The notes beneath the pieces were generated by a model that made no database searches, was not told the DNA's origin, and worked only from the letters and a program-made list of their open reading frames with translations. From Petrotoga sp. 9PW.55.5.1 (GTDB lineage: Bacteria > Thermotogota > Thermotogae > Petrotogales > Petrotogaceae), in contig NZ_AUPM01000066.1 in NCBI RefSeq assembly GCF_003265365.1, positions 1 through 61,126 on the forward strand: 61,126 nt of DNA, in the 5' to 3' direction. Below, piece by piece: positions 1 through 61,126 of this stretch (its first letter is position 1; the number at the start of each line of letters is the position of its first letter). The position numbers and the translations under genes are program-made.

Positions 1-1272
1 GTTTATTTCTTCTATCGTTTTACTTCCTTCTTGCGCTGCCTTGTTCGTTTCTTCCGCTTCTTCGTTTAACCTTTGTGCATCTTGCGATACCCCTTGCGCT
101 GCCCTTGCTACTTCGTCTACACCAGACGTTACTTCTTCTGTGAATGCGGCAGAATCTTCTAAATCTTTTTCAATATCTTCAGTTTTATTCATAATATCTT
201 GATTATTTTTTGACAACTTGATCGAGATAGTAGAAAGTTCTTTTGAAGATTTTTCAATATAAGAGCTTGTTTCTTTAACTTCACCAAGTGTTGTTTTTAA
301 CTTATTAATCATATTGGCTAGTTCTTTGGAGATAATACCTATTTCGTCATTACTTGAGGTGTCAAAGTCAACATTAAGATTTCCTTGTTCTATTAAATTT
401 ACTTTATCTTTCATTTTATTGATTGGGTTAGTAATAGATCGCATGAAAAATATTGATAAGATAACTGCTAATATTATTACGATTAAGGCTAATAAAGCTA
501 TATTTAATGAATTTCTTAAAGGTTGTGATATTATATCTTGACTGTTTATCGAGGAAAATATAGTCCAATTAAATTCTGGGATTTTTAAATAGTAAACATA
601 TTCATTGTTTTTGGATATTACGCCTGAATCATTTTTTAATTCGGGAATAAAATAATCTGAGTTATTCTCTGTAGATACTAAAATATTATTGTCACTGTCT
701 ACTATATAATTTATTTGTGATTGATAGGAAATGTTAGATATAATATTTTTAAATGCTTCATAATTTATATCTAATCCTAAAATCCCTTCTCTAGAAGAAG
801 CAACAAAGCCTTTTGCCAAAGTTAATGTTGGGAGTTTTGTAAAAGGTTGAATGTATAAAGGAGTTATAATTATTTCATCAGTTTTCTTGGCTTGTTGAGC
901 CCAAATGCTTTCTATAGGTTTGTAGTCCTTTGGTATTTCAGAAGTTGGTTCAACGATAAATGATCCATCTTGTAAAACAACATATATATACTTAATTTCA
1001 GAAAAAGAATTAACTATATTTGGAAAGTTTTGAAACATCCAATTTAAACCATTTTTTTCTAGATTAGCTGAAACATAATCAGTTAGTTCTTTAACAGGAG
1101 TAAAAAATTTGATTATTGCTTCCTTTTGAGTTTGTAATTGAATCAAAATATTATTTTCCGTATTTTCAAGAACCGTTGAATAATAGTTATAAAAGCTAAA
1201 AACAGATATCAAAATTAATGGAATAATGGATATTGTAATTATTAGTAAAGATAATTTGGATCTAATTTTCAT
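1..1272 (-). CDS. Methyl-accepting chemotaxis protein, C-terminus cut off by the window edge
   Basis: This is a membrane chemoreceptor that would pass ligand binding outside the cell to CheA/CheW inside. Only the first 424 codons are present; the reading frame is open to base 1. An N-terminal membrane segment lies at about residues 7-28, then an extracellular dCache/PAS-like sensor to about 250, a second membrane segment at about 255-276, a HAMP linker from about 277 (MRSITNPI) to 330, and the start of the helical signalling domain rich in E, A and Q. The ATG at 1272 follows a GGGGGGAA Shine-Dalgarno sequence. The ligand cannot be told. It lies downstream of, and in the same direction as, the ROK regulator. 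Confidence 0.9.
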   Translation of the reverse strand, partial: MKIRSKLSLLIITISIIPLILISVFSFYNYYSTVLENTENNILIQLQTQKEAIIKFFTPVKELTDYVSANLEKNGLNWMFQNFPNIVNSFSEIKYIYVVLQDGSFIVEPTSEIPKDYKPIESIWAQQAKKTDEIIITPLYIQPFTKLPTLTLAKGFVASSREGILGLDINYEAFKNIISNISYQSQINYIVDSDNNILVSTENNSDYFIPELKNDSGVISKNNEYVYYLKIPEFNWTIFSSINSQDIISQPLRNSLNIALLALIVIILAVILSIFFMRSITNPINKMKDKVNLIEQGNLNVDFDTSSNDEIGIISKELANMINKLKTTLGEVKETSSYIEKSSKELSTISIKLSKNNQDIMNKTEDIEKDLEDSAAFTEEVTSGVDEVARAAQGVSQDAQRLNEEAEETNKAAQEGSKTIEEIN

Positions 1273-1316
1273 AATATTCCCCCCGATTATAATCAAACAA
1301 GTATGTATTTAGGTAT

Positions 1317-2450
1317 TCATTGATTCAATAAGAATTGATATGGAGCCGAAACGATATGTTCTATCGCAATGGAAGCTGCGCCTGCCAATATAGCATCTTC
1401 TTTTTTTGTGGCAACTAAAATTTGAGGGATTTCTTTGGAAAAAGTATATTGCGCAACTATGCTTTTTATTTCTCTGATAATTGTTTCCCCACCTTTTAAA
1501 ATTCTTCCACCTATTATTATGGCCTCTGGACTTATAGTATTGACTAGATTCACGATGCCCAAGGCAAAAAATTTACTAATTTCTTTAATTTCATCTTTTA
1601 CTTCCTTTGATTTTTTTTCACTTAAAATAATTTGCAAAGGAAGATCAAACCTATCTGATAGCCTTGATAACCCTCCCAGACTTTCCAAAGGTATTAAGTC
1701 TTTTGTTAAAAAAGTATGTCCAATTTCTCCCGCAGAATTATAAGAACCTCGATATATTTTCCCATTTATAACTATCCCAGCTCCAATCCCAGAATCTCCA
1801 ACTACAAACACATAATTATCTAGTGTTTTTCCATGTCCAAACCACTTTTCTCCAATGGCGGCCCCTTTAGCATCGTTTTCGAGCCATACAACTTTATTAA
1901 AATGATCTTCAAGTTGTTTTGAAAGAGGGTATTCTTTCAATAATGGGAATGGATGAACAGATTGAAGAACTTTACTTTCATTATCAATTAATCCAGGCAT
2001 AACCATTCCTATTGCCTTTATATCATTATTGTGAACTTTTGTATTATCGATGAGTTCTTCTATTATTTTTTTTAGGTTTTCTAATACATCAATAGGTTTT
2101 CCATAAGAGTTAATATTTCTTTCTATTTTTGAAATTTCTTTTCCTTTAATATTGAATATACCTGCACGAACTATGTTGACTCCAAATTCTATACCTATAA
2201 CATAAAAGGCGTTATCTTTAATTTGAATCAATTTTCTTTTTCTTCCCAATTTGCCATCAATAGTTCCGATTTCCTCAACTAAGTTATAGTTAATAAACTC
2301 ATTTATTATATTGGTTACAGTAGCTCTCGTTAATCCTGTAATTATTGAAATTTCTGATCGAGTAGTTTGTTCTTTTGAATTCAACAACTCCAAGACTATC
2401 GTTCTATTTCTTTCTTTGACTAATTCTAGATTATATGTTTTATTGTTCAT
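1317..2450 (-). CDS. ROK-family transcriptional regulator (NagC/XylR type)
   Basis: A 377-residue sugar-responsive repressor. A winged-helix DNA-binding domain (about residues 15-60, with RSEISIITGLTRATVTNII) precedes a sugar-kinase-like ROK domain with GIEFGVNIVRAGIFN and the ENDAKGAAIGE segment. The usual zinc motif CxCGxxGC after GEIGH is missing; the region reads GHTFLTKDLIPLESLGG. The frame is open upstream to 2525, but the ATG at 2450 sits 7 bases after AAGGGGATC and begins at the normal N-terminus. No sugar gene is adjacent, so its regulon is unknown. The chemoreceptor follows on the same strand. Confidence 0.88.
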   Translation of the reverse strand: MNNKTYNLELVKERNRTIVLELLNSKEQTTRSEISIITGLTRATVTNIINEFINYNLVEEIGTIDGKLGRKRKLIQIKDNAFYVIGIEFGVNIVRAGIFNIKGKEISKIERNINSYGKPIDVLENLKKIIEELIDNTKVHNNDIKAIGMVMPGLIDNESKVLQSVHPFPLLKEYPLSKQLEDHFNKVVWLENDAKGAAIGEKWFGHGKTLDNYVFVVGDSGIGAGIVINGKIYRGSYNSAGEIGHTFLTKDLIPLESLGGLSRLSDRFDLPLQIILSEKKSKEVKDEIKEISKFFALGIVNLVNTISPEAIIIGGRILKGGETIIREIKSIVAQYTFSKEIPQILVATKKEDAILAGAASIAIEHIVSAPYQFLLNQ

Positions 2451-2496
2451 TGTAGATCCCCTTTTCTTAAATAAAATATTTAATTCTACATTATTA

Positions 2497-2525
2497 ATTA
2501 AAATACTTTCTTTGAAAAAAGTCAA
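2497..2525 (-). promoter_or_regulatory. Probable promoter of the ROK regulator gene
   Basis: On the minus strand TTGACT (2525-2520) is followed after 17 bases by TTTAAT (2502-2497), about 47 bases upstream of the ATG at 2450. The stretch 2526-2778 between this promoter and the end of the histidine kinase gene holds no open frame. It is AT-rich and carries a 16-bp word that recurs at 38794. Confidence 0.4.
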
Positions 2526-2778
2526 ATCGGATTACGATTAATTATAAACAATTAGAGTAAATTAAGGATGATTATTTCAAATTAGAAAATTAAACCTCAT
2601 TTATTTTATTAAACAAATTAAATAATTTTATAATATAATTATGTGTATAATACTTGAACGATTATTTTTTTATCATAACAAAATCTTTAAAAAATATCTT
2701 TGTTAGTTTCTTATTAAAAATTTTAAATTTAGCTTTTGTATGTAAGAGGTTTCATACTACAAAATATGATTTAAGAAA

Positions 2779-3753
2779 TTAATTGTTACTAAAATATACT
2801 TCAAAAGTTGTACCAACCATCCATATTGAATCAAAATGAATTTCATAACCTGCTAATTCACATAGATATTTTACAACTGCTAGACCTAATCCAGAACCTT
2901 TAGCGTGTTTGTCAGCTTCAATTCCACGGTAGAACCTTTCGAAGATTCTACTTTGTTCTTCATCTCGTATCCCAATTCCTTCATCTTTTACAAAAATTTT
3001 GTTGGGTAAGATTTCTACGATAACTGAAGAATTTTCAAAAGAATATTTTATAGCGTTGGAAAGTAAATTTCGTAGTATTGTGTAGAGAACAAATCTGTCA
3101 CCTTTTAGCTGTTTTATTTCACAGTTAAAGACTAAATTTATATTTTTTTCTTTTATTTTTTCAGAAAGGTCTTCTATAACTTCTTTGTATAAGATAAATG
3201 GGTCTATAGTCTCTTTTTTTATTTTGTAATCACCAAACTCTGCTTTTGAGAGCAAGGTTAATTGAGTCAAAATATTTTCTATTTTATCTAGAGATTCTTC
3301 TATTTTAAAAATCTGCTTGGAAAATTTTTGGCTGTTTAAAAAATCTTTCAATATATGTACATTTCCTTTTGCTATGGTGAGAGGTGTTCTTAGTTCATGA
3401 GATAGTGAAGTGACGAAGTCTTCTTTGACTTTTTTAAGAAGTTCAGTTTCTGTTTTATCTTGAAAAATGAGTAAATGATTTTCGGATTTATAGTTTACTT
3501 TGCAATATTTGCTAAAGCCTTTAAAAAAATAGATATTACTTTCTATTTCCAAGTCTTTATTTTTAAGGATATATTCCGCTAATTGATCGATTTCCTCAAA
3601 TGTTATAAAAGATAAAAGTGCTTTATCTTTTTGAAAGCCCCACTTTTTTGCACTTTCATTTAGATTAATTATTTGGGTTTTGTTACCTAGAAATATTACT
3701 GGATTTTCAATAGAGTCGAAAACATCAAAATTAAACATATAGTTGTTGTCCAT
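2779..3753 (-). CDS. phoR: PhoR-like sensor histidine kinase without membrane segments
   Basis: The 324-residue partner of the adjacent response regulator. A short PAS-like sensor (about residues 1-100) leads to a HisKA box with the phospho-acceptor His119 (SLSHELRTP), then an HATPase_c domain with an N box (LLSNAIKYS), DEGIGI and GSGLGLAVV. Unlike most PhoR proteins there is no transmembrane helix, so it is probably cytoplasmic and may sense PstB/PhoU state by contact. Its ATG directly follows the phoB stop codon. The name rests on position at the end of the pst-phoU-phoB cluster. Confidence 0.85.
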   Translation of the reverse strand: MDNNYMFNFDVFDSIENPVIFLGNKTQIINLNESAKKWGFQKDKALLSFITFEEIDQLAEYILKNKDLEIESNIYFFKGFSKYCKVNYKSENHLLIFQDKTETELLKKVKEDFVTSLSHELRTPLTIAKGNVHILKDFLNSQKFSKQIFKIEESLDKIENILTQLTLLSKAEFGDYKIKKETIDPFILYKEVIEDLSEKIKEKNINLVFNCEIKQLKGDRFVLYTILRNLLSNAIKYSFENSSVIVEILPNKIFVKDEGIGIRDEEQSRIFERFYRGIEADKHAKGSGLGLAVVKYLCELAGYEIHFDSIWMVGTTFEVYFSNN

Positions 3754-4443
3754 TTACTTTTCCTCATTAATAGTTGAATAAGCATTTTTGTTGAACTTAT
3801 ATCCTATGTTTCTAACAGTTTTTATCCAATTTTTCCCGATTTTCGATCGTATCATACTTATATGCACATCAATAACTCTATCAGAGATAAATTCATCGCC
3901 AAACCAAATTTTATCAATTATTTCTTCTCTAGAATAAACTTTGTCCGGATTTCTAGCAAGTAAATCAATAATTTCAAATTCTTTGGAAGTTAAGTCAATA
4001 TTTTTGCCATTATACTTTAGCGTATAATTATTTGAATATATCTCTAAAGGTCCATATTCTAACTTTATATCATTTTTTTCGATACGCTTGAGCAAGGCTT
4101 TAATTCTAACGAGTACTTCTCTAGGATTGAAAGGTTTGGTTACATAATCGTCAGCGCCTGACTCAATTCCTAATATTTTTTCACCATCTGTATCTTTTGC
4201 GGAGATTATTATTATCCCAGTTTCTTTATTAGAAGAACGTATTAAAGGTAATTCGTTTACAGCATCCCCATCAGGAAGCATTAGGTCTAATAAAATTATT
4301 TCTATTTTTGAATTGTTGTTTAATATATTTCTCATTTTTGATAGGGATTCAGCTTCTAATATATCATAGTTTTCCAACTTCAAATAAGTTTTGAGTATAT
4401 CTCTTATATCGCTGTCATCTTCTACAATAAGCACTGTAGGCAT
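3754..4443 (-). CDS. phoB: PhoB-like response regulator (OmpR family)
   Basis: A 229-residue DNA-binding regulator. The receiver domain (about 1-120) has the acidic pocket EDD (8-10), phospho-acceptor Asp53 in LLDLMLPDG and Lys in VTKPFNP. The C-terminal winged helix (about 130-225) ends in the usual VRNIGYKF. The ATG follows a CGGAGG ribosome-binding site. Placed between phoU and phoR, it is expected to activate the pst promoter under phosphate limitation, probably at the hexamer repeats at 8560-8585. Confidence 0.92.
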   Translation of the reverse strand: MPTVLIVEDDSDIRDILKTYLKLENYDILEAESLSKMRNILNNNSKIEIILLDLMLPDGDAVNELPLIRSSNKETGIIIISAKDTDGEKILGIESGADDYVTKPFNPREVLVRIKALLKRIEKNDIKLEYGPLEIYSNNYTLKYNGKNIDLTSKEFEIIDLLARNPDKVYSREEIIDKIWFGDEFISDRVIDVHISMIRSKIGKNWIKTVRNIGYKFNKNAYSTINEEK

Positions 4444-4458
4444 TAAATATACCTCCGA

Positions 4459-5121
4459 TTAAAGATAATCCTCTATTTCTTTTCCGGTTTCTATGTAAAC
4501 TATTTCTTCACATAGGTTAGTTGCGTGATCTGCTATTCTTTCTATATCTCTTGCAAGTAAAATATAAGGAATTACCAATACTTTACTGAAATCGGCATCG
4601 TTGAGTTTTTTTACCGCTTTTTCTCTTACAATATCTTCTAATGAGTCAACTTCGTCGTCTCTTTTCCATATTCTTACAGCCTCTTCAATATTTCTTTCAC
4701 CAAAAGCTTTGAAAGAATCTTTAATCATTTCGAGAGAAATTCCAAACATTTTCTTAATTTCTTTAGTGTTTATTACATCCTTTAAATCAACATCCGCATA
4801 AGTTTTAGTTTTTTCGGCTATATTGCAAGAAAGGTCGCCAATTCTTTCGAGGTTATTTGCGAATTTAATCATTGTTACAGCATATCTTAAATCTTTTGCC
4901 AAAGGTCGGAATCTTGCTACAATTTGATATACAGATTCTTCAATCTGTCTGTTTAAATCGTCTATTTGATCATCTGCTTTTAATACTTTATCGGCCAATT
5001 CTATGTTTTTGTCTTCTAAAGCTTTTATTGAATTCTCAAAAGACCTTAAAACTGATGTTAGTAACTTTGATATTTCGCTAGTTAATCGAGTCATTTCATT
5101 ATCAAAATGCGTATAATCCAT
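4459..5121 (-). CDS. phoU: PhoU phosphate-signalling regulator
   Basis: A 220-residue all-helical protein made of two PhoU repeats, each with the metal-binding pattern seen as NLERIGDLSCNIAE and DIERIADHATNLCEE. PhoU links the state of the PstSCAB transporter to the PhoR kinase and keeps the Pho response off when phosphate is plentiful. It lies 39 bases after pstB and just before phoB, the expected order. Length is normal for the family. The start follows AAGAGGTGAG. Confidence 0.95.
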   Translation of the reverse strand: MDYTHFDNEMTRLTSEISKLLTSVLRSFENSIKALEDKNIELADKVLKADDQIDDLNRQIEESVYQIVARFRPLAKDLRYAVTMIKFANNLERIGDLSCNIAEKTKTYADVDLKDVINTKEIKKMFGISLEMIKDSFKAFGERNIEEAVRIWKRDDEVDSLEDIVREKAVKKLNDADFSKVLVIPYILLARDIERIADHATNLCEEIVYIETGKEIEDYL

Positions 5122-5160
5122 CTATCTCACCTCTTATTTCGCTAAATTCTACTATATATT

Positions 5161-5925
5161 TTAACTAATTCTACCATTTAAATAGTCTTCAGTCAATTGA
5201 TTCTTTGGTTGTTTTACAATATCTTCGGTTCTTCCGTCCTCTATTAATTCACCTTGAAACATAAAATACATATAATCAGAAATTCTTATAGCTTGGGCTA
5301 AATTATGTGTTACGATAATGATTGTATAATTTTCGGATAAATGCTCTACCAGCTCTTCTATCTTCTTTGTAGCTATTGGATCAAGTGCGGATGTAGGCTC
5401 ATCTAACAAGATTATTTCAGGGTCTACAGCAATAGCTCTTGCAATACATAGCCTTTGTTGTTGCCCTCCAGAAAGAGAGGAAGCAGGTTTGTCTAAATCA
5501 TCTTTCACCTCATCCCATAGAGCCGCTCTTTTTAATGCATTTTGTACAATTTTACTCATCTTCTTACCTCTAGTTCCATGCAATTTTAAGCCAAAGGCGA
5601 TATTATCATATATAGACATTGGAAAGGGGACAGGTTTTTGAAAAACCATACCAATTTTTTTTCTTAAGGCAGAAAGGTCAATGTCTTTGTCGTAGACATT
5701 TTTATTTTCAAAAATGATTTCTCCCGATGTTCTATAACCAGGAATTTCGTCATTTATCCTATTGATGCTTCTTAGAAGTGTTGATTTTCCACAACCTGAA
5801 GGTCCAATTATCGCACTAACTTTATGTTTTTTTATTTCTATGTTGATATTTTTTATGGCATGTTTTTGGTCATACCAACCATTAAAATTACTAATTTTAA
5901 TTACAGTATCGAGATCTGAATTCAC
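5161..5925 (-). CDS. pstB: Phosphate ABC transporter ATP-binding protein PstB
   Basis: The 254-residue ATPase that powers phosphate import. It has Walker A GPSGCGKST at residues 41-49, the Q-loop VFQKPVPFPMS typical of PstB, signature LSGGQQQR, Walker B IILLDEPTSALD and the switch His in IIVTHN. The GTG start overlaps the stop of pstA (GTGA), implying translational coupling. Length and motifs are standard. Confidence 0.97.
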   Translation of the reverse strand: MNSDLDTVIKISNFNGWYDQKHAIKNINIEIKKHKVSAIIGPSGCGKSTLLRSINRINDEIPGYRTSGEIIFENKNVYDKDIDLSALRKKIGMVFQKPVPFPMSIYDNIAFGLKLHGTRGKKMSKIVQNALKRAALWDEVKDDLDKPASSLSGGQQQRLCIARAIAVDPEIILLDEPTSALDPIATKKIEELVEHLSENYTIIIVTHNLAQAIRISDYMYFMFQGELIEDGRTEDIVKQPKNQLTEDYLNGRIS

Positions 5926-6761
5926 TTCTTTTTTTGCCCTCCTCTTATTCTAAAGGCTATTAAGTATATAACAAGAATCAATATTAGTAAGAATGCAGAA
6001 GTAGCTTTTGCCATCCATTGAGCACTTTCTCCATAAGCCATAGTTATAAAATATATGTGAGTAGGTAGAGTCATAACAGGATCGAATAGAGAACTTGGTA
6101 GTTTAGTGGAATAAAAAACTGCACCTGTTAATAATACTGGAGCTGTTTCACCTATGGCTCTTCCGGATCCAATTAAGATGGCTGTTATTATCCTATTACG
6201 CGCTGCAGGAAATAAAATTTTATAAATGGTTTCTGTTTTTTTTGCTCCTAACGCATAGGCCGATTCCCTTAGTTCTCTAGGTAAAGCAGATAAAGCCTCT
6301 TTTACTGATGAAGAAATAACGGGTAACGTCATTATGGCTAAGGTGAGACTTCCACTTAATAACGATGTTCCAAAACCTAAAGTTATAGAAAATAGGGCCA
6401 AACCAAAAAGTCCGTACACTACAGAAGGAACTCCAGATAATGATGTGACAGAAACATCTATAATTCTTCCTAATCTAGATTTAGAACCATATTCAGACAG
6501 AAAGGTTCCTGTTAATACACCTATTGGTATAGCAAATAATAATATAAAAAATATCATTAAAAGACTTCCCAGTATTGCAGGTCCAATTCCTCCAGCCGTC
6601 ATACCTTGTTTAGGATAATCTATAAAAAATGATAAATTGAAATATCTTATACCGTCAACTATAACTACAGTAATAATTGTCATAATAATTCCAAATGTGA
6701 TGTAACTAATTATTCTAAATATAGCCGATATAATTGAATCTACTCCGGTTTGGATTTTCAA
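5922..6761 (-). CDS. pstA: Phosphate ABC transporter permease PstA
   Basis: One of two membrane subunits of the phosphate importer, about 279 residues with six predicted membrane helices and the binding-protein-dependent permease EAA loop (EALSALPRELRESAYALGAKK). The frame is open from a TTG at 6770, but that codon touches the SD AAGGAG; the TTG at 6761 lies 9 bases after it and overlaps the pstC stop as TTGA, so 6761 is the likelier start. It pairs with PstC and PstB. Confidence 0.95.
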   Translation of the reverse strand: MKIQTGVDSIISAIFRIISYITFGIIMTIITVVIVDGIRYFNLSFFIDYPKQGMTAGGIGPAILGSLLMIFFILLFAIPIGVLTGTFLSEYGSKSRLGRIIDVSVTSLSGVPSVVYGLFGLALFSITLGFGTSLLSGSLTLAIMTLPVISSSVKEALSALPRELRESAYALGAKKTETIYKILFPAARNRIITAILIGSGRAIGETAPVLLTGAVFYSTKLPSSLFDPVMTLPTHIYFITMAYGESAQWMAKATSAFLLILILVIYLIAFRIRGGQKKK

Positions 6762-7624
6762 CGATTCCAACTCCTTGTAATTCTTCTAGATAATAATGTT
6801 AGTATAAATGAAATAACCAACAAAATCAATCCAGCAGCAAATAAGGCAGAATAGTGAAGACTGCCTATAGGTACTTCACCCATTTCGCTGGCTATTGCTG
6901 CTGTTAAAGGTCTTACTGGATCAAACAAAGAGCGCGGAATAATAGCTGCTCCTCCTGCTACCATTAATACTACTATAGTTTCACCTATTATTCTATTTAC
7001 TGTTAATATGATGGCATTTAATATACCAGGTAGAGCAGCTTTACTGACTATTCTAAACCCTGTTGTGAACCTGCTTGCACCCATGGCTAAAGAGCTTTCT
7101 TTAAGGCTTGTATCAACAGCTGATAAAGATTCTTGCATCAAGGACGCAGCATAAGGTAGGGAAAGTATTGATAATCCAATGGCTGCAAGCAATAAATTAC
7201 CAGATGACCAGGCCCCAATTTTCATAATCATTGGAGATAAGTATATGAATAAGAAAGATCCTATTATAACGGAAGGAATTCCTGATAGTAAATCTATTGC
7301 TGATTTTATTAATTTCTGTTCTGTAGGTTTTGCATAGTCGTACAAAAAAAACGCCACAATATATCCCATGGGTATAACTATAAGAGATGCGATACCAGTT
7401 AATATAAATGAACCTAATATCATTGCGAGCATTCCATATTCAGGAGGATCATATGTTGGATACCAGTACAAACTCCCGAAAATTTCAGCCCCAACTTCTG
7501 TTAGGGCTGGAAGAGCTTCTATAATAATAAAAGCGAATAAACCTATTAAAGCGAATATACCTATCAAGGCTACTATTGTAATTATTGTTTGATTTATAAG
7601 ATTTTTTAAATCACGCTTATTCAC
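6758..7624 (-). CDS. pstC: Phosphate ABC transporter permease PstC
   Basis: The second membrane subunit of the phosphate importer, 288 residues, with six predicted helices and an EAA-type loop (DTSLKESSLAMGASRFTTG) plus the FDPVRPLTAAIASEMGE segment usual in PstC. It starts with GTG about 10 bases after TAGGAG. It is second in the operon, 52 bases after pstS, and overlaps pstA by 4 bases. Confidence 0.95.
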   Translation of the reverse strand: MNKRDLKNLINQTIITIVALIGIFALIGLFAFIIIEALPALTEVGAEIFGSLYWYPTYDPPEYGMLAMILGSFILTGIASLIVIPMGYIVAFFLYDYAKPTEQKLIKSAIDLLSGIPSVIIGSFLFIYLSPMIMKIGAWSSGNLLLAAIGLSILSLPYAASLMQESLSAVDTSLKESSLAMGASRFTTGFRIVSKAALPGILNAIILTVNRIIGETIVVLMVAGGAAIIPRSLFDPVRPLTAAIASEMGEVPIGSLHYSALFAAGLILLVISFILTLLSRRITRSWNR

Positions 7625-7676
7625 AAATATTACACTCCTAATAAGTATAAGTTTTAATCGTAATGTTTTTTATAAC

Positions 7677-8501
7677 TTAAAATCCATAAGATGCAATATA
7701 TCCTGCTTGTTCAACTAACTCTTGACCTCTTTTTGAGAGACCAAATGTTAAATATTGTTTCACCGGACCAGTTTGAGGATAACCTTTTGTGGCATCTATG
7801 AACATGTAAAGCGGTCTAGAAATCGGATAAACAGAATTCAAAATATTTAATTTTGTAGGTTGAATTCCGTTGACGGAGAGAACTTTTACATCATCTGTTA
7901 CGTATCCAACACCGGTATAACCAATCGCGTACTTATTTCTTGCTATTGATTCAATTTCTGCTTGAGTTGATTCTAACATCTGTACTGTTGGAGCCATTCT
8001 TTCACCTTCTAAAACTTTTTCCACAAATGTTTCGTATGTTCCAGAAGCGCTATTTCTTGAATATACGACTATCCTTTGATTAGGTAAATTTGGGTTTAGT
8101 TGGTTCCATCTTGTGATTTTACCAGTATAAATATTTGCTAATTCTTCCAATGAAATCTCATTTATTCCAAGATCGGGATTTACAATAACAGCTATTCCAT
8201 CGTACCCTAAAACTATAGGAATAAAATATTTGCCTTCTTGATACATTTTAGTTATTTCTGAATCTTTTAACCATCTACTAGAATTAGCAATATCGGTAGT
8301 TTCGTTAAATAAAGCAGCTATTCCGGTAGAAGAACCAGCTCCCTCTAAAGTGATAGTTAAATCCGGGTACATATCTTTCATTTCTTCAATCCATAATTGT
8401 GTTACTGGAAAGATAGTATTTGACCCTTTTATTACTAAAGTTTCAGCAAAACCGAACAAAGCAACTGTAGCAAGTAACATAACTAAAATCGTTCTTTTCA
8501 T
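7677..8501 (-). CDS. pstS: Phosphate-binding periplasmic protein PstS
   Basis: A 274-residue solute-binding protein that captures phosphate outside the membrane and delivers it to PstCA. An N-terminal signal peptide (MKRTILVMLLATVALFGFAE) is predicted to be cut near residue 20; there is no lipobox cysteine. Phosphate-binding patterns are visible: GSNTIFPV, GAGSSTGI and SRNSASGTYETF. The ATG follows AGGAGGG. It is the first gene of the seven-gene pst-pho cluster and sits next to a Pho-box-like repeat. Confidence 0.95.
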   Translation of the reverse strand: MKRTILVMLLATVALFGFAETLVIKGSNTIFPVTQLWIEEMKDMYPDLTITLEGAGSSTGIAALFNETTDIANSSRWLKDSEITKMYQEGKYFIPIVLGYDGIAVIVNPDLGINEISLEELANIYTGKITRWNQLNPNLPNQRIVVYSRNSASGTYETFVEKVLEGERMAPTVQMLESTQAEIESIARNKYAIGYTGVGYVTDDVKVLSVNGIQPTKLNILNSVYPISRPLYMFIDATKGYPQTGPVKQYLTFGLSKRGQELVEQAGYIASYGF

Positions 8502-8533
8502 TTTTTCCCTCCTAAATATATATTTTCATCGTT

Positions 8534-8585
8534 ATTATAGCCTATGATATTTTGAATAATGTCAAGAGATATTAAGAAATATTAA
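8534..8585 (-). promoter_or_regulatory. Pho-box-like direct repeats and promoter of the pst operon
   Basis: On the minus strand three hexamers stand exactly 10 bases apart: TTAATA (8585-8580), TTAATA (8575-8570) and TTGACA (8565-8560). A TATAAT (8539-8534) follows, 20 bases after the last hexamer. Direct TT(A/G)A(T/C)A repeats with roughly one helical turn spacing are what PhoP/PhoB-type dimers bind. The 20-base spacer is too long for a good unaided promoter, consistent with activation. The site is 33-84 bases upstream of pstS. Confidence 0.6.
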
Positions 8586-8796
8586 GGAGGAAATCCGATA
8601 ATATTTAAGCACATTTAGGGCATATAAAAAATCAATGAGATTTTACATTCTTGTTAATAATTACTATCCTTTTTTGGTGATTATGATTAACTATCATATG
8701 TTCCAACAATGTTATTTTTATTCGATTGATCTAATATATAGGTATCTGTAGTTATGATATATAAATATATAATGGAAATGAAGATTTTGCTTTTTA

Positions 8797-8805
8797 TGGT
8801 ATAAT
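8797..8805 (+). promoter_or_regulatory. Probable extended -10 promoter of rel
   Basis: TGGTATAAT is a consensus extended -10 element about 60 bases upstream of the rel start; no good -35 hexamer is seen 17 bases further up. The same TGGTATAATT word stands ahead of dxr at 12824. The rest of 8586-8796 shows nothing beyond AT-rich sequence. Confidence 0.4.
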
Positions 8806-8863
8806 TAAAGTAGATATGAATTAGTGTTTTTTGTTTAAAAGTTTGAAAAAGAAGGTAATTGCT

Positions 8864-11002
8864 ATGATTATGGAAGCAAAAAATTATGAAAAGGAAATTG
8901 AAAAGATTTTACATAGCCGTTTAAGCAGAATAGAAAAAGAAAAAATAATTGAGGCATATGAATTGGCTCAAGAGGCTCATAGTGGTCAGTATAGAGATTC
9001 GGGTGAAGAATTTTTTGACCATCCCAAGAACGTTGGTTTGATTTTAACAGAGTTGAATATGGACGTAGATACTATCGTTGCAGGTTTATTACATGATGTC
9101 GTTGAAGATTGTGACTTTCCTTTAGAAAAGATAAGAGATAAATTTGGCGTAGATGTAGCAAATATTGTATCTGGAGTTACTAAGATTAGTAACCTAAAAC
9201 TAAACGAAAGATTAAACGAAAAGGATATGAAGTCTTTAGAAAAAGTCGAAACAGTTAGAAAAATGTTATTTGCAATGTCTGAAGATATAAGAGTTATAAT
9301 TGTCAAACTTGCCGATAGATTGCATAACATGAGAACGTTACAGTTTGTGGAAAGAAAAAAACAAATTGCGAAATCAGAAGAAACTTTGAAGATTTATGCA
9401 CCAATAGCTCATAGATTGGGTATTTATAAAATAAAAGAAGAGTTAGAAGATTTATCTTTTAAATACTTATATCCTGATAAATATAAAGAATTAAAAATAA
9501 AAATTGAAGAGAAACTGCAGAAAGGTAAAGAGCGGTTATATGAGTATGCAGAAATTATTCAAAGAGAATTAGGAAAGCAAAAAATCAAAGCAACAGTTGA
9601 GGGACGCTCAAAGCATTTATATAGTATATGGGATAAGATGATTAGGAAAGGAAGATCTTTAGACGAAATATATGATTATATTGCTTTAAGGATTATTACT
9701 GATGATCCAAGTAAGTGTTATGCTGCTTTAGGTATAATTCATTCTATCTGGTCTCCTATGCCTGGAAGGATTAAGGATTATATAGCTACACCCAAATTCA
9801 ATGGTTATAAATCACTTCATACAACTGTTATTACTCATAAGGGAGATCCTCTTGAGATACAGATACGTGATTGGAATATGCATGAAGAAGCTGAATATGG
9901 ATTAGCAGCCCATTGGGTTTATAAGCAAGGAGTTAGTTCGGAAAAATTAAAGTTCTTAAATGATTTGATGGAATTACACAAATATATTGCTCAAAGTGCT
10001 TTTGAACTAAAGGATATAGAAACTAGTTTGATATCTAAAGAGATATTTGTTTTTACTCCAAAAGGTGAGATTATACATTTACCAAAAGATGCAACACCTA
10101 TTGATTTTGCTTTTGCTATTCACACTGAAATAGGGATACATTTTTCCGGCGCTAAAGTAAATGGTAAGTTGGTTCCTATTTACTATACTTTAAAAACTGG
10201 AGATATTGTCGAAATCATGATTAATAGGAACTTTCAAGGCCCTAGCATCGATTGGTTAAAGTATGCGGAATCTCCTAAAACTAAGGCAAAGATAAGAAAG
10301 TATTATAGACAGAAAAATGAAGTAGAACTGATAGAAAGAGGAAAAGACAAATTTAGAGAACTTTCTAAAAAATCAAATATATCTATGGATGAAATGTTAG
10401 AAAAATTGAAAGAAATAGGATTCTACATTAAATACAACATAAAAAATGATGATGAATTTTATGTAAAATTGTCTTTGGAAGAGATAAGTATAAGTAGCAT
10501 AAGAAATATTTTTACTGAAACAAACAAAAATGAAGATAAATTACAGAAAGTCGAAAAAAGTTCGAATAACAGAAGAGATATATCTGTATTGATTGATGGA
10601 GAAGAAGGGGTGGAAAGTTATATTGCAAGATGTTGTACACCAGTTCCTGGGGATGAAATTATTGGTATTATAACGAAGAAAGGCATCGCTATTCACAGAA
10701 AAGATTGTAAAAATATCAAGGACCTAAATAAAGAAAAAATAGTTTCAGTTTCTTGGAGCGATAATCAGCAACAGAATTTTTCAACTGTTCTTATGATTGA
10801 TATTGAGAACAAGGATATTTTAAACAACGTTAGAAATGTTATTAACAACGAAGGAGGTCATATAGAAAAATTTGAAATGCAAAGTAGTGGTAGTTATCTA
10901 AATTTAAGAATATATCTTTCAGTTCATAATTTAAAACATTTAAGCATTGTTAGTAATAAATTAAAAAACTCAAAAGGGGTATTTTCAATTAGGAGGATAT
11001 AA
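8864..11002 (+). CDS. rel: Bifunctional (p)ppGpp synthetase/hydrolase (RelA/SpoT family)
   Basis: A long RSH alarmone enzyme (712 residues from the chosen start). In order: an HD hydrolase domain with the catalytic HDVVED motif, a RelA-type synthetase domain (RIKDYIATPKFNGYKSLHT), a TGS domain (VFTPKGEIIHLPKDATPIDFAFAIHT), a helical/zinc-finger-like region containing RCCTPVPGDEI, and a C-terminal ACT domain. Both catalytic sites look intact, so it should make and degrade (p)ppGpp. The frame is open from a TTG at 8831, but the ATG at 8864 has GAAGG 8 bases ahead while the TTG has none. dtd follows directly. Confidence 0.94.
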   Translation: MIMEAKNYEKEIEKILHSRLSRIEKEKIIEAYELAQEAHSGQYRDSGEEFFDHPKNVGLILTELNMDVDTIVAGLLHDVVEDCDFPLEKIRDKFGVDVANIVSGVTKISNLKLNERLNEKDMKSLEKVETVRKMLFAMSEDIRVIIVKLADRLHNMRTLQFVERKKQIAKSEETLKIYAPIAHRLGIYKIKEELEDLSFKYLYPDKYKELKIKIEEKLQKGKERLYEYAEIIQRELGKQKIKATVEGRSKHLYSIWDKMIRKGRSLDEIYDYIALRIITDDPSKCYAALGIIHSIWSPMPGRIKDYIATPKFNGYKSLHTTVITHKGDPLEIQIRDWNMHEEAEYGLAAHWVYKQGVSSEKLKFLNDLMELHKYIAQSAFELKDIETSLISKEIFVFTPKGEIIHLPKDATPIDFAFAIHTEIGIHFSGAKVNGKLVPIYYTLKTGDIVEIMINRNFQGPSIDWLKYAESPKTKAKIRKYYRQKNEVELIERGKDKFRELSKKSNISMDEMLEKLKEIGFYIKYNIKNDDEFYVKLSLEEISISSIRNIFTETNKNEDKLQKVEKSSNNRRDISVLIDGEEGVESYIARCCTPVPGDEIIGIITKKGIAIHRKDCKNIKDLNKEKIVSVSWSDNQQQNFSTVLMIDIENKDILNNVRNVINNEGGHIEKFEMQSSGSYLNLRIYLSVHNLKHLSIVSNKLKNSKGVFSIRRI

Positions 11003-11003
11003 G

Positions 11004-11456
11004 TTGAGAGCTGTAGTTCAAAGAGTTTTAGAAGCAAAAGTGGTAGTGAATGAAGAGGTGCATTCGAAGATAAATCATGGTTTGCTTGTTTTTATCGGTA
11101 TTTCAAGAAAAGATCAGAAAACTGATATTAGTTGGATGGCCGATAAAATTTTAAATTTAAGAATATTTGAAGATAACAAAGGAAAAATGAATAAATCGCT
11201 TTTGGATATAGATGGAGACATACTAATTGTTTCACAGTTTACATTATATGGAGACTGCCGTAAAGGTAGAAGGCCTTCTTTTACTGAGTCAGCACCATCA
11301 GAAGATGCTAATGTTCTATACGAAGAATTTATAAATTATATAGAAGAAAAATATTCTATAGTACCAAAGAAAGGTGTTTTTCATGCACATATGAAAGTTG
11401 ACCTAATCAATGATGGACCCGTAACTTTGTTATTAGATTCTTATAAAACTTTTTAA
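11004..11456 (+). CDS. dtd: D-aminoacyl-tRNA deacylase
   Basis: A 150-residue enzyme that hydrolyses D-amino acids from mischarged tRNAs. The family motifs SQFTLYGD (about 78-85) and the C-terminal GPVTLLLD, which carries the cross-subunit Gly-cisPro, are present. The start is TTG, 5 bases after AGGAGG inside the last codons of rel, so the two genes are one transcription unit, as in many Firmicutes and Thermotogota. Confidence 0.95.
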   Translation: MRAVVQRVLEAKVVVNEEVHSKINHGLLVFIGISRKDQKTDISWMADKILNLRIFEDNKGKMNKSLLDIDGDILIVSQFTLYGDCRKGRRPSFTESAPSEDANVLYEEFINYIEEKYSIVPKKGVFHAHMKVDLINDGPVTLLLDSYKTF

Positions 11457-11487
11457 GGAATACTAGAATAAGTTAGGAGGAATTTAT

Positions 11488-11685
11488 ATGAGGGAGCTAG
11501 AAGTAACTGTTTTTGTATATAAAGAAGAACCTTTTGATGCTCATATTTCAGCTGAAGGGGTAGAAGCCGGTGTAAACGAAAATAACGTGCATAAAATTTA
11601 TTTAGGATATGAAAAGCCCAATAAAGGTGTTGTAGTTAAATTTAAACTTCCTAATGGCGAGAAAAAGTATGTTAGAGGAGAATAG
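11488..11685 (+). CDS. Small protein of unknown function
   Basis: A 65-residue acidic protein that I do not recognise. It has a strong ribosome-binding site (TAGGAGGA, 8 bases before ATG) and normal codon use, which argues that it is real. The sequence alternates hydrophobic and charged residues, suggesting a small beta-sheet fold, and has no cysteine, membrane segment or signal. It is 31 bases after dtd and its end overlaps the end of the convergent HD-domain gene by 14 bases. Confidence 0.7.
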   Translation: MRELEVTVFVYKEEPFDAHISAEGVEAGVNENNVHKIYLGYEKPNKGVVVKFKLPNGEKKYVRGE

Positions 11686-12754
11686 TTGATTCTATTTCGC
11701 TTATAATTTGAGAAACATCAATTGGAGAAATCCTAAGGATTTCTCTTTTTATTGATGAAAAAGTATCTTTAAAGTAGCTGTTTTGGTTTCCTGTAGAAAT
11801 TTCTAAAGAACTTTCAACTAAAGCACCAATTAAATCTGCCGTTTTTACAAAACCCCCATAATTTTGATCAAAAGGATAATATATATATTTTTCATATTTT
11901 TGAATCTTTTTTGAGATAACATCTTTATCTATATACCATTCTTTTACGAAATCTTTTTCAACTTCTCCGATTATTTCTTCTAAGCCACTTACTTTTCTTT
12001 TGGTTGGACTTATTACGTCACCTGTAAAAGCTTCTGGTAAATCATGAAGGATAGAAGCAACCATAATTTCATAAATTGTATCTGAATCTAAATCTGATAA
12101 AAGAGCAAGAATATAGGAGGTTAAAAATACAAAAAAAGAGTGAGATGCTACAGAACTTTTTATGTTTCTGTGATTTTTGTTCCAACGTATCATAGTCACA
12201 AGTTTTATTGAAATTTCAAATAGATCTTTAGCGATTTTTTCTATCTCTTCTTTATTATCTATATTTATAGATTCGATTTTTTCTTGATTTCTTTTTTTAG
12301 GTTCATTGTAATACTCTGGGAACACGCGTTCATTAATGCTTGCTTCTTTTTGCGTTGCTAATAAGTTTATCATCTTGATTTTCTTCTCAGTTTCCTCATC
12401 AAAAGTGTATTGTATTAGTAGTTTTTTGCTTATATTTTTATCGATTTTAGATTTTAGTTCTTGGTAAGTTTTTTTTATTACCTCTTCCCATAGATCCTTG
12501 CCTTTTTCTTCAATTTTACTTTTTGTAGCAAGAGATATATCGGAGAGAATTATTTTTGGAATTGCCTCATAGATTTTGTTATGAAGTATTTTTATAAGTG
12601 TTTCTTTGGGTTCACTTGAGAATACAAAGAGTATAAGTAAAAGATTATTAAAAATATTATCAGATTCACTAAACCTTACTATGGCTGGATTATTATTCCA
12701 TCTATAAACAGTAAATAGATTAGAACTTTCCATTAAGAATTTTCCAATATTCAT
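11672..12754 (-). CDS. HD-domain phosphohydrolase (YfbR-like) with an unknown N-terminal half
   Basis: About 360 residues. The C-terminal half is a metal-dependent HD domain: HSFFVFLTSYILALL supplies the first His and HDLPEAFTGDVISPTKRK the HD pair, the pattern of YfbR-type 5'-deoxynucleotidases. The first 180 or so residues match nothing I know. The ATG at 12754 has GAAGG 8 bases ahead; a GTG at 12763 lies too close to it. The gene runs against its neighbours. Substrate is not predictable beyond a likely nucleotide. Confidence 0.75.
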   Translation of the reverse strand: MNIGKFLMESSNLFTVYRWNNNPAIVRFSESDNIFNNLLLILFVFSSEPKETLIKILHNKIYEAIPKIILSDISLATKSKIEEKGKDLWEEVIKKTYQELKSKIDKNISKKLLIQYTFDEETEKKIKMINLLATQKEASINERVFPEYYNEPKKRNQEKIESINIDNKEEIEKIAKDLFEISIKLVTMIRWNKNHRNIKSSVASHSFFVFLTSYILALLSDLDSDTIYEIMVASILHDLPEAFTGDVISPTKRKVSGLEEIIGEVEKDFVKEWYIDKDVISKKIQKYEKYIYYPFDQNYGGFVKTADLIGALVESSLEISTGNQNSYFKDTFSSIKREILRISPIDVSQIISEIESTILL

Positions 12755-12823
12755 TTCTTTCACCTTCTAAATAGTTATTTACCTAATTTTATCATATTAT
12801 TGCAGTTTGAAAGATATAAATAA

Positions 12824-12832
12824 TGGTATAAT
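12824..12832 (+). promoter_or_regulatory. Probable extended -10 promoter of dxr
   Basis: TGGTATAAT lies 37 bases upstream of the GTG start of dxr in the gap after the divergent HD gene, and is the same word seen ahead of rel at 8797. The -35 region (AGTTTG, 12804-12809) is poor. Confidence 0.4.
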
Positions 12833-12869
12833 TTTACTATATGATTATATAGTTGGAAGGAGATTTATT

Positions 12870-14027
12870 GTGAAAAGTGTTTTTATTAGTGGAATATCTG
12901 GTTCAATTGGAGAACAAACCTTAGAAGTTTTAAATAACGAATACTTCAAAAATAATTTTCATTTAATAGGAGGTTCCGTTTTTTCTAGCTGGGGTAAATT
13001 AAAAAAGATTATTGATAAGTATGATCTAAAAGCTGTTGCTGTTGTAGACGATTCAATTAGTATTCCAGAAACATATAATAATTGTAAGATTTTTAAAGGG
13101 CTAAAATCTGTTGAAAATAGTATAGAATATTGCAAACCTGATATTACTTTAGTAGCAACATCCGGATTTTCTGGAATTAAACATACTATTAAAGCTATAG
13201 AAGTTTCCAAAAGGGTTTGTTTGGCAAATAAAGAATCGGTTGTATGTGGTGGAAATTTCATTTTTAATTACGCCAAACAATATAACTGTCAGATTGTTCC
13301 AATAGATAGTGAGCATAGTGCAATATTTCAACTTTTGATGGGAGAAAAATCTACTCCAACAAAGATCATATTAACTGCTAGTGGAGGTTCTTTAAGAGAT
13401 CTACCTATTGAAGAGTTGGAAAATGTGTCAGTTCAAAGAGTGCTGAATCATCCAGTTTGGTCTATGGGAAAAAGAATCACGATCGATTCTGCTTCAATGG
13501 TTAATAAGGGTCTTGAACTTTTTGAAGCCTTTTATCTTTTTAACGTAAGAGATGTAGAAGTTGCAATTAACAGAACAAGTAGGATTCATTCAATGGTGCA
13601 ATTTTCAGATGGTGTAATAAAGATGCATTATGGAATTGCAAATATGAAGATACCTATCGCTTTTTCATTATCTTACCCTGAAAGGAAATATACTTATGGA
13701 TCTCCTGATTTGTTTTCTGATAAGATAGAGTTTTATAAAGTTGATTACGAAAGATACCCTGCATTACAACTCGCCTATAGTATTCTTGGAAACCCTGTCT
13801 TGCAGAACGCTTTTAATGCTGCGGATGAGGTTGCAGTTGAATATTTTTTGAAAGATAGTATAAAGTTTACAGACATATATAAAGTCTTAGAATATACAGT
13901 AAATCAGATGGCCACATTATCTTCACGAAATAAAATATTTGATTTTAAAGAAATAGATGATATACTTAAAATAGACAAAAATAGTAGGGAAATAGCTAAA
14001 AAATATATTATGGAGGTTATTAAATGA
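12870..14027 (+). CDS. dxr: 1-deoxy-D-xylulose 5-phosphate reductoisomerase
   Basis: A 385-residue NADPH enzyme making 2-C-methyl-D-erythritol 4-phosphate, the second step of the MEP isoprenoid pathway. The N-terminal nucleotide-binding loop GISGSIGEQTLEV, the metal/substrate motif PIDSEHSAIFQL and the flexible-loop SMGKRITIDSASMVNKGLE are all present. The frame is open from 12807, but GTG at 12870 follows GGAAGGAG and gives the normal N-terminus. It overlaps rseP by 4 bases, and ispG of the same pathway comes next but one. Confidence 0.96.
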   Translation: MKSVFISGISGSIGEQTLEVLNNEYFKNNFHLIGGSVFSSWGKLKKIIDKYDLKAVAVVDDSISIPETYNNCKIFKGLKSVENSIEYCKPDITLVATSGFSGIKHTIKAIEVSKRVCLANKESVVCGGNFIFNYAKQYNCQIVPIDSEHSAIFQLLMGEKSTPTKIILTASGGSLRDLPIEELENVSVQRVLNHPVWSMGKRITIDSASMVNKGLELFEAFYLFNVRDVEVAINRTSRIHSMVQFSDGVIKMHYGIANMKIPIAFSLSYPERKYTYGSPDLFSDKIEFYKVDYERYPALQLAYSILGNPVLQNAFNAADEVAVEYFLKDSIKFTDIYKVLEYTVNQMATLSSRNKIFDFKEIDDILKIDKNSREIAKKYIMEVIK

Positions 14028-15547
14028 CGGTTTTACTTTCAATAATTTGGTTCATAATTATCATTTCAGTTATAGTAGTTGTGCACGAATTCGGACATTT
14101 TATCTTTGCAAAAGCTTTCAAAACAAAGGTTGAAGAATTTTCTATAGGATTTGGTCCCGCATTATTTAAAATAAGCGGTAAAGAAACAACTTTTAGGTTC
14201 AATATTATTCCGCTTGGTGGATATGTTAGGCTTGCAGGCGAAGAAGGGATTGAGGAAGGATATAAAAACACTGATCCCAGCTTGTTTTATAACAAAAAGC
14301 CTTACCAGAAATTTTTGATTGCTTTTGCTGGACCATTATTTTCTTTTTTATTGGGATATTTTATTTTTGTTGGTATAGCTGGGGCTTATGGATTTCCAGA
14401 AGTTATAGTTGAAAGAGTTGGAAGAGATAGCGTTGCAGAGCAAGCTGGACTTCAACCTGGAGATTTAATAAAAAAAGTTAATGGTGATTATGTATTTAAT
14501 CCTGCCATTTTAGAAATGGAAATAATTTCTGGAAAACCTCTTGATCTTACTGTTATAAGAGATAACGAAGAGTTAAATGTCACATTGGTTCCAAAACTTA
14601 CCAACGATAGGGCGATTTTTATACTGGAAGATATAGAAAATACTCAAGAGTATGAAATAAAGTATCAACAAATATCTACCTTAAACGGTGAAGAGAATAT
14701 TTATCAAGTTATGTCAAGAATGACTGTCGGAGATCCTATAGAAATTGAATTTAAAGATGGAAGCATTTTAAAAGGAAGATTAAGCCAGTATACGTATTAT
14801 TCTCCTAACTATGAAACCGGTATCGTTTATTCAACTTTTTCTAACATTGTTCAAAAAGCTAATGGTATTTTCCAAAATGGCGATAAGATTGTTGAAATAA
14901 ATGGTGTTACAGTAAATAATGGGTCAGATCTGCAAAATGTGATTTATAGGATTCAATTGGAAAGTGATCAGATTATGTTCGCAACGTCAGATAAAGAAGT
15001 TATCAATGAGTATAAACCTTTTTACGGGAATTCATTGAACATTGTTGTAGAAAGAAATGTAGAACTTGTTGAAATTAATATAAGAGAAGAAGAATTTCTA
15101 AATTTTATAACTCAACCTGGTGTTTTAAAATCATCTTATGATAATTGGCATCCACGAGGTATTGAAGCTTTAACAGCACCCATTCAATGGGCGAATAATT
15201 TAATTTCTATGACTTTTAGATCATTTGGACAGTTATTCACAGGAAGATTGGGAGCTGATCAAATAGCAGGACCAGTAGGTGCAGCAACAATAATTGGACA
15301 GGCAGCAATGGTTGGATTTGATGCCATTTTGAATCTAACTGCATTAATAACTATTAGTTTGGGTGTTTTTAATTTGATACCAATCCCCGGATTGGACGGA
15401 GGAAGAATTGTATTTTCCATTTACGAAATGATTACTAGAAAAAGGGTAAGCCCAAAAGTTGAAGCTGTAATTAATACAATTGGATTTTTGTTTCTGATTT
15501 TTTTGATGATATTCGTTACTTATAATGATATAATGAGGCTCTTTTAA
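14024..15547 (+). CDS. rseP: RseP-type site-2 zinc protease
   Basis: An intramembrane metalloprotease of family M50 (507 residues). The HEFGH zinc site is at 21-25 in the first membrane helix and the second motif NLIPIPGLDGG is near the C-terminus. Two PDZ-like regions lie between them (around VAEQAGLQPGDLIKKVNG and FQNGDKIVEINGV). It is longer than most homologues (about 350-450 residues); the extra length is in and between the PDZ domains. It would cut membrane-anchored regulators. Its place between dxr and ispG is common in bacteria. Confidence 0.93.
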   Translation: MTVLLSIIWFIIIISVIVVVHEFGHFIFAKAFKTKVEEFSIGFGPALFKISGKETTFRFNIIPLGGYVRLAGEEGIEEGYKNTDPSLFYNKKPYQKFLIAFAGPLFSFLLGYFIFVGIAGAYGFPEVIVERVGRDSVAEQAGLQPGDLIKKVNGDYVFNPAILEMEIISGKPLDLTVIRDNEELNVTLVPKLTNDRAIFILEDIENTQEYEIKYQQISTLNGEENIYQVMSRMTVGDPIEIEFKDGSILKGRLSQYTYYSPNYETGIVYSTFSNIVQKANGIFQNGDKIVEINGVTVNNGSDLQNVIYRIQLESDQIMFATSDKEVINEYKPFYGNSLNIVVERNVELVEINIREEEFLNFITQPGVLKSSYDNWHPRGIEALTAPIQWANNLISMTFRSFGQLFTGRLGADQIAGPVGAATIIGQAAMVGFDAILNLTALITISLGVFNLIPIPGLDGGRIVFSIYEMITRKRVSPKVEAVINTIGFLFLIFLMIFVTYNDIMRLF

Positions 15548-15559
15548 AGAGGTGCAAAT

Positions 15560-16603
15560 ATGTTTTCGAAGAATGAGGTAACTGTTGGAAATATAAAGAT
15601 TGGTGGAGATCACCATATTGTTATTCAGAGTATGACTAACACTGATACTATAGATGTTCAAAAGACTGTTTCTCAAATAATAGAGTTAAAGCAAGCTGGA
15701 GCAGAGATTGTAAGAGTTTCTGTAAGAAAAAAACAAGATCTAGAACCTTTTGGTGAAATTGTTAAAAGAGTAGATGTTCCAATAGTCGCTGATATACATT
15801 TTGATTATAGATTAGCTGTTCAATCTATTAAGAATGGTGCATCAAAGGTTCGGATTAACCCTGGTAATATTGGTTCTGAAGAAAAAATCCGAGAAATAGT
15901 TAAAGTTGCTAAAGATTATAAGATTCCTATAAGAGTGGGGGCAAACTCTGGATCAATTGCAAAGGAATATCAAAATCTTCCAATTTATAAAGCATTAGCT
16001 GAAAGTGCTTTGAAAGAAGTTCGACTCCTTGAAAAAGAAGGGTTCTTTGATATAGTGGTTTCTGTTAAGTCTACCAATGCGAAAGAAAATTTTCTTGCAA
16101 ACCAATATATCTCACAAAGGATCCCATATCCTTTGCATATAGGCGTTACTGAGGCAGGAGTTTATGAAGATGCTATAATACTTTCTTCTGCTGGATTGGG
16201 ATCGCTACTTCTTAACGATATCGGAGATACAATAAGGGTTTCAGTAAGTGGTAATCCAGTGAAAGAAGTTCAAATAGCTAAAGATTTACTTATTTCTTTA
16301 GGTTTAAAAGAAGGAATAAAAATTATTGCTTGTCCAACATGTGCTCGAAGTGAAATTAATGTTGAAAGCTGGGCTTACCAGGTTAAAAACTGGATCAAAG
16401 AGAGAAATATTGTTAAAAACCTCAGTATAGCAGTTATGGGTTGTGTTGTTAATGGACCTGGAGAAGCAAGGCATTCAGATATTGCGATAGTTGGTACTAA
16501 AAATACTTCTGCTGCCATATTTTTAAAAGGGAAGTTATATGGAACTTATAAAAAAGAAGAAATCAAAGAAGTCCTTTCAGAACTCATTAATGATCTAAAT
16601 TAA
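15560..16603 (+). CDS. ispG: 4-hydroxy-3-methylbut-2-enyl diphosphate synthase
   Basis: A 347-residue iron-sulfur enzyme of the MEP pathway that reduces MEcPP to HMBPP. The N-terminal TIM barrel (VGNIKIGGDHHIVIQSMTNTDT at the start) is followed by the cluster domain with CPTCARSE and MGCVVNGPGEA, which supply three Cys and one Glu ligand for a [4Fe-4S] cluster. It begins 12 bases after rseP with AAAGAGGTG as ribosome-binding site. Confidence 0.97.
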   Translation: MFSKNEVTVGNIKIGGDHHIVIQSMTNTDTIDVQKTVSQIIELKQAGAEIVRVSVRKKQDLEPFGEIVKRVDVPIVADIHFDYRLAVQSIKNGASKVRINPGNIGSEEKIREIVKVAKDYKIPIRVGANSGSIAKEYQNLPIYKALAESALKEVRLLEKEGFFDIVVSVKSTNAKENFLANQYISQRIPYPLHIGVTEAGVYEDAIILSSAGLGSLLLNDIGDTIRVSVSGNPVKEVQIAKDLLISLGLKEGIKIIACPTCARSEINVESWAYQVKNWIKERNIVKNLSIAVMGCVVNGPGEARHSDIAIVGTKNTSAAIFLKGKLYGTYKKEEIKEVLSELINDLN

Positions 16604-16626
16604 ATAACTAATGGAGTGAACTGATT

Positions 16627-17097
16627 ATGGAAATAGACCCAATAAATAATAAAAAGGCTGAAAAAGAATTAAAAAAAAAGAAGATTAAAAAATCAAAAAT
16701 AAGTAATTCTACTGTTTCAGAAACCCAAGCAAAAGAAGGATTTTTTGATGTTTTACTAGATGCTGAAGCAAACATTTCTGAGAAAGAGCTTAAGTTGCTA
16801 ATAGACAATGTGTTAGAAGTCGGAAACAGATTTGTAAAATCTCCTACTTCTTCTAATTTGAAGGATTATAAAGGAGCAATCAAAAATTTTCTAAAAAGAT
16901 TAGAAAAGCATTGGTATATAATTAAAAATGATGTAGATTTTAGAAGTGCTACTCCTAAATTACATATGGTTGCACAGATAGTGGACCAAAAATTGAAAGA
17001 TTTAACAGATTTGATGTTGAAACGCGAGAAAAATACTCTAATGTATGCATCTAAAATAGAAGAAATAAATGGACTGATTTTAGATCTATATAAGTAA
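16627..17097 (+). CDS. yaaR: YaaR family protein (DUF327)
   Basis: A 156-residue, lysine-rich, helical protein of the DUF327/YaaR family, whose role is not established. The order YaaR, DNA polymerase III delta', PSP1/YaaT is the same as in Bacillus subtilis, which supports the call even though identity is modest. The first 35 residues are basic and low-complexity; the rest (about 45-156) is predicted helical. Confidence 0.75.
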   Translation: MEIDPINNKKAEKELKKKKIKKSKISNSTVSETQAKEGFFDVLLDAEANISEKELKLLIDNVLEVGNRFVKSPTSSNLKDYKGAIKNFLKRLEKHWYIIKNDVDFRSATPKLHMVAQIVDQKLKDLTDLMLKREKNTLMYASKIEEINGLILDLYK

Positions 17098-17120
17098 AAA
17101 AGTATGGGGAGTTCATTTTA

Positions 17121-18152
17121 ATGCAGACACATTTTTGTGATACAATTAATAAGATTAAGAATCAGATATTAAGCCTACCAGGGAGCTCAGTCTGCTTTGT
17201 TGCTGAAGACAATGAGTTCTTACAATATTTTATGAATCAATTCATAGAATCTAATCCCAATTTTAATGCTTTAGAAACACTTTTTGTAAAACCCGAAAGT
17301 GGAAATATTAAAATTGATCAAATCAGGGATATAGATGAATTTTTATTATATAAACCCAATTATGCCAAGTATAAACTAGTTGTTATAGAAAACGTTGATA
17401 AACTAAATAAAGAAGCTGCAAACGCTTCGCTCAAATTGATAGAAGAACCACCTGAATTTACCTATATATTCGCAACAACTACAAGATGGAATTATTTATT
17501 ACCTACTATAAAAAGTAGGTTTTTTAGAATAAATTTAAATGTTCCTTATTATTTATCTAATGAACTACAAGAAAAATATGCAGACAATTCGATATACTTA
17601 AAACTTTTTATTCATCAAGATTTGGGAACTTTACTATACTTATTAGACAATGAAACAGACCCAATAAGTGTTATAGATAAGATTAATGTAATACAGGAAA
17701 CAACGACTGAAGATATTGAAAAATTGATTAATAACCTAAAACTTTCTTTAGATTCAGCAGAAAACAGAATGATATTTACTGTTTCTTATTTTAAGTTATG
17801 GGATTTACTTTTAAAGATGGATGAAAGGAATTTCTTTTTTTCTATTAAAGAAATAAATAAGATTAAAAATGAGGTAGATACTTTAAATTTTCTAAAATTC
17901 ATAAGTACTTTGGGGAGTGTTTTTTTAAGAGATGCCATTGTTTCTATTATTTCTTCAAAATGGAGGTATTTTTGGAATAACTCTCTAGTATATACTTTTG
18001 GTTTCAATGAAAAGAATTTAAATGAGGAAGAAATAAAAGAAACCGTTCTATTTTTTGATAAAATAGCTACTTCTGGTATATCTAATTACAACTTTGAATT
18101 AGAGGTTATTACTCATTTTCTTAGAATTAGAAGGTGTTTTATTCGACATTAA
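17121..18152 (+). CDS. holB: DNA polymerase III delta' subunit, degenerate ATPase
   Basis: A 343-residue clamp-loader subunit. The best match is the stretch LVVIENVDKLNKEAANASLK followed by LIEEPPEFTYIFATT, which mirrors the delta' core. No P-loop is visible at the N-terminus (the equivalent reads SSVCFVAEDNEF), the zinc-binding cysteines are absent and the SRC motif reads SRFF. So it is a non-hydrolysing structural subunit, as delta' is in other bacteria. It lies between yaaR and yaaT as in Bacillus. Confidence 0.85.
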   Translation: MQTHFCDTINKIKNQILSLPGSSVCFVAEDNEFLQYFMNQFIESNPNFNALETLFVKPESGNIKIDQIRDIDEFLLYKPNYAKYKLVVIENVDKLNKEAANASLKLIEEPPEFTYIFATTTRWNYLLPTIKSRFFRINLNVPYYLSNELQEKYADNSIYLKLFIHQDLGTLLYLLDNETDPISVIDKINVIQETTTEDIEKLINNLKLSLDSAENRMIFTVSYFKLWDLLLKMDERNFFFSIKEINKIKNEVDTLNFLKFISTLGSVFLRDAIVSIISSKWRYFWNNSLVYTFGFNEKNLNEEEIKETVLFFDKIATSGISNYNFELEVITHFLRIRRCFIRH

Positions 18153-18167
18153 TGGGAGTGAGAAAAT

Positions 18168-18992
18168 TTGATAGATTTAAAAGCTGAAGTGTATGGTGTG
18201 GAACTAGAAAAATTGGGAAATATTTACTATTATACTTATATGGGGATAGAAAAGATTAAATTGTTAGAACGGGTTTTAGTTCAAACTGAAAATGGCATTG
18301 AAGTAGGGAGGGTTGTACTTGGACCAGTTACTATGAATTTTGAAGAAATTGAGTATGAACCAAAAGCTATAGTTAGGAAAGTTAGTAGGGAAGATGAGGA
18401 GGTTATAAGGGAAAATCAAGAAAAGGCTAAGGAAGTAACTGAATACTCTAAAAGTTTAGCTCAGGAATTAAATCTTAAAATGAAGATTTTGCATTCAAAT
18501 TTCACTTTTGATAAATCAAAATTGGTTATATATTTTGGCTCTGATATTAGGGTAGATTTTAGAGAGTTAGTTAAACTTTTGGCTAAGAAGTACAAAACAA
18601 GAATTGAATTAAAACAAGTTGGAGCAAGAGACGAAGTTAAGATGATGGGATCAATAGGTTTATGTGGACAAATAGCTTGTTGTTCTAGATTTTTGCGAGA
18701 TTTTTCTTCAATTAAAATGGAACTGGCAAAAACTCAACAGATGATGATAAACACCGCCAAAATTTCGGGAAGATGTGGAAAATTACTATGCTGTTTAAAA
18801 TATGAAAATCAATTTTATGAAGAGGTTTTAAAAAACGTTCCCAATGAAAACACCATGATAGAATACGAAGGAGTTCCTGCGAAGGTGGTTACAGTAAACG
18901 TATTTCTCAAAGAAGTAACTTTACAAGTTATTGAAGAAAACCAACCAATACTGGTTAAAGTACCCTTTTCATATTTCAACAACAATGCTTAA
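18168..18992 (+). CDS. ricT: PSP1-domain protein (RicT/YaaT family)
   Basis: A 274-residue protein of the PSP1 C-terminal family. Eight cysteines sit in the diagnostic pair of motifs GLCGQIACCSRFL and SGRCGKLLCCLKYE. In B. subtilis the RicA-RicF-RicT complex carries [4Fe-4S] clusters and controls RNA maturation with RNase Y; whether that holds here is inference. RicA and RicF homologues are not in the window. TTG start, 8 bases after GGGAGTG. Confidence 0.88.
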   Translation: MIDLKAEVYGVELEKLGNIYYYTYMGIEKIKLLERVLVQTENGIEVGRVVLGPVTMNFEEIEYEPKAIVRKVSREDEEVIRENQEKAKEVTEYSKSLAQELNLKMKILHSNFTFDKSKLVIYFGSDIRVDFRELVKLLAKKYKTRIELKQVGARDEVKMMGSIGLCGQIACCSRFLRDFSSIKMELAKTQQMMINTAKISGRCGKLLCCLKYENQFYEEVLKNVPNENTMIEYEGVPAKVVTVNVFLKEVTLQVIEENQPILVKVPFSYFNNNA

Positions 18993-19027
18993 ATAATTAA
19001 TTATCCAAAAAAGTGAGTCGGTAAATT

Positions 19028-19237
19028 ATGAAACCAATTTCTGCTATATTAATAACTGTCGGAATTGTTTTAGTAATATTAGGATTGATGTTAGCTTTTA
19101 ATTTTAAATTAGGCCGTTTACCCGGTGATATTTTGATTAAAAGAGAAAATGTAGTTATCTATATACCGATAACCACTATGCTTATTATAAGTGGAATTAT
19201 CACTTTGATATCGTTTATCATAAGAAGATTTTTTTAA
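19028..19237 (+). CDS. DUF2905 small membrane protein
   Basis: A 69-residue protein with two hydrophobic segments (about 5-24 and 45-66) separated by FKLGRLPGDILIKRENVVIYIP, the conserved core of the DUF2905 family. Function unknown. It is in the same direction as its neighbours, 35 bases after ricT and 40 before transketolase. Confidence 0.85.
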   Translation: MKPISAILITVGIVLVILGLMLAFNFKLGRLPGDILIKRENVVIYIPITTMLIISGIITLISFIIRRFF

Positions 19238-19277
19238 ATTTTAATATGAAGAACAAAAAAAGTCGGAGGTGGATTTT

Positions 19278-21173
19278 TTGAAAAAAAGTTTAAAAGAGTT
19301 GAAAGAACTATCCGTTTTAGCAAGAGGCGATATATTAAAAATGACAACAGTTGCAAGCTCAGGCCATCCGGCTGGATCGATGTCTTCAATAGATATGTAT
19401 CTTTCTGTATTAAACAGGGCAAATATATTTCCTGAAGATCCTTTTAATCCTGATAGAGACAGGTTGGTAGTAAGTCATGGTCATACCTCACCTGGGTTTT
19501 ATGCAGCGCTTGGAAGGATGGGATTTTTGAATACAGAAGAATTAATTACTGGGTTTAGACATGCAGGAAGTATCTTTGAAGGACATGTTACTCGTGGGAT
19601 TCCTGGGGTAGAATGGTCGACTGGGAATTTAGGTCAAGGTTTATCCGCTGGTGTTGGTATGGCGCTAGCTGCTAAGATGAGAAACAAGGACTATAAGGTG
19701 TATGTATTTTCAAGTGACGGGGAAAGTCCAAAAGGGCAATTAGCAGAAGCAAGAAGAACAGCAAGAAAAGAAGATTTAAATAATTTGATAGTATTAGTTG
19801 ATTACAACGATATACAAATATCTGGAAGGGCAAGGGATATACTATCAGTAAACATAGTAGGAGAGTACAAAGCCGCTGGGTGGAATGTTATAGAGATAGA
19901 GGGACATGATTTCAATCAGATAAACAAAGCTCTTGAAGTAGCTGAAAATCAAAAGATTGGACCAACAGTTATAGTTGCAAAAACAATAATAGGTAAAGGT
20001 GTATCTTTTATGGAAAACACACCAACTTACCATGGTAAGGCTCTAAGTTTAGAACAATTAGACAAAGCTTTAAAAGAATTAGGGTTGGAAAATGATGTAG
20101 AAAAGTATATCGAAAAAAGGAAAAAGTTATCTTTAAAAAGAGAAAAATTTTCATATGCCAATATCGACTTAGATGTAGATACAGGTAAACCAAAGATATA
20201 TAATAAAGGAGAAAAGGTTGCGAACCGTAATGCATTTGGTAATGCTATTGCAGATATTGCTGGACTAAATAAAGACAAATTTCCAGTTGCAGCTGTAGAT
20301 TGTGATTTAAAACCATCAGTTAAACTTGAAAAATTTGAAAAAGTTAACCCCGAAGGATACGTACAAATTGGAATTCAAGAACACAACGCAGCAACTATTG
20401 CTGGAGCTATGTCTGTTAGTGGAGTGTTGACATTCTTTGTAGATTTTGGGGTATTTGGGCTAGATGAAACATTCAATCAGCAAAGATTAAATGATGTAAA
20501 CCACGCAAACTTAAAAACAGTGGTAACTCATTGTGGAACTGATGTAGGAGAAGACGGTAAAACACATCATGAAGTTAATTACATAGGACTCATCAGAAGT
20601 TTGTACAACACAAAATTAATAGTACCATGTGATGCCAATCAAACAGATAAAGCAGTAAGATATGCGGCAAAAACACCTGGAAACATTGTAATAGCTTTAG
20701 GAAGATCTAACTTGCCCATTTTATTAAACGAAGATGATGATGTTTTTTACGATGAAAATTATGAATTCACTTATGGTAAATTAGATATCTTTAGAAAAGG
20801 GCAAGAACTAACAATATTCACATACGGAAGCTTCACACATCTAGCTGTAAAAGCTGCGGATAAACTAAAAGAAGAAGGAATAAATATAACCGTTGTAGGT
20901 GTTCCTACCCCCTTAGAGTTTGATATAAACCAAGTGAAAGAATATGTAGATGGAAAGATAGTATTGACTTTAGAAGATCACAACGTTGAAAATGGATTAT
21001 CAAACGAATTATCAAAGGGGTTTATAAAAAATGGTCTGCAGCCATCATACTTTGAACCTATGGGTTTGAAGGATTATGCACCATCAGGAACTATAGACGA
21101 TTTATTGAAAATAAACGGATTTGATGTAGAATCTTTGGTAAATAAGATGAAAGGATTAATCGAAAAGAAATGA
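19278..21173 (+). CDS. tkt: Transketolase
   Basis: A single-chain transketolase of about 631 residues, moving two-carbon units between pentose and triose/hexose phosphates with thiamine diphosphate. The N-terminal half has SSGHPAGSMSS and the TPP/Mg motif beginning FSSDGESPKGQ and ending VLVDYND; the middle has the Glu-containing QIGIQEHNAATIAGAM and the C-terminal domain ends normally. It resembles the fused form of the split archaeal-type enzyme. A GTG at 19269 overlaps the CGGAGG site, so TTG 19278, 8 bases after it, is the likely start. rnc overlaps its end by 4 bases. Confidence 0.93.
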   Translation: MKKSLKELKELSVLARGDILKMTTVASSGHPAGSMSSIDMYLSVLNRANIFPEDPFNPDRDRLVVSHGHTSPGFYAALGRMGFLNTEELITGFRHAGSIFEGHVTRGIPGVEWSTGNLGQGLSAGVGMALAAKMRNKDYKVYVFSSDGESPKGQLAEARRTARKEDLNNLIVLVDYNDIQISGRARDILSVNIVGEYKAAGWNVIEIEGHDFNQINKALEVAENQKIGPTVIVAKTIIGKGVSFMENTPTYHGKALSLEQLDKALKELGLENDVEKYIEKRKKLSLKREKFSYANIDLDVDTGKPKIYNKGEKVANRNAFGNAIADIAGLNKDKFPVAAVDCDLKPSVKLEKFEKVNPEGYVQIGIQEHNAATIAGAMSVSGVLTFFVDFGVFGLDETFNQQRLNDVNHANLKTVVTHCGTDVGEDGKTHHEVNYIGLIRSLYNTKLIVPCDANQTDKAVRYAAKTPGNIVIALGRSNLPILLNEDDDVFYDENYEFTYGKLDIFRKGQELTIFTYGSFTHLAVKAADKLKEEGINITVVGVPTPLEFDINQVKEYVDGKIVLTLEDHNVENGLSNELSKGFIKNGLQPSYFEPMGLKDYAPSGTIDDLLKINGFDVESLVNKMKGLIEKK

Positions 21174-21943
21174 AAAACAAAAATGAGTTGCAGTTAACGG
21201 ATGAAGAAATTTTTGTTCTTAAAAAAATAAAAAAAAAGTTAAATTTACCTGAATGTATCAATGATAATATTTTATTTGTATCTTTATGTCATAAATCATA
21301 TGTCTTTGAAAGTGATAATGTCCAAAGAAAATTGGAACCAAATGAGAGGTTAGAGTTTCTCGGAGATTCCGTTCTTGAGTTAGTGATCTCCGAGTTTCTT
21401 TATAAGAATTATACTCTTTCAGAAGGAGAAATGTCTAAAGTTAGAGCAATTATTGGTAGTGAACCTATTTTAGCTGATATCGCTAGAAAGATTGGTCTCA
21501 ATAATTTTATCTTCCTCGGAAAGGGTGAAGATAAACAAGGTGGACGCGATAAAAATTCTATTTTATCAGATGCATTAGAAGCTATTTATGCTTGTATGTA
21601 TTTAAGCTGCGGCTATTCAAAGGTGAGATCGTATATATTGAATTATTTGAAAGAGTATGTTGACGATGCCGTAGAAGGGAATCTTTTTCTTGATTATAAA
21701 ACAAAATTACAGGAGTTAACTCAAGAAAAAAACAAAAAGTTGCCTGAATATATTTTATTAAAGGCTTCTGGCCCTTCACATTTAAGAAAGTATAAAGTTG
21801 CTGTTAAGCTTGAAGAACAAGTGCTTGGAATTGGAGAAGGTTTTTCAAAAAAAATCGCGGAACAGTTAGCTGCCAAGAGTGCATGTGAAAAGTTTTTGAA
21901 AGAAAATAATCAAGGTGAAAAAAATGAAAGGAAAAAAGATTGA
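21170..21943 (+). CDS. rnc: Ribonuclease III
   Basis: A 257-residue double-strand-specific RNase that processes rRNA and structured mRNAs. The catalytic signature NERLEFLGDSVLEL and the second acidic cluster SDALEAIYA are intact; a double-stranded-RNA-binding domain fills about residues 170-247. The ATG overlaps the transketolase stop (ATGA) and has only a weak ribosome-binding site, so translation is probably coupled. Its end overlaps the next gene by 20 bases. Confidence 0.96.
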   Translation: MKNKNELQLTDEEIFVLKKIKKKLNLPECINDNILFVSLCHKSYVFESDNVQRKLEPNERLEFLGDSVLELVISEFLYKNYTLSEGEMSKVRAIIGSEPILADIARKIGLNNFIFLGKGEDKQGGRDKNSILSDALEAIYACMYLSCGYSKVRSYILNYLKEYVDDAVEGNLFLDYKTKLQELTQEKNKKLPEYILLKASGPSHLRKYKVAVKLEEQVLGIGEGFSKKIAEQLAAKSACEKFLKENNQGEKNERKKD

Positions 21944-22745
21944 ATTTGTGAAGTTACTAAAAACTTCTTCGGTTAGTTTAACTGGTGAATATTGTGCTTT
22001 AAATTGCAAACATTGTGGTAGGCATTATTTAAAAAATATGGCTAATATCAACGAAATAGAAGATATAGCAAAAAATGGGTACACTTCATTTTTAATAAGT
22101 GGTGGATTAATGCCTGATGGAAAGATTCCTTTTGCTGCCTTTAAAGATAAATTAAAATATTTGAAAAAAGAGTATAATTTAAGGTATAACTTTCATACAG
22201 GTTTTGTAGATGAGGAAGATTTATCGGTTCTCAAAGAGCTTTCAGACGTTGTTTCATACGATCTAGTTGGAGATAAAGAAACCTACTATGAAGTTTATGG
22301 AAAAGGTAATTTTGAAAAGATGTGGGATTCGTTCTTTTTGCTGTTAGAAAATGGTATTAAAGTTAAACCTCACGTAACGCTCGGGCTAAGAAAGGGTGTC
22401 ATTTCTCATGAGAGGGAAGCTATAAAAAGTTTAAAAGAGGTATCGGATAAGATAGATGAAATAATATTTCTTATTTTTATTCCAACGAAAGGTACAGAAT
22501 ATGAGTCTTATAAACCTCCTAAAATTAATGAAGTTGTTTTATTTTTGGAAAATGCTCGAAAAAATTTTCCAGAAACAAAATTAATTTTGGGATGTATGCA
22601 GCCAAAGGGTAATTATAGAAAAAATATACAAGAACAATTACTGGGTATAGTGGATAAAATAGTACAACCTGTTCTGCCAACTATAAAAGAAGCAGAAAAA
22701 AAAGGTTTTGAAATTTCTTATTCATATGAATGTTGTGCATTATAA
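21924..22745 (+). CDS. Radical SAM protein of unknown substrate
   Basis: About 273 residues. The radical SAM cluster motif is Cys24-x3-Cys28-x2-Cys31 (GEYCALNCKHC), followed by the SAM-binding stretch TSFLISGGLMPDGK. The C-terminus ends in a cysteine pair (YECCAL). It resembles small biotin-synthase-like radical SAM proteins but I cannot name a reaction. A GTG at 21915 lies inside the SD AAGGTG; the ATG at 21924 is the better start. It is next to a second radical SAM gene. Confidence 0.8.
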   Translation: MKGKKIEFVKLLKTSSVSLTGEYCALNCKHCGRHYLKNMANINEIEDIAKNGYTSFLISGGLMPDGKIPFAAFKDKLKYLKKEYNLRYNFHTGFVDEEDLSVLKELSDVVSYDLVGDKETYYEVYGKGNFEKMWDSFFLLLENGIKVKPHVTLGLRKGVISHEREAIKSLKEVSDKIDEIIFLIFIPTKGTEYESYKPPKINEVVLFLENARKNFPETKLILGCMQPKGNYRKNIQEQLLGIVDKIVQPVLPTIKEAEKKGFEISYSYECCAL

Positions 22746-22764
22746 CTATTAAACGATAGATAAA

Positions 22765-23745
22765 TTGGAGGAGGGAGTACAAATTTTACCTTCTTATATA
22801 AAATTATATGAAAGTGGTGTACTTCATAAAAGAAGAGATTATCTAATAAAAAAATTAGATTCATGTGATATTTGCCCAAGAGAGTGTAAAATAAACAGAC
22901 TTGAAAAGATCGGAGGTTGCAAGGTAGGAAATGAGGTGAAAATATCGGAATATGTTTTGTATCCTGGAGAAGAACCAGTTTTAAAAGGTGAGAATGGAGC
23001 AGGTGGTGTTTTCTTTAGTAATTGTACAATGAGGTGTATTTACTGTCAAAACTTCAATTTTAGTCAATTAGGTCATGGGAAAATCATCTCTAATGTGCAA
23101 TTGGGTGAAATTTTTTTAAAATTGCAATTCGATATGAAAGCTGCTAATTTAGATTTAGTAACCGCTACTCCATATTTACCATTTATCTTTGATGCACTAA
23201 TATACGCAATAGAACACGGGTTTACTTTACCTATTGTTTGGAATACATCTTCATATGAAAAGTTAGAAACGCTGAGAATTTTGGAAGATGTTGTCGATAT
23301 CTATCTTGCTGATATAAGGTACACGAGTAATATTATAGGAAAAAGATATTCGGGTGTGAAAGATTATTGGATTCAAGCTCAATTAGCAATAAAAGAAATG
23401 TACAGGCAGGTAGGAGATAATTTTATATTAGACGATACAGGGGCTTTAAAAAGGGGCATGATCGTTAGGATACTGGTCCTTCCGAACCTAATCAATCAGT
23501 CGAAAGAGGCTTTAAGGTTTTTAAAATATGAAATATCTCAAAACATTCACATTAGTTTGATGGATCAGTATGTTCCTGTATATAAAGCTAAAAAAGACGA
23601 TAAACTAAATCGTTACTTATATAAACACGAATATGATGAAGTTTTAGATTACTTTAATGAATTAGGATTTGAAAATGGTTGGATGCAAAAGCATAAATTA
23701 AAAGAAATTGATTCTATCAATAATTTTTCTACTATTAAAGTTTAG
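22765..23745 (+). CDS. Radical SAM protein, pyruvate formate-lyase-activating-enzyme-like
   Basis: About 320 residues. An N-terminal cysteine cluster (CDICPRECKINR with a further Cys in GGCKVG) precedes the radical SAM motif CTMRCIYCQN (C-x3-C-x2-C). This layout is typical of the PflA-like proteins often annotated as putative PFL-activating enzymes; no glycyl-radical partner is nearby. The only ordinary start is TTG 22765, which overlaps the SD GGAGGAGG; an ATT codon at 22783 lies exactly 8 bases after AGGAGG and may be the real start. Confidence 0.82.
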   Translation: MEEGVQILPSYIKLYESGVLHKRRDYLIKKLDSCDICPRECKINRLEKIGGCKVGNEVKISEYVLYPGEEPVLKGENGAGGVFFSNCTMRCIYCQNFNFSQLGHGKIISNVQLGEIFLKLQFDMKAANLDLVTATPYLPFIFDALIYAIEHGFTLPIVWNTSSYEKLETLRILEDVVDIYLADIRYTSNIIGKRYSGVKDYWIQAQLAIKEMYRQVGDNFILDDTGALKRGMIVRILVLPNLINQSKEALRFLKYEISQNIHISLMDQYVPVYKAKKDDKLNRYLYKHEYDEVLDYFNELGFENGWMQKHKLKEIDSINNFSTIKV

Positions 23746-23783
23746 TAATTTATTTTTGATTTATTTTAAAAGAGGGTGATTTT

Positions 23784-25421
23784 ATGACCGATGCAGATTT
23801 AATGAAATCTGTTTTAGATCAATTGCAAGATGGGATAATGGCTATAGATGAAAGAGAAAATATTTTTTATATCAATGATGCTGCGTGTAAAATTTTGGAA
23901 GTTGAAAAAGATAAAATTACAAATCAAAATGTAGTAGAGAATGTTCCAAATACAAGATTACATATTGTATTAAGAACTGGGGAAGCGGAATATGATAAAT
24001 TACAAAATTTGGGGAATAAAGTAATATTAACGTCTCGCATCCCTATTAAAAACGAAAAGAATGAAACTATAGCAGTAGCGGCTGTTTTTCGTGATATCAC
24101 TACTATACAAAAATTAGCCGAAGAAATAACTAATTTAAGAGAGTTGGAAGCATTATTGACCTCAATAATAGATTCAACTTCAGATGCTATTTCTGTGGCA
24201 GATCAAGAAGGAAGAGTTTTTATGGTTAACAGAGCCTACACCAAAATCACAGGTTTAACCCCTAGAGAGGTTATGGGGAAACCTGCTACTATAGACTTAG
24301 CAGAAGGCGAAAGTTTACATATACGTTGTGCCAGAGAGAAAAAACCCATCTACAATGTGAGAAAAAGATTAGCTACCAATAAAAAAGAGGTTATAGCAAG
24401 TGTTACACCTCTTTTTGTTAAGAGCGAATTTAAAGGTAGCGTAGCTGTAATCCACGATATATCAGAAATACAACGACTAATAAATGAATTAGAGGCAACA
24501 AAGAGAATGTTAAAAAAAGAAAAGGCTACCTACGATTTTAGTGATTTAGTTGCAAATTCTAAAGCTATGAAAGATGTTATTGCTCAGGCAAACAAAGTAT
24601 CCGAGGTAGATGTAGATTTACTGCTTGTAGGTGAGTTTGGTGTAGGTAAAGAAGTGTTAGCTCAAGCTATTCACAACGCAAGCAAAAGAAAAGAAAATCC
24701 ATATCTTAAACTTAACTTTGCTTTGATTCCTAAAGAAAGGCAAGAAGATTATCTTTTTGGTAAAAATAGCTATTTAGTTGAAGCTAATAGTGGAACATTG
24801 TTTCTAGAAAACATTGATCTAATGGATATAGAAGTTCAACAGAAACTGCTTTCTTTTCTTAAGGACAAAATTTTTGAAAGTGACCATCACGATTTCATTC
24901 CAAACGTTAGATTGGTTTTTGCAACTACAGAAGATTTAAAGATTCTTGTGGGTTTAGGGAAATTTTCAAAAGAATTATTTTACAAGATATCTGTGGTAAG
25001 TATTCTTATTCCCCCTCTTCGTGAAAGAAAAGATGACATTCCTGAACTTGCTCATCAACTTTTACATAGTTTAAATCAAAGGTATGGAAGAATTGTTTAT
25101 GGATTCACTGAAGATGCACTTGAAAAACTTAGAAACTATTCTTGGCCAGGAAATATTAGAGAGTTAGAAAATGTAATTGATAGAGCCATGCTTGCTATTG
25201 ATAACAGTGACCCGCTTGTTACTTCCTCACACATACCCGATTTAGTCGAAAAATCAGAAGAAATTAAAGGGACACTTAAAGATATGACAGAAGAATTTGA
25301 GAAAAAGATTATTATAGAACTTTTAGAAGTATGCCATGGAAACAAAACTGAGGTTGCAAGAAAATTAGGTTTAACAGTTAGAAATTTGTATTATAAGCTT
25401 GATAGGTACGGGATAAAATAA
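23784..25421 (+). CDS. TyrR-like PAS/AAA+/Fis regulator lacking the sigma54-contact loop
   Basis: A 545-residue regulator: two PAS domains (about 5-120 and 125-240), a sigma54-activator-type AAA+ domain (about 260-490) and a C-terminal Fis helix-turn-helix (GNKTEVARKLGLTVRNLYYK). Walker A GEFGVGKE at 283-290 is nearly normal, but the GAFTGA loop is absent (LFGKNSYLVEANSGT) and the Walker B region is GTLFLENID at 337-345, where family members have DE before I. Such proteins, like TyrR, cannot remodel sigma54 polymerase and act on sigma70 promoters. Targets are unknown; flagellar fliJ follows. Confidence 0.85.
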   Translation: MTDADLMKSVLDQLQDGIMAIDERENIFYINDAACKILEVEKDKITNQNVVENVPNTRLHIVLRTGEAEYDKLQNLGNKVILTSRIPIKNEKNETIAVAAVFRDITTIQKLAEEITNLRELEALLTSIIDSTSDAISVADQEGRVFMVNRAYTKITGLTPREVMGKPATIDLAEGESLHIRCAREKKPIYNVRKRLATNKKEVIASVTPLFVKSEFKGSVAVIHDISEIQRLINELEATKRMLKKEKATYDFSDLVANSKAMKDVIAQANKVSEVDVDLLLVGEFGVGKEVLAQAIHNASKRKENPYLKLNFALIPKERQEDYLFGKNSYLVEANSGTLFLENIDLMDIEVQQKLLSFLKDKIFESDHHDFIPNVRLVFATTEDLKILVGLGKFSKELFYKISVVSILIPPLRERKDDIPELAHQLLHSLNQRYGRIVYGFTEDALEKLRNYSWPGNIRELENVIDRAMLAIDNSDPLVTSSHIPDLVEKSEEIKGTLKDMTEEFEKKIIIELLEVCHGNKTEVARKLGLTVRNLYYKLDRYGIK

Positions 25422-25454
25422 TTACCTTATTTTTTATTTATGGGGATGTAAAAT

Positions 25455-25916
25455 ATGAAATTTAATTTTAAACTTGAAAGGTTAAAAGATTTAAAAGAAA
25501 ATTTTCAAGACTTTGCAAGGATTGAATTAGGGAAGAAAATTCAAGAAAGGATAAAAGTTGAAGAAGAAATTAAAGTAATGAATAGTAAGATTGAAATAAT
25601 CTCAAGAAATTTTAAAAGTGAGATTCATGACTCTATCCCAATAGCAAAATTAACTAGTTTAATAGAATACAGAGAAAGTTTGAATGAAAAATTAGACAAT
25701 CTTTACTTAGAGCTTAAAAAAAGAGAAATAGAAGAAGAAATAGCAAGAAATGATTATATCGAAGCAAAAAAAGAAAAAGATGTTCTTGAAAAGCTTAAAG
25801 ATAAAAGATACGAAGAATACAAAATTCAAGAAAAAAGGCTAGATATCAAAGAACTTGATGAAGTAGCAAGAAATGCTTACCATTTCAATGGAGGTAAAAA
25901 AAATGGACAAAATTAA
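25455..25916 (+). CDS. fliJ: Flagellar export protein FliJ-like
   Basis: A 153-residue, almost wholly coiled-coil, highly charged protein starting MKFNFKLERLKDLKE, the usual FliJ opening. FliJ works with the FliI ATPase and FlhA in flagellar protein export. FliJ sequences diverge quickly, so the call rests on length, start and helix pattern. No other sure flagellar gene is adjacent; a FliT-like gene lies at 38374. The end overlaps the next gene by 14 bases. Confidence 0.75.
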   Translation: MKFNFKLERLKDLKENFQDFARIELGKKIQERIKVEEEIKVMNSKIEIISRNFKSEIHDSIPIAKLTSLIEYRESLNEKLDNLYLELKKREIEEEIARNDYIEAKKEKDVLEKLKDKRYEEYKIQEKRLDIKELDEVARNAYHFNGGKKNGQN

Positions 25917-26355
25917 GGTGCTGTTTTTATGTTCTAGAAACTCTGCAAGAAGTCAAATGGCTGAAGCTTTTTTAAAGAAATATGGAGCTGATAGATTCGA
26001 TACTTATAGTGCAGGTTTAGAGGCTTCTGAAATTAATCCTTTCACTATTAGGGTTATGGAAGAAAAAGGTATAAGTATGAAAGATCATTATTCAAAGAGT
26101 TTAGATAGATACTTGAACGATAGGTTTGGTTTTTTAATAACAGTATGCTCAAAAGCAGAAGAAAAATGTCCCTTCTTTCCGGGTGTAAGTATAAGACTTC
26201 ATTGGCCCTTTGATGATCCTGCAACAGCTGCGGGAAGCGAAGAGGAAAAACTTGAGATTTTTAGAAGAGTGAGAGACGAAATTGAAAAAAAGGTTATTGA
26301 TTTTGTTGAAAATACTGATAAATACTCTAATATAAAAGATAGTTTTAAAGCGTGA
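25903..26355 (+). CDS. arsC: Arsenate reductase / low-molecular-weight phosphatase family protein
   Basis: About 150 residues of the LMW tyrosine phosphatase fold. The N-terminal P-loop is CSRNSARSQMAEAF (CX5R) and a further cysteine pair, CSKAEEKCPFFPG, is where thioredoxin-linked arsenate reductases keep their redox cysteines; the acidic loop reads HWPFDDPA. This favours arsenate reductase over protein phosphatase. ATG 25903 follows GGAGG; the open frame reaches 25873. The arsR-acr3 pair is 28 kb away. Confidence 0.82.
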   Translation: MDKIKVLFLCSRNSARSQMAEAFLKKYGADRFDTYSAGLEASEINPFTIRVMEEKGISMKDHYSKSLDRYLNDRFGFLITVCSKAEEKCPFFPGVSIRLHWPFDDPATAAGSEEEKLEIFRRVRDEIEKKVIDFVENTDKYSNIKDSFKA

Positions 26356-26435
26356 TTTTACTATTTTCATAAATTTAACGCACTGCTAAAAAAATTATGT
26401 TATGATGAAATCATAGAAAGTTAATAATAAAAATG

Positions 26436-26514
26436 CCTCTTTCTGTATAATGTCGATAATATGGTTCGACAGTTTCTACCAAACAGCCGTAAACTGTTTG
26501 ACTACAGTAAGAGG
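26436..26514 (+). ncRNA. Purine riboswitch aptamer, guanine type
   Basis: The conserved purine aptamer is complete. P1 pairs 26436-26447 with 26503-26514 (12 bp, one mismatch). P2 is 26451-26455 with 26467-26471 around an ATATGG-type loop, J2/3 reads TTTCTACC, and P3 is 26481-26486 with 26494-26499 around CCGTAAA. The base matching C74 of the xpt aptamer, which pairs with the ligand, is C at 26502 (GACTA), so guanine or hypoxanthine is predicted, not adenine. It lies ahead of the whole pur operon. Confidence 0.95.
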
Positions 26515-26536
26515 GGTATAAGGTATTTTATAATAA

Positions 26537-26578
26537 AATCCTACCTCTCTACTGTATAAGAGGTAGGATTCTTTTTTT
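26537..26578 (+). terminator. Riboswitch-controlled intrinsic terminator
   Basis: A perfect 12-bp stem (26537-26548 with 26559-26570) with a 10-base loop is followed by seven T (26572-26578). The left arm and loop (about 26543-26556) can also pair with the 3' strand of aptamer P1 (about 26503-26518, TACAGTAAGAGGGG), forming an antiterminator. Ligand binding locks P1, frees the terminator arm and stops transcription before purE: an OFF switch. Confidence 0.92.
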
Positions 26579-26594
26579 GAAGGGAGAGATTGAG

Positions 26595-27008
26595 TTGGAC
26601 AAAAAAGTACTTCTTATTTCTGGAAGTCAATCAGACGAGGTTTTTGTAAATATTGCAATTGATCTTTTTGATGAATGGAAGGTTGATTATGAGTACAAAG
26701 TACTAAGTGCCCATAGAAATTTAAAAGAACTCACAAAATTTATCGAAGAACTTCCTAAAGAAGAATATTGCGCGATAATCGCTGTTGCAGGGTTATCTGC
26801 TGCACTTCCCGGGGTGGTGGCTTCTCTTACTACGCTTCCTGTTATTGGAGTTCCAAGAGATGTTGGTCCTTTAAATGGTGTAGATGCTTTACTTTCAATG
26901 ATTCAAATGCCTAGTGGTGTTCCTGTTGCAACTATGGGTATAGGAAGCAGTGGTATGAAAAATGCAGCTTATTTTGTAAAGAGATTACTTGATAGCGAGG
27001 GTGAATAA
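26595..27008 (+). CDS. purE: PurE, N5-CAIR mutase or AIR carboxylase
   Basis: About 137 residues, the CAIR-forming step of purine synthesis. It has GSQSDEVF and SAHRNL, but the usual class I GGAAHLPG loop is replaced by GLSAALPG, which resembles the class II (direct AIR carboxylase) GRSNALSG. No purK is found in the operon, consistent with class II use of CO2. The frame opens at TTG 26577 within the terminator T-run; TTG 26595, 6 bases after AGGGAGAG, is the likely start. Confidence 0.9.
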   Translation: MDKKVLLISGSQSDEVFVNIAIDLFDEWKVDYEYKVLSAHRNLKELTKFIEELPKEEYCAIIAVAGLSAALPGVVASLTTLPVIGVPRDVGPLNGVDALLSMIQMPSGVPVATMGIGSSGMKNAAYFVKRLLDSEGE

Positions 27009-27011
27009 TAT

Positions 27012-27728
27012 ATGAAAAATGAGAAAAGATTTGATTTATTGTATGAAGGCAAGGCAAAAAAGGTATATAAATACAGTGATAGAAAGCTATTAGTAGAATT
27101 TAAAAATGATGTAACCGCTTTTAATGGAATAAAAAAAGGTCAGTACGCTAATAAAGGTAAGATAAACAAGAAAATTTCAACATTTTTCTTTGAATTATTA
27201 AATGAAGAGGGATTAAATACACATTATTTACAAGATTACGATGAAAACTCTTTTATTGCAAAATGGGGGGAATTAATACCTTTGGAAGTGATAGTTAGAA
27301 ATTATACAGCGGGAAGTTTTTGTAAACGTTATGGTGTAGAAAAAGGGATAAAATTTGATTATCCATTAGTTGAATTTTCACTAAAAAATGACGATTTAGG
27401 GGACCCAATGATAACAAAAGATGCTATATTACTTTTGAAGATTTGTAATAAAGAAATATTAGAAGAAATAGTTGGAATTTCAAATAAAGTGAACAATATA
27501 CTGAGCAGTTTTTTAGATAATAAAAACATTCTCTTAGTTGATTATAAATTAGAGTTCGGTATATCAAAGACAGATAAGAAAGTAATTTTGATTGATGAAA
27601 TATCTCCAGATACCTGTAGATTTTGGGATAAAAATACTATGGAATCGCTTGATAAGGACGTATACAGAGAGGATAAAGGAGATCTTATTAATGCTTATGA
27701 AGCTTTGATTGGGAGGTTAGCTATATGA
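27012..27728 (+). CDS. purC: SAICAR synthetase
   Basis: A 238-residue ATP-dependent ligase joining CAIR and aspartate. Seen are the N-terminal LLYEGKAKKVY, the nucleotide-loop region VEFKNDVTAFNG, the signature LIPLEVIVRNYTAGSF and the C-terminal LIDEISPDTCRFWD. Normal length. It begins 3 bases after purE and overlaps purS by 4 bases. Confidence 0.97.
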   Translation: MKNEKRFDLLYEGKAKKVYKYSDRKLLVEFKNDVTAFNGIKKGQYANKGKINKKISTFFFELLNEEGLNTHYLQDYDENSFIAKWGELIPLEVIVRNYTAGSFCKRYGVEKGIKFDYPLVEFSLKNDDLGDPMITKDAILLLKICNKEILEEIVGISNKVNNILSSFLDNKNILLVDYKLEFGISKTDKKVILIDEISPDTCRFWDKNTMESLDKDVYREDKGDLINAYEALIGRLAI

Positions 27729-27994
27729 TTACTGAAGGAGAGAAAATATTTAATTTTGAAATAAAAGTTAAATTAAAAGAGGGGATATTAGATCCTCAAG
27801 GTAACGCTACACTAAAGGTATTAAAAAGGTTAAACTTTTCTGTAGAAGAAGTTAGATTTGGAAAAAGCGTAAATTTAAAAATTAAAGAAGAAAATTTTGA
27901 GAAAGCTAAACAAAAAGCAGAACAAATAGCTTATGAAGTTTTATCAAATCCTGTTTTGGAAGATTATGAAATAATGGAACTGGATGAGGAGTGA
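27725..27994 (+). CDS. purS: PurS subunit of FGAM synthase
   Basis: An 89-residue small subunit that bridges PurQ and PurL in the three-part FGAM synthase found in Gram-positives, Thermotogota and archaea. The family opening FEIKVKLKEGILDPQGNATLKVL and the later VRFGKSVNLKI are clear. It overlaps purC by 4 bases and lies between purC and purQ, as expected. Confidence 0.95.
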   Translation: MITEGEKIFNFEIKVKLKEGILDPQGNATLKVLKRLNFSVEEVRFGKSVNLKIKEENFEKAKQKAEQIAYEVLSNPVLEDYEIMELDEE

Positions 27995-27999
27995 ATATT

Positions 28000-28677
28000 T
28001 TGGATAAATTAACAGCCGGTGTAGTGGTATTTCCAGGATCAAACTGTGACCGTGATGCCTATTTTGCATTAGAAGAGAATGGTTTCAAAACAAGATATAT
28101 CTGGCATGATTTTGATCAGGCCTTAAATTATGACCTTATATTTATTCCTGGAGGTTTTTCATATGGAGATTACTTGAGGGTCGGCGCTTTAGCAAGGTTC
28201 TCACCGGTTATGAAGTCAGTTGAAAAATATGTGTTGCAAAAAAGAGGGTTGGTCATTGGAGTGTGTAACGGATTCCAAATTTTAACTGAAGTCGGCATAT
28301 TACCTGGAGTTTTGACAGTGAACAGTTCGCAGAGGTTCATTTGCGAAGATGTAGAGATAAAAGTAAATAACTTTGAAACACCTTTTACTAACAACATAGA
28401 TAAAAAAGTCTTAAATTTACCTATCGCTCATAAAGAGGGGAGATATATAATAAGAGAAAATACTTTAGAGCCTTCTCAAATAGTTATAAAATATGTAGAA
28501 AATCCTAATGGATCTTTTGAAGACATTGCTGGAATTATAAACAAAGATCTCAACGTTTTTGGTTTAATGCCTCATCCGGAAAGAGCTTGTTCAAAAGTAT
28601 TAGGTAATGAAGACGGTAATCTTATTTTTCAGTCTATCAGGAGGTATCTGTCTAGTGGCCAATCAGTTAAAAATTAG
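28000..28677 (+). CDS. purQ: PurQ, glutaminase subunit of FGAM synthase
   Basis: About 225 residues, a class I glutamine amidotransferase that feeds ammonia to PurL. The nucleophile Cys is in GVCNGFQIL and the His/Glu pair in LMPHPERA; GSNCDRD marks the N-terminus. A GTG at 27991 overlaps the SD GAGGAG; TTG 28000, 8 bases after it, is preferred. Its end overlaps purL by 23 bases. Confidence 0.95.
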   Translation: MDKLTAGVVVFPGSNCDRDAYFALEENGFKTRYIWHDFDQALNYDLIFIPGGFSYGDYLRVGALARFSPVMKSVEKYVLQKRGLVIGVCNGFQILTEVGILPGVLTVNSSQRFICEDVEIKVNNFETPFTNNIDKKVLNLPIAHKEGRYIIRENTLEPSQIVIKYVENPNGSFEDIAGIINKDLNVFGLMPHPERACSKVLGNEDGNLIFQSIRRYLSSGQSVKN

Positions 28678-30838
28678 GGAACTAGCACTTGCTTTAGGAC
28701 TTTCTAATTCTGAATATGAAAGCATAGTTGAAAAGTTAAATAGAGAGCCTAATGAATTTGAAACTTATCTTTTTTCTGCTCAATGGTCAGAACATTGTGG
28801 ATACAAACATTCAAAACATTATTTAAAAAAAATAAATGAATCTTATGAAAGTGAAAATGCTGGGTATGTAGAAATTGGTAATAAAGCTGTGGTATTTAAA
28901 GTTGAAAGTCATAACCATCCTTGCGCTGTTGAACCTTATCAGGGAGCGGCAACTGGTATAGGAGGAATAGTAAGAGATATCCTGGCTATGGGAGCAAGGC
29001 CTATTGCTTTGTTGGACTCTTTGAAGTTTGGAGATATTAATCAGCCCAAGGTAAAAAATATATTTGAAGGTGTTGTTTCAGGTATAAGTGATTACGGTAA
29101 TTCCATAGGAGTTCCTACGGTTGCTGGAGAAACATCTTTTAACGAAATATACTCAACAAATCCTTTGGTAAATGTGATGTGTGTTGGGGTAGCCGAGAAA
29201 AATTATTTAGTATCTTCACATGCTGATGGCCCTAATAAGCTTATTGTTTATATAGGTTCAAAAACTGGGAGAGATGGGATACACGGGGCATCTTTTGCTT
29301 CCAAAGAGCTTAGTGGAAAGGACGATAGACCATCTGTACAAGTTGGAGACCCTTTCACTGAGAAAAATCTCATAGAAGCGACTCTTGAAATATTGAAATT
29401 AAAAGGTGTTAAAGCATGTCAGGATATGGGGGCAGCAGGAGTATTAAGTTCTACTTCTGAAATGGCAAGCAAAGGTGGTCTAGGTTGTGAAATATATTTA
29501 GATAAAGTTCCAAAAAGGCAGAAAGATATTAAACCATGGGAAATTATGCTTTCTGAATCCCAAGAAAGAATGGTTTTCTTGGTTGAACCAGGTTTTGAAC
29601 AAGAGGTTAAAAAAGTATGTGAGAAATACATGGTAGATTTTTCAGTTATAGGAAAAACAATTGAGAAAAAACATTATGTAGTTAAAAAGGAAGAAAATGG
29701 TGATATTCTTGCAGATTTGCCTATCGATGTATTAGTGGATGCTCCAGAATATTATAGGAATAATAGTACTCCAACATCTTTCATTATAAACAGGGCGAAA
29801 AAATTTCCAAAGTGTAAGGGGCATGATTTAAAAGATATTTTAAAAAAAATAATACAAAATCATAACGTAGCGAGTAAGAAATGGATTTTTCAGCAGTACG
29901 ATTACAAGGTTGGGACAAACACTTTATTAATTCCTGGAATAGCTGATAGTTCGGTACTTTGGTTTAAAAAAACAAAAAAAGCAATAGCTGTAACTATTGA
30001 TAGTAACGAATTATATACTTATTTAAATCCACTTGAAGGAACAAAAAACGTTGTTTATGAAGCAGCAAGAAATTTAGTATCAGTAGGAGCTGTGCCTTTA
30101 GCTATAACCGATAATTTGAATTTTGGACATCCTGATGATTCGGAAGTTTCTTGGCAATTTGAGCAAAGTATTAATGGGTTAATTGAAGCATCAAAAGAAC
30201 TTTCTACTCCTGTAGTTAGTGGAAACGTTAGTTTTTATAATTCTTATAAAGATTCTTCTATCTATCCTACCCCAGTTATAGGAATGGTTGGAGAGGTAAA
30301 AGATATAAGCAAGTTGACCAATTTAAAATTTAAAAACGTTGGGGATTTTGTATATTTAGTAGGTAAAACTGATATAAATGTTGAAAGAATAGGTGGAAGC
30401 ATATACTTAAAAATAATTGAAGATTTTATAGGTGGTGAGATAGACCCTGTAAATCCAATATTTGAAAAGTCATTACAAAATTTTATTCTAGATCTTATCA
30501 ATAAAAGTGTTGTTAACTGTGTTCATGATGTATCAAAAGGTGGTCTACTTGTTTCTCTTGTTGAAAGTTGTATCGTAAGTAGTTTGGGATTTAATGGAGA
30601 ACTTGGTAATTCAGTGGAGGAACTTTTCGGTGAGAACCAAGGGAGGTTCATCATTTCACTTTCCAAAGATAACGATGATCTTTTTCAAAAGATGTCAAAT
30701 AAAGCAGGAATTATCTTTAAAAAGTTAGGAGAAGTAAAACACCAAGATGATGGAATCAATATTGGTTCGACTACCTTTGATCTTAAAAAGTTAACTAAAC
30801 TTTATTTTGAAAGTATCTCTAAAACTGTGGAGGAATAA
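28655..30838 (+). CDS. purL: PurL, synthetase subunit of FGAM synthase
   Basis: About 727 residues, the ATP-dependent small-type PurL that works with PurS and PurQ. Typical stretches are SAQWSEHCGYKHS near the start, ESHNHPCAVEPYQGAATGIGG, GASFASKELS, QDMGAAGVLSSTSEM and the C-terminal half VHDVSKGGLLVSLVE. GTG 28655 lies 10 bases after AGGAGG; the open frame starts at 28607 within purQ. Length matches B. subtilis PurL, not the 1,300-residue fused enzyme. Confidence 0.96.
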   Translation: MANQLKIRELALALGLSNSEYESIVEKLNREPNEFETYLFSAQWSEHCGYKHSKHYLKKINESYESENAGYVEIGNKAVVFKVESHNHPCAVEPYQGAATGIGGIVRDILAMGARPIALLDSLKFGDINQPKVKNIFEGVVSGISDYGNSIGVPTVAGETSFNEIYSTNPLVNVMCVGVAEKNYLVSSHADGPNKLIVYIGSKTGRDGIHGASFASKELSGKDDRPSVQVGDPFTEKNLIEATLEILKLKGVKACQDMGAAGVLSSTSEMASKGGLGCEIYLDKVPKRQKDIKPWEIMLSESQERMVFLVEPGFEQEVKKVCEKYMVDFSVIGKTIEKKHYVVKKEENGDILADLPIDVLVDAPEYYRNNSTPTSFIINRAKKFPKCKGHDLKDILKKIIQNHNVASKKWIFQQYDYKVGTNTLLIPGIADSSVLWFKKTKKAIAVTIDSNELYTYLNPLEGTKNVVYEAARNLVSVGAVPLAITDNLNFGHPDDSEVSWQFEQSINGLIEASKELSTPVVSGNVSFYNSYKDSSIYPTPVIGMVGEVKDISKLTNLKFKNVGDFVYLVGKTDINVERIGGSIYLKIIEDFIGGEIDPVNPIFEKSLQNFILDLINKSVVNCVHDVSKGGLLVSLVESCIVSSLGFNGELGNSVEELFGENQGRFIISLSKDNDDLFQKMSNKAGIIFKKLGEVKHQDDGINIGSTTFDLKKLTKLYFESISKTVEE

Positions 30839-30842
30839 TTGT

Positions 30843-32210
30843 ATGTTAATGGAAAATTGCGGATTATTTGCAGCATATTCTAAAGAAAATAAATATAATG
30901 TTAGTGGAAGAATTATAGAGGGTTTATTAGCCTTACAACATAGAGGTCAAGAGTCAGCAGGTATAGCTTTATCAGATGGTTCAAAGATCACAACATATAA
31001 AGGAAAAGGTGTTGTAAATAGAGTTTTTACTAAAGATGTTGCTAGAAAAATAAATGGTTATTTTGGAATAGGACATGTAAGATATTCCATTAATGGATTT
31101 TCAAATTATATAAATGCACAACCGTTAAGTGTGAAATACAAAGGAGAATTTTTTTCAATCGCTCATAATGGACAAATAGAAAATGGGAACAAATTGAAAG
31201 AAGAATACGAAGAAAAAGGATCCATATTCATGACAACCTCTGATACAGAGCTCATTCCTCACTTACTTGTAAATAACCTCAAAGGAGTTCCTTCAAGTTG
31301 GGAAAGTTCTAATATAGGTAAATTAATCGATCAAAATATTGGGCCTTCTTATTCCTTACTACTTCTTTTCAAAAACAAAATAATAGCGTTCCGTGATTCA
31401 TATGGATATCGTCCTTTGGCCCTTTGTGAAACTAAAAATGGAATTTATGTAGCTTCTGAAGATAGCGCATTCAAATTTTTCCCCACTAAAGATGCTACAA
31501 TTAGAGAGATAAATCCAGGTGAATTAATAGAAATAAAAGATGGGAAAGTTAAAAGTTATTTTATAAACTCAAGTAATAAACATAAATATTGTTTCTTTGA
31601 ACATGTTTATTTTGCTAGACCTGATTCTAATATCTTTGATGAAAACGTACATTTAATGAGAGAAAAGTTGGGAGCATTATGTGCACAAGAGAATCCAGTT
31701 GAAGCAGATATCGTTGTACCCGTTATGGATAGTGGGTTTTCTGCTGCTTTGGGATATTCCAAAGCCTCAAATATCCCATTAGAGATGGGGTTAATGAGAA
31801 ACAAATATGTAGGAAGAACGTTCATTGATCCGGATGTTGAAGAAAGAAAGATGGGGGTTAGAAGAAAACTTTCTCCAGTTAAAGAAGTAATTGAAAATAA
31901 AAGAATAATTTTAGTAGATGATTCTATAGTAAGGGGAACTACTATGAAACATATAGTTAAAATGCTTAGAGAAAATGGAGCAAAGCAAGTACATCTAAGA
32001 ATCGCCTCTCCAAAAGTTGTGAACACCTGTCATTGGGGAGTGGATATTCCTACTCAGGAAGAGTTAATTTGTGCAACTAAAAGTATAGATGAGATTAAAG
32101 ACCTTTTAAACGCCGATTCAATAGAGTTTGTTTCACTTGAAAAATTAAAAGAATTTTTAAATAGCAAAAAACAAGAGTACTGTTTTAAATGCTTTCAAGG
32201 AGGAAATTAA
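30843..32210 (+). CDS. purF: Amidophosphoribosyltransferase, iron-sulfur type
   Basis: About 455 residues, the first step of purine synthesis. The nucleophile is Cys6 after a five-residue propeptide (MLMEN), followed by the Ntn glutaminase domain (ALQHRGQESAG) and a PRPP-binding loop, VDDSIVRGTT. Cysteines in CFFEHVYFARPDS, TCHWGVD and the C-terminal EYCFKCFQGG match the [4Fe-4S] ligands of B. subtilis PurF, so it should need propeptide cleavage and be oxygen-sensitive. ATG 30843 is 9 bases after GGAGG. Confidence 0.96.
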   Translation: MLMENCGLFAAYSKENKYNVSGRIIEGLLALQHRGQESAGIALSDGSKITTYKGKGVVNRVFTKDVARKINGYFGIGHVRYSINGFSNYINAQPLSVKYKGEFFSIAHNGQIENGNKLKEEYEEKGSIFMTTSDTELIPHLLVNNLKGVPSSWESSNIGKLIDQNIGPSYSLLLLFKNKIIAFRDSYGYRPLALCETKNGIYVASEDSAFKFFPTKDATIREINPGELIEIKDGKVKSYFINSSNKHKYCFFEHVYFARPDSNIFDENVHLMREKLGALCAQENPVEADIVVPVMDSGFSAALGYSKASNIPLEMGLMRNKYVGRTFIDPDVEERKMGVRRKLSPVKEVIENKRIILVDDSIVRGTTMKHIVKMLRENGAKQVHLRIASPKVVNTCHWGVDIPTQEELICATKSIDEIKDLLNADSIEFVSLEKLKEFLNSKKQEYCFKCFQGGN

Positions 32211-33199
32211 TGTTTTATAAAAGTTCTGGTGTAGATATAAATAAGGCGAATGATTCTATAAAGGCGATTCGCTCATTTCTTGATAATAATATAGGTTCTT
32301 ATGCTGGGATATTCCCTTTAAAGGATGTTTTAAATAAATACCGTGAACCAGTTCTCGTAGCAACTTCTGATGGAGTGGGTACAAAGTTACAGCTTTTAAA
32401 AAAGTATGGAAGATGGGATGTCGCTGCACAAGATCTTGTTGCGATGAATTTAAACGATTTAGTTTGTATGGGAGCAACGCCTTTGTTTTTTTTAGATTAC
32501 TTTTCAACGTCAGCTCTAAATAAAGAAGAGTTTGTTAGTTTTATAAAGAATTTAAAAAATATCTTAGACGAATTTGAATGTAATTTGTTAGGTGGGGAAA
32601 CAGCAGAATTACCTGGTGTTTTTAGTCAAAACAGTGAGGATGTCGCGGGATTTGCGGTTGGAATAGTTAGTAAAGAAAATATTTTTGATTATTCAAAAAT
32701 AAAAGTTGGAGACAAGATAATAGGTTTAAAATCCTCTGGAATACATTCTAACGGTTATTCTTTGGTAAGAAAATTACTTCAAGAAAAAAAGATAGATTTT
32801 AGTGAGGAGTTATTAAATCCAACGAGGATATACGTAAAACAGACGTTAGCTCTTCTAAAGAACATTAAAGGAGCAGCACATATAACTGGTGGAGGACTGA
32901 TAGATAATCTTCCAAGGATAATTCCTGATGGTCTTTATGCATATATTAATGTATCTTGGGAAATTCCAAGAGTTTTTCAAATTATCGAAGAGTCTGGAGT
33001 TTCTAAAAATGAAATGTTTAGAACCTTCAATATGGGTATCGGTATGGTATATATAGTGGATGAAGATAACCTAACTTACGTAAAAAATATTATTAAAACA
33101 AGATTTTCAGAAGAAGTCATTGAAATTGGTGAAATTAGAGATATTGTAGAAGTTAAAAAAGCAGCTGATATAAATCAAAAAGTAAAGATTAGTTATTAA
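32210..33199 (+). CDS. purM: AIR synthetase
   Basis: A 329-residue ATP-dependent cyclase closing the imidazole ring. It has the opening YKSSGVDINKANDSI, the glycine-rich ATSDGVGTKLQLL, NDLVCMGATPLFFLDY, GGETAELPG and the C-terminal ITGGGLIDNLPR. ATG 32210 shares one base with the purF stop and follows AAGGAGGAA. Normal length. Confidence 0.96.
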   Translation: MFYKSSGVDINKANDSIKAIRSFLDNNIGSYAGIFPLKDVLNKYREPVLVATSDGVGTKLQLLKKYGRWDVAAQDLVAMNLNDLVCMGATPLFFLDYFSTSALNKEEFVSFIKNLKNILDEFECNLLGGETAELPGVFSQNSEDVAGFAVGIVSKENIFDYSKIKVGDKIIGLKSSGIHSNGYSLVRKLLQEKKIDFSEELLNPTRIYVKQTLALLKNIKGAAHITGGGLIDNLPRIIPDGLYAYINVSWEIPRVFQIIEESGVSKNEMFRTFNMGIGMVYIVDEDNLTYVKNIIKTRFSEEVIEIGEIRDIVEVKKAADINQKVKISY

Positions 33200-33248
33200 A
33201 TTCTATATGGAAATAGAAATCAAATAGGGCAAAAGAAGGTATTTTATA

Positions 33249-33818
33249 GTGAAAAAAGTAATAATTATGGCATCTGGGAATGGTTCTAATTTTGAAGCGA
33301 TTTGTAAATATTTTTCGAATAGTAAGGAGATTAAAATCTCTCACTTAATTACTGATAATCCTAAGGCTTATGTTATTAAAAGAGCTAAAAAAGTTGGAAT
33401 AGAACCTAAGATAATCGATTATTCAACTTTTAAAAATAAGGAAGAATACAACAAAGCTCTTTTTAATTATTTAAAAACTTTAGATTTTGATTTGATAGTT
33501 TTGGCAGGATATATGCGTATATTACTAGAGCACATCGTTAAATATTATAAGAACAAGATAATCAACATCCATCCTTCTCTTTTGCCAAAATACAGAGGAT
33601 TAAATGTTATAGAAAAAGCTTTTAATAATAATGAGGAATATATTGGAATCACCATCCATTACGTAGATGAAAGTGTAGATACAGGGAAAATAATATTACA
33701 AAAAAAGATTAAAATAGAAAAATATTGGGATTTAGAAAAGGTTGAAAAAGAGATTCATGAGTTGGAGCATAAATATTATCCACAGGTAATATATAAAATT
33801 TTAAAAGGGGGCTTTTGA
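33249..33818 (+). CDS. purN: Phosphoribosylglycinamide formyltransferase
   Basis: A 189-residue folate-dependent GAR transformylase. The phosphate loop [11 protein letters not shown], the catalytic Asn/His/Asp set in [13 protein letters not shown] and [13 protein letters not shown] are intact. GTG start after AAGGTATTTTATA. It overlaps purH by one base. Confidence 0.96.
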
Positions 33819-35338
33819 TGATTAAAAGAGCTTTGATAAGTACTTACAAAAAAGAAAAGGTTGTAACCTTTGCAAAAAATCTTAAAGATTTGGATATTGA
33901 GATAATTTCAACAGGGGGTACTGCAAAGAAATTAGAAGAAAATGGAATAAAAGTAACCTCCGTTGAAGAGATAACAGGATTTCCTGAAATTCTAGATGGA
34001 AGGGTAAAAACCTTAAATCCAAAAATTCATGGTGGCATATTAGCAAGAAGAGAAAAAGAAGAAGATATGAAAACCTTGAAAGAGCTAAATATAGAAGAGA
34101 TTGATTTAGTATACGTCAATCTTTATCCTTTTTTGGAAGTTTCAAAAAAAGAGGATGTTGAATTAGATCAACTAGTAGAGTTTATCGATATAGGTGGACC
34201 TACTATGATAAGATCGGCTGCTAAGAATTTTAAGAATGTTGTAGTTATAGTAGATGAAGAGGACTTGGATGCGGTAATTGACCAATTAAAAAAAGAAAAG
34301 GAAATTGACGAAGATTACAGATTGTATCTGGCTTCAAAGGCTTTCAATTTGACGTCTTTTTATGATACATGTATAAGTAATTATCTAGGAAAGTTAACCC
34401 AAAATGAATACCAAAAATATTTAACTGTTCCATTTGAAAAGAATTACGAGATGAGATATGGGGAAAATCCTCATCAAAGTGCGATTTTCTATAAAAATCC
34501 TATGAATAGTGGTGCTATGACTTCGTTTGAACAGTTGAACGGTAAAGAGTTGTCTTTTAACAATTTAAGAGATGCAGACGCTGCATGGAAGACAGTAAAT
34601 GAGTTTGAAGAAACAGCTTGTTGTGCACTTAAGCATAGTACACCATGTGGGATTGCTCTGGGTGAAAATGTTTTGGAAGCTTATAGAAAGGCATATGAAT
34701 GTGACCCCGTTTCCATATTTGGGGGAATTGTTGCTTTCAACAAAAAGGTAGATGTGGAAACGGCTATGGAGTTAAAAAAATTGTTCTTAGAGATTATTAT
34801 GGCTCCCGATTATGAAGATGAAGCTGTAGAGATTTTAAGAAAAAAGAAAAATTTGAGAGTATTAAAAATGACCTCAAAGCCTACAGATAAATATGAATAC
34901 GTCTCTGTTGATGGAGGAATACTCGTTCAGGAAGTTGATAAAGGTTTGATCAACGAGTTCAAAGTTGTAACAAAGAAAGATGTTCCTGAAGAACTGAAAG
35001 ATGAACTTTTATTTGCTTGGAAAGCTGTCAAAATGGTTAAATCAAATTCTATTGTGGTATCAAAAAATAAAGCAACAACAGGTATTGGTACTGGTCAGCC
35101 AAACAGAATTTGGGCGGCTACTGAAGCCTTACAAAGAAGTGAAGGAAAGGGAGCGGATGTACTAGCGTCTGATGCTTTTTTTCCTTTCAGTGACGTTGTA
35201 GAAAAAGCTGCAGAATATGGAATAAAGGCGTTAATACAACCCGGAGGTTCTATAAGAGACAAAGATTCAATAGAAGCTTGTGATAAATATGGAATAGCTA
35301 TGGTATTTACAGGGATGAGGCACTTCAAGCATATGTAA
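33818..35338 (+). CDS. purH: Bifunctional AICAR transformylase / IMP cyclohydrolase
   Basis: About 506 residues carrying the last two steps to IMP. The N-terminal MGS-like cyclohydrolase domain shows [34 protein letters not shown]; the transformylase domain shows [12 protein letters not shown], the catalytic Lys-His in [10 protein letters not shown] and the end region [21 protein letters not shown] 33818 is 7 bases after AAAGGGGG. This is the last gene before a break in the pur run. Confidence 0.97.
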
Positions 35339-35369
35339 CTTATAATTATAATATTTAATCATCTTGAAA

Positions 35370-35429
35370 AACATCGCCTTTTATGTTATCATTATGTTAT
35401 ATTATAATTCAAATATATGAGGCGATGTT
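35370..35429. repeat. 10-bp inverted repeat ahead of the diguanylate cyclase gene
   Basis: AACATCGCCT (35370-35379) and AGGCGATGTT (35420-35429) are perfect inverted copies 40 bases apart; the right arm covers part of the GAGG ribosome-binding site and ends 4 bases before the GTG start. In RNA read through from purH the arms could hide the start; as DNA they could be a two-site operator. Confidence 0.6.
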
Positions 35430-35432
35430 AAT

Positions 35433-37076
35433 GTGAATATAAAATATAAATCATTGTTGCTATTTTTAATTACGTTTTTTTCTTTTTGGCATTTAAATTT
35501 AGATTTTTCTAACATCGTTTTTTTAGATACTTTAATGGTTATACTTCTAACAGCTATTTCTGATAACATAAGAGTTTATTTAAACAAAAAAAATAGATTA
35601 GTATCCAATACTGTTGGGTTTATTTATGCTTTTATTTTAGGTCCTGAATATCTTTTAATATCTTCTATAATTATATTATTCAGTAGAACCAAGCATCCTG
35701 AAATTGGTAGAAAGATATATAGGACATTAATCTTTTCTGCTAGTTATTCTTTAGCGGCAGTGTTTTCATATGGTTATAATCCACTATTGTCTATCTTCTT
35801 ATTTTTAACCTTTTCAAAAATTATTAACAGTATCTTTGTAGAAGGGTTTAAAGAATTTGAATTAAAAATATTTCTTTATGAGTATTTTTACTTTTTAAGC
35901 CTTCTGCCGTTAACTTATTTATATACACTGACGATAGATTTTGGATTTAAATATACGATTATTTCTTTAAATGTATTGATCCTAATACTTTTTTATCTTA
36001 TGATAAAACTTGAGACAGATAAAAGCGATGAGAAGTTAAGAAATATAAGAATTGGAAAGTTAAATAGAGTTATTGGAACTCTAAGTAATATTATAAGAGA
36101 CCTTTCATTGAAAGTACCTGGTGAAAAGGTACTAGATCATATCGCAGAAATCTTTAATACAAGTTTGGGTTATGAATATGTTCTAATTAGTCTCTTTGAT
36201 TACAGAAAAAATGAAGTAATTAGAGTTACTCAAAGAGGGATCGATCAAGAAAAGTATGAGATGATTAAAAATACATTTACTCCTATATCTGAAGTTATGA
36301 AATTCATCGAAGAAAAATATCAGTATGGAGATACATTCTTCATCCCAAATGCTGATAAAATAAATGAAGCTTACACTTTCCAGCCTAGAGATGTAGTGAA
36401 CGTTGATTATTTGAGTGAAAATCAAAACTTATGGGATCCCAATGATTTACTTTTACTTATCTTAAGAGATGAAAGAGAAAATATGGTAGGTTATATTTCT
36501 TTGGATTCTCCAGAAAGTGGATTAAGACCATCTAAAGAAGAGTTGGATATCTTAACAGTATTTGCAAGGTTGGTTTCACTTGCTTTGGAACATTCTCAGA
36601 AATTTTTGGAAATTAAAGATCAATCTGAAAGGGACATTTTAACAGGTTTATACAATCATTCTAAATTATTTTCTGATTTAATGAGTTATGAACACAACAA
36701 AGACAAGATTTTCCTCGTATTTATAGATTTGGACGACTTTAAAAATATTAACGATAGATATGGACATAAATATGGAGATGAAATTTTAAAGAGGTTTTCT
36801 CAAATCTTATTGCAAAGTCTGAGAGGGAATGACAAGGTTTATAGATATGGAGGAGATGAATTTGTTATTATCTTGGAGAATATAACAAAAGAAAATGTCG
36901 TTAAAGTAATCAACTGGATTTACGATGATCTAGAAAAAAATAATTTGGGAATAACATTTAGTGCAGGAGTATCTTTTACAGATGAAAGTCCGGAAAACTA
37001 CAAGCATATTGTAGAAATTGCAGATGAAAAAATGTATCAATCAAAAAAAAGTGGGAAAGGACAGATTATTGAGTAA
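35433..37076 (+). CDS. Membrane diguanylate cyclase with GAF-like and GGDEF domains
   Basis: A 547-residue signalling enzyme making c-di-GMP from two GTP. Residues about 5-190 hold several membrane helices, about 210-370 a GAF-like sensor, and about 395-545 a GGDEF domain with intact YRYGGDEFVIIL. An RxxD product-inhibition site (RGND) lies five residues before GGDEF. There is no EAL domain. It sits between purH and purD in the same direction; GTG start 10 bases after GAGG. Confidence 0.9.
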   Translation: MNIKYKSLLLFLITFFSFWHLNLDFSNIVFLDTLMVILLTAISDNIRVYLNKKNRLVSNTVGFIYAFILGPEYLLISSIIILFSRTKHPEIGRKIYRTLIFSASYSLAAVFSYGYNPLLSIFLFLTFSKIINSIFVEGFKEFELKIFLYEYFYFLSLLPLTYLYTLTIDFGFKYTIISLNVLILILFYLMIKLETDKSDEKLRNIRIGKLNRVIGTLSNIIRDLSLKVPGEKVLDHIAEIFNTSLGYEYVLISLFDYRKNEVIRVTQRGIDQEKYEMIKNTFTPISEVMKFIEEKYQYGDTFFIPNADKINEAYTFQPRDVVNVDYLSENQNLWDPNDLLLLILRDERENMVGYISLDSPESGLRPSKEELDILTVFARLVSLALEHSQKFLEIKDQSERDILTGLYNHSKLFSDLMSYEHNKDKIFLVFIDLDDFKNINDRYGHKYGDEILKRFSQILLQSLRGNDKVYRYGGDEFVIILENITKENVVKVINWIYDDLEKNNLGITFSAGVSFTDESPENYKHIVEIADEKMYQSKKSGKGQIIE

Positions 37077-37119
37077 AGTTTAATTTATAAGATTGATTAC
37101 CCGGGGAGGTAAGACTTGC

Positions 37120-38364
37120 ATGAAGTTTTTAGTTGTTGGTAAAGGAGCTAGAGAACACGCAATTGCCTGGAAGTTAGCCCAAAATAATAAAATTGACAAA
37201 ATTTTTGTAATTCCTGGAAATGATGGTATAACCAAAGAGGAAAAATGTGAAACTTTAGATATACGAAGTATCGATGAAATACTTAAATTTGCTAAAAAAG
37301 AAGACATAAATTTAACGTTTGTAGGTTCAGAGGAATATCTTGCACAAGGTATTGTGGATAAGTTTAATGAAACAAATCTTAAAATAATTGGTCCAAATAA
37401 GTATTCGACTCAATTAGAAAGTAGTAAAGTGTTTGCTAAGAATTTTATGAAAAAATATAATGTGCAAACAGCTGATTATCAATCTTTTGAAGAACTTAAT
37501 TTAGCAATTGAATACATTAATAAAACTGAACACCCTTTGGTAATAAAAGCTGATGGATTAGCAGCTGGTAAAGGTGTTTATATAAGTGAAAGTGTGGAAG
37601 AGTCAGAAGAAGCTATAAAAGAACTTATGAAGAGTAAACAATTCAAAGAAGCAGGGAAAAGAATTGTTATAGAAAAGTATTTAGAAGGATTTGAAGCATC
37701 TCTATTTTTTCTTTTAGATGGAAAAAATTATCAGTTTCTAACTGTTTCAAAAGATCATAAAAAGTTATTAGAAGGAGACTCTGGTCCAAACACCGGAGGA
37801 ATGGGTGCGATTACTCCTCATCCTGAAGTTGATGAGAATTTATTAAAATCAATTGAAAAGAAGATAATTAAACCAACGATTACTGGATTAAAAAAAGAAA
37901 ATTTGTTTTATAAAGGTATACTATATATTGGTTTAATGATAGAAGAAAATGAACCATATGTTTTGGAATACAACGTTAGGTTGGGTGATCCGGAAACTCA
38001 ATCTATTCTTTATTTACTGAAAAGTGATTTCTTTCAAATATTAAAGGATATATATGAAGGAGAATTAAATCAAACCAAAATAGAATTTTATAATGGATAT
38101 TCTGTATGTTTAGTTCTTAGCAGCGAGGGTTATCCTTACTCTTATACTACAGGGGAGAAAATTTTAATTGGAGAAAGTTGTACATCCAAAATTTTCTATG
38201 CGGGTGTAGAGAAAGAAAAAGAAAACAATTATTTAGTAACTAATGGTGGAAGAGTTCTTTCGTTAGTTAGCAGAGCAAAAACCATAGATGAGGCAAGAAA
38301 CAAGGTATATAAAGATGCGGGAAAAGTATTTTTCAGTTCAAAATATTATCGAAAAGATATATAA
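37120..38364 (+). CDS. purD: GAR synthetase
   Basis: About 414 residues, an ATP-grasp ligase joining phosphoribosylamine and glycine. It has the N-terminal VVGKGAREHAIAWKL, the ATP-binding KADGLAAGKGVYI, the motif DHKKLLEGDSGPNTGGMGA and the metal-site region EYNVRLGDPETQ. ATG 37120 follows GGGGAGG; the open frame starts at 37093. It closes the purine run; purK, purB, purA and guaAB are not in the window. Confidence 0.96.
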   Translation: MKFLVVGKGAREHAIAWKLAQNNKIDKIFVIPGNDGITKEEKCETLDIRSIDEILKFAKKEDINLTFVGSEEYLAQGIVDKFNETNLKIIGPNKYSTQLESSKVFAKNFMKKYNVQTADYQSFEELNLAIEYINKTEHPLVIKADGLAAGKGVYISESVEESEEAIKELMKSKQFKEAGKRIVIEKYLEGFEASLFFLLDGKNYQFLTVSKDHKKLLEGDSGPNTGGMGAITPHPEVDENLLKSIEKKIIKPTITGLKKENLFYKGILYIGLMIEENEPYVLEYNVRLGDPETQSILYLLKSDFFQILKDIYEGELNQTKIEFYNGYSVCLVLSSEGYPYSYTTGEKILIGESCTSKIFYAGVEKEKENNYLVTNGGRVLSLVSRAKTIDEARNKVYKDAGKVFFSSKYYRKDI

Positions 38365-38373
38365 AAAGATATT

Positions 38374-38724
38374 TCAACCACTTTTATTTATCCTGTGGCG
38401 AGCTATAGATTCTTCAACTTTTAAATATCCGTTTTTCATTGCCTTTTTACTTGACTGAACCGTTAACTGGTTTTCTTTTAGGCTTTCGATTTTATTGGTT
38501 ATTATTTGGGATCTTTCTTTGTCTTTCTTTAGAATTTTGTCTGCCATATTTTTTACAGAAGGATTATCTTTAAATTGTTCTAGTTTTTTTAATATTTCAT
38601 ATCTTTTTTCTAGGGATTTTGAGAAAATATCAAAATCCCCTTTTTTTAATGATTCATCTAAAGACTCTTCGATTTTTAAAATCTGTTTTAAATATTCTTC
38701 TATTTCTAAGTTTGTATCAGACAT
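38374..38724 (-). CDS. Helical protein, possibly FliT-like flagellar chaperone
   Basis: A 116-residue, highly charged, all-helical protein with heptad-like spacing from about 5 to 105. Length and pattern resemble FliT/FlgN-type flagellar export chaperones, but no residue set proves this, so the name is tentative. The ATG follows AAAAAAGGAG. It runs against purD, ending 9 bases from it, and is divergent from tsaC. Confidence 0.5.
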   Translation of the reverse strand: MSDTNLEIEEYLKQILKIEESLDESLKKGDFDIFSKSLEKRYEILKKLEQFKDNPSVKNMADKILKKDKERSQIITNKIESLKENQLTVQSSKKAMKNGYLKVEESIARHRINKSG

Positions 38725-38749
38725 ATATAATTCTCCTTTTTTTGTTGAG

Positions 38750-38777
38750 ATTATAACATATTTTCGAAAAATGTTAA
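38750..38777 (-). promoter_or_regulatory. Probable promoter of the FliT-like gene
   Basis: On the minus strand TTAACA (38777-38772) and TATAAT (38755-38750) are 16 bases apart, and the latter is preceded by TGT, an extended -10. It lies 26 bases upstream of the ATG at 38724. No well-formed promoter was found for tsaC beyond TATAAT at 38854-38859. Confidence 0.45.
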
Positions 38778-38805
38778 TATTTCGATTTAATAGAAATTAA
38801 GGATG

Positions 38806-38827
38806 ATTAGAGATAATTATCTCTAAT
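38806..38827. repeat. Perfect 22-bp palindrome between divergent genes
   Basis: ATTAGAGATAATTATCTCTA followed by AT (22 bases) is its own reverse complement. It lies in the divergent gap between the FliT-like gene and tsaC, 28 bases above the minus-strand -35 and 26 bases above the plus-strand TATAAT. Length and perfection suit a dimeric repressor site or a cruciform. Confidence 0.55.
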
Positions 38828-38910
38828 TATTTCTTTTTTTCTTTAGTTTCTTGTATAATATATAAGGTATAAGAGATTCAAATTGTTTTGTTAGAAAGGG
38901 AGAATCTATT

Positions 38911-39945
38911 ATGGAAACTATTGTTGTTGAAATTGATCCATTGAATATTGAAGAAAGTAAAATTAAAGAGGCAGCCAATGCCATTAAAGAAGATAAAACT
39001 GTAGTATTTCCAACAGAAACAGTATATGGTTTAGGGGCAAACGGATTATCTGAAAACGCAGTAAAAAAAATCTTTGATGCAAAAGGTAGACCATATGATA
39101 ATCCTTTGATATTACATGTAGCTGATGTTAGATCTTTTTTAGAATACACCTATATTTCTTATACTCTTTTAGAAAAAGTAGAAAGATTGTTACCAGGACC
39201 CGTTACTTTTGTTTTGAAAAAAAAGGAGATCGTTCCTAATATTGTTACTGCTGGAAAGGATACAGTTGCTGTTAGGATGCCTGCTCATCCAGTTGCCTTA
39301 AAATTAATTAAATTTGCCGGTGTTCCAATTGCAGCTCCTAGTGCTAATATCTCTGGTAAACCAAGTCCTACATTGTCAGAACATGTTTTGAAAGATATGT
39401 ACGGAAAAGTTGATTATATTATCATTGGTGGTTTGGTTCAATTTGGAATAGAATCAACTGTTATTGATTTAACGCAGGGAAAAGTTCCAATAATTTTAAG
39501 ACCTGGTCCTATACCTCCTGAAAAGTTAAAAGAGATCTTTGGAGATATTTTTATACCTGAATTTGCTTATGGGCGTACTGAAGCGGATTATGTCAAATCG
39601 CCTGGAATGAAATATAGACATTACGCTCCAAATACCCCGCTTATATTAGTAGAACAAAGTCACTTTGATTTAATGATTAACAAAGTTTTAGAAGAATCAA
39701 AAAATTATCACAATCCCATAATTTTGTGTTTAAAAGAGCATGCTAACTATTTTAAAAAATATGGAGTAAATTTTGATATAATTGGAAGTGAGGAAAATTA
39801 TTATGAATTTGCTGTTAAACTCTTTGAAATGTTAAGAAAATACGATGAAAAGGTTGATGCTATGATAGTAGAAGGTATAGAGGATCGGGGTATTGGAATA
39901 GCTGTGATGAACAGATTAAGAAAAGCTGCTTGTAAGATTTTATAA
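38911..39945 (+). CDS. tsaC: Threonylcarbamoyl-AMP synthase (Sua5 type)
   Basis: A 344-residue enzyme making threonylcarbamoyl-AMP for the t6A37 modification of ANN-decoding tRNAs. The YrdC domain (about 15-205) has FPTETVYGLGANG, KGRPYDNPLILHV, RMPAHPVALKL and APSANISGKPSPT. The linker (SPGMKYRHYAPNTPL) and a C-terminal Sua5 domain (about 240-340) make it the long Sua5 form, not the short TsaC. coaX follows 6 bases on. Confidence 0.95.
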   Translation: METIVVEIDPLNIEESKIKEAANAIKEDKTVVFPTETVYGLGANGLSENAVKKIFDAKGRPYDNPLILHVADVRSFLEYTYISYTLLEKVERLLPGPVTFVLKKKEIVPNIVTAGKDTVAVRMPAHPVALKLIKFAGVPIAAPSANISGKPSPTLSEHVLKDMYGKVDYIIIGGLVQFGIESTVIDLTQGKVPIILRPGPIPPEKLKEIFGDIFIPEFAYGRTEADYVKSPGMKYRHYAPNTPLILVEQSHFDLMINKVLEESKNYHNPIILCLKEHANYFKKYGVNFDIIGSEENYYEFAVKLFEMLRKYDEKVDAMIVEGIEDRGIGIAVMNRLRKAACKIL

Positions 39946-39951
39946 AAGGGG

Positions 39952-40728
39952 ATGGTAGATATAGAGCTGCTTTTTGATGTTGGAAATTCAAACACCATGA
40001 TTGGATTATATAAAGATGGTGATTATATAACTTGGAGATTAGGGCCAAGTAGTTTTGAAACTGAAGATTCATTATTTGTACAAATATTAACCTTGTTAAA
40101 TCGTTTTAATATAAGTATAGAAGAAATTAATTCATGTGGCGTATCATCTGTTGTTCCCAACGTTAATTTTATTTTGGAACAAATGATAAAAAAGTATTTC
40201 AATATGAAACCAGTTTTTGTTTCAACAATACATAAAATTGATAACATCGCTTATTTGGTAGATTATCCTAAAGAAATCGGGGCTGATAGGTTATGTAATG
40301 TTATAGGAAGTAAAGTTGAGTATGGTGACGACGTTATATCAATTGATTTTGGAACTGCTATAACTATTGATGTTTTAGAAAACGGAAACTTTGTTGGCGG
40401 AGCCATAGTTCCAGGTTTTAAAACAGCAATTGGAGCATTATTTTCTAAAACAGCTCAACTACCAAAAGTAGAATTTTATATACCTGATTATCATCTCGGT
40501 AAAAATACGATTGATAATATACAGATTGGAGTAATAAAAACGATATTTTACGGTATCGAAAGGTTAGTAGAAGAGATAAAGAAGGAAAGAAAAAAAGATT
40601 TTATCATTGTAACGACTGGTGGAGATATGGGGTTCTTTTCAAAAGAAATTTCTTTATTTTCAAACTACGATCCTTATCTTACTCTAAAAGGCATTCATTA
40701 TTACATGAAAGAGGTAAATAATTACTAA
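39952..40728 (+). CDS. coaX: Type III pantothenate kinase
   Basis: A 258-residue kinase for the first step of coenzyme A synthesis. The type III motifs are all seen: LLFDVGNSNTMIGL (phosphate 1), the substrate motif KEIGADRLCNVIG, DFGTAITIDV (phosphate 2) and PGFKTAIGALF. The ATG touches the SD AAAGGGG with no spacer; an ATA at 39961 is 9 bases after it and would give the usual short N-terminus, so the start is uncertain. Confidence 0.94.
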   Translation: MVDIELLFDVGNSNTMIGLYKDGDYITWRLGPSSFETEDSLFVQILTLLNRFNISIEEINSCGVSSVVPNVNFILEQMIKKYFNMKPVFVSTIHKIDNIAYLVDYPKEIGADRLCNVIGSKVEYGDDVISIDFGTAITIDVLENGNFVGGAIVPGFKTAIGALFSKTAQLPKVEFYIPDYHLGKNTIDNIQIGVIKTIFYGIERLVEEIKKERKKDFIIVTTGGDMGFFSKEISLFSNYDPYLTLKGIHYYMKEVNNY

Positions 40729-40742
40729 TTGGAGGTTTAGCT

Positions 40743-42089
40743 TTGAACTTTTTAGTAGTTAACCCTTGGATATATGATTTTGCAGCTTATGATTTTTGGC
40801 TTAAACCTTTAGGATTGTTGTATATTAGTGAGATACTAAAGCATTTTGGACATGAAGTGACATTTATAGATTTATTGAATAGATATGATAAGGATTTAAA
40901 GGATTTTATTCTTCCAAAAGATAGAAAATTTGGTACAGGAAAGTTCTACAATGAAGAAGTGGAAAAACCAGATATTTTAAAAAATATACCTAGAAAATTT
41001 AAAAGGTACGGTACCCCGCCTGAATTATTTGAAAAAAAATTAGAAAAAATAAAAAATAAAAAAAATATTGATAGTATATTTGTGGGAATTACTCTAACTT
41101 ATTGGTACTATGGTGGTTTGGAAACGGTTAGGATTCTTCGAAGATACTTCCCTTCAACTCCAATTATATTAGGAGGAATTTATTCTACTTTATATGAAGA
41201 ACACGCTCAAAAAACCTTTTCAAATCTCGGGGTAACAATTTGCCCTGGTGCTGGTTTAAACCCTGTTTTAAAATCTTTTAATACTTTAGGGTTAGATACA
41301 AGTAAATTGAGTGAATTTAATTGGTTTGATGAATTAGAGTTATCATATGATTTTTATGAGTCTTATCTTTCTTATATTGTTTTAATATCTTCCATTGGTT
41401 GTCCTTTTCATTGTACTTATTGCGTTACTCCTAAAATGTGGAAATTTCAGTACAGGGATATAGATAAAATAATTAATAATATAGAAAATCTTCTAATAAA
41501 AAGACCATATTTAAAAGATATAGTTTTTTTCGATGATGCCTTTCTATTAAGAAAAGACATTTCAGAGTTTTTAGAAGCATTATCCTACTTTCGGGTAAGA
41601 TATCACCTTCCAAATGGTATACATACAAGAAGAGTAAATGAAGAAGTTGCGTTTCTTTTAAAAAAAGCAAATTTTAAAACCATTAAACTTGGGTATGAAA
41701 GCTATGATTTTAACGTTCAAAAAGAAACAGGTTTTAAAGTAACAAATAAAGATCTAATACTTGCTGTTAACAATTTAAAAAAAGTAGGATTCAATATGGA
41801 AGATGTATCTGCTTATATATTAACAAACTTGCCAAATCAAAAAATCGAAGATATAAAACAAGCTATTGACTTTTGTTATTCACTTGGTATTAGCGTAAAT
41901 TTAAACGAATTCACACCAATTCCAGGGACACCAGATTATAATAAATTAGTTAATCATGGATACTTAGATTTATACACCGATCCTCTTTTGCTTAACAATA
42001 CTATCCTTCCTTTCTGGTCGAATTTTGGTCTTTCTAACGACAAATTAGATAAATTAAAAAAATATAAAAAATTAAAATATTCCAATTAA
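40743..42089 (+). CDS. B12-binding-type radical SAM protein
   Basis: A 448-residue protein with an N-terminal Rossmann domain of the cobalamin-binding radical SAM class (about 1-170: FLVVNPWIYDFAAYDFW, FVGITLTYWYYGG, ILGGIYSTLY), then a radical SAM core with GCPFHCTYCVTP (C-x3-C-x2-C) and a C-terminal region with TNLPNQKIEDI. The DxHxxG cobalamin motif is not evident, so it may not bind B12. Substrate unknown. TTG start 6 bases after GGAGG; likely cotranscribed with tsaC-coaX. Confidence 0.82.
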   Translation: MNFLVVNPWIYDFAAYDFWLKPLGLLYISEILKHFGHEVTFIDLLNRYDKDLKDFILPKDRKFGTGKFYNEEVEKPDILKNIPRKFKRYGTPPELFEKKLEKIKNKKNIDSIFVGITLTYWYYGGLETVRILRRYFPSTPIILGGIYSTLYEEHAQKTFSNLGVTICPGAGLNPVLKSFNTLGLDTSKLSEFNWFDELELSYDFYESYLSYIVLISSIGCPFHCTYCVTPKMWKFQYRDIDKIINNIENLLIKRPYLKDIVFFDDAFLLRKDISEFLEALSYFRVRYHLPNGIHTRRVNEEVAFLLKKANFKTIKLGYESYDFNVQKETGFKVTNKDLILAVNNLKKVGFNMEDVSAYILTNLPNQKIEDIKQAIDFCYSLGISVNLNEFTPIPGTPDYNKLVNHGYLDLYTDPLLLNNTILPFWSNFGLSNDKLDKLKKYKKLKYSN

Positions 42090-42165
42090 ACGTAATTATT
42101 GTTAATTATAATCAATTATGAATGATTATGAGTGATTATAACCTAAAATCTCTAATTTTCTTTAT

Positions 42166-42202
42166 TTGACAATTTAGCATAATATGACTATAATTATAGT
42201 CA
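42166..42202 (+). promoter_or_regulatory. Consensus promoter with palindromic operator over the -10 box
   Basis: TTGACA (42166-42171), a 17-base spacer and TATAAT (42189-42194) make a full consensus promoter. A perfect 18-bp palindrome, TGACTATAATTATAGTCA (42185-42202), is centred on the -10 box, 12 bases before the ATG of the antitoxin gene. This is the form of an autoregulated toxin-antitoxin operator. Confidence 0.8.
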
Positions 42203-42214
42203 AGGGGTATCAAA

Positions 42215-42475
42215 ATGGATTTGAAGGATTATTCATTTTATAGTTTGGCTGATGCAAAAGCAAGATTTTCTCAAGTTGTTGATGAAATAGAAGAGGAAAA
42301 TAAAAATATTATTATTACAAAAAATGGAGTCCCTAAAGCTGTAATGATGAACTATGAGAAGTTTATAAAATTGATAGATTTTATAGATGAAATTAGGGAT
42401 CTTTCACTTTTTGAAATAGAAGATGTTGAGGAGTATAAGCGTATTAAAAAATTTTTTGATTACTTTGAAGATTGA
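42215..42475 (+). CDS. Orphan antitoxin of the Phd/YefM family
   Basis: An 86-residue protein with the Phd/YefM fold: YSLADAKARFSQVVDEIE, then IIITKNGVPKAVMMNYEKF. These antitoxins bind DNA with the N-terminal part and neutralise a Doc or RelE/YoeB toxin with the C-terminal tail (DLSFFE-like acidic end is present). No toxin gene lies up- or downstream; the next gene is an ABC ATPase. It may act as a free regulator or be a relic of a pair. Confidence 0.85.
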   Translation: MDLKDYSFYSLADAKARFSQVVDEIEEENKNIIITKNGVPKAVMMNYEKFIKLIDFIDEIRDLSLFEIEDVEEYKRIKKFFDYFED

Positions 42476-42526
42476 TAGAAGATTGTAATTCTTTTAAAAT
42501 TCAAAATTAAATGGAGGTGTGTTTTA

Positions 42527-43528
42527 ATGGCTCAAGTTTTATTAGAAAAGGTGAATAAGGTTTATCCCAATGGGTTTCATGCGGTAAAAGATGTAGAATT
42601 CAACATAGAAGATAAAGAATTCTTAGTTTTATTAGGTCCATCTGGATGTGGAAAGACTACAACCCTGAGGATGATTGCCGGATTAGAAGATATTACGGAA
42701 GGTACAATAAAGATTGACACGAAAGTTGTTAATGATGTTGAACCAAAAGACAGAGATATTGCTATGGTTTTTCAGAACTATGCTTTGTATCCTCATATGA
42801 CAGTTTATGATAATATGGCTTTTGGGTTGAAATTGAGAAAAACTCCAAAAGACGAAATAGAAAAAAAGGTTAGAGATGCATCCAAGATTCTTGGTATAGA
42901 ACATTTGTTAGACAGGAAACCAAAACAATTATCAGGTGGACAAAGACAGAGAGTTGCATTGGGAAGAGCAATAGTTAGAGATCCAAAAGTCTTCTTGTTT
43001 GACGAACCTCTTTCTAACTTAGATGCTAAATTAAGGGTTCAAATGAGGGCTGAGCTTAAAAAGTTGCAAAAAAGATTGGAAGCAACAGTAGCATACGTTA
43101 CACATGACCAGGTAGAAGCTATGACTATGGCAGATAAGATAGTTATTATGAACGAAGGATATATTCAACAAGTAGGAGGACCTTTTGAAGTTTATAATAA
43201 TCCTGCTAATATCTTTGTTGCTGGTTTCATTGGAACGCCACCTATGAATTTCTTAAATGTAAAAGTGATACGAGATAATGGTATTGAGGATATTTATGAT
43301 AAGAATCTTTTTGAAGATGCTAAGGAAACAAATACTCTAGAAAGTGTAGTAGACGTTGTCGAACCATTAGGGAGTGAAACTTTGCTTCATCTTACAGTAG
43401 GAAACCAGTCTATCACCGCTAAAGTTAGTCCGCAAACTACCGCAGAAGCCGGTAAAAATTTTAAAGTAGCTTTAGATATGAAAATGTGTCACGCTTTTGA
43501 TAAGGAAACTGAAAAAGCTATATTTTAG
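42527..43528 (+). CDS. Sugar ABC transporter ATP-binding protein (MalK/UgpC/MsmX type), orphan
   Basis: A 333-residue ATPase with Walker [10 protein letters not shown], signature LSGGQRQR, Walker [15 protein letters not shown] and switch THDQ. The C-terminal 100 residues form the short TOBE/OB domain of the carbohydrate (CUT1) importers. No permease or binding-protein gene is nearby, so it probably serves several transporters in trans, as MsmX does in B. subtilis. Strong GGAGGTG site; a terminator follows at once. Confidence 0.92.
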
Positions 43529-43543
43529 TCTTAAAAAAAGAAT

Positions 43544-43574
43544 CCCATTGTGGTAATTAGCCACAATGGGTTTT
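43544..43574 (+). terminator. Intrinsic terminator after the MalK-type ATPase gene
   Basis: CCCATTGTGG (43544-43553) pairs perfectly with CCACAATGGG (43561-43570) around a 7-base loop, followed by TTTTCT. It ends the transcript 46 bases after the stop codon, so cas6 downstream needs its own promoter. Confidence 0.85.
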
Positions 43575-43624
43575 CTCTAACATAAAACATAAAAGATATT
43601 ATATTGTTCACTGGGGGGATTTTG

Positions 43625-44410
43625 TTGGTTATTAAGATGGTATTTGGTTCAGTTGAGAGAGAAAGGATTGAACTACCTGTTCATTATAACAGACCTCTTC
43701 AAGGACTTTTTTATAATTTAATGTCTGATACAATGCCAAGCTATCATGATTTAGGAACAAGATCCGAAGATAAAAGATTAAAATTGTTTACTTTTTCAAG
43801 AATATATCCATATAATTCTTTTAAAGTAGAGAATAAGAAAATGATATTTAAAGGTTTGTTTAGCATTTATTTTGCTTCACCAATTGAAGAGCTTGCTAAT
43901 GCTGTTCTAAAAGCAATTAAAGATCAAAACACAGTAAGAATAGAAAAAAATTATTTTACTTTAGTGAAGTATGAAGTTATTGAAAATGAAATAGAAGAGG
44001 AAATATTAGTTAAAACATTATCTCCTATTACAGCTTATTCAACAATAATATTACCTAATGGAAGCAGATATACTCATTATTTTTCCCCTTATTCTACTGA
44101 TTTTAAAAAATTGATCGAAGAAAATTTGAAAAGAAAAGCCTCTGCTCTAAATATTGATACTGAAGGTAAAATGTTTCATATAGAACCGTACGGAGTTACT
44201 GAGAAAAATGAAAAATTACTTTTTTATAAAGATATTATAATAAAAGGTTGGACTGGATATTTTGTGTTAAAGGGTGAACCTGAATTGATATTTCTAGCTC
44301 TTAATTCTGGTTTAGGTGCAAAAAATGCTCAGGGATTTGGAATGGTTTTATCAGTAGAAAAAAATTATGTAATAGGAAGTAAAGTATTACAATTTTCTGA
44401 GAAAGGTTAA
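43625..44410 (+). CDS. cas6: CRISPR-associated endoribonuclease Cas6, isolated from any CRISPR locus
   Basis: About 261 residues. The C-terminal glycine-rich loop GLGAKNAQGFGMV is the RAMP/Cas6 hallmark, and the N-terminal ferredoxin-like half has LPVHYNRPLQGLFYNLM and KLFTFSRIYPYNSFK as in Cas6. His41 (SYHDLG) and nearby lysines could form the catalytic set, so activity is plausible. Cas6 cuts CRISPR precursor RNA in its repeat. No repeat array or other cas gene is in the window. TTG 43625 is 6 bases after GGGGGG; the frame opens at 43604. Confidence 0.88.
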   Translation: MVIKMVFGSVERERIELPVHYNRPLQGLFYNLMSDTMPSYHDLGTRSEDKRLKLFTFSRIYPYNSFKVENKKMIFKGLFSIYFASPIEELANAVLKAIKDQNTVRIEKNYFTLVKYEVIENEIEEEILVKTLSPITAYSTIILPNGSRYTHYFSPYSTDFKKLIEENLKRKASALNIDTEGKMFHIEPYGVTEKNEKLLFYKDIIIKGWTGYFVLKGEPELIFLALNSGLGAKNAQGFGMVLSVEKNYVIGSKVLQFSEKG

Positions 44411-44450
44411 AATATATAGTATAGCCTAACAATAATTCTCGGGGGTGTAA

Positions 44451-45671
44451 GTGTGTCTAAAAAAAAATGTAATATATGCACAATCAGGTGGAGTAACAAG
44501 TGTAATAAATGCTTCTGCATATGGACTTATACATACTGCATTAGAAGATAAGAATATTGGAAATGTTTATGTTGGTATAAACGGAATAACTGGTGTTTTG
44601 GATGGAAAACTTTTTGATCTTACCAAAGAGTCTCCTGAACGAATTAATAACTTAAAAAATACTCCGGGTAGTGCATTCGGAACATGTAGACACAGATTAA
44701 AAGAAGGTGATGAACAAGGATTTAAATTATTGTTTGAAACCTTTGAAAAATATGGAATTGGTTATTTTTTCTATAACGGCGGAAACGATTCTATGGATAC
44801 TGCTTATAAAGTAGATAACTATGCCAAAAGTATTGGTTACGATTTAAACGTTATAGGAATTCCTAAGACAATCGATAATGATTTATATGGAACCGATCAT
44901 TCACCGGGTTATGGATCAGCTGCAAAATACTTAGCGGTTTCTATGTTAGAAGCGAGCATCGACACAAGAAGTATGAGCAGAGATTCAACTAAAGTATTCA
45001 TAATGGAAACAATGGGGAGACATGCTGGTTGGTTGGCAGCAGCAACTTCCTTAGCCAAATTGAATGGTGATTATGGTCCACATATCATACTCCTTCCGGA
45101 AAGAGTTTTTGAGGAAGATAATTTTGTTCAGAAGGTGGAAAATGAAGTTAAGAAAAATGGATACTGTACAATCGCCGTTTCTGAAGGCATTAAATATAAA
45201 AGCGGGGCTTTTGTTTCAGATATGGGATACACCGATAGTTTTGGAAATAGACAGTTAGGAGATGTTGGTAGAGTTGTTGCAAATATTGTGTTAACTAGAC
45301 TTGGTTTGAAAGTTCACGTGTGTATTCCAGATTATCTCCAAAGAAGTGGCGGTCATATTGTTAGTAAAACAGATAAAGAAGAAGCTATAAAAGTTGGAGA
45401 GAAAGCTTTTGAATATGCAAAAAATGGATTAAGCGGATATATGGTTACAATTAACAGAGTAAGTAATGATCCTTACAAAGTAGAATATGGAAAAGTTCCA
45501 CTATTTGAAGTAGCTAACAACACAAAATATTTACCTGAAGAATTCATAGATGATGAAGGTTATAATATGAGCAATAATTTTATTGATTACGCAAAACCTT
45601 TAATTACAGGAGAAAGTTATCCTGAGTATAATAACGGTATTCCAAATTACGTAACATTTCCTATTGAATAA
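44451..45671 (+). CDS. pfp: Pyrophosphate-dependent 6-phosphofructokinase
   Basis: A 406-residue PFK. The N-terminal AQSGGVTSVINAS, YNGGNDSMDTA, PKTIDND and METMGRHAGW motifs are present. In place of the GGDGS of ATP enzymes it has GGNDS, and a Lys replaces Gly in PKTIDND; both mark PPi as the phosphate donor. It would run glycolysis, reversibly, on pyrophosphate. GTG start after CGGGGG. It stands alone, with a terminator after it. Confidence 0.92.
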   Translation: MCLKKNVIYAQSGGVTSVINASAYGLIHTALEDKNIGNVYVGINGITGVLDGKLFDLTKESPERINNLKNTPGSAFGTCRHRLKEGDEQGFKLLFETFEKYGIGYFFYNGGNDSMDTAYKVDNYAKSIGYDLNVIGIPKTIDNDLYGTDHSPGYGSAAKYLAVSMLEASIDTRSMSRDSTKVFIMETMGRHAGWLAAATSLAKLNGDYGPHIILLPERVFEEDNFVQKVENEVKKNGYCTIAVSEGIKYKSGAFVSDMGYTDSFGNRQLGDVGRVVANIVLTRLGLKVHVCIPDYLQRSGGHIVSKTDKEEAIKVGEKAFEYAKNGLSGYMVTINRVSNDPYKVEYGKVPLFEVANNTKYLPEEFIDDEGYNMSNNFIDYAKPLITGESYPEYNNGIPNYVTFPIE

Positions 45672-45696
45672 CAATACGTGATTATCTTTATTAAAA

Positions 45697-45730
45697 AGTC
45701 GGGCAATAATGCCCGACTATCTTATTTCTT
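45697..45730. terminator. Terminator between convergent genes
   Basis: AGTCGGGCA (45697-45705) pairs with TGCCCGACT (45710-45718) around a 4-base loop. It is followed by a broken T-rich run (ATCTTATTTCTT) on the plus strand and flanked by AAAAA on its left, so it can also serve the minus-strand tricorn gene. Confidence 0.8.
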
Positions 45731-45737
45731 AAGGTTG

Positions 45738-48700
45738 TTACATTTTTATCTCTTTTGGGTCTATTGGTGGATTTTCTTCTAATTCCTTTAGAACAATTTC
45801 TATAGCTTTATCTAGTTGTGGATCTTTCCCTTCTTTGTAATCTTTTGGAGTTATATCAATTTCAATATCTGGATCCGTTCCATAATTTTCAACATTCCAA
45901 CCAACATCTTTAAACCAAAAAGCCATCTCTGGTTGAGTTGTGATGGTATTGTCTACTAAGGGATTTCTAGGCCATATTCCTACAACGCCTCCCCAGGTTC
46001 TTTTTCCTATTAATTTTCCGAGTTTCAGCAATTTAAAAGAGTGGCTGAATATATCTCCATCTGAACCAGCAAATTCATTGGTAATAGCTACCATGGGTCC
46101 TTTAACAGAATCATTTTGGTAAGTTTCTTCGACCATATATGGTGAAAAATCGAATCCTATAAACTTTCTATTCAATTTTTCTAAAATTAATGATGAGACA
46201 AATCCTCCACTATTTACTCTAACATCAATTATTAAGGCATCATGTTGAACTTCACTTAGAAAATTCCTATGAAATTCAGCAAATCCTTCAAATCCCATAT
46301 CTGGAATATGAACGTAACCAACCTTGTTACTTGTTTTATCATGAACATATTTTTTATTAGTTTCAACCCATTCTCTGTACCTTACGGGTGTTTCATCTTT
46401 TAATGTTTTGATTATAGATGTTTTCTTTTTTTCAAGGTTATCTCCATCAGTTACGATAATTTCGACGTTTTGATTATAATAATTAATTAACAACTCATTT
46501 GGTGTTTTTTCATTAAGGCTTTGACCGTTTATAGAAAGGATATAATCTCCTTCTTTAATATTTGCACCAGGTTCTAACAATGGAGGTTTATTTGATTCGT
46601 CCCATATATCTCCCTTAACTATGTGAGATATTTTATATAAATTTTTTACTTCGTCGAATATGAGATCTGCTCCTAAATAACCAATTTTGTAAACAGGTTT
46701 AGGTTTGTAATCTCCGCCAAATTCATATGCATGAGAAGATTTTAATTCTCCCTGCATTTCCCAAATGAGATCTGAAAACTCATTTCTAGAAGCAATTCTT
46801 TCTACTAATGGGTAATATCTTTTTAAGATCTCATCCCAATTAATTTCTTTTAGTTTTTCTTTATTCCAAAAATAGAATTTTTGTAATCTCCATGCTTCGC
46901 ATATCATTTGCTTCCATTCAGCTAAAGGATCAACCTCTAATTTTATTCTACTTAAATCTATCCAACCCGATTTTCTGGAATATTTTTTTGTTTCGTCTTT
47001 TTCATCTTCGGATGGAGGATTTGCAGTTGATAGTACCCTTAACTGTTCATCAATTCTAATTATAATTTTTTGAGTATCTTGGGTAATAATAAAGTCAGTT
47101 ACACCATCCATGAAAGTCTTTTCTTCTTTATCTTTTAGATCATAATATTTCAGAGTATAATGAGCGGGTTTTGAAGATAACATATCTTCTTCATCGTCTA
47201 ACTCTCCTTTGATGGGAGCTATCGTGTAAAAAACTTTATCTTTTGTAGCTTGTATGTCTATATATCTTTCTTCAGAAACGGGGAAAGGAATAATTCTTTG
47301 AGATATATTATCAAAATCGATTTCTATTTTTAAGTCTTCTTCTTTTTCATGTTCGCCAGATTGTTCATCAGATTTTTCTTCTTCCCCTTTCTCTCTAAAA
47401 CGTTCATCAAAAGGAGAAAAGACGTCTTTTCTTAAGGTTATTAAATAAGGTTTCATTCCTTTTGTAAAACTTATATTGAACTGTAGATTATCTGATACAG
47501 GGTTGAATATTCTATAAGATAAAAAGTAAAGATAATCACCGTTAGGATCAAAAATAGGGTTGATATCCATAAGAATTGGATCAGTTACTTGTTGACTTTT
47601 ATCTTTATTTATATCGTAAATAAAAATAGCGGTTTGTTTTTTATTTATATTTTTTGAATAAGCTATCCAGTTACCATCTGGAGAGAAAGAAAATCCAATT
47701 ATTGGTCCCATAGAATTTTTGTCGATTTCTATCTTTGATTTGTTTTTTAAATCTATCAATATAAGCTCATTTCTTTGGTTGGTTAATAAAATGGATTCTT
47801 CTTTAGGTGAAGGAATTATTTCAACAACTCGGCCTAAATCATTTTCATCTATTTTGGAAAGAAGATTATTTTTTAGGTCATAGATTTCTAAATGTTCTTT
47901 GTTTTCTTCATCGCTAACGGTTACGATTTTTTCTTCTTTTATATTCAAATAGGTTGAAAGTCTGTATCTAATACCGTGTTTTTTGCCAATTTGTTTTACA
48001 GCTCCAAACCAGTTTTCAAAATAAAAACTTTTTCCTCTGTGAGTAGTTAAAAGCTTTTCACCGTTTTTATTTGAAGAAAAGGTTTCAAAATAATGTTCAG
48101 CATCTACGAATTTTCTATTTCTTTGTGGCAGGGTGCTATAATACTGAATCTCAATTTTTTTTGTTTCATCTTTTGATACATCTAATAAATAAATATCTGC
48201 TCCGGCATGATAAGAAATATAATTCCCGTCAGTTTTAGCGTTGCGAACATAAAATTCTGTATGATTAGTATGCTTTTTGAGATCTTTCCCATCTATCGTA
48301 CAAGAATATATATTAGCAACATCTTCATGGTCTGATATAAAGTATATTCTGTCTTGTATCCACATTGGATTTGCTAAATTTGATTTGATATCAATCAATT
48401 TTTTAAATTCATAGTTGCCCTCTTTATCAATCAACAATTCTCCAGCCGTTCCACCTCTGTAATTCTTCCAACGAGCTGGTTCGCTAGTTTTTCTTCCCAG
48501 CACCACTCCTTTTTCTTTCCCAAAGTCTATCTCTGTCGATATTCCATAATCAAGTTGCTTAATTTTTCTCTTATCTTTTATATCTACTTCCCATATTGCA
48601 GTTATTCTAGAAAAAGGTTGTTTGTAATTTGAGGAAAAAATTATATTCTCATCTTTCCATCCTAAGACTTTGCTATTAGTTCCAAAAAAGGTTAATCTCT

Positions 48701-48944
48701 TTGGAACACCTCCAGTCGAAGGTATTAAATAAACATCAGGAACTCCCTCATCTCTCCCTGTAAATGCTATCCACTTCCCGTCTTTAGAAAAAGAAAGATC
48801 TGAAATTTCTCCGGCGTTGGTTGTTAGTCTTCTTGCGATTCCTCCTTGAGTTGAAACTATCCAAATGTCATCTTCAGCAACAAAAGCAATACTATCTTTA
48901 AAAACTGTAGGATAACGATAATACCCATTGAAACATTCACTCAT
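45738..48944 (-). CDS. tri: Tricorn protease
   Basis: A 1,068-residue peptidase of family S41 that trims peptides released by larger proteases. In order: beta-propeller repeats (about 1-650, several PDGNWIAYS-like blades), a PDZ domain (about 770-840, EGDYILSINGQ) and the catalytic core. The four catalytic positions of archaeal Tricorn (Ser745, His746, Ser965, Glu1023) match Ser737-His738 (SSHAYEFGG), Ser961 (FAGSDGD) and Glu1019 (NVENYG), so it should be active. There is no signal peptide. An acidic linker rich in E and D lies near residues 515-545. Confidence 0.94.
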   Translation of the reverse strand: MSECFNGYYRYPTVFKDSIAFVAEDDIWIVSTQGGIARRLTTNAGEISDLSFSKDGKWIAFTGRDEGVPDVYLIPSTGGVPKRLTFFGTNSKVLGWKDENIIFSSNYKQPFSRITAIWEVDIKDKRKIKQLDYGISTEIDFGKEKGVVLGRKTSEPARWKNYRGGTAGELLIDKEGNYEFKKLIDIKSNLANPMWIQDRIYFISDHEDVANIYSCTIDGKDLKKHTNHTEFYVRNAKTDGNYISYHAGADIYLLDVSKDETKKIEIQYYSTLPQRNRKFVDAEHYFETFSSNKNGEKLLTTHRGKSFYFENWFGAVKQIGKKHGIRYRLSTYLNIKEEKIVTVSDEENKEHLEIYDLKNNLLSKIDENDLGRVVEIIPSPKEESILLTNQRNELILIDLKNKSKIEIDKNSMGPIIGFSFSPDGNWIAYSKNINKKQTAIFIYDINKDKSQQVTDPILMDINPIFDPNGDYLYFLSYRIFNPVSDNLQFNISFTKGMKPYLITLRKDVFSPFDERFREKGEEEKSDEQSGEHEKEEDLKIEIDFDNISQRIIPFPVSEERYIDIQATKDKVFYTIAPIKGELDDEEDMLSSKPAHYTLKYYDLKDKEEKTFMDGVTDFIITQDTQKIIIRIDEQLRVLSTANPPSEDEKDETKKYSRKSGWIDLSRIKLEVDPLAEWKQMICEAWRLQKFYFWNKEKLKEINWDEILKRYYPLVERIASRNEFSDLIWEMQGELKSSHAYEFGGDYKPKPVYKIGYLGADLIFDEVKNLYKISHIVKGDIWDESNKPPLLEPGANIKEGDYILSINGQSLNEKTPNELLINYYNQNVEIIVTDGDNLEKKKTSIIKTLKDETPVRYREWVETNKKYVHDKTSNKVGYVHIPDMGFEGFAEFHRNFLSEVQHDALIIDVRVNSGGFVSSLILEKLNRKFIGFDFSPYMVEETYQNDSVKGPMVAITNEFAGSDGDIFSHSFKLLKLGKLIGKRTWGGVVGIWPRNPLVDNTITTQPEMAFWFKDVGWNVENYGTDPDIEIDITPKDYKEGKDPQLDKAIEIVLKELEENPPIDPKEIKM

Positions 48945-48992
48945 TTAAAGCTCCCCCTTTATATTTTGATGATTAATTACACTGGTTCTAAA

Positions 48993-50357
48993 TTAAAGAT
49001 TTTCATATAAGAATTGTATTAAATCATTTTCAAAATCTTTTGCCTTATAGACATTAAATGGGAAGTTATTTTCCATCAAAGTGAATAAGTAATAATTCCC
49101 ATCAGTGCTTTTGAATATTCCACTAATTGCGGAATCATAATATAAAGATCCTGTTTTACCCCATATGCCGAAATTAAATCTGTTTTTTAATGTGCTTTCT
49201 TCGTCAGGAGATGCTAAAAGATCTAAAAACTCTGTTCCATATTTAGAGTATAAATAATAAAGAATATCATTTATCAACTTTGGAGAGAACATGTTATACA
49301 TTGATAAACCACAACCATCTTTTAAAACATAGCTTTCTGGTTTGTAACCAAGTGTTTCCTCTATTACCTGTTTAAAATATTTTTCAGAATCTTCGATAGT
49401 TCCTTTTCCGTAAATCGCACCTAAGTTTCTAAAAAGCTGCTCTGCTATTTGATTATCACTTTTTTTTAACATTTGTTGGATTATTTCCATGAGTGGAGGA
49501 GAATAGTGGGTGTAAAGGAGATTAGCGTTTGGTGGAACTACATCATAGATAATATCTCCATAGAAATCGACTCCTATTTCCGAGAGTATTAAAGTAGTCA
49601 AAAAACTTATGTAATCTTTTATTTCATTGTTTGTTTTATATTTAAACGATTCATGACTTTGTTGCCAAATATTTAATGAGGCAATCTGTGGTTGTGGATC
49701 ATCCCACATCCAACCTCTCCCAAAACCTTCTTCTTTTAAATAAGAATAATCAAAAATGATATCTCCATAAATTTTTTCAATCCCCCTATCTACAGTCGCT
49801 CGTTTCAAAATTTCTTTGTATTGATCATTTTTTAAAACAGGATCTCCGAACCCTTTTATATAAAGATTTCCTCGAAAATTTGTATTTATTTCACCAGTTT
49901 TGTATATCTTTGTTTCAAATTTATAATTGTCTCCTAAGCTTTCTAATGAAACCATAGCGGTAATCAATTTGGTTAAAGATGCAGGTATGAATAATTTTTC
50001 TGAATTATATTCAAATAGAACGGTATTACTATTAAGATTTCTCAACTCAAATCCGACAAATCCATTAAACTCATTTAATTTAGAAAGAATTTCTATAGAA
50101 ATTGTTGAATCTAGTGTGGGTTCTTGAGGAATATCTTCAGTATAGGAGGGTTTATAAGATTCAATTGGTTCTCTGATTATATCAGTCGTAGGAGGTATAG
50201 TTTGGATTTTTTCTAACGCTTCTTCATCTCTTATTAAGGGAGTTCTAGAAGATATTGGGGCTGATAAAACATTTGTACAAAATAGTAATATAAAAAAGAA
50301 TAAAAAAACTTTTGAAAAGTTCTTTTTATTAGAAATATTATGCTTGATATATATCAC
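48993..50357 (-). CDS. dacB: D-alanyl-D-alanine carboxypeptidase/endopeptidase (PBP4, family S13)
   Basis: A 454-residue exported penicillin-binding protein. An N-terminal hydrophobic segment (about 14-32) ending at LSA looks like a signal peptide. Active-site motifs are SLTK (Ser127, Lys130), SDN in KKSDNQIAEQL and KTGS near the C-terminus. It would trim peptidoglycan peptides. The GTG start overlaps the tetR stop (GTGA) and the SD GGAG; an ATC at 50348 has an 8-base spacing from that SD, so the exact start is unsure. Confidence 0.9.
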   Translation of the reverse strand: MIYIKHNISNKKNFSKVFLFFFILLFCTNVLSAPISSRTPLIRDEEALEKIQTIPPTTDIIREPIESYKPSYTEDIPQEPTLDSTISIEILSKLNEFNGFVGFELRNLNSNTVLFEYNSEKLFIPASLTKLITAMVSLESLGDNYKFETKIYKTGEINTNFRGNLYIKGFGDPVLKNDQYKEILKRATVDRGIEKIYGDIIFDYSYLKEEGFGRGWMWDDPQPQIASLNIWQQSHESFKYKTNNEIKDYISFLTTLILSEIGVDFYGDIIYDVVPPNANLLYTHYSPPLMEIIQQMLKKSDNQIAEQLFRNLGAIYGKGTIEDSEKYFKQVIEETLGYKPESYVLKDGCGLSMYNMFSPKLINDILYYLYSKYGTEFLDLLASPDEESTLKNRFNFGIWGKTGSLYYDSAISGIFKSTDGNYYLFTLMENNFPFNVYKAKDFENDLIQFLYENL

Positions 50358-50959
50358 TCCTTTTGTAAATTAGAATTATAAGATAATGCCGATTGAATAA
50401 GTTTTGTGTAATTATTCAAAACTTCCTTAAAATCATGATCTTTTAACATCAATCCCATACCTTTTGTTATCGAAGTTAAAAATTCAAGTATATATTCAGC
50501 TTGAACATCTTTTCTGATCTCTCCCAAAGATTGAAACTCTTTTATTTTTTCGACGATCACTTTCCCGAATCTCTGGTAATAATAATAGTTTATTATTCCT
50601 GAAATTCGTCTATTTTGGAAAATATCTTCTATAGGGTACTCTTTCAAAAGTTCTTTTACGTCAAAGTTTAAATGTGAAATGAAATCTAAGACCTCTCTAA
50701 AAGATTTAAAATCATCAACATACTTTTTAAAAGGGACATAAAACTCATCTAAAATACTTTGAATCACTACTATAATAAAATCATCTTTTTTCCCAAATTT
50801 TTTGTAAACAGTAGATTTACTTAGATTAGCATCAGAAATTACCTTTTCATAATTAAAATTAGTTAAACCCTTATTTAGAAGTTCCGCTTTTGACAAATCC
50901 AAAAGTTTTGTAATTTTAAACTGGGTGTTTCTAGTTACTTTGTGCCTTTGTTTAACCAT
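50354..50959 (-). CDS. TetR-family transcriptional regulator
   Basis: About 201 residues. The N-terminal helix-turn-helix (about 15-60) reads LTNFNYEKVISDANLSKSTV then YKKFGKKDDFI, a clear TetR pattern; the ligand domain is of no recognised class. ATG 50959 lies 7 bases after GGAGAG; an ATG at 50974 overlaps the upstream part of this site. It is the first gene of an apparent tetR-dacB unit, with tricorn downstream, and probably represses itself at the palindrome just upstream. Confidence 0.88.
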   Translation of the reverse strand: MVKQRHKVTRNTQFKITKLLDLSKAELLNKGLTNFNYEKVISDANLSKSTVYKKFGKKDDFIIVVIQSILDEFYVPFKKYVDDFKSFREVLDFISHLNFDVKELLKEYPIEDIFQNRRISGIINYYYYQRFGKVIVEKIKEFQSLGEIRKDVQAEYILEFLTSITKGMGLMLKDHDFKEVLNNYTKLIQSALSYNSNLQKE

Positions 50960-50978
50960 TTTATTTCTCTCCATTTTT

Positions 50979-51009
50979 CATAATGATTATGCTTTATATA
51001 ATCATTATG
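50979..51009. promoter_or_regulatory. Palindromic operator upstream of the TetR gene
   Basis: Two perfect 11-bp arms, CATAATGATTA (50979-50989) and TAATCATTATG (50999-51009), flank a 9-base spacer. The site lies 20 bases upstream of the tetR ATG, where a TetR dimer would block its own promoter. Confidence 0.7.
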
Positions 51010-51091
51010 TAGTTGTATTATCGATCATACACAATTATATATTATTTACTTAATATAGCTTTTTATATACTTGACTATTTTATTAAACATC

Positions 51092-51135
51092 ATATAATAC
51101 ATATACATTATATAATACATATACATTATATAATT
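51092..51135. repeat. 18-bp tandem repeat
   Basis: The unit ATATAATACATATACATT occurs at 51092-51109 and 51110-51127 exactly, with a partial third copy (ATATAATT) to 51135. The first copy contains the -10 box of a promoter-like sequence. Confidence 0.85.
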
Positions 51136-51358
51136 CCTATTTTTCTTATAACCGATTATTTTTTTATTCATGATTTATAAAAAAACGCTTCTTTATAGCA
51201 GGCCCTATAATGAATTTTACTGGAATGGAATGAAATAATTTATATCTAAAATAATAACTCTCATCTCAGGGGCTATAAAAAAGAGGTTGTCTAAAAAGCC
51301 GATTTATACTATATTTAAAGGGATATTTTTTAAACTATTTATCTTTATTCTTGATATA

Positions 51359-51384
51359 TGTCGGAAAACCTAAGTTTTCCGACA
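51359..51384. terminator. Perfect hairpin, possible terminator or element end
   Basis: TGTCGGAAAAC (51359-51369) and GTTTTCCGACA (51374-51384) form an 11-bp stem with a CTAA loop, followed by ATATTTTCTC. There is no clean T-run, so it may be a weak terminator for a transcript from 51.1 kb or a relic of a mobile element. Confidence 0.45.
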
Positions 51385-51751
51385 ATATTTTCTCATCTTT
51401 CATCTTTTTCGATAGTATTTATATATATTTTTTCTTAGAAAAATTTTCTTCGATTTTTTAATAATTTAACCATATTAAAATTTCTAAATTTTCTATCTTA
51501 GTACGATTCATTGAGTACAGAAAGTATAATTAGAAATTTTTCAAAGAACCAACCAAAAATATCGATTTTTTATAATGCATATTAATTTGTCTTATTATAT
51601 AATTATTATATAAAAATATAAAATTTATAAACTATATTATATAAAATATGTATGCAAAGAAAATATCATTATAAACATAGCAAGATACAATATAAATAAA
51701 AATATACAATGCATAATTCACATTTCTTTTTTCGAATATAATTACCGAAAA

Positions 51752-52900
51752 TTAAGAATCTAAATTTTCAATAAAATACTTATGCAACTTTACCTTTAAT
51801 TCAAAGCCGAGATCTCTAAGAACTTTATCTAGCGCTTTTAAAGTTAGGTAGAGTTTATCTTCATAACAATTTTCTCCCATATGACCTATTCTAAACACTT
51901 GATTTTTTAAAAAATCAAACGCTCCACCGATCATTATGTTATGTTCGCTAAGCATCTTATTATAAATATCTTTAAAAGAAGTCCCTTTAGGTAAAACTAC
52001 GGTAGTTACTGTATTTGAAAAACCATCTTTTGGATACAATTCAAGCCCACCTGATAATAAACTTTTTCTTACTGCATTAGCTATCTTTTTATGACGTTCT
52101 ACACGATCATTATCTTTGAGTAATCTTTCAACTGCAACACTAAAACCAAATATATCACTTATAGGAGGCGTATATGGGAACCATTTATCTTCGTACCAAC
52201 TCTTCCAATTGGCAAGGTTCACATAGAATCCGGTAATTGGAGTTTTTCTATCTAAAATTATTTTCCAAGCCTTTTGACTAATACTTAAAAAAGTAATACC
52301 AGGAGGTGCAGACAAACATTTTTGTGAACCTCCCAAAAGAATATCTATATCCCATTTATCTGTCTCGATTTCTTCTCCCCCTATAGAAGAAACAGCATCT
52401 ACTATCGAAAGAATACCGTATTTTTTTAATAAGGAGTTTATTTGTTCAATAGGATTAGTAATTCCTGAAGGAGTTTCACAATGTACAAAAGTTGCTAATT
52501 TAAAATCGTGATTTTTCTCTAAGAAATCTTCCAAAGTTTTCACATCAATTGCTTTTCTATAGTCAGAAGTAAAATATTCTACCTCTCCACCATACATCTT
52601 TAAAAAATCACCAAAACCCTTCCCAAAAATTCCGTTTTCTATACAAAGCACTTTATCACCTGATTCAACCAACGAAGCACATGCTGCTTCTAGTCCTAAT
52701 ATTCCTTCTCCAGAAAGTATTAAAACCTCGTTTTCCGTATTCAACAGTTGCTGCAGCTTTTCACATGTTTCTTTATAATATTCATAGAAGTTAAGATCCA
52801 AATCTGGATTTGTTATCTTTTGAGATAGAGCATCTCTCACCTCTTCACTTACATAAGTTGGCCCCGGCGTCATAATCATTGGAACAGTTGGAAACTTCAA
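51752..52900 (-). CDS. PLP-dependent aminotransferase (alanine-glyoxylate / serine-pyruvate type)
   Basis: About 382 residues, class V aminotransferase fold. The N-terminal MIMTPGPTYVSEEVRDAL, the glycine/serine stretch LILSGEGILGLEAA, and the PLP lysine in GGSQKCLSAPPG are typical of the alanine-glyoxylate/serine-pyruvate group; VDAVSSIGGEEIE supplies the Asp that contacts the cofactor. Amino donor and acceptor cannot be told. ATG 52906 is only 2 bases from GGGAG; TTG 52900 is 8 bases away and is preferred. Confidence 0.9.
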   Translation of the reverse strand: MKFPTVPMIMTPGPTYVSEEVRDALSQKITNPDLDLNFYEYYKETCEKLQQLLNTENEVLILSGEGILGLEAACASLVESGDKVLCIENGIFGKGFGDFLKMYGGEVEYFTSDYRKAIDVKTLEDFLEKNHDFKLATFVHCETPSGITNPIEQINSLLKKYGILSIVDAVSSIGGEEIETDKWDIDILLGGSQKCLSAPPGITFLSISQKAWKIILDRKTPITGFYVNLANWKSWYEDKWFPYTPPISDIFGFSVAVERLLKDNDRVERHKKIANAVRKSLLSGGLELYPKDGFSNTVTTVVLPKGTSFKDIYNKMLSEHNIMIGGAFDFLKNQVFRIGHMGENCYEDKLYLTLKALDKVLRDLGFELKVKLHKYFIENLDS

Positions 52901-52953
52901 ATGCATCACTCCCAAATAAATATTAAGATATTACTATACTAAATATTTTATTA

Positions 52954-53637
52954 TTAAAATAAAGTATTTTTTACTTCTGGAATTAGATTACTCTTCGAAT
53001 TATTTTTTGGCGAATTTACTTTATTGCTAACCTGGTATAACTCTATCTCATCATCATCTTTTGCTCTAAGCAATCGTTTCAGATTATCAAAAGAATTCTT
53101 AGTATCTATCCATTTTTCTACTTCTTCTTTTTCTAGCATTACAGGCATCCTATCATGAATTTGAGAAATTTTTTCATTCGCATCTGTTGTAATTATAGTA
53201 CACGTATACAGCTCATTATTGTTATCAATTTGCCAGGTATCGTATAATCCAGCAAAACAAAATAATCTTCCATCTTTTAATTTTATAAAATATGGAATTT
53301 TGCTATGCCCTTCTATTCTCCATTCATAAAAACCATTAGCCACTATTCCACATCTCTTTGAATTAACTAAATGTTTGAAACTTTTCTTGTCAGTTAAAGT
53401 TTCAGCCCTAGCATTTATCATCTTATAACCTATGTTTGTATCCTTTGACCAAGAAGGGACAAGGCCCCAACGGAACTTATCTAAAACAACCTTTTCTTCT
53501 TTTTCAAATACAACCAAAACTTCGTTTGAAGGTGCAATGTTGTAACTTGGCATGTATTCATCTATCAAAACAAGTTCAATACCAAAAGTCTGTATTATTT
53601 CTTCGAATGGTGAATAGGTAACAAATCTTCCACACAC
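52954..53637 (-). CDS. yedK: SRAP / HMCES-family abasic-site DNA-protein crosslinking protein
   Basis: About 227 residues. These proteins shield abasic sites in single-stranded DNA by forming a thiazolidine link through Cys2. The open frame begins at GTG 53646, but starting at GTG 53637 puts the invariant cysteine at position 2 (MCGRF), which the chemistry requires. Also seen are NARAET, GFYEWR (Glu) and the catalytic-loop His in QIHDRMPVML. It stands alone next to the ars genes. Confidence 0.93.
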   Translation of the reverse strand: MCGRFVTYSPFEEIIQTFGIELVLIDEYMPSYNIAPSNEVLVVFEKEEKVVLDKFRWGLVPSWSKDTNIGYKMINARAETLTDKKSFKHLVNSKRCGIVANGFYEWRIEGHSKIPYFIKLKDGRLFCFAGLYDTWQIDNNNELYTCTIITTDANEKISQIHDRMPVMLEKEEVEKWIDTKNSFDNLKRLLRAKDDDEIELYQVSNKVNSPKNNSKSNLIPEVKNTLF

Positions 53638-53843
53638 TAATTTCACAACCTTTAAACTAATATATTTCTTAATTATTCAAATTATATCATACAAAATCAA
53701 GAGTATTAGTAGGAATAGACAATACCGTTTTTTGGTTTTTAATAATATATTTTTAAATATTTTACATTAAAAAATATAAATTATGATATTATTATATGAG
53801 TATAATCGTATATAGTAATATAAAGGGGGTGAATATTCAATTA

Positions 53844-54242
53844 ATGGAGGAACTTTTTAAGTCTCTTGGAGATGAAAATAGACTAAGAATTTTAAATTTA
53901 TTGATGGAGCAGAAACTTTGTGTTTGTGAATTGGAAGTACTTCTTGAAATGACTCAATCTAATGTTTCTAGGCATTTAAGTAAGCTTAAAACCAATGGGG
54001 TTATTTCTTCTTCAAAAGATGCTCAATGGGTGTATTATAAGATAAACCCTGAATTTAAAAAAGAGAACGGTTTACTTTATGAGTATTTAAAAGAAAAATT
54101 TCAAGAAAATACTTTATATATTTCAGATATTGAGAGATACAAAAAGTACAAAAAACATAATATGAATTGTCGCTTGATTAAGAATGATAAAAAGAATGTA
54201 CTAAAAATTCTGGCTCAGGAGGTACAAAATGGCGAAGAATAA
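53844..54242 (+). CDS. arsR: ArsR-family arsenic-responsive repressor
   Basis: About 132 residues of winged helix. The metal site KLCVCELEVLL has the CVC pair that binds As(III) in ArsR, and the recognition helix is TQSNVSRHLSKLKTNG. The C-terminal tail (residues 95-132) is lysine-rich with one further Cys. The start is uncertain: the open frame begins at 53796, GTG 53829 overlaps the SD AAAGGGGG, and ATG 53844 (14 bases from it) gives the usual N-terminus. It overlaps acr3 by 14 bases. Confidence 0.9.
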   Translation: MEELFKSLGDENRLRILNLLMEQKLCVCELEVLLEMTQSNVSRHLSKLKTNGVISSSKDAQWVYYKINPEFKKENGLLYEYLKEKFQENTLYISDIERYKKYKKHNMNCRLIKNDKKNVLKILAQEVQNGEE

Positions 54243-55304
54243 AATTAACACAAATGAAGAATTGAAAATAGCTAATGAAATGGGGATCTTTGAACGTTAT
54301 CTAACAGTTTGGGTTATACTCTGTATTATTGTAGGAATTATGATTGGAAATTGGATTCCTATTATACCTGAAACTCTTAGTAAATTTGAATATGCAAATG
54401 TTTCTATTCCCGTAGCGATATTAATATGGTTAATGATTTATCCTATGATGCTCAAAATTGATTTTTCAAGTATTGTAAACGCTACAAAAAAGCCTAAAGG
54501 AATGACAGTAACTACTATTACTAATTGGTTAATTAAACCTTTTACAATGTATTTGATCGCAACTTTTTTCTTCAAAATAGCTTTTAATGGTTTGATTTCT
54601 CCAAATTTAGCGGAAGAATATTTAGCAGGGGCAGTACTTTTAGGTGCGGCACCGTGCACAGCAATGGTTTTTGTTTGGAGCCATCTTACAAAAGGAGATC
54701 CAGCTTATACTTTAGTTCAAGTAGCAATTAACGATTTAATATTATTATTTGCTTATACTCCGATAGTTGCCTTATTATTAGGAATAAGTAATATAACCGT
54801 ACCTTATGATACTTTGTTTTTATCTGTAGTATTATTTGTTGTTATTCCACTACTTTTGGGATATTTATCAAGGAAATATATAATTAAAAATAAGGGTAAA
54901 GAATATTTTGAAAATGTGTTCTTAAAAAAATTTGACAATACTACAATAATAGGACTACTACTCACATTGATTATCATATTTTCCTTTCAAGGTGAAACTA
55001 TTTTAAATAATCCGATTCATATCGTACTTATTGCAATACCTTTGATTATACAAACATTTTTAATATTTTTTGTTGCTTACTTATGGGCAAAAGTGTGGAA
55101 GATAAAACACAGCATCGCAGCACCTGCAGCATGATCGGAGCAAGTAATTTTTTTGAGTTGGCGGTTGCTGTTGCTATTTCAATTTTCGGATTACAATCGG
55201 GAGCAACACTCGCTACTGTCGTGGGTGTATTAGTAGAAGTTCCAGTAATGCTGACTCTTGTAAAAATTGCTAATAAAACCAGATATTTGTTTCAAAAAAG
55301 TTGA
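54229..55304 (+). pseudogene. acr3: Arsenite efflux pump Acr3, interrupted by a one-base frameshift
   Basis: The first frame (54229-55134) encodes 301 residues with the membrane helices of Acr3 and the conserved cysteine of PCTAMVFVWSHL, then stops at SIAAPAA. The missing end, [20 protein letters not shown] and onward to 55304, is encoded in the next frame from about 55132. Restoring one base near 55130 gives a single protein of about 358 residues, the normal family length. No slippery heptamer is seen there, so a real mutation or a sequencing error is likelier than programmed shifting. Start: ATG after CAGGAGG. Confidence 0.85.
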
Positions 55305-55473
55305 CTATAGTCTTATAAAAGAGGTATCAGATCGGTTCTATTCCCGTATAATGAAAGGAATCATCTTAAATTAACCTCTTGAAAGAGCTATACGTAATCA
55401 CCCTTCATGGAAATTGGAAAAGAATCATAAGGAGTAAATCATGAAGTTGAAAATGGAAGATTATTATTTATAG

Positions 55474-55722
55474 TTAAGTAAAAAGTTCTTTTATTAATTG
55501 CTCTTTTGTAACCTTTAAATAATCAGCTATGTTATTTAAGATATTATTTAAGGTTCCTATCTTAAGAAATTTGTGATCAGGAATGGTTATTTTATGAGAA
55601 TAACCCATGTAATTAGAGTTTAATCTTAAATGGCTACCCTTTTCTCTTTGAATCTCGTAACCGTACTTTACCAACAGCTTTGCTAATTCTATCCCTGAAA
55701 TGTTTCTTGGAACTTTAGACAT
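55474..55722 (-). CDS. hicA: HicA-type mRNA interferase toxin
   Basis: About 82 residues with the HicA double-stranded-RNA-binding-like fold: ELAKLLVKYGYEIQREKGSH then LRL, where the His is the catalytic residue, followed by ITIPDHKFLKIGTLNNIL. HicA toxins cut mRNA. ATG 55722 overlaps the hicB stop by 8 bases, so the toxin is translated after its antitoxin. The frame is open from 55746. Confidence 0.9.
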   Translation of the reverse strand: MSKVPRNISGIELAKLLVKYGYEIQREKGSHLRLNSNYMGYSHKITIPDHKFLKIGTLNNILNNIADYLKVTKEQLIKELFT

Positions 55723-55933
55723 ATGGAATAGTTTCTTCTTTGACAATATGAAGTCTTATAATATTTGGGATATCTTCTTCTCTATCAAAGTAGCATTTAA
55801 TAGCGTTTTTGATGTTTTCTTTAAGTTCTTCCAAAGAATCAGCTTCTGTAAAAATCGATTCTCCCAAAGCTTTTGCATTGTAACCACCTTCAGGATCCTC
55901 TTCAACCAAGAATATTATTTCTTTGATTTTCAA
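55715..55933 (-). CDS. hicB: HicB-type antitoxin (short form)
   Basis: About 72 residues of the partial RNase H-like HicB fold: IIFLVEEDPEGGYNAKALGE, then TEADSLEELKENIKNAI. It lacks a separate DNA-binding domain, so it is the short form. TTG 55933 lies 9 bases after AAAGGA; the frame is open from 55960. It precedes hicA. The 43-bp repeat at 56041, which contains a possible minus-strand promoter, lies 108 bases upstream. Confidence 0.88.
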   Translation of the reverse strand: MKIKEIIFLVEEDPEGGYNAKALGESIFTEADSLEELKENIKNAIKCYFDREEDIPNIIRLHIVKEETIPYV

Positions 55934-56040
55934 TATATTCATTCCTTTCTGTATTAACAATTTTCTATCTCATAGATATTTTATCACATACTAACTGAAA
56001 TTATGGTCGAACGCTTTAACTATTTTTTATTTCTTTATCT

Positions 56041-56083
56041 ATCATACACTTTTCTATATGATGAACAAGTGATTTTTTTATCA
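56041..56083. repeat. 43-bp direct repeat, copy 1
   Basis: It starts ATCATACACTTTTCTATATG and ends GATTTTTTTATCA, and differs at only two of 43 bases from 60505-60547, in the same orientation. It holds an inverted repeat ATCATA-N10-TATGAT. Read on the minus strand it offers TTGTTC-N16-TATGAT, a possible promoter pointing at hicBA. Confidence 0.85.
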
Positions 56084-56090
56084 TGCTTAT

Positions 56091-56744
56091 TCAATTACCC
56101 CACAAGTTGATAACGGCTTCTTTATTCACTTCCCCGAAGAACGTTAAAATCAAAAAAATAGTCATACTTAAGATCGATAAAATCCAAAGAATAATATACG
56201 CCCATTGAAAGAAAATCATAAGAAAAGAAAAAAGGTAAAAGGGTATCATCACAAAACCTAACAATTTATTTAAGAATATATTTTGAAAAAGAGTTGAAAT
56301 GCCTCCTTGTCTTTGCAATCCAAGAGAGCCAACAGGTGCAAGTATAGAAAGAATCAAAGACAAACTTAAATTCGTAAATTGGATTTCATAACTAAAAATA
56401 TTTAGAATTATCCATGATATTATAGTACTGAATACAAGCAGAATAAATCCCACAATTGCTGAAAACATAATGTCCTTAAAAAAGAGTTTTTTTAGTGAAT
56501 AATGGGTAGCAGCTATAGCTTCAAGCAATCCACTCATCATATCTCTTGCGTTTTCACACATACCAAAAATTAGAGTGATGTAAATTAAAGATACTAAAGG
56601 TAAAAATAACTCTAAGTAAGGAAAGTAGAATCCAAGGAAACTTATCAACACTATGATTATAATTGAAAATACTATTAAATTCTTTAGTTCTTTTTTTAAA
56701 AAGGTAAAATTTTTCCAAAATACAAAATCTATTTTTATCCTCAT
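56091..56744 (-). CDS. ABC-2-type transporter permease
   Basis: A 217-residue protein with six predicted membrane helices. There is no sequence signature beyond the hydrophobic pattern; the family call comes from its place as third gene of an ATPase-permease-permease set. The ATG overlaps the stop of the previous permease (ATGA) and lacks a ribosome-binding site, so it is translated by coupling. The cargo is unknown. Confidence 0.75.
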   Translation of the reverse strand: MRIKIDFVFWKNFTFLKKELKNLIVFSIIIIVLISFLGFYFPYLELFLPLVSLIYITLIFGMCENARDMMSGLLEAIAATHYSLKKLFFKDIMFSAIVGFILLVFSTIISWIILNIFSYEIQFTNLSLSLILSILAPVGSLGLQRQGGISTLFQNIFLNKLLGFVMIPFYLFSFLMIFFQWAYIILWILSILSMTIFLILTFFGEVNKEAVINLWGN

Positions 56745-57400
56745 AGTCTTGTAAGAGCTACCTTTTCTTTATCTATTTTGTTCATTATTCCAAAGAAGAT
56801 ACTTATCAAAATCACAGAAATAATTAATATAGTTATTACCATCCATCTAAGCGAATAAGATAAAAATAATAAACTAAGACTCAAAAAGAGTACAGAAAAT
56901 ACGAATATTCCTCCATTGATAAGTGTAGCCACTGTTATATTCGGGAAAACCCAATAACAAGTTCCAACTAAACCTTCTATACTAAAAATAAAAGGTATGG
57001 TGATTGCAAAAATTATTAAATTAGTTATGTTAGGTATTACAATTTGATTATACATGAACCAGTAAATGATTGTTGAAAGAAAAAGAATTCCCCAACCAAA
57101 TAAAATAGAAATAAGCGTTAATAAAATGGATTTTGTAAGGAGTATTTTTTTGACTGAAAAATATGTAGCAAGAATACTTTCTATGGATCTATCTGATATT
57201 TCCATAAAAAATATTTTGTTGTTTAAATTGAACCCCACAACTAAAGGAATCAACAAGATGATATTTGAAAAACTTTGCTGAAATTTGTCTATTGAGATTA
57301 AAGATGAAACCGCAATAAAAAGACCAATTATTATTGAAAAAATAAAAGATCCTTTTGACCTTTTTAGAATGGTCATATCTTTCCACATAACAGCGTTCAT
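56741..57400 (-). CDS. ABC-2-type transporter permease
   Basis: A 219-residue, six-helix membrane protein starting MNAVMWKDMTILKRSKGSF, the short cytoplasmic lead usual in ABC-2 permeases. It overlaps the ATPase gene by 4 bases upstream and the next permease by 4 bases downstream, forming one translationally coupled set. The ribosome-binding site is GAAGGGGG. It probably dimerises with the next permease. Confidence 0.78.
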   Translation of the reverse strand: MNAVMWKDMTILKRSKGSFIFSIIIGLFIAVSSLISIDKFQQSFSNIILLIPLVVGFNLNNKIFFMEISDRSIESILATYFSVKKILLTKSILLTLISILFGWGILFLSTIIYWFMYNQIVIPNITNLIIFAITIPFIFSIEGLVGTCYWVFPNITVATLINGGIFVFSVLFLSLSLLFLSYSLRWMVITILIISVILISIFFGIMNKIDKEKVALTRL

Positions 57401-58362
57401 CTTTTTACCCCCTTCATTGCTATACTCACAAGATCTTTCCGCCTTTTTGGTTCGGATTTTACCAATTTGAGATAAAGATCTTCTAAGCTCTCCTCTTCTA
57501 TCTTCATTTCTTGGACTTTTATCCCCATTTTAGACAATAATTCAAATACCTTTTCTGAGTCTTCTCCTTCAATGTAAATTTTGTTATCCTCAACTGTTAT
57601 TTTCATCTTTTTACCCAATTCTTCTATCCATGGACCTATTTCTCTCACTTTTACAGCAATTCTTTTTCTACTAAAATCGCTTTTTATTTCGTCATACGGA
57701 CCTTGTGTGATCATTTCACCATGATTAATGATCGCTATATTTGAGCATATCTTTTCAACTTCCTCGAGATCATGGGAAGTTAGAAATATCGTTTTTCCTT
57801 CATCTCTTTGAGCAAGGAGCATTTCTCTGATCAATGATCTTGCCTCTGGGTCCAACCCAAGAGTAGGTTCATCAAGAAATATTAACGATGGATCAGAAAT
57901 TAGAGCTCTTGCAAGAGCTAATCTTCTACACATACCATGGGAATATGTTGCTACTTTTTTATCTCTTACTTCCCACAAACCTGCAAAAGTTAGAAGACTT
58001 TTAATTCTTTCTTTTCTTTCAACGATGCTTGCACTTTCGTGATATATCCTGTCAAAAAATTCCATATTTTCATATCCTGTTAGAATGTAAGAAACACCTA
58101 TACTTTCAAGCATGAACCCTATCTTTTTTCTTTTTTCGTCGTATTTTTTTGATGTAACATCTATTCCAAATACTTTTATAGAACCAGTGGTTGGTTTTAA
58201 AATGTTTAAGATCAACCTTACCATAGTTGTTTTACCTGCTCCGTTGGGACCTAACAATCCAAAAGTTTCTCCTTCGTTAATCGAAAGGTTTATATTATTT
58301 AAAGCAGGTTCTTCTTTGCTTTTATATCTTTTACTCAAATTTTTTATTTCAACTGCATACAT
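57397..58362 (-). CDS. ABC-2-type exporter ATP-binding protein
   Basis: About 321 residues. Walker A GPNGAGKTT, signature YSHGMCRRLALARAL, Walker B LIFLDEPTLGLDPEA and switch LTSHD are present; the signature is SHGMC where most have SGG or SKGM. A C-terminal domain of about 100 residues follows, as in drug- and peptide-export ATPases. ATG 58362 is 9 bases after GGGAG; the frame is open from 58398. Heads the coupled set with two permeases. Confidence 0.9.
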   Translation of the reverse strand: MYAVEIKNLSKRYKSKEEPALNNINLSINEGETFGLLGPNGAGKTTMVRLILNILKPTTGSIKVFGIDVTSKKYDEKRKKIGFMLESIGVSYILTGYENMEFFDRIYHESASIVERKERIKSLLTFAGLWEVRDKKVATYSHGMCRRLALARALISDPSLIFLDEPTLGLDPEARSLIREMLLAQRDEGKTIFLTSHDLEEVEKICSNIAIINHGEMITQGPYDEIKSDFSRKRIAVKVREIGPWIEELGKKMKITVEDNKIYIEGEDSEKVFELLSKMGIKVQEMKIEEESLEDLYLKLVKSEPKRRKDLVSIAMKGVKR

Positions 58363-58529
58363 TAAATCCATCTCCCTTCTGATGGCATGTATTTGCATCT
58401 ATTTTGCTACAAGTTCTTTCTTTTTTCCCAATCTTCATGAGGGGTGATTAAGCAAACTAGGGTAAACATTCGTATGTGTTATGATATAGATAACGTAGTG
58501 ATCTAAGCACTTAGCCTAATCAACTAGAG

Positions 58530-58584
58530 CTCTTACAAGCGCCTACTTCAAAACTCATCAGCGTTTAAGTGGTGGGTGGTTAAC
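58530..58584 (+). mobile_element. IS200/IS605-family right-end-like relic
   Basis: The stretch around CTACTTCAAAACTCATCAGC to GGTTAAC looks to me like the 3' end of IS200/IS605 (tnpB) elements. An imperfect hairpin pairs 58543-58548 with 58567-58572 and, inside it, 58551-58554 with 58563-58566. It is less AT-rich than its surroundings. No tnpA or tnpB frame is present, so at most the end remains. The resemblance is from memory and needs a database match. Confidence 0.35.
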
Positions 58585-58625
58585 TTTATAAATATTTTAG
58601 TTTTACATTTTTTTAGACCATATTT

Positions 58626-58676
58626 TCACTCATATCTTAAAGCTTCAACTGGACTCAATATTGACTTTATTTCCCC
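58626..58676 (-). pseudogene. Leftover C-terminus of a MacB/FtsX-type permease
   Basis: Just after the ATPase stop codon, another frame reads GGEIKSILSPVEALRYE followed by a stop (58628-58626). The ending SPVEALRYE is the hallmark C-terminus of MacB/FtsX-like ABC permeases. Nothing upstream in this frame continues the gene, because that space is occupied by the ATPase gene. It appears to be what is left of a deleted permease. Confidence 0.65.
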
Positions 58677-59599
58677 TCCAAAAAATTCTTATAAGCTTGA
58701 GAAAAAGTTGGTAAATATCTATCAAAGTTCTTTACTATCAGCCCTTCAACTACAACTTTTTTGTAAACATTTTTAGCTATATTTTCATCATCAGTCCAAA
58801 TTTTTATTGTATTCTCTTCAACTATGATCTTTTGTGGCTCTTCAACATTATTCAATATCTCTTCTAATTTTTCTTTTTTCACCTTTTCCATCAACTCGAT
58901 TACATAACAAGGTTCATTTTGTGCAACCTCTTGCAACCGTTGTGTTGTCCCTTCAAATATGATTTCACCTTTATTTATCATGATTATTCTATCACATAGG
59001 TTTTCAACAAGATAAGGATCATGAGTTGCTATTAACATTGATGTTCCTTTCTTTTTTAATTTTCTCATGTATTCTATTGTTTCTTCCTTTGAAGCTATGT
59101 CTAATCCATCTGTTGGTTCGTCCATTATCAGTAATTTTGGGGAATGTATAAGAATAGTCAAAAGTTTCGCTTTCTGTTTCATACCTTTTGAAAATGTACC
59201 TAATCTTTTTTCAAACACATCTTGTAAATCAAACATTTCTAAGAGCTCTTCTATAGTTGAATTATCTTCAACCTCATGGAGTGTTTTAAATAATTCAATA
59301 TATTGTTTCAAGGTTAATTGTGGATACACATCAGCACCTTCAGGAAGGTAACCCATCTGTTCATAAATCTTTTCTCTTTCCTTCTTATTTAATGGATTGT
59401 ATCCAAAAACTTGTATATCTCCATTCTTGGGATAGAGAATTCCCAACAGTACTCTAACAAGAGTTGTCTTACCAGCTCCATTTGGTCCCACCAAACCAAC
59501 ACTTTCGCCCTGATACGTACTTAAAGAGACGTTATTCAACACAAGTTTTTTATTATCATATGTAAAATCAACATTAATTGCATCAATATGTTTATCCAC
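58667..59599 (-). CDS. ABC-2-type exporter ATP-binding protein
   Basis: A 310-residue ATPase with Walker A GPNGAGKTT, signature FSKGMKQKAKLL, Walker B LLIMDEPTDGLD and switch ATHD, plus a C-terminal region of about 90 residues. The GTG start is 9 bases after GGAGG. It pairs with the permease 15 bases upstream. Its last codons overlap, in another frame, the relic of a MacB-type permease, so the original 3' end may have been altered by a deletion. Confidence 0.9.
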   Translation of the reverse strand: MDKHIDAINVDFTYDNKKLVLNNVSLSTYQGESVGLVGPNGAGKTTLVRVLLGILYPKNGDIQVFGYNPLNKKEREKIYEQMGYLPEGADVYPQLTLKQYIELFKTLHEVEDNSTIEELLEMFDLQDVFEKRLGTFSKGMKQKAKLLTILIHSPKLLIMDEPTDGLDIASKEETIEYMRKLKKKGTSMLIATHDPYLVENLCDRIIMINKGEIIFEGTTQRLQEVAQNEPCYVIELMEKVKKEKLEEILNNVEEPQKIIVEENTIKIWTDDENIAKNVYKKVVVEGLIVKNFDRYLPTFSQAYKNFLEGK

Positions 59600-59614
59600 C
59601 TTTAATAACCTCCT

Positions 59615-60280
59615 CTATGCTACGAAATCTTTAATTTCTACGTTTCTTACAGATAAAAAGAAACATAATAGCGAATAAACTAACAAAATTGGAATTAAAA
59701 ACTTAAGAAATATACCCGTATTGCTTATAATAAACAATAAAACAAACGACAAAATTGGAAGAACAAAAAGAAATATAATTAAAAGTATCTTTCTTAACAG
59801 ATTCACTTTTGTAAAAATTATACCTAATGTAACTCCCAACGACGCAAAAATTATAGGAATTAACAATACGTATAACCACACAGAAATATTACCGTATTGC
59901 GCATACAAAGGTAAGGTTAACAATGTATATACAATCAAGTAGGTATAAGCGGTAACAATTCCAAGAAATACACCATTAATCCATTTAGAAAAGATATATT
60001 CAAATGGTTTGATCCCTGATGTTAATACCATTTCACCAACTTTAAATTGTTTATCTGTTAAAAGAAAACCAAAAGGAAACATTGAAGAAAACATCCCTCC
60101 CAATAAAAAAGCTATTCCTTGTAACGAAGATGAATAGGACGATTCTGAAACTTGTTTAAAACGATCGGGAAGTCCAAATAAGAAACCATAGCCTAAACCA
60201 AACATTAAAAAAAACATTAAAACCAATATCTTCGAGTATAACAAATCTGTTTTCACAATTGACATAACTTTCTTAAACAT
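59615..60280 (-). CDS. ABC-2-type transporter permease
   Basis: About 221 residues with six predicted membrane helices, starting MFKKVMSIVKTDLLYSKI. The segment SDKQFKVGEMVLTSGIKPFEY-like (about 75-100) is typical of ABC-2 permeases that pair with Nat/Ccm-type ATPases. ATG 60280 is 8 bases after AAAGGGG; a TTG lies one codon earlier. The C-terminus (LLVYSLLCFFLSVRNVEI) is nearly repeated in the relic just upstream. Confidence 0.78.
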   Translation of the reverse strand: MFKKVMSIVKTDLLYSKILVLMFFLMFGLGYGFLFGLPDRFKQVSESSYSSSLQGIAFLLGGMFSSMFPFGFLLTDKQFKVGEMVLTSGIKPFEYIFSKWINGVFLGIVTAYTYLIVYTLLTLPLYAQYGNISVWLYVLLIPIIFASLGVTLGIIFTKVNLLRKILLIIFLFVLPILSFVLLFIISNTGIFLKFLIPILLVYSLLCFFLSVRNVEIKDFVA

Positions 60281-60293
60281 CAAATCATCCCCT

Positions 60294-60380
60294 TTACATA
60301 ATAAAATCAGTGATTTCCACGTTTTTTATTGATAAAAATAACCACAGTATTGAATAAACAGTTAAAATCAGCCTCACCCC
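60294..60380 (-). pseudogene. Leftover C-terminus of a second, paralogous ABC-2 permease
   Basis: Read on the minus strand this gives ILTVYSILWLFLSIKNVEIT then DFIM and a stop at 60296-60294. It aligns along its length with the end of the neighbouring intact permease, ILLVYSLLCFFLSVRNVEIK then DFVA. No start or body is present upstream, so it is the tail of a deleted tandem duplicate. Confidence 0.75.
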
Positions 60381-60504
60381 TTGCAGCTTTAAATCACTGA
60401 AATATACCTTATGAAAACAGCATCATCATATATTACTATAACAAGCACCTTTTTCATTTTTGACCTTCCACTTAATTTAAGATAAACACCCTTTCGCTAT
60501 TTTT

Positions 60505-60547
60505 ATCATACACTTTTCTATATGATAAACAAGCGATTTTTTTATCA
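60505..60547. repeat. 43-bp direct repeat, copy 2
   Basis: It matches 56041-56083 at 41 of 43 bases in the same orientation. On the minus strand it offers TTGTTT-N16-TATGAT, a possible promoter about 220 bases upstream of the permease gene at 60280. The two copies bracket the whole exporter region (about 4.5 kb). The remaining gap 60548-60804 shows only AT-rich sequence with a TATAAT at 60677-60682. Confidence 0.85.
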
Positions 60548-60804
60548 GGTTCAAATATAGGTTGAAATGTATTTTCAGAGATTGGCTCAAAAAACCTTAT
60601 GTAAACTTTAATTACGATGTTTTTTATCATTTTTTATACTCTGTTTTCGCTTTCCCTTTTTTGATGATAGTTATGATATAATCGATTAAAAAGGTAAAAG
60701 TGAATGAATATCGGCTCATTAACATTGGAATCAAAGTAAATATTATGTTATTTTTATATGACAATAATGGAACAAAAATAGATATTCATAAGGAGATAAT
60801 TCAA

Positions 60805-61126
60805 ATGCTTTTAAAATTAGTTATCAGGTTGTCAACTTACGGGCAGTTTGGAAGGCCATTGATGAATTATCTTGAATCAACTTCTTTAAATAATGAAACA
60901 AATGAGTACATAGAAATATTGAAATTATATTGGGATATCAATTATGATGAAGTCATCGAAAGAATAGAAAAAGACATTTCAAAACTACGAAAAGGTAGCT
61001 TGTATTATGTACTTTTATCTATTAAACTGTCAGCTTTGCACAGATTAAAAAGAGAGCAGGAAGTTAAAGATACATATGTTGAATTAAGACATAGCTTCGG
61101 AGATATTCCACAATATGTTAGAGGAG
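60805..61126 (+). CDS. Unrecognised protein, N-terminal part only
   Basis: The first 107 codons of a gene that runs off the window. ATG 60805 lies 9 bases after AAGGAG; the same frame is open from an ATG at 60745 with a poorer site. The visible part is helical and charged (LSTYGQFGRPLMNYLES, then YYVLLSIKLSALHRLKREQE), somewhat like a TPR or HEAT-type repeat protein, but I cannot name a family. Confidence 0.65.
   Translation, partial: MLLKLVIRLSTYGQFGRPLMNYLESTSLNNETNEYIEILKLYWDINYDEVIERIEKDISKLRKGSLYYVLLSIKLSALHRLKREQEVKDTYVELRHSFGDIPQYVRG

Follow-up and report, generated by a model that had tools for sequence, protein, structure and literature searches.

A stand-alone cas6 gene is inherited vertically at a fixed locus in most of the family to which Petrotoga sp. 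9PW.55.5.1 belongs (all sampled genera but g6), so that an established protein family is found here in an unusual genomic state, core-gene-like and vertically inherited. Because the gene lies at a fixed spot away from CRISPR loci and is kept where most of CRISPR has been lost, its product is likely either to process CRISPR arrays at a distance or to do another RNA job. Our best reading, held at about even confidence, is that of an autonomous Cas6 that would process I-B-type repeats of unlinked arrays in trans. We found no paper describing this gene in the open-access literature, most subscription journals being outside the search. Within the window (the whole 61-kb stretch of DNA that was analysed), the gene and its immediate surroundings are as follows.

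42527..43528, forward strand: sugar-type ABC transporter ATPase, the conserved upstream neighbour (synteny, 12 relatives)
43544..43570, forward strand: hairpin resembling a terminator, in the gap from the ABC gene to cas6 (consensus scan, 11 pairs)
43625..44410, forward strand: stand-alone cas6, 261 aa, TTG start, with Y30, H41, K53 and the Gly-rich loop GLGAKNAQGFGM
44451..45671, forward strand: PPi-dependent phosphofructokinase (PPi-PFK), the conserved downstream neighbour, 40 bases after cas6 (synteny, 13 relatives)

Profile searches and the predicted fold identify the open reading frame as a genuine full-length Cas6, neither a chance frame nor a fragment. The protein matched Pfam Cas6_C (2.9e-33), Cas6_I-A (2.1e-7) and NCBIfam TIGR01877 (5.5e-31; 108.6 bits, cut-off 58.65), and passed the curated cut-offs of PF01881 (115.8, cut-off 23) and PF21350 (31.5, cut-off 27). 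The nearest models were those of Cas6b (PADLOC, 5.7e-58), and a sequence search of solved structures returned Cas6 relatives (best 4e-10). The AlphaFold2 model (pLDDT 89.7) has its best PDB matches all among Cas6 proteins, with a top Z of 27.7 to 3i4h over 223 residues; by model and alignment, the protein has the Cas6 fold of two ferredoxin-like domains and a C-terminal Gly-rich loop, whose invariant positions are G229, G231, G237, F238 and G239. The catalytic residues of Pyrococcus furiosus Cas6 are Tyr31, His46 and Lys52, and the corresponding predicted set here, by alignment, is Y30, H41 (in the same loop as the P. furiosus His) and K53; H41 is almost invariant in an alignment of 30 Cas6 sequences. 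A Cas6 with a glycine-rich loop and a plausible catalytic His, as proposed in an earlier note on this DNA, is thus what the profiles, the model fold, GLGAKNAQGFGM and H41 point to. The TTG start is preceded by a GGGGGG ribosome-binding site, and both are kept across the cas6 orthologs.

The note had also claimed that the 61 kb hold no CRISPR array and no other cas gene, and this was borne out by a repeat finder, Rfam and a gene search: the window contains no array, no other cas gene and no repeat-like element, including R1-like single copies (R1 being the I-B-type repeat described below). Rfam gave only a purine riboswitch aptamer (RF00167, 89.6 bits; 26423-26524, forward strand), which lies directly upstream of purE and purine biosynthesis genes. 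The setting is not that of a Cas6b in a I-B operon, with cas8b, cas7, cas5 and cas3 alongside, as no cas gene besides the stand-alone cas6 turned up in the window or across the 20-kb neighbourhoods from relatives. The hairpin upstream of cas6 was considered as a special element and rejected, as it resembles an ordinary terminator in the consensus scan of 11 pairs; by-eye reading of the alignment shows hairpins of altered sequence at the same intergenic spot in close relatives. A Phd/YefM-type antitoxin gene (42215-42475, forward strand; Pfam 5.3e-14) with no toxin gene adjoining precedes the ABC ATPase, and its position is kept in all 12 relatives with a complete neighbourhood.

Outside genus g6, the stand-alone gene is present in every family genome sampled (14/14: G000-G009, G011, G012, G013 and G015, where G000 is the genome of the window), with orthologs 55–77% identical to the window protein. 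The earlier note had suggested checking whether the neighbourhood is conserved, and it is: the order ABC ATPase-cas6-PFK is kept in 13 of the 14 genomes, window included, and in the remaining one (G015) the contig breaks inside cas6, with the cas6-PFK adjacency still visible. The ortholog is absent from all seven g6 genomes, in which PFK is found beside a phosphate permease with neither the ABC ATPase nor cas6 adjoining. We considered g6 as an empty site and rejected it, since the different PFK neighbours there do not distinguish gene loss from a gene never present. A branch with 100/100 support separates the stand-alone clade from the rest in a tree of 39 Cas6 sequences, and within the clade the branching order is the one given by five neighbouring core genes concatenated.

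The gene also evolves like its neighbours. Pairwise dN/dS values are mostly 0.04–0.25, similar to those of the neighbouring genes; the distant G000-G006 pair reaches 0.34, and core genes of that pair also reach 0.2–0.38. In G008/G009, Cas6 shows stronger conservation than PFK. All 13 full-length orthologs, from seven genera with saturated synonymous sites, keep an intact frame. Two lineages have lost the loop His: by alignment, the H41-bearing loop is deleted in G006 and replaced by a loop without His in G012, and both proteins still match Cas6 models strongly. Loss of the His and frame in relatives had been named in the earlier note as a sign against its proposal; the frame is kept in all full-length orthologs, and the His is missing from two genera. 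Some Cas6 enzymes, in Sulfolobus, cut without the loop His, so loss of activity in the G006 and G012 orthologs is only plausible from their sequences. The G012-G015 pair has a dN/dS of about 0.12 over 212 codons, G015 ending before the loop so that its His is unreadable.

To count Cas6 genes across genomes we used TIGR01877 as the Cas6 profile, because a probe with PF10040 found zero Cas6 in G000 (2.08 Mb, 79 contigs) and so missed every one there. By TIGR01877, G000 holds three Cas6 genes, including the window copy. The other two are on contig C60 (L003), which carries a type I-B operon of cas1, cas4, cas3, cas5b, cas7b and cas8b with its own Cas6 (L003 11195-11926) and an array of repeat R2 (GTTTTACCTTAACTATGTGGGATGTAAAT); the second Cas6 (L003 13391-14104) adjoins arrays of repeat R1 (CTTTTTATCCTACCTATAAGGAATGGAAAC). 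At only 29% and 35% identity to the window protein, these two are too distant for the window gene to be a recent copy, and the near-identical Cas6 beside an array that the earlier note had looked to as counter-evidence was not found, the best match elsewhere in the genome being at 35%. The gene is therefore lone in the window and in the relatives' neighbourhoods, as the note had it, but not in the genome, with two more Cas6 and arrays on C60. Folding of R1, R2 and the G008 repeats was no better than that of shuffles.

The cas modules have a different history. Between C60 and G013 (L083, L084), cas1 and the R1-side Cas6 share 95% identity, with dS of 0.14–0.31 (cas1 alone, 95% and 0.31), while core genes between these genomes are saturated; because of this identity and low dS against far more diverged core genes, the modules are taken to have moved horizontally, and recently, between genera. 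In G007, the site beside a hydantoinase gene that matches the C60/G013 cas site contains other genes and two R1 repeats.

Several family genomes carry one to four further Cas6 genes. In four (G004, G005, G007 and G011), the stand-alone gene is the only Cas6 found by TIGR01877, and in none of these does a Cas1 score above the family cut-off, G011 having a 42-residue fragment. In G005, a type III module (Cas10c, Cmr1, Cmr3, Cmr4, Cmr5, Cmr6) stands between two R1 arrays in a locus that lacks cas6; the Cas10 matches subtype III-C models. G007 has 54 R1 repeats; no effector was detected in searches for Cas1, DevR-type Cas7, PF05107-type Cas7 and RAMP proteins, and the DNA around its arrays showed no cas gene. 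About 50 of its R1 repeats form an orphan array (end of L077 and L078 24-3286; G007:C1:1134826-1138275) in this single-contig genome. G004 has repeat remnants, in the form of a few irregular R1 copies. In G011, none of eight family repeats match, a finder that recovers known arrays saw none in the 1.60 Mb scanned out of about 2.22 Mb, and the cas debris consists of cas3 and cas1 fragments only; its stand-alone Cas6 is intact, with H41 present. The gene thus occurs with arrays and no other Cas6 (G005, G007), with remnants (G004), with no known repeat (G011) and with further Cas6 genes (G000). Separately, short arrays of GC-rich tandem units (GGGCTCCGCCCTG...CCCGTT...AAATTCAAAAC) mimic CRISPR at L100 19363-19593, L078 5828-6155 and L084 317-816, similar units being present in three genomes of two genera.

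The reading of a Cas6 acting in trans builds on what is observed: the protein belongs to the Cas6 family, its gene keeps its place, descends vertically and is under purifying selection, and it co-occurs with R1 arrays where it is the sole Cas6. Under this reading, arrays that are unlinked to the gene and built of I-B-type repeats (R1, CTTTTTATCCTACCTAT[A/G]AGGAATGGAAAC) would be transcribed elsewhere, the stand-alone Cas6 would bind their transcripts as its putative substrate and cut within the repeat, at a predicted site that leaves a handle such as AUGGAAAC, and the crRNAs may then load into the effector module that is present in the cell at the time. Service to arrays elsewhere, one of the two roles raised in the earlier note, is supported as a predicted role by G005 and G007, in which the sole Cas6 co-occurs with I-B-type arrays. 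According to a recent classification, Cas6 supplied in trans apparently serves the majority of type III systems (PMC12669027), and G005 is similar in having Cas10/Cmr and arrays, no local cas6 and a Cas6 elsewhere; in the published systems that Cas6 comes from other CRISPR-cas loci, whereas the source in this family is a fixed housekeeping locus without CRISPR. Some observations caution against this reading: the G005 Cas10 fits III-C, which a review lists among the subtypes whose maturation is not by Cas6 (PMC8616872), G007 has no detected effector, G006 and G012 have lost the loop His, and no R1-like repeat was found in four of the 14 genomes that encode the stand-alone Cas6 (G008, G009, G011 and G012, the last 80% complete).

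The other role raised in the note, on another RNA target, is favoured by retention in G011, where the scan found no array, and by purifying selection in a His-less lineage, and these two observations keep a CRISPR-independent function alive as the main rival reading. A domesticated Cas6 would then cleave, or only bind, a chromosomal non-coding RNA or mRNA, with the His-less lineages as RNA-binding-only versions; we regard this as possible but doubtful. It is correspondingly tentative that Cas6 was exapted in the family ancestor for a core function in RNA processing or RNA binding that no longer depends on CRISPR; if true, this would explain why the locus is fixed, why evolution is slow, how the gene survived in G011 and why the loop His is missing from two lineages. 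The intact gene in G011 with its cas3 and cas1 fragments, the dN/dS in the lineage whose G012 copy has no His, and the stronger conservation of Cas6 than of PFK in G008/G009 all argue for such a function, and there is precedent in Sulfolobus solfataricus Cas6-3, which processes non-coding RNA (PMC4041471). That protein has an RNA gene adjacent (PMC4041471), whereas none was found near the stand-alone cas6. No candidate RNA was found: the five R1-like single copies in G011 do not exceed chance (3–7 for shuffled motifs), and the window has none. The loss of cas genes in G011 may be too recent for the gene to have eroded. Moreover, the only Cas6 substrates generally known are CRISPR repeats and repeat-like RNAs.

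It is also conceivable, if unlikely, that the gene is a general reserve Cas6 with no fixed partner, selected as modules and arrays repeatedly come and go by horizontal transfer, some without their own Cas6, and currently redundant in, for example, G000, G001 and G002. The exchange of cas modules between genera and the additional Cas6 genes of several genomes fit such a back-up; Cas6 is, however, usually repeat-specific, and G008 and G009 have other Cas6 genes and repeats wholly unlike R1. This explanation also overlaps with that of a Cas6 acting in trans, making the two hard to tell apart. Neutral decay of a relic from a lost CRISPR locus would agree with the lack of an adjoining cas gene in any relative and with the two losses of the loop His, but it is very improbable, being largely refuted by the selection data already (13 full-length orthologs in frame across seven genera, at saturated synonymous sites and with dN/dS in the housekeeping range).

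Among characterised proteins, P. furiosus Cas6 (PDB 3i4h, 3pkm) shares the fold of the window model (Z 27.7 and 26.6) and, by alignment, the positions of the Tyr, loop His and Lys; it is about 22–30% identical and is a characterised CRISPR nuclease, whereas the activity of the window protein is predicted and its neighbourhood is that of core genes. Equally close are the Cas6-fold paralogs PH0350 and a P. furiosus Cas6-related protein (PDB 3qjj, 3ufc; Z 27.4 and 27.6). PH0350 has been described as non-catalytic, in which the orthologs without the His may resemble it; the window protein, by contrast, keeps the loop His.

Normally, cas genes move together with their operons. In this family, cas6 behaves as a vertically inherited core gene that in some members has outlived the rest of CRISPR. 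As the genomes with the stand-alone gene as sole Cas6 include some that have arrays (G007, G005) and one in which none was found (G011), action on arrays in trans and a CRISPR-independent role are both testable, and the family is a natural setting in which to ask whether Cas6 can serve a whole cell as a shared processor while its CRISPR modules change, or can join ordinary RNA metabolism.
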